A DNA stretch of 15,726 bases, from positions 1 to 15,726 of the forward strand of contig VGRA01000008.1 in NCBI GenBank assembly GCA_016875515.1, read 5' to 3'. The position numbers were made by a program, and so were the translations under genes. The notes beneath the pieces are model-generated. The model did not search any database, was not told where the DNA came from, and saw nothing but the letters and a program-made list of their open reading frames with translations. Source of the stretch: Deltaproteobacteria bacterium. Its GTDB lineage: Bacteria > Myxococcota > Myxococcia > Myxococcales > Myxococcaceae. Position 1 is the first letter of the stretch, and every line of letters starts with the position of its first letter. Below are positions 1 to 15,726 of this stretch, piece after piece.

Positions 1-85
1 CCTGGGCTACGGCGGCAGCCAGGTGGGCCCCATCCCGCCCAACTCCACCCTGGTGTTCGAGGTGGAGCTGGTGGACGTGATGTAG
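1..85 (+). CDS. FKBP-type peptidyl-prolyl cis-trans isomerase, C-terminal end (partial)
   Basis: The window opens inside this gene; only the last 27 residues and the TAG stop are present. They read LGYGGSQVGPIPPNSTLVFE, then VELVDVM. The G-Y-G...IPPN-[SA]-T-L-V-F-E-V-E-L pattern is the terminal signature of FK506-binding-protein prolyl isomerases, which catalyse cis/trans isomerisation of X-Pro bonds during protein folding; the Ile-Pro and Phe here line the active site in that family. The N-terminus, and therefore whether the protein is secreted, a lipoprotein or cytoplasmic, lies outside the window. The gene converges on the HNH gene, with only 12 bp between the two stop codons. Confidence 0.85.
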   Translation, partial: LGYGGSQVGPIPPNSTLVFEVELVDVM

Positions 86-97
86 GTCGAGCTTCCC

Positions 98-1045
98 CTA
101 CGGGAGCAAGCGAGCGCGGTGCCGGGCGAGGAACGCCTCGCCGGGAGGTGCCTCGAGTGGCAGAGACAGAGCCTGTCCCGCGAGCGGACAAAGCAGCCGC
201 CCAAGGGGCGATGCGGGGTCAAGGCGGGGGGCCACAAGGACTCGCAGCTGGGGGTCCAAGGCTAGGTATCCCGCCTCGAACGCCCGGTCGTGGAGGACGC
301 AGAGGCAAATCCCATTGGCGGGATTGAGCCGGTTCAGCCTGTCTTCCGCCCATCCGACGATGTGACCCGCAACGAGAAAGCGGTCCTCGGTGACCCCGCA
401 GAGGGCGCACGCCCCCCGGTAGTTCGCCTTCACTCGCTGGGCAAAGAGCTGCTGACCCACGCGTCGCTTGGAGGCGGCGAGGAGGTCGGAACCCGTGAAG
501 TCCTGCTCAGGGTGGGCAGAGGCAGGGCAGAGGTCCGCCGTGCCTGCCTCCACTCCGAGCCACTCGGCAATGGCGCCATGTCGAGACACGAACTGCGCGA
601 GTCCGTCCTCCTTGGCGCGCCGTGAGCCTGCGACGGCGTCATTCGCGGCATAGCCCAGCGCCGTCAACAGCGTCGCCTTGGGCACGTCGATGCGGCGGAC
701 GTTCCTGACGAAATAGATGAGTTCCCACGGATTCTCGCCGACGACGGGCCAGACCAGCTCTCCCAGCCTGGGATTCTCGATTTTCCCGATGACCTGTCCG
801 TAATGGGTAAAGCGACCCGTGCCCTTCTCCGTGATGAGGACGTCATCTCCCGGCTGCATTGCGTCGAAAGCGGCCTGCCGGGGGCGGGTCATTGCCCACA
901 AGCGCAGCCCCTCAAGGCCCGAACGTCGTCCCAGCTCCTCCAATACGATTGGTTCGATCAGCGCGAGTGCGTGTGGGTCATCCAGCGGCCGCTCGATGGT
1001 GCGTTCGAGGTTCGCGCGTGTCCCGGGGACGAGGTACAGGCCCAT
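98..1045 (-). CDS. HNH endonuclease with EVE/PUA-like N-terminal domain (putative modification-dependent restriction enzyme)
   Basis: This 315-residue protein ends in an HNH_2-type nuclease domain (about residues 195-265): Cys213/Cys216, AGH228I followed by WAEDRLNRLNPAN244GICL, and H252DRAFEAG. His228, Asn244 and His252 would be the HNH metal/catalytic residues. Residues 60-135 (QPGDDVLITEKG, YGQVIGKIEN, ENPWELIYFVRNV) resemble the beta-barrel EVE/ASCH/PUA superfamily, which in fusions to HNH nucleases is thought to recognise modified bases. A stand-alone type IV-like restriction role is therefore an inference. No methyltransferase or partner subunit is adjacent. The gene follows the MFS gene after 45 bp, has no obvious Shine-Dalgarno sequence before the ATG, and is lower in GC (about 60% in the stretch counted, against about 75% in the next gene), which suggests acquisition. 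Other single-gene HNH roles are possible. Confidence 0.8.
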   Translation of the reverse strand: MGLYLVPGTRANLERTIERPLDDPHALALIEPIVLEELGRRSGLEGLRLWAMTRPRQAAFDAMQPGDDVLITEKGTGRFTHYGQVIGKIENPRLGELVWPVVGENPWELIYFVRNVRRIDVPKATLLTALGYAANDAVAGSRRAKEDGLAQFVSRHGAIAEWLGVEAGTADLCPASAHPEQDFTGSDLLAASKRRVGQQLFAQRVKANYRGACALCGVTEDRFLVAGHIVGWAEDRLNRLNPANGICLCVLHDRAFEAGYLALDPQLRVLVAPRLDPASPLGRLLCPLAGQALSLPLEAPPGEAFLARHRARLLP

Positions 1046-1090
1046 CGTCGGATTCTACGCAGAGATGCCAAGGCGCTGCATGCTCGTGGC

Positions 1091-2335
1091 CTACTCCTCC
1101 ACGAACTCCAGGCTCCGGCCGAACGTCTCGCGCAGCATCAGCAGCCCCGCAATGGAGCCCACCGCCACCACGACGCCAATGAGCGCCACCGCCTTGTCCA
1201 GGCCGTACGTGGGCTCCAGCCACTTCATGGCGAGCCCCATGGGGATGACCGTGGCGCGCACGAAGTTGGAGGCGGTGGTGGTGGCCGTGGCGCGCAGGTT
1301 GGTGCCGAACTGCTCCGCCGTGGTCTGCATGAACATGGCCCAGTAGCCCGCCCCCGTCCCCAGCACGAAGCAGAGCGCCAGGAAGGCCTCCGCCGGCAGC
1401 CCGCGCAGCGCCACGAAGTACAGCCCGTTGCCCACCGCCACGATGGACATGAACGCCAGCATGGCCCGCCTGCGCGAGCCCAGCTGCTGGCTCACCAGCC
1501 CGCTGCACAGGTCCCCCAGCGCCAGCCCCGCGTAGCACCACAGGATGCAGTCCGCCGCCGTCACCGGCCCCTGCACCCCCACCACCGGCGCCAGCTTGTT
1601 GCCGTACTTCACCAGCAGCCCCACCACGTACCAGATGGGCACCGCCACCAGGATGCAGGCCACGTAGCGCGCCGCCCGCTCCGGCGTGGCGAAGAGCGCG
1701 AAGAAGTTCCCCCGCGAGGCCCCGCCGTGGGACGCCTTCTCGAAGAAGCCCGACTCGGCCATCTTCACCCGGAGCAGCAGCAGCGACAGCCCCAGCATCC
1801 CGCCCACGATGTAGGCCGTCTGCCACGTGGTCAGCTTGGCCACCAGCGCCGCCGCCACTGCCCCGCACACCCCCACCGTGGCGACGATGGTGGTGCCGTA
1901 GCCGCGCACCCGCGGCGACAGCACCTCCGACACCAGCGTGATGGCCGCCCCCAGCTCCCCGGCCAGCCCCACCCCGGCCACGAAGCGCAAGCCCTTGTAC
2001 ATGGGGATGTTCGTCACGAAGGCGTTGGCCAGGTTGGCCAGCGAGTACATGAGGATGGAGCCGTACAGCACCGACAGCCGGCCCTTCTTGTCCCCCAGCG
2101 TGCCCCACAGCACCCCGCCCACCAGCAGCCCCGCCTGCTGGAAGTTGTCCAGCGTCACCCCCACCGAGAGCGTCTGGGACTCGGGGATGCCCAGCGCCCG
2201 CAGGGACGGCTCGCGCACCACGCCGAACAGCAGCAGGTCGTAGATGTCCACGAAGTAGCCCAGCGCCGCCACCAGCACGGTGGGTGTCAGCGCCTGCTTG
2301 AAGTCCGTCCAGCTCAGCTGCGTGTCGTTGGCCAC
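1091..2335 (-). CDS. MFS transporter, metabolite/aromatic-acid:H+ symporter type
   Basis: This 414-residue protein has about 12 hydrophobic segments and belongs to the major facilitator superfamily. The first helix carries Asp30 and Asp33 (YFVDIYDLLLFG), an acidic pair typical of aromatic-acid and metabolite:proton symporters. Motif A, GDKKGR (81-86), lies in the loop between helices 2 and 3. Helix 4 has the G-x-G-L-A-G-E-L-G pattern (121-129) followed by SE, seen in MHS and sugar-porter families. It should sit in the inner membrane and import a small organic acid or amino-acid-like solute with protons; the substrate cannot be told from sequence. The start is GTG, 16 bp after the dioxygenase gene stop, so it is probably the next gene of the same transcript. 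No strong ribosome binding site is visible. Confidence 0.88.
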   Translation of the reverse strand: MANDTQLSWTDFKQALTPTVLVAALGYFVDIYDLLLFGVVREPSLRALGIPESQTLSVGVTLDNFQQAGLLVGGVLWGTLGDKKGRLSVLYGSILMYSLANLANAFVTNIPMYKGLRFVAGVGLAGELGAAITLVSEVLSPRVRGYGTTIVATVGVCGAVAAALVAKLTTWQTAYIVGGMLGLSLLLLRVKMAESGFFEKASHGGASRGNFFALFATPERAARYVACILVAVPIWYVVGLLVKYGNKLAPVVGVQGPVTAADCILWCYAGLALGDLCSGLVSQQLGSRRRAMLAFMSIVAVGNGLYFVALRGLPAEAFLALCFVLGTGAGYWAMFMQTTAEQFGTNLRATATTTASNFVRATVIPMGLAMKWLEPTYGLDKAVALIGVVVAVGSIAGLLMLRETFGRSLEFVEE

Positions 2336-2351
2336 GGTGCCACGGGGCTTA

Positions 2352-3185
2352 TCACGCCCCCCGCGCGCGCTGCTCCGCCGCCAGCTCGGCCCGGAACCAC
2401 GCCGAGGACCGGGCCAGGGTCTCCATGTACTCGCGCACGTCCTCCCGGGCCTGCGGGGACAGCTCGCAGAAGCGCTGGACGTGCGGGTCCGGCACGTACC
2501 GGAAGGTGAAGTTCACCCGGCGCGTGCGGAAGCCGGGCACCTCGGGCGGCAGCACATGGCCCCCGCGCCGGTCCACCCGCTGCACCCGGTGGAACGTCTC
2601 GTCCTTCCACTCCACCCCGCCGAAAATCTGCAGCGACCCGTCGTCCAGCCACTGCTCCAGCACCACCCCGTCCCGCTCGCCCGGGCGCCGCGAGGTGACG
2701 AACTGCAAGAGCGCCCGCTCCCCCAGGGACAGCGAGGCCACCGGCCCCGGCTCGAAGTCCTTGTGCTCGCCCACCCGCGCCACGTCCACCCACCGGTCCC
2801 CCTCCAGGCGGTCCCCGTAGAAGTTCACGAGGCAGGTGTTGAGCGCCCAGCCCGGGGGAATGTCGTCCCCCTTGCGGAACAGCGTGCGCGTCTTCTCCTC
2901 CATCTTCGCCACCAGCCGCTGCAGAACCGGCGGGAAGCGCTCGGCGCGCATGCACCGGTCCCGGAGGCCGTGGGGCGGGCGGTAGTAGTCCAGGCAGGCG
3001 AACTGCCAATTGCCCAGCCAGTACACCGGGCGCAACAGCCCTCGCTGGGGCTGCCCCTCCGGCGGCGGGCGCAGGGTGGAGTAGCGCTGCTCCCACAGCG
3101 GCACCAGCGTGGACAGCCACGCCACCACCTCGGCGCGGTCTGCCGCGGACAGGAAGGAGCGGTTGTAGTGGTGGCCGCGGGGCAT
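2352..3185 (-). CDS. AlkB-like 2-oxoglutarate/Fe(II)-dependent dioxygenase
   Basis: This 277-residue protein carries the full AlkB-type active site: N121-F-Y123 before the core, the metal-binding H141-K-D143, the distal His199 (DETFHRVQRV), and R223-x5-R229 in RRVNFTFRYV for 2-oxoglutarate binding. Family members hydroxylate alkylated nucleic-acid bases or, in some branches, proteins or other substrates. The protein is longer than E. coli AlkB (216 residues). It has an N-terminal extension (1-110) rich in aromatic residues (VYWLGNWQF, LDYYRPPHG) and a C-terminal tail (240-277), so it is not an orthologue of the classical DNA-repair enzyme and its substrate is unknown. It starts at an ATG 5 bp after the asparaginase stop and is followed after 16 bp by an MFS gene, which argues for shared transcription. 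Confidence 0.85.
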   Translation of the reverse strand: MPRGHHYNRSFLSAADRAEVVAWLSTLVPLWEQRYSTLRPPPEGQPQRGLLRPVYWLGNWQFACLDYYRPPHGLRDRCMRAERFPPVLQRLVAKMEEKTRTLFRKGDDIPPGWALNTCLVNFYGDRLEGDRWVDVARVGEHKDFEPGPVASLSLGERALLQFVTSRRPGERDGVVLEQWLDDGSLQIFGGVEWKDETFHRVQRVDRRGGHVLPPEVPGFRTRRVNFTFRYVPDPHVQRFCELSPQAREDVREYMETLARSSAWFRAELAAEQRARGA

Positions 3186-3190
3186 GGCGC

Positions 3191-4135
3191 TTACGGCTCC
3201 GCGCTCCAGTGCCCCACCACGTCCCCCACCACGTTGCGCACCTGCACGTGCGTCCAATCCGGAGGCGGGCTGAAGCTGCCCGGGGCGAAGTGGGCGAGCG
3301 CCCACGCCACGGCAGCGGGGAGCGCCTCGTTGGTTCCCGGCTCCAGCTTCACCGCCAGCGCCAGCTGCCGCTCGGGCAGGGCCATGCAGAACAGCCCCAT
3401 GGCCCCCACCTTCACCGCCAGGGGCTCGGACGCGAGCGTCACCACGTCCAGGTCCAGCCGCCCCTCGCCGGAGGTGAGGGCAGGGTGGCGCGCCATGGCC
3501 CAACCGATGCGCCCGAGTACGCCATCGCGTGCGCGCATGGCCTCCGCCACCGCGAGCCAGCCGCGGGCCACCGCCTGCAGCGGTTGAACGAAGGTGGGCA
3601 CCCCGCAGCCGTCCGTGCCCGTCCCGGTCACCTCGCCGGTCCAGCCGCGCAGCCGCTCCAGGACGCGCTGCTGCAGCGGATGGGACAGCGGGCGGTAGTC
3701 CGGGCCCCAGCCCGCGTGGCGGGCCGCGGCCAGCATGAAGGCATGCTTGCCGGAGCAGTTGTTGTGCAGAGCGGTGTAGGTGCCTCCAAAGCGCACCACC
3801 GCCTCCGCAGAAGGGACGTGCACCGGCGCGTGCGCCCCGCACCGCAGCCCCGAGGCCTCCACCCCGAAGCGCGCGAGGATGGCCTCCACCAGGGCCACGT
3901 GCCGCGGCTCCGCGTTGTGCGAGGCCGCGCCCACCGCGAGCCACGCCTCGTCCACCTCCGGGAAGCCCAGCACCTCCAGCGACGTGGCCAGCTGGAAGGG
4001 CTTGGAGGCGGAGCGGAAGGTGGTGGAGAGCGCGGGGCCTGCGAGCGTCACCTCGCCGCCTGCGCGCGCACACGCCACGGTGAAGGGGTGGCGGGACTCG
4101 ACGAAGGCGCCGCGGTACTGGACGACGGTGGGCAT
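3191..4135 (-). CDS. L-asparaginase, Rhizobium etli type (Asparaginase_II family)
   Basis: This 314-residue enzyme should hydrolyse L-asparagine to aspartate and ammonia. It belongs to the Asparaginase_II family (Rhizobium etli ReAV/ReAII type), unrelated to the E. coli AnsA/AnsB fold. The catalytic S-x-x-K is present as S42-A-S-K45 (RSASKPFQ). The zinc-site residues of the ReAV structure are matched by Cys127 and Lys130 (HNNCSGKH) and Cys177 (TDGCGVP). The AASHNAEP motif is at 70-77. There is no signal peptide, so it is cytoplasmic. The ATG at 4135 is chosen because MPTVVQYRGAFVESRHP is the usual family N-terminus; the gene lies 5 bp from each neighbour. Its position after a secreted carboxypeptidase and upstream of a symporter suits amino-acid catabolism, which is an inference. 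Confidence 0.93.
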   Translation of the reverse strand: MPTVVQYRGAFVESRHPFTVACARAGGEVTLAGPALSTTFRSASKPFQLATSLEVLGFPEVDEAWLAVGAASHNAEPRHVALVEAILARFGVEASGLRCGAHAPVHVPSAEAVVRFGGTYTALHNNCSGKHAFMLAAARHAGWGPDYRPLSHPLQQRVLERLRGWTGEVTGTGTDGCGVPTFVQPLQAVARGWLAVAEAMRARDGVLGRIGWAMARHPALTSGEGRLDLDVVTLASEPLAVKVGAMGLFCMALPERQLALAVKLEPGTNEALPAAVAWALAHFAPGSFSPPPDWTHVQVRNVVGDVVGHWSAEP

Positions 4136-4140
4136 GGGAC

Positions 4141-5985
4141 TCAGGGCAGGGGGGCGTCCACGCGGAAGACGGGATAGCGGTTCAGCTCCGGGTCCTGTGG
4201 CGGCACGTGGGCCATCCACCAGGCCTTCCGGTCCGCGGGGCTGCGGGCGAAGACCGGGTCGTCGGCGAGCCGCTTCTGGAAGGCGCGCTGCAGCTGCGGC
4301 AGCCGGCTGAAGAGCGGCTCGCCGTAGAGCTCCCGGATGCGCGCGTCCCCGGCGGCCATCCACCGGGCCAGTTCCAGCTCCCGGTACTCGGCCGTGTAGT
4401 CGTTCACCTCGTAGGCGGCGTTGAACAGGCCCCACGCGGAGAAGGAGTCCGGGGCCCCGGGCTCCAGCAGGTGCGCGGACAAGAGCCCCCGCGCCTGCGA
4501 GATGGGGACGAAGAGCGCCCCGGGCGCCACGTCCACCACCTCCCTCCTCCACTCGCCGCGCGTGTGCAGCATCTGCTTGCCCTGGAAGGGGGCCTCGTCG
4601 AACTGCAGGTCCTCCGGGCGGATGCGCTGCACCTCCACCTCCGCGCCGGACAGGCCGCGGGCAAACGTCCGGTACTGGACGCCGTGCAGCCGCAGCCGCC
4701 GCCCCACGTCCTCGGCCCACGCCGCGGGCACCAGGTACCCGCCGCGCGGCAGCACCGCCTCGTGCTCGCGGGCGGTGCGCACCTCGCCGTAGACCGGCAG
4801 CGTCCACGTCTCCGGGGAGGTGTCGTCGTAGACCAGCCCCGGGCCGCCGAACGGCTGCGCGTCCTGCAAGAGCGTGTGCTTGTACCCGAGGAACTGCAGC
4901 GTCCGGCTGGGACGCGACGTCACCGTCTCCACGTCCAGCCGCACCTTCACCCCGCCCAGCTTCGCCGAGTCCGCGTCTGCCGCCGCTGCCGCCGCCCGCA
5001 GCGCCTTGCGCTCCCTGGCCACATAGGCCGCGAAGACGGAGAGCGTGTCCCGGGCGGTCTTCACCCGCGCGGCGTACGGCTTCCACGAGTGGTTCTCCAC
5101 CAGCACGCCGAAGCGGTTGCGCAGCCCCCAGTAGGCGTGGGCGTGGCGCGGCGGGTCCACGTCCAGCACCAGCCCCTTGAGCGGCTCGTTCTTGTCCAGC
5201 CACTGCGGGTAGAAGGGCAGCGGCAGGTGGCCCAGCGCGAACAGCCCTGCCACCGCCTCCTGCTCCAGCCCCGCGGCCAGCTTCGCGAGTCCCGGCATCC
5301 CGTGGTGGGACGGCGCCACGGAGAGCGACACGTCGTGCTGGTACTTGGCCCCGTCCGTGACGTGCAGGTCCAGCAGCACCAGCGGGTCCCACGCCTGCAG
5401 CAACTCCAGCATGGCCCGCATCTCCACCGCGTCTGCCATGGTGTAGTCGCGGTTGAGGTTGATGCGGCGGGCCGTCACGCGCGCCCCCTGCTCCAGCGGC
5501 CCCGCCTGGTTGGGCCGCCGGTGCCGCCCGCGCAGTTCGTGGCCGTCTGCGTTGAAGACGGGGACCAGCAGCAGCGCCACGTCCTCCAGTTCCCCCATCC
5601 CGTGGAGCAGCCGGTCCCGGAGGAACTGCAGCCCCGCGTCCTTGCCGTCAATCTCCCCCGCGTGCGTCCCGGCCACGGCGCACAGCACCGGCACCCCGGC
5701 CGCGTGCGCCTTCTCCGCCGTCAGCGCCCCGCCGCCGTGCACCACCAGCGCCCACAGGGGGCGCCCCTCGGGCGTCTGGCCGAACGGGAAGCAGCGGGCC
5801 TTGTCCGGAAAGCGTTCGCCCAGCGCGTGGCACAGCCGGTCCACCTCCTCGTACCGGCCGGTCTCCGCGTACGCGGTCTTCTCGGCCACGGTGGCCAGCT
5901 CCGGCGGCAGGGCGGGCGCCACCGGCACGGGTTGCGTCTCCGCCTGGGCGAGCAGGGACAGCAGGGGGATGAGCAGGGCAGTCAC
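4141..5985 (-). CDS. Secreted M14 family zinc carboxypeptidase
   Basis: This 614-residue protein starts at GTG 5985; there is no nearby in-frame ATG. It begins with a short hydrophobic signal peptide (TALLIPLLSLLAQA, cleavage likely near residue 15), so it is exported. The M14 zinc ligands are His108 and Glu111 (GTHAGEIDGKDAG) and His208 (LDLHVTDG). The general-base Glu is E297 (VLVENHSWK), with N145-ADGHE and R173-R-INLNRDY supplying substrate-binding positions. These features predict a metallo-exopeptidase acting on periplasmic or extracellular peptides or cell-wall material. The roughly 280 residues after the catalytic domain are unusual in length and include an Ala-rich stretch (330-338) and probable beta-rich regions. 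It lies 16 bp after the HAD gene and 5 bp before the asparaginase gene. Confidence 0.9.
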   Translation of the reverse strand: MTALLIPLLSLLAQAETQPVPVAPALPPELATVAEKTAYAETGRYEEVDRLCHALGERFPDKARCFPFGQTPEGRPLWALVVHGGGALTAEKAHAAGVPVLCAVAGTHAGEIDGKDAGLQFLRDRLLHGMGELEDVALLLVPVFNADGHELRGRHRRPNQAGPLEQGARVTARRINLNRDYTMADAVEMRAMLELLQAWDPLVLLDLHVTDGAKYQHDVSLSVAPSHHGMPGLAKLAAGLEQEAVAGLFALGHLPLPFYPQWLDKNEPLKGLVLDVDPPRHAHAYWGLRNRFGVLVENHSWKPYAARVKTARDTLSVFAAYVARERKALRAAAAAADADSAKLGGVKVRLDVETVTSRPSRTLQFLGYKHTLLQDAQPFGGPGLVYDDTSPETWTLPVYGEVRTAREHEAVLPRGGYLVPAAWAEDVGRRLRLHGVQYRTFARGLSGAEVEVQRIRPEDLQFDEAPFQGKQMLHTRGEWRREVVDVAPGALFVPISQARGLLSAHLLEPGAPDSFSAWGLFNAAYEVNDYTAEYRELELARWMAAGDARIRELYGEPLFSRLPQLQRAFQKRLADDPVFARSPADRKAWWMAHVPPQDPELNRYPVFRVDAPLP

Positions 5986-6001
5986 GGGCTGGACCCTACG
6001 C

Positions 6002-6763
6002 CTAGCACGCCCCGCGGGCGGCGAGCAGTGCCCGGGCCAGCTCCAGCCACCCGTCCGCCGCGTGTCCCACCCAGAAGGCCGGCAGGGCCGGCAGCACGGC
6101 TGCCTGCGCCGCCACCTCCGAGGTGCCCACCGGCAGGCCGAAGCGGCCCGCCGTCCAGAAGCCCGCGTCGTTGGGGGCATCACCGATGGTGGCCACCGCC
6201 GCTGGCGGGATGCCAGCCTCTTTCAGCCACGCCAGGAGCCCCGCCCCCTTGTCCGGGGGGTGCAGGGACAGGTGCACGTGCACGCTGGACCAGGACAGGT
6301 GCACCCCGTTCTCCAGCGCCCGCACCTGCAGCCGCTGCAGCTGCTGCTGCGGCCGCCCGGCGCGCTCGAAGGCCACGTCCGCCAGGCGGAAGTGGGCGCA
6401 CGGGGCGGGCTCCAGCGCGTCCCCCACATCCGCGATGGCCCGCGCCACCTGCAGCAGCCGCGGCCGGTCCGCCTCGCCGAAAAGCAGCCGGTGGGGCGCG
6501 TCCGGCACCACCTTCACCGCGCCGTTCTCCGCCAGCGCCCCCTTCACCCTGGGCAGGTAGCGGGCCAGCCCCAGCGCCTCGCCGGCGGAGCGCCCCGTCA
6601 CCGGCAGCACCTCCACCCCGACCGCGTGCAGGGCCTGCAGCGCGGACAGCACCTCCGGCGGCAGCCGCCCGTCGCGCGTCATGGTGCCGTCGATGTCGGT
6701 GGCGAGCAGCCGGATGGAACGAAGCTGCGGGGCGGGGGCCTCGGAGAGCGGGCGGAGCGTCAT
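6002..6763 (-). CDS. HAD-superfamily hydrolase, type IIB (sugar-phosphatase-like)
   Basis: This 253-residue protein has all four HAD motifs: D23-I-D25-G-T (nucleophile and acid/base Asp), T56 in LPVTGRS, K172 in PPDKGAGLL, and IGD195APND199. The cap insertion between motifs II and III is of the type IIB kind found in Cof, sucrose-6-phosphate and mannosyl-3-phosphoglycerate phosphatases. It should dephosphorylate a small metabolite in the cytoplasm; the substrate is unknown. A Gln-rich patch (RPQQQLQRLQ, 137-146) lies in the cap. The ATG overlaps the stop of the OPA-type transporter by 4 bp (ATGA), implying translational coupling, so the substrate may be the phosphorylated compound that transporter imports (inference). 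Confidence 0.9.
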   Translation of the reverse strand: MTLRPLSEAPAPQLRSIRLLATDIDGTMTRDGRLPPEVLSALQALHAVGVEVLPVTGRSAGEALGLARYLPRVKGALAENGAVKVVPDAPHRLLFGEADRPRLLQVARAIADVGDALEPAPCAHFRLADVAFERAGRPQQQLQRLQVRALENGVHLSWSSVHVHLSLHPPDKGAGLLAWLKEAGIPPAAVATIGDAPNDAGFWTAGRFGLPVGTSEVAAQAAVLPALPAFWVGHAADGWLELARALLAARGAC

Positions 6764-8061
6764 GGCGTGGGGAGGGGGACGGGGGCGGGCGCCTTCGCCT
6801 GCCGGGTGAGGAGGACGAGCAGGGCCAGTTCCACCCCGAGCGCGGCGCCAATGGCCCCGAGCGCCGCGCTCCAGCCGTGCCGCTCCGCGAGCCACCCCAG
6901 CGACACCGCCTGGGCCCCCTTGCCGAGGTAGCCGAACAGCCCAATCCAGCCGGCCGCGGTGCCGATGGCCTGCTGCGAGGTGAGGTCCAGGCCGATGACG
7001 GTGAACAGCATGAGCAGCGGGTAGATGCAGAAGCCCACCACGGCGAAGGACAGCAGGCTGGCCCACAGCCAGGTGACCGGGGCGGCCACGAGCAGCAGCA
7101 GCGCGAAGCCCATGAGCACCACGCACAGCATTCCCAGGAAGGCGCGCTTGCCGCCCAGCCGGTCCGTCAGCCACCCCGCCGCCACCGTGCCCAGGATGGC
7201 CGCCGCCTCGTACACGAACGTGCTCCACCCGCCCTGCATCAGCGTGGCCCCGCGGGTCTCCTTGAGGAAGGTGGGGCCCCAGTCCAGCAGCGCGTAGCGG
7301 ATGACGTAGGCGAAGAAGTTGGCGAAGGCGAGCAGCCACATCCACGGGTTGCCCAGCACCTGCGCCCACGGGCTCGTCTCTTGAGGCGCTGCTGCCGAGT
7401 GACCGGCTGGCCGCGCCTCCGTCACGCCGGGCGCATGGGCGAAGGCCTCGGGCCCCGGCAGACCCTCGGAGGCGGGCGTGTCCCGAAGCCGCCACACGAG
7501 GTACCCCGCCAACCCGAGCGACAGGGCCGCCGGGACGTAGAACGCGGACTGCCAGCCCCAGCGCCCCGCCACGTAGGCGGCCAGCGGCCCCACCAGCGCC
7601 GCCCCCACGTTGTGCGAGGCGTTCCAGACGCCGAAGGCGCGCCCCCGCTCCGGCGGGCCGAACCAGTGCGCCAATATCCGCCCGCACGGCGCCCAGCCCA
7701 TCCCCTGGAAGACGCCGTTGAGGGACCACAGCCACGTCTGGGCGGTGAGGGACGGCCACAGCGCGAAGCCCACGTTGCACGCCGCGGAGAGCACCAGCCC
7801 CGCCGGCATGAACCAGCGTGCGTTGCTCCGGTCGGACGCCGCCCCCAGCAAGAACTTGCCCACGCCGTAGGCCAGCCCGGAGAGCGCCAGCAACTGCCCC
7901 AGCGCCGCCTTGTCGTAGCCGAGCGCCTGGCCCAGCTCCTTTGCCACGGGCGGGAGGTTGGTGCGGGTCAGGTAGTAGGCCGCGTAGCCCACGAAGGCGG
8001 CCTCGAACACCTGCCGGCGCAGGGCCAGGAAGCGCGCGTGGGTGGCGGCGTCCGGGGACAC
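6760..8061 (-). CDS. MFS transporter of the organophosphate:phosphate antiporter (OPA) family, GlpT/UhpC-like
   Basis: This 433-residue, 12-helix protein closely follows GlpT/UhpT/UhpC. The helix-1 motif YYLTR33TN and the helix-7 motif IR255YALLDWGPTFLKE correspond to the two phosphate-binding arginines of GlpT (R45 and R269). The stretch from NGVFQGMGWAPCGR through the following AHWF, ERG and VWNASHNVG elements is the family signature. The family exchanges phosphorylated organic compounds for inorganic phosphate across the inner membrane, or in UhpC senses them. A cytoplasmic loop of about 45 residues (190-235) separates the two halves. It starts at GTG 8061, one base after the upstream kinase stop, and overlaps the HAD gene by 4 bp. 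The exact organophosphate cannot be called. Confidence 0.9.
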   Translation of the reverse strand: MSPDAATHARFLALRRQVFEAAFVGYAAYYLTRTNLPPVAKELGQALGYDKAALGQLLALSGLAYGVGKFLLGAASDRSNARWFMPAGLVLSAACNVGFALWPSLTAQTWLWSLNGVFQGMGWAPCGRILAHWFGPPERGRAFGVWNASHNVGAALVGPLAAYVAGRWGWQSAFYVPAALSLGLAGYLVWRLRDTPASEGLPGPEAFAHAPGVTEARPAGHSAAAPQETSPWAQVLGNPWMWLLAFANFFAYVIRYALLDWGPTFLKETRGATLMQGGWSTFVYEAAAILGTVAAGWLTDRLGGKRAFLGMLCVVLMGFALLLLVAAPVTWLWASLLSFAVVGFCIYPLLMLFTVIGLDLTSQQAIGTAAGWIGLFGYLGKGAQAVSLGWLAERHGWSAALGAIGAALGVELALLVLLTRQAKAPAPVPLPTP

Positions 8062-8062
8062 C

Positions 8063-8998
8063 TTAGGTGGGCAGCCCGAGCGCGAGCGCCACGCCCCACG
8101 CCCCGCACGCGGCAGACAGCGGGACGGTGAAGTTGTCGTCCACCCGCAGGCTCACCAACTCCGCCAGCGCGCCCGCGGCGCTGCCGGCGAGCGCCACCGC
8201 CAGCGCCTGCCGCGTCCCGTACGGGTAGCCCACCGAAAGCGCGGTGAAGGAAGCCGCCGTGGCCGCCGCGACGAACGAGAGCGTCCCCTCCAGCGTGCGG
8301 CCGTGCATCAGCTGGAGGCGGCCGAACCGCCGGCCGAGCACCGCCGCGGCCGGGTCGCCGAAGCCGAGCACCGCCACCCCCACCGTGCACAGCACCTTGG
8401 ACTGGGTGAGCGCCAGCAGCAGCAGCGCGGTGGCGTACCAGGTGGCGGAGTTGACCCGGTGGTGCTCGTGCGGGTGCGCGAACGGGCCGAAGATGCTGAA
8501 GAGGATGGCGCGCAGCCGCTTGCTCGTCCGGTTGGCAATTTCGGAGCCCCACCCGAACACCGCCCACGCCACGGCGAAGGCCAGCACCATCCACAGGGGC
8601 ATCTGCTGGATGCTGACCAGGCCCACCAGGGCAGAGCCCACGTGGAAGAGGTTCCGCTTGTAATTGGTGGGGCGCAGGCTGGGGACGTGGATGCGCTCGG
8701 TGCGCAGCCCCTTCGCCAGCTCAATGTAGCCGGGCAGAACATGGCCCTTGAACGCCAGCCACCGCTGCCGCAGCTCCGTGCCCGGGACGTCCAGCGCGTC
8801 AATTTCCTGCTTCAACGTGGCCGCCAGCGCGGCGAACCGCCCGCGGCGTTCCTCCATCTGCCGCTGCAGCTCCTGCAGGCGCGGGCGAAGCCGCCCCGCC
8901 ATCCCGTCCTCCCACCGGGCAGGGTCGATGTCGCTGAGCAGCCTGTGCAGCTGCAGGGCGAGGTCACGCGCCTCGAGGAGGTCGGCTGTCATGTGCAT
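8063..8998 (-). CDS. Membrane-bound dolichol/phytol kinase-like (CTP-dependent lipid kinase / cytidylyltransferase family)
   Basis: The 311-residue form starting at ATG 8998 is preferred because AGAGGGG lies 8 bases upstream; an in-frame extension to 9043 has no such site. Residues 1-105 form a charged helical region (LRPRLQELQRQMEERRGRF), probably a cytoplasmic coiled coil. From residue 110 there are about six membrane segments carrying the polyprenol-kinase motifs GFGD215PAAAVLGRRFG, HGRTLEGTLSF (232-242) and E280 with the later DDNFTVPLSA (287-296). Members (SEC59 dolichol kinase, VTE5 phytol kinase) phosphorylate lipid alcohols with CTP. The lipid substrate here is unknown. The gene lies 75 bp after aroDE and 1 bp before the OPA transporter. 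Confidence 0.82.
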   Translation of the reverse strand: MHMTADLLEARDLALQLHRLLSDIDPARWEDGMAGRLRPRLQELQRQMEERRGRFAALAATLKQEIDALDVPGTELRQRWLAFKGHVLPGYIELAKGLRTERIHVPSLRPTNYKRNLFHVGSALVGLVSIQQMPLWMVLAFAVAWAVFGWGSEIANRTSKRLRAILFSIFGPFAHPHEHHRVNSATWYATALLLLALTQSKVLCTVGVAVLGFGDPAAAVLGRRFGRLQLMHGRTLEGTLSFVAAATAASFTALSVGYPYGTRQALAVALAGSAAGALAELVSLRVDDNFTVPLSAACGAWGVALALGLPT

Positions 8999-9006
8999 CA
9001 CTGAAG

Positions 9007-9013
9007 CCCCTCT
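9007..9013 (-). promoter_or_regulatory. Ribosome binding site deciding the lipid-kinase start
   Basis: On the minus strand AGAGGGG stands 8 bases before ATG 8998. It is the only purine-rich Shine-Dalgarno-like site near the candidate starts and favours the 311-residue protein over the longer in-frame form. Confidence 0.55.
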
Positions 9014-9048
9014 GAGCCCCTGCAGGCAAGCTCCGCGGCGCACGCTGT

Positions 9049-9074
9049 GACGGCACCGTTACCGAACGGCCGTC
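9049..9074. terminator. Hairpin directly after aroDE (possible terminator or attenuator)
   Basis: GACGG and CCGTC form an outer 5-bp stem and CCGTT and AACGG an inner 5-bp stem around the loop ACCG, with a 2-base CA bulge. It begins at the last stop-codon base of aroDE on the minus strand. There is no U-tract, so intrinsic termination is uncertain; it may instead be an RNA-stability or processing hairpin separating aroDE from the kinase gene 75 bp further on. Confidence 0.4.
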
Positions 9075-10303
9075 TAGGCGCCAGCTCTCCACACCCTCCG
9101 CTGCGCCGCGGCCTGCGCCTCGAACCACGCCTCCCCCTGGTGCAGCACCGTCCCGCCACGTGAGGCCACCTGCGCTGCAATGGCCCTGCCCGGCTCGCCG
9201 TAGGCGATGACGGCCACCTGCGCGCCCTCCAGGCGAAGCCCCTCGGGCGGCGCCAGCTCCTCTGGCCAGGTCCAGATGCAGGTCCCCTCCACCCGGGTCC
9301 CGGCCAAATCTGCCCGCCGCCGCATCCGCAACACCACGCCCAGGCGGCCGGCCGCGGCTAGCAGGGCGGGCGCCACCCCTCCAGCGCCCAGCACCGTCAC
9401 CTCGCGCGCCGCCAGCGCGCGCAGGGTGGCCTCTGCCCCGTCCACGTCCGTGTTCGCCCCGCCCCATCCGGTCCCTTGCCGGTAGAGGGTGTTCACCGCG
9501 TCCATCCCCGCGCCCACCCGGGCGGCCACCGCCCGCTTGAACGGCCGCGTGACGGCGAAGCCGCGGTAGTGCGGGTGCAGGGCCTCCAGCAGCCCCGCCA
9601 CGTCCGCGTCCGGCGGGAGGTCAATCCGGTCGAATGGGGCACGGTGCACGGCGGGCGAGCGGGAGTGCCCGATGTGGGTGCCGAGGATGCCCAGCCGCGG
9701 CGTGCCCGCGGGGGCCGTGGCCGCCCGGCGCGCGTCTGCCAGCAGCCGCTGCCCCGCTGCCGCGGCCCAGTCCCCGTCCAGGGCGCAGTAGTCCAGCGCG
9801 TTGCGCTCGGCGAGCACCGCGCGGAAGGGCAGCGCCAGCGGCCCCGTGGCGAGCACCGTGGCGCCCACCCCCAGCCCCGCCTGCACCTCCAGCAGCCGCC
9901 ACCCGCCTGTGGGCGTCCCCAGCGGCTCCACGTGCTTGCGCGCCGCGCCCGCCTCTGCGCCCCGCCACAGCGCCACCGCCTCGTCCACGCCCAGCGGCCG
10001 CTCCGCGTGGAAGGACCGGAGCAGCCGGGACGCCTCTACCGGGGAGGGCTCCCCGAGCGGGATGTCCACCCAGCGCGCGGCGTCCACCCAGCTGCGGGCC
10101 AGCGGCCTGCCCCGCCGGGAAACAACGAGGGGCAGCCGCTGCGCGAGCGCAGCCGGGGCCACGTCCGCGTCCGCGTACAGGTCGTTGCGGAGCTCCAGCA
10201 GCGCCGCCCCGGCCGCGCGCGCCCGCTCGCCAAAGGCCTGCTGCCCGGCGGTGGACAGCCCGGGGGGCAGGGTGACGACGTGGGCGGCGGAAGGCGGGGA
10301 CAT
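9074..10303 (-). CDS. aroE: AroDE: shikimate dehydrogenase fused to a type I 3-dehydroquinate dehydratase-like domain
   Basis: This 409-residue protein has two parts. Residues 1-195 resemble type I dehydroquinase (3-dehydroquinate to 3-dehydroshikimate). E37-L-R39, H99 (SFHAER), candidate Schiff-base K123 (RKHVEP), R161 and Q185 (AAAGQ) align with known active-site residues. The EGG loop is missing, the SAPGQ loop has Ala for Ser, and the segment between the second and third strands is shortened. Residues 203-409 are shikimate dehydrogenase (3-dehydroshikimate to shikimate with NADPH): G-x-x-G...HSRSP (213-217), catalytic K256 (TRPFK), AVNTL (269-273), NTD286 and the nucleotide loop GAGGVA (306-311). 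The AroE half is confident; whether the AroD half is active is open. The gene diverges from aroC, with 31 bp between the starts. Confidence 0.9.
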   Translation of the reverse strand: MSPPSAAHVVTLPPGLSTAGQQAFGERARAAGAALLELRNDLYADADVAPAALAQRLPLVVSRRGRPLARSWVDAARWVDIPLGEPSPVEASRLLRSFHAERPLGVDEAVALWRGAEAGAARKHVEPLGTPTGGWRLLEVQAGLGVGATVLATGPLALPFRAVLAERNALDYCALDGDWAAAAGQRLLADARRAATAPAGTPRLGILGTHIGHSRSPAVHRAPFDRIDLPPDADVAGLLEALHPHYRGFAVTRPFKRAVAARVGAGMDAVNTLYRQGTGWGGANTDVDGAEATLRALAAREVTVLGAGGVAPALLAAAGRLGVVLRMRRRADLAGTRVEGTCIWTWPEELAPPEGLRLEGAQVAVIAYGEPGRAIAAQVASRGGTVLHQGEAWFEAQAAAQRRVWRAGA

Positions 10304-10334
10304 GTGCGGGGGGGATGTTATGCCTGCTGCCGGG

Positions 10335-11354
10335 ATGAATACCTTCGGAACGTTGTTCCGCCTCACCTCCTTCGGGGAGAGCCACGGCCCCGCGCTCGGC
10401 GCCGTGGTGGACGGCTGCCCGGCCGGCGTGCTGCTCACGGCGGAGGTGCTGCAGGCGGCGCTGGACCGCCGGCGCCCGGGACAGTCCGCGCTCACCACCG
10501 CGCGGGCAGAAGCAGACCGGGTGGAGTTGCTCTCCGGCGTGTACGAGGACAAGACGCTCGGGACCCCCATTGCCGCGCTGGTCCGCAACCAGGACGCGCG
10601 GTCCGCGGACTACGAGCGGCTGCGGCACGAGGACCGCCCCGGCCATGCCGACGCCGCGTGGCGCGCCCGCTTCAAGCACCGGGACCACCGGGGCGGCGGC
10701 CGCACCAGCGCGCGGGAGACGCTCTCGCGGGTTCTCGGTGGCGCCGTGGCCGAGGCGCTGCTGCGCCGCGAGCTGCCCCAGGTGCGGGTGGTGGGCTGGG
10801 TGTCCCAGGTGGGCGCCCTGAAGGCGCAGCACCCGGTATTGGGGCTCACCCGCGAGGCGGTGGACGGACACCCCACGCGCTGCCCGGACCCGGCCGCGGC
10901 CGCGCGCATGGAGGCGGACATCCTCGCGGCCAAGGAGGCGGGGGACTCGCTCGGGGGCACGGTGGACGTGCGCATCGAGGGGCTCCCGGTGGGGCTGGGG
11001 GAGCCGGTCTTCGGCAAGCTGAAGGCGCAGCTGGCCTCCGCGCTGGGCAGCGTCAACGCGGTGAGCGGCGTCACCTGGGGCGCGCACGACTTCGCGGACG
11101 CGGTGGCGCTCCCGGGCAGCGCCTTCCACGCGCGGCGGGACGTGTACGGCGGCATCCAGGGCGGCCTGTCCAGCGGCGAGCCGGTGCTGCTGCGCACCTG
11201 GTTCAAGCCTGTCTCGACGCTGGGGGCGCACGCGAAGGGCGGGCGGCACGACCCGTGCGTCCTCCCCCGCGCCGTCCCGGTGCTGGAGGCCATGGCGTCC
11301 CTGGTGCTGGCGGACGCGTGGCTCCACTTCCTCGCCTTTCCCCACCGCCCATGA
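10335..11354 (+). CDS. aroC: Chorismate synthase
   Basis: This 339-residue enzyme converts EPSP to chorismate, using reduced FMN, in the last shikimate-pathway step. The N-terminus MNTFGTLFRLTSFGESHG is canonical and holds catalytic His17. RRRPGQ (45-50), RPGH104AD, and HRDHRGGGRTSARET (115-129) are the substrate- and flavin-binding signatures, and GGIQGG and GGRHDPC occur near the C-terminus. It is slightly shorter than the usual roughly 360 residues. ATG 10335 is chosen because homologues start MNTFG; an in-frame ATG at 10320 (adding MPAAG) lies 5 bp after a seven-G run and cannot be excluded. Its stop overlaps the aroB start (ATGA). Confidence 0.96.
   Translation: MNTFGTLFRLTSFGESHGPALGAVVDGCPAGVLLTAEVLQAALDRRRPGQSALTTARAEADRVELLSGVYEDKTLGTPIAALVRNQDARSADYERLRHEDRPGHADAAWRARFKHRDHRGGGRTSARETLSRVLGGAVAEALLRRELPQVRVVGWVSQVGALKAQHPVLGLTREAVDGHPTRCPDPAAAARMEADILAAKEAGDSLGGTVDVRIEGLPVGLGEPVFGKLKAQLASALGSVNAVSGVTWGAHDFADAVALPGSAFHARRDVYGGIQGGLSSGEPVLLRTWFKPVSTLGAHAKGGRHDPCVLPRAVPVLEAMASLVLADAWLHFLAFPHRP
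10346..10360. promoter_or_regulatory. Inverted repeat at the aroDE/aroC divergent start region
   Basis: CGGAAC-GTT-GTTCCG is a perfect 6-bp inverted repeat with a 3-bp centre, just inside aroC. The gap between the two divergent genes is only 31 bp, so any shared operator would have to lie inside a coding end like this. It overlaps codons 4-9 of aroC and may be chance; no regulator can be named. Confidence 0.2.
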
Positions 11355-12397
11355 ACGCACCCGGCGCCTTCACCGCCCCCGCCGGCCGGTGGGGCCCTTT
11401 CGAGGAGCTGTGCCGGACGCTCCCGTCCGGCTGCTTCGTGCTGGTGGACGCGCGCGTGCTGCGCCTGCACCCCGCGGTGGGCCGCGCGCTGGCGCGCCGT
11501 GCACCCCTGGGAATGCTGGCCGTGAAGGCGGGCGAGGGGGCCAAGTCCTTCCGCACGCTGGAGAAGGTGCTCAGGGCCATGGCGGCGCTGCCCCGCGCGG
11601 GGACGCTGGTGGCAGTGGGAGGCGGGACGGTGGGGGACCTCGCCGCGGTGGCAGCGCACCTGCACCGGCGTGGAACGAACTTGCTGCACGTCCCCACCAC
11701 GCTGCTGGCCGCGGTGGACAGCTCGCTCGGCGGCAAGGGGGCGCTCAACCTGGAGGGGGCCAAGAACGCCGTGGGCGTCTTCCACTCCGCTGCCTCGTGC
11801 TGGCTGTGTCCGGAGCTGTTCGAGACGCTCTCTCCGGCCCAGCGGCGCGAGGGCCGCGTGGAGGCGTGGAAGATGGTGCTGACGCTCGCCGCGCCGCGCT
11901 GGGAGGCGTGGGCCGCTGCCGCCCCGTCGGACGAGGAGGCCATCCGCGAGGGGCGCGCGCTCAAGGCGGCGGTGTGCGCGGAGGACCCCTACGAGCGGCT
12001 CGGGCGCCGGGCGGTGCTCAACTTCGGCCACACCTTCGGCCACGTCCTGGAGTCGCACTCCGGCTACCGGCTGCGCCACGGCGAGGCGGTGGGGCTGGGG
12101 ATGCTCTGCGCGCTGGACGTGGGGCGCGCGCTGGCAGTCACGCCGGCGAAGGTGGCGCGCGAGGTGGAGGCGGTGCTCTTGCAGCGGGCCGAGGTGCAGG
12201 GCCGGGCGCAGCTGGCGCGCTGGCTGGGCAGCGCCCGGCAGGTGGGAAAGCTGCTCGCCGTGGACAAGAAGGCCGAGCGCCCCGGCGAGGTGCGCATGGT
12301 GCTGCTCGAGCGCCCCGGAGCCACGCGCGCAGTGGCCGTGCCGGCCGAGGCGTGGCGGCACCTGCTCCGGGCCTGGAAGGCGGGCAGGCGCCCGTGA
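11351..12397 (+). CDS. aroB: 3-dehydroquinate synthase
   Basis: This 348-residue NAD+- and zinc-dependent enzyme converts DAHP to 3-dehydroquinate in the cytoplasm. The glycine-rich NAD site VAVGGGTVGDLAA covers 87-99, and VPTTLLAAVDSSLGGKGALN (114-133) is the central family motif. The zinc ligands are Glu171 (GRVEAWK), His227 (NFGHTFGH) and His243 (LRHGEAVGLGM); catalytic lysines occur at K129 and K174. The start ATG overlaps the aroC stop by 4 bp and its own stop overlaps the GTG start of aroA, so the three genes are translationally coupled. The N-terminal part before residue 55 is somewhat shortened. Confidence 0.96.
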   Translation: MNAPGAFTAPAGRWGPFEELCRTLPSGCFVLVDARVLRLHPAVGRALARRAPLGMLAVKAGEGAKSFRTLEKVLRAMAALPRAGTLVAVGGGTVGDLAAVAAHLHRRGTNLLHVPTTLLAAVDSSLGGKGALNLEGAKNAVGVFHSAASCWLCPELFETLSPAQRREGRVEAWKMVLTLAAPRWEAWAAAAPSDEEAIREGRALKAAVCAEDPYERLGRRAVLNFGHTFGHVLESHSGYRLRHGEAVGLGMLCALDVGRALAVTPAKVAREVEAVLLQRAEVQGRAQLARWLGSARQVGKLLAVDKKAERPGEVRMVLLERPGATRAVAVPAEAWRHLLRAWKAGRRP

Positions 12398-13665
12398 CCG
12401 GCGCCGTCACCGTGACGCCCGGGCCGCTGCGCCCGGTGCGGCTCGTCCCGCCACCGTCCAAGTCCGATGCACAGCGGGCGCTGGTGCTCTCCCACGTGCT
12501 GGACCAGCCCGCCCTGCGCGCGTTCGCGGAGGACGGAGAACCGCGGCCCACCGACGTGCAGGTGATGGCTGCGGGCCTCTCCGCGCTGCGCCGCGCGGCC
12601 TCCACGGGCGAGGCGGTGGAGGTGGACTGCCGAGACGGCGGGGCCCCCTTCCGGCTGCTGCTGGGCCAGGCGGCGGTGACGCCCGGGGCCCGCGTCTGCT
12701 TCACCGGTACCCCGCGGCTCGGCGAGCGGCCCCACGGCGCGCTCGTCCAGGCGCTCCGGGACGCGCTCGGCCCCTCGGGGCTGCACCTCGAGCAGGGCAA
12801 CCCGTGGCCGCTCTCCGTGCTCGGTGCCGCGCAGGCTGCGCCCGTGCCCGTCCTGCGGGTGGACGCCCGCGGGAGCAGCCAGTTCCCCAGCAGCCTCCTG
12901 CTCGCCGCGGCGGCGCTGGTGCTGCGCGAGCGCAGGCCATGGACGGTGTCCCTCGCAGGTGGGCTCGCGAGCGCGGGCTACCTGGAGCTCACTGTCCACT
13001 GGCTCCGCCGGTGTGGCTTCCTCGTGAGCAAAGGGGAAGGGCGCTGGACGGTGGAGGGCCACGCCCCTCCGGCCGCGTGGCCTGCCGTCCCCGGGGACTG
13101 GTCCTCGCTCGGCTACCTGCTGCTGCTCGCGTGGCGCAGTGGGGGCCGGGCCGCGCGGGTGGACCTGCAGGCGCCCCATCCAGACCGGGCCGTGGTGCGC
13201 GTGCTGCGCGGGCTGGGGCTCCGCGTGGAGGTGGACCCGCAGGGCGAGGCCACCGTGCAAGGACGTGCAACGTCCGGACTGGACGCGGACGGCGCGGAGT
13301 GCCCGGACCTCCTGCCCACGCTGGGGGCGCTCGCCTGCGTGCTGCCGGGACCCAGCACGCTGCGGCACGTCTCCATCCTGCGGGCCAAGGAGAGCGACCG
13401 GCTGGAGGCGCTCTCGGACCTGGTGCGCGCCGCGGGGGGTACGCCCGTGCTCGAGGGGGACACGCTGCACGTGGTGCCGCCAGAGGCGGTCCGCCCCTTC
13501 GCGTTCGACGCGCGCGGGGACCACCGCATGGCCATGTCCGCGGCCACGCTCGCGGTGCTGGGCGGCGTGGAGGTGGAGCTCCGCGCGGCGCACGGTGTGG
13601 ACAAGAGCTTCCCCGGTTTCTTCGCGCAGCTGGCGGGGCTGGGCTGCGCGATGCGCGGACCCTGA
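12394..13665 (+). CDS. aroA: 5-enolpyruvylshikimate-3-phosphate synthase
   Basis: This 423-residue enzyme joins phosphoenolpyruvate to shikimate-3-phosphate. Visible motifs are PPS-K23-S-D-A-Q-R28 (shikimate-3-phosphate site), DGGAPFR87 (PEP loop, canonical NAGTAMR in E. coli), SSQFPSSLLLAA (161-172), DWSSLGY (235-241), catalytic D305 (ECPDLLPTL), RAKE333SDR336L, GDHRMAM (375-381) and DKSFPGFF (403-410). Within the PEP loop, Gly96 of E. coli is kept as Gly83, but Thr97 is Ala and Ala98 is Pro. It starts at GTG, overlapping the aroB stop by 4 bp, and is the last gene of the operon. The next gene comes in from the opposite strand. Confidence 0.95.
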   Translation: MTGAVTVTPGPLRPVRLVPPPSKSDAQRALVLSHVLDQPALRAFAEDGEPRPTDVQVMAAGLSALRRAASTGEAVEVDCRDGGAPFRLLLGQAAVTPGARVCFTGTPRLGERPHGALVQALRDALGPSGLHLEQGNPWPLSVLGAAQAAPVPVLRVDARGSSQFPSSLLLAAAALVLRERRPWTVSLAGGLASAGYLELTVHWLRRCGFLVSKGEGRWTVEGHAPPAAWPAVPGDWSSLGYLLLLAWRSGGRAARVDLQAPHPDRAVVRVLRGLGLRVEVDPQGEATVQGRATSGLDADGAECPDLLPTLGALACVLPGPSTLRHVSILRAKESDRLEALSDLVRAAGGTPVLEGDTLHVVPPEAVRPFAFDARGDHRMAMSAATLAVLGGVEVELRAAHGVDKSFPGFFAQLAGLGCAMRGP

Positions 13666-14400
13666 GGGGCAGCTGCCGCCCCGCAATGCCCGCGCAGGCA
13701 CGCTCCGTGAGCGCCCCGGCTGCGGCAGCCGGTCCTCGTTCCGCTGGTCCATGGGTGAGGTGCCCATCCCGCTCGGAGGCGTGGCGGTGGAGTCCTGCTC
13801 CTTCGTGGGGTCCACCCGGCCAGACCCGCCCATCCCGGCGTCGTCCCCCGTCCCGCCCACGCCGCGCTTCTGCGCGCCCGCCATGGGGTAGGTCCGCAGC
13901 GCCTCCATCTTCCACTCGCGCCCCCGCTTTGAGGTCACGGCGGTGGCGTGGGACTGCGACGGGATGGCCTGCGCTCCGGACTCGACGCCGGACATCAGCC
14001 CCGCCATGTCCACGGCGGCGAACGTGTCCGACAGCGTCCGGACGGAGGTGACCGTCAGCTGGATGCGCGCGTCCTTCATCATCCCCGCGTGCTCCTCCTG
14101 AATCACCTGCTGGATGTTGGACTTGCCCGTGGCCGCTTCACCCTGGAGGTCCAGGTACGTGGCGTCCTCGGTGAACTGGTTCGCCATCTTTCGAACGTCG
14201 TGCGCGCTGAAGGCCTGCTCGAACTCCCGCGCCCGCTGCTCGATGTCACTGCGCACCTTCTGCGGGGCCTTGTTCCGGGAGGTGATGTTCCTCTCCAGCC
14301 GGGGCAGTTGCTGCTTCTCCGCGGGCTCGGGGTTGGCCTGTGCCCACGCGCCACCGGCCGCGAGCGCCACCGCGCACGTCCATGCCTTGAAGCGGTTCAT
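13666..14400 (-). CDS. Secreted NTF2/SnoaL-like (SgcJ/EcaC-type) protein; no credible stop codon
   Basis: The start at ATG 14400 is strong: AAGGAGG lies 8 bp upstream. Residues 1-22 are a signal peptide (MNRFKAWTCAVALAAGGAWAQ), followed by a Pro/charged linker. Residues 52-172 fit the SnoaL-like/NTF2 fold of the SgcJ/EcaC kind: IEQRAREFEQAFSAHDVRKM, FTEDATYLD, GKSNIQQV, the later beta strands, and REWKMEALRTYP. No catalytic role can be assigned; such domains bind small ligands or are structural. Residues 175-228 form a Gly/Pro/Asp-rich tail. The frame then runs with no stop through the hairpin and antisense through aroA to 12064. The end given here is only the aroA boundary, not a real stop. 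The gene diverges from the lipoprotein gene. Confidence 0.7.
13716..13732. terminator. Perfect hairpin after aroA (probable terminator)
   Basis: CCGGCTG-CGG-CAGCCGG is a 7-bp perfect stem with a 3-base loop, 50 bp after the aroA stop, followed on the plus strand by TCCTCGTT. A second possible stem, GGGGC/GCCCC (13666-13682), directly follows the stop. Both lie inside the open frame of the opposing NTF2-like gene, so this hairpin may serve both converging transcripts. The U-tract is poor, as is usual at this GC content. Confidence 0.45.
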
Positions 14401-14408
14401 CACGGGTG

Positions 14409-14415
14409 CCTCCTT
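14409..14415 (-). promoter_or_regulatory. Strong Shine-Dalgarno site for the NTF2-like gene
   Basis: On the minus strand AAGGAGG precedes ATG 14400 by 8 bases. It is a full anti-16S match, the best in the window, and fixes the start of the signal-peptide-bearing protein. Confidence 0.75.
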
Positions 14416-14529
14416 CTGCCCAGCGGAACGGGTTGAGGTGCCGGGTGCGCTGCGGCTGGGCCCCCACTCCGGCGGCCGGCGTGATGACGGTTGGGCCGGT
14501 GTGAGGCGGGCAGTCCAACTGCGTGGGCG

Positions 14530-14540
14530 AAGGGAAGGGG
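14530..14540 (+). promoter_or_regulatory. Shine-Dalgarno site for the small lipoprotein
   Basis: AAGGGAAGGGG ends 4 bases before ATG 14545. It supports that start rather than the in-frame ATG at 14491, and places the hydrophobic signal segment at the N-terminus. Confidence 0.6.
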
Positions 14541-14544
14541 CCAC

Positions 14545-14826
14545 ATGAAGCGAGGCGTGACGCGTGGGCTGCTGTGGACGGGGGTGACGTTGGCGACGGT
14601 GGGCCTGGCAGCCTGCAAGTCCGCCAACCAGCAGGGCGGCACGGGCGGCAGCGGGCAGCAGCGGGCAGCAGCCGCACGCTTCACGGCAGGAGCGGGGGCG
14701 CCCGGTCACCTGGTGGGCCGGGCGCCTCCGCCGTTTCCAGGGGGCGCGTGGCCGCCTGCGGAGAGACCAGGTCCCGCCGCAGCCCCGCTCCCACCCAGGC
14801 AGACCCCAGGCCGCGCCCGGTGTTGA
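14545..14826 (+). CDS. Small predicted lipoprotein, 3' end probably altered
   Basis: The 93-residue frame starts MKRGVTRGLLWTGVTLATVG and continues LAAC24KS: two basic residues, a hydrophobic stretch and a lipobox (V-G-L-A-A-C), so Cys24 should be lipidated and the protein anchored in the membrane. The first residues after Cys24 (KSANQQGGTGGSGQQ) are typical of a flexible small lipoprotein. After residue 39 the composition changes to Ala/Pro/Arg-rich sequence without pattern. It crosses a 10-bp tandem duplication (14651-14670) and a strong hairpin (14697-14726), which suggests that the natural stop was lost or lies elsewhere. No function can be named. Confidence 0.6.
   Translation: MKRGVTRGLLWTGVTLATVGLAACKSANQQGGTGGSGQQRAAAARFTAGAGAPGHLVGRAPPPFPGGAWPPAERPGPAAAPLPPRQTPGRARC
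14651..14670. repeat. Two tandem copies of a 10-bp unit
   Basis: GCGGGCAGCA occurs twice, exactly and head to tail, preceded by the near-copy ACGGGCGGCA at 14641-14650. The unit is not a multiple of three, so a gain or loss shifts the reading frame of the lipoprotein in which it lies. Confidence 0.8.
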
Positions 14827-14899
14827 GCGGATCGTCCCAGCCTGCAATGACGTACAACGGACGGTAGAGCGCGAATGCCGCCTCCATGCGGAGGTGCGG
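14681..14899 (-). pseudogene. Distal remnant of an MlaD-like (MCE) C-terminus, cut off by a TAG
   Basis: Immediately after the in-frame TAG at 14900-14902, the same frame continues PHLRMEAAFALYRPLYVIAG, then WDDPLN and GSAWVGAGLR. This matches the final strands of the C-terminal region seen in delta-proteobacterial and myxobacterial MlaD/MCE proteins (aG.DDPLN...s.fvGaGlrF). After GAGLR the family sequence stops (RDLVSPQAATRPLETAEAP...) and the frame crosses the 14697-14726 hairpin to a TGA at 14681, so the true 3' end is also lost. An ATG at 14887 could start a 68-residue peptide, but no ribosome binding site supports it. It is best read as pseudogene sequence continuous with the chimera upstream. 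Confidence 0.6.
14697..14726. terminator. Strong hairpin between the lipoprotein and mla remnant (bidirectional terminator candidate)
   Basis: GGCGCCCGG (14697-14705) and CCGGGCGCC (14718-14726) form a perfect 9-bp stem. The loop can pair further as CAC-CTG-GTG. On the plus strand TCCGCCGTTTCC follows. It sits where the lipoprotein transcript (+) and the mla transcript (-) converge. Confidence 0.5.
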
Positions 14900-15676
14900 C
14901 TACAGCTGCCCCCGCCCGAAGTCCCATGCGTCCACGCTCAGCCTCAGCCGGTCATCCCACGCGAAGGCATCCACCCCGGCCCCCAGCCAAGACTCGGTGA
15001 GCCCCGCGCGCACGGCCAGCGGCGGTAGCAGGCGGGCCCCCAGTTGGGCGGAGAAGGCCAGGGGGGCCTGGAAGTTGCGAACCACCGAGCCGTCCTCGGC
15101 CCTGTGTTCGGACTGCAGCCCGAACGACTCGCCCACCGCCTCCGAGCCCGCGGTGGGCTCGTCGAACAGCAGGATGTCCGGCTGCAGCGCAATGGCCCGC
15201 GCGAAGCCCACCCGCCGCCGCATCCCCGTGGACAGTTCCGCGGGCAGTCGCCGCGCCGCGTGGGACAGGTGCATGAGCTCCAGGCACTCCTCCACGCGCC
15301 CCTTCACCTTCCGCTCGTCCCCGTAGCGGGCCCGCCGCAGCGGGAAGGCAACGTTGTCGAAGACGTCCATGGAGTCGAACAGCGCGCCGTCCTGGAAGGC
15401 CAGGCTTAAGCGGCGCCGCAGCCGGTGCTGCTCCCGCCGCGGCGCGGCCCGGAAGTCCTGCCCTGCAACGAACACAATGCCCGCGCCCGGCCGGCGCAAC
15501 CCGATGAGGTGTTTGAGCAGCATCGTCTTGCCGCCGCCGGAGGGGCCCAGCAGCACGAGCGACTCGCCCCGGTGCAGCCGCAGGTCCACGCCGTCCGGCA
15601 CCGTGCGCGCACCGAAGGCGCGCCGCAGCCCCTGTGCCTCCAGCAGCACGCGCCCGTCGTCTGCAGGAACGTCCAT
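14900..15676 (-). CDS. Chimeric frame: truncated MlaF ABC ATPase joined in frame to an MlaD C-terminal piece (probable pseudogene)
   Basis: Residues 1-177 are an MlaF-type ATPase of the phospholipid-trafficking Mla system: Walker A GPSGGGKT (44-51), Q-loop Gln95, signature LSTGM (148-152; LSGGM expected) and Walker B ILLFDEPTAG (168-177). The D-loop and switch His that should follow are absent. From SEAVGESFGLQSE (178 on) the sequence is unrelated to ATPases: AFSAQLGARLLPPLAVRAGL, ESWLGAGVDAFAWDD, LSVDAWDFGRGQ. It resembles the C-terminal region of MCE/MlaD proteins, normally encoded by the next gene. The rest of mlaF and the start of mlaD, including the MCE domain, are therefore deleted. A TAG ends the frame inside the MlaD part. 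The start ATG lies 11 bp after the mlaE end. ATP hydrolysis is unlikely without the missing elements. Confidence 0.75.
   Translation of the reverse strand: MDVPADDGRVLLEAQGLRRAFGARTVPDGVDLRLHRGESLVLLGPSGGGKTMLLKHLIGLRRPGAGIVFVAGQDFRAAPRREQHRLRRRLSLAFQDGALFDSMDVFDNVAFPLRRARYGDERKVKGRVEECLELMHLSHAARRLPAELSTGMRRRVGFARAIALQPDILLFDEPTAGSEAVGESFGLQSEHRAEDGSVVRNFQAPLAFSAQLGARLLPPLAVRAGLTESWLGAGVDAFAWDDRLRLSVDAWDFGRGQL
15131..15158. repeat. Inverted repeat bracketing the mlaF/mlaD deletion junction
   Basis: GCCCACCGC (15131-15139) and GCGGTGGGC (15150-15158) are perfect 9-bp inverted copies separated by 10 bases. The change from ATPase to MlaD-like sequence falls within or beside this loop, a position typical for replication-slippage or hairpin-assisted deletions. 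Confidence 0.7.
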
Positions 15677-15687
15677 GGCCCGCGGCC

Positions 15688-15726
15688 TCAGAACATCATC
15701 CGGCTGAGGAAGAAGTCTTAGACGAT
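15688..15726 (-). pseudogene. C-terminal end of an MlaE-like permease with an in-frame TAA (partial)
   Basis: At the right edge, the minus-strand frame reads IV, then TAA, then DFFLSRMMF and TGA, 11 bp before the mlaF start. DFFLSRMMF aligns with the end of MlaE permeases (E. coli LDFVLTALMFGN; others SDFFLTKLLF), and mlaE-mlaF-mlaD is the usual gene order. The TAA takes the place of the residue before DFF (often Ser), where a single base change from TCA would create it. Only five codons before the TAA or in it are visible, so the disrupted-gene reading is tentative. Confidence 0.45.

Follow-up and report, generated by a model that had tools for sequence, protein, structure and literature searches.

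The window analyzed here, which is the complete contig C8 (15,726 bases) of a draft genome (G000), ends in an open frame of 258 codons that joins the front part of an MlaF-like ATPase to an internal fragment of a long MlaD/MCE protein (Table 1). This frame is very probably a pseudogene, the remnant that a recent deletion left of an accessory trans-envelope mlaEFD operon. Two disabling lesions, a deletion and a premature TAG, lie about 240 bases apart, which points to a pseudogene, and intact homologues of the affected genes exist elsewhere, so that the loss is derived in this lineage, as expected of a deletion pseudogene. Any decay would be recent, because the composition is still coding-like and the main ATPase motifs are kept.

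Table 1. Features of the chimeric locus in the window and of the intact operon (locus L058) in the related genome G040
Feature	Position	Strand	Basis or remark
Window: open frame of 258 codons	14900-15676	(-)	Open-reading-frame check of the window
Window: end of mlaE (last codons), truncated where the contig stops	15688..15726	(-)	IV(stop)DFFLSRMMF(stop) compared with the G040 MlaE end IVDFFLSKLLFVL(stop)
Window: in-frame TAA in the mlaE remnant, few codons before the natural stop	15718-15720	(-)	Translation compared with G040 MlaE
Window: MlaF-like ATPase part without its last third (codons 1-177, from Walker A to Walker B)	15146..15676	(-)	ABC_tran match and alignments
Window: junction codon S178, between DEPTAG and EAVGE	15143..15145	(-)	Alignments to relatives
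Window: codons 179-258, a piece of a long MlaD/MCE protein from within its strand-rich C-terminal domain	14903..15142	(-)	Corresponds to residues 329-408 of P0128 (intact, 473 aa)
Window: premature TAG; sense codon here in relatives	14900..14902	(-)	Alignment to MCE relatives
Window: remaining MCE frame behind the TAG, to the TGA at 14681-14683	14681..14899	(-)	MCE similarity to about 14744
G040: MlaE permease	9118-9945		PF02405
G040: ATPase	9955-10773		Open, full-length
G040: MCE protein	10770-12119		PF02470; intact, 449 aa

The Chimeric Frame and Its ATPase Half

The initial annotation had reported a 258-codon frame at this place on the reverse strand, and it is present exactly as described. 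Its GC contents at codon positions 1, 2, and 3 are 0.79, 0.49, and 0.89, a coding-like pattern; third-position GC was 0.93-0.96 in the four other frames that passed the filter. The contig stops at position 15,726 and thereby leaves no more of the upstream mlaE than its last codons.

Codons 29-176 match the Pfam ABC_tran profile to its end (137/137, E = 8e-30). The best NCBIfam model for this half was MlaF (NF008809, E = 2.5e-38). Its cut-off of 441 bits was reached neither by the chimera (131.9 bits) nor by the intact ATPases P0003 (178.1 bits) and that of G040 (186.1 bits). As even the intact P0003 scores far below the cut-off, "MlaF-like" is the safe name. The half is 85% identical to residues 2-181 of P0003 and 77% identical to P0004, both of them intact proteins of 265 aa. 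In the alignment, GPSGGGKT, Q95, LSTGM, and ILLFDEP are all retained; apart from Q95, these are the stretches that we take to be Walker A, signature, and Walker B. Similarity to the ATPase stops at DEPTAG, and the D-loop, the switch histidine, and the C-terminal subdomain are absent, whereas intact P0003 carries 88 more residues past this point, LDPV and TTHD included. The alignment to P0003 thus bears out what had been read from the letters, namely a cut right after Walker B and the loss of the D-loop, the switch histidine, and the C-terminal part of the ATPase.

Departures from conserved positions were counted over codons 10-178 against 119 of the 120 listed matches of the ATPase search, P0002 (see below) being left out. 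At the 90% conservation level the chimera departs at 14 of 90 positions (maximum among the 119 relatives, 13; P0003, 9; P0004, 11), at the 95% level at 7 of 77, a count that one of the 119 relatives also reaches, and at the 98% level at 5 of 63, where the maximum among the other relatives is 3. Many of the changes are common to P0003, and one is the junction codon itself, which makes the count a weak measure; it fits, weakly, a mild loss of constraint.

The MCE Half and the Premature Stop

When read through the stop, the part behind the junction is 85% identical to P0128, 82% to P0129, and 71-73% to P0130-P0132, and together with the stretch behind the stop it matches MCE relatives at E = 5.1e-66, far beyond chance. 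P0128-P0132 also carry PF02470 (MlaD). In the large protein collection the label PF27164 stands on P0002 and on all 13 MCE relatives returned (P0122-P0134); in the Pfam copy that was searched, this part of the chimera had no match at E 0.01, PF27164 included. A search of the chimera with PF02470 gave no match. The MCE domain is absent, and the equivalent of P0128 residues 1-328, the N-terminal membrane anchor included, is missing, in agreement with the initial annotation. What is kept is only a fragment of the C-terminal barrel-type domain (PF27164 in the collection labels). Its assignment to the C-terminal region of MlaD holds insofar as it belongs to the C-terminal domain of an MCE protein; it stems from the interior of that domain and not from its end. 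Aligned separately, each half is 85% identical over the shared part to one intact protein, and the two proteins, P0003 and P0128, are separate.

The end of the open frame is not a natural one. The frame behind the TAG is similar to P0128 up to residue 461 of the latter, about 52 codons past the TAG, and because MCE similarity continues in frame behind it, the TAG must be premature. A short lipoprotein-like frame (VGLAACKSANQQ) occupies positions 14491-14826 of the forward strand, opposed to and overlapping the tail of the MCE remnant.

For P0128, structure prediction gave an N-terminal helix (residues 3-29), a strand-rich MCE domain (36-127), long helices (131-281), and 12 strand elements (294-454); the model was built from 13 sequences (mean pLDDT 60.3, pTM 0.42), and its domain boundaries are of moderate confidence. 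By this model, what the window fragment would keep of the C-terminal domain are two short strands and about four long ones in full. A Foldseek search of the P0128 model against the PDB returned Mce1, MlaD, and LetAB chains and no membrane barrel among the 50 matches listed, so that the barrel reading rests on the predicted strands together with a report on Veillonella parvula MlaD (PMC10665443). The model of the chimera itself (mean pLDDT 43.5, residues 165-258 below 50), derived from a shallow mixed alignment, is too uncertain for use.

The Deletion and Its Probable Origin

Compared with intact relatives, the ATPase part lacks 88 residues and the MCE part 328, corresponding to about 1.25 kb if the two genes overlapped as they do in G040. 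Alignments place the junction at DEPTAG and EAVGE with the single codon S178 between them. At this site the ATPase of relatives has GLDPV and their MCE protein RLEAV, and since these similar stretches stand at the two ends of the deletion, an origin from short direct repeats is likely. As far as protein alignments can indicate, a deletion between such repeats, by recombination or slippage, is likely to be the simplest origin. By the comparison with intact relatives, a single deletion of about 1.25 kb took the final third of the ATPase gene together with the initial two thirds of the MCE gene. The ancestor would have been an mlaE-mlaF-mlaD operon whose long trans-envelope MlaD consisted of an anchor, an MCE domain, a helical region, and a C-terminal beta-barrel. 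The premature stop in addition cuts the barrel part.

Because the ATPase and MCE genes of G040 are in different reading frames, the chance that a joined frame stays open is about one in three, and the openness of the frame says nothing for a function. The product, if translated, would consist of an ATPase fragment that lacks D-loop and switch histidine, fused to a piece of barrel without an anchor. An ATPase that lacks both of these elements is not expected to cycle, and the chimeric protein is expected to be inactive.

A Second Copy and the Search for the Architecture

The same chimera occurs on another contig of 7854 bases. Its product, P0002, is identical to that of the window at 256 of 258 residues and ends at the same residue; both lesions, the junction and the stop, are shared. 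The only differences are two adjacent residues (HA vs. LP in the LSHAARR stretch), which hint at strain variation or at a local sequence error. P0002 may come from the same sample as the window.

The initial annotation had left open whether the locus is decaying, a hybrid of new function exists, or the assembly has collapsed, and had regarded conservation of the architecture in many genomes as the mark of a real family. Such conservation was not seen. Among the 120 matches listed (of 5692) in the ATPase search and the 8 matches of the C-terminal part, the two-domain join was found only in P0002, a single further cluster representative. A search of genome contigs with the whole chimera returned 17 loci of 29-49% identity and no close relative. 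Among the open-licence PMC papers listed, none describes an MlaF-MlaD fusion in its title or the opening of its abstract.

A working hybrid, in which the ATPase fragment is tethered to the barrel fragment and has a new role, e.g. a regulatory or dominant-negative one, appears very improbable. In its favor are the open frame of 258 codons, the retention of Walker A, signature, and Walker B, and the presence of the chimera on two contigs, but neither the D-loop nor the switch histidine is there, the barrel piece comprises about four complete long strands and no anchor, no conserved family appears among the matches listed, and the low-confidence model adds a weak point in the same direction. We likewise give hardly any credence to the more specific idea that more than one strain produces and retains the 258-aa hybrid as a truncated MlaF-like protein which still binds nucleotide and damps or titrates another Mla-type transporter of the cell; were it true, an ATPase fragment would have turned regulator. 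Decay is the best supported of the three readings, given the separate intact relatives, the premature TAG, and the absence of any other listed homologue built in this way.

Draft Quality and the Missing DNA

If the chimera were an assembly artefact, the true genome would hold intact mlaF and MCE genes, and collapse or strain mixing would have taken place at the end of a low-coverage contig. Circumstances that favor this explanation are the nature of the draft (3.92 Mb in 904 contigs, 87% complete, 3.4% contamination), the contig end only 50 bases from the frame, the TAA in mlaE 6-8 bases from that end, which may itself be an assembly-end error, the frame breaks in other genes described below, and the possible common sample of P0002. 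Against it stands the second contig with the same junction and stop and two different residues, which makes a collapse somewhat less likely even though the sample may be shared. Moreover, searches of the draft contigs found the missing parts on none of them at close identity, a collapse alone leaves the premature TAG unexplained, and the junction is a clean one, situated where the two genes resemble each other, although this is compatible with either cause. On balance we consider an artefact unlikely, but it is the main rival explanation.

The missing ATPase tail, when searched for in the draft, had its best match on contig C404 (38%, E = 4e-8), followed by 43% over 45 residues on C113 (E = 0.06), and P0128 matched outside the window only C404, at 33% and 24%. 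These matches are paralogues. A PF02470 search of the draft found one other MCE domain, on C250, and a PF02405 search two permeases, both on C67. As the draft is incomplete, absence from its contigs is no proof, and the missing stretches may belong to genomic DNA that escaped assembly.

The other mlaF/MCE locus of the draft (L059, C404, positions 1461-2946 and 3238-3240, reverse strand), related to a locus on C120 of G040, also looks damaged. In YDEPTTG of the G040 ATPase the Walker B glutamate is present, whereas the draft has YDGPTTG, and near its start the MCE gene matches that of G040 in three different frames. This damage may reflect decay of both Mla loci or sequence error.

Frame changes and stops were surveyed in 22 sequences of the draft (325,022 bases) against 428 G040 proteins, with weaker matches than a top match of at least 120 bits and 42% identity being dropped. 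A lesion was seen at 2 of the 24 places compared, one of them the MCE gene on C404; four of the 24 places were on C404, a contig included because of its mla genes, and another three were in the window. The 20 contigs that entered only through the survey contributed 17 places on 5 contigs, with 1 flagged. The survey is not sensitive, since the chimera itself went unflagged. On contig C2 (L088, about 9994-11034, reverse strand), a gene like an 845-aa G040 protein aligns in two frames and possibly contains a frame break. The two other window genes compared with G040 were each in a single frame. At E 1e-8, Pfam domains were found in eight of the 10 other long window frames, with nearly full profile coverage in six, and two frames have none at this threshold; this counts in favor of the pseudogene reading. 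Consecutive genes for chorismate synthase, 3-dehydroquinate synthase, and EPSP synthase form a shikimate-pathway cluster at 9801-13665 on the forward strand of the window.

Distribution in the Family and Comparison with Known Mla Systems

Searched with P0003, 89 of 96 genomes of the family had some match at E 1e-60, mostly of 41-52% identity among the matches listed. Only G000, the draft itself (4e-96), and G040 (3e-89) stand out, the next match being at 2e-71, and at this similarity the accessory locus is therefore rare in the family. A decay shared with G040 was considered, two TGA and one TAG lying inside its match, and was dropped; these stops lie behind the natural end of the intact 449-aa gene. 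The MCE protein of G040 is identical (100%) to the public record P0122, named "MCE family protein", and a search with it gave 6 matches, the closest relatives not being among them.

The case illustrates how a chimeric frame that is open can be mistaken for a new fusion protein when it is met in a draft genome. Most likely the present one is ordinary gene decay and not a new protein, and it documents that an accessory trans-envelope Mla operon, which stands out in only 2 of the 96 family genomes searched at this similarity, has been lost.

Compared with MlaF of the MlaFEDB phospholipid transporter (NF008809), the ATPase half is alike in its best NCBIfam match and in the retained Walker A, signature, and Walker B, and unlike it in ending after DEPTAG, with the D-loop, the switch histidine, and the C-terminal part gone and the score under the cut-off. 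The open operon of G040 (9118-12119), a genome of the same family, has the gene order of the window, i.e. mlaE, ATPase, and MCE protein, and is 55% identical to the ATPase part and 45% to the C-terminal part; its three genes are full-length, whereas the window is without about 1.25 kb and has a stop inside the MCE part. The long MlaD described for V. parvula has a membrane domain and an MCE domain, then a helical stretch of about 150 residues, and a barrel of ten strands (PMC10665443). The window fragment differs from it in having no anchor, MCE domain, or helical region and an incomplete barrel. The intact relative P0128 shares the predicted domain order with this trans-envelope MlaD, and the overlapping ends of V. 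parvula mlaF and mlaD (PMC10665443) are paralleled by the overlap of 4 bases between the mlaF and MCE genes of G040.
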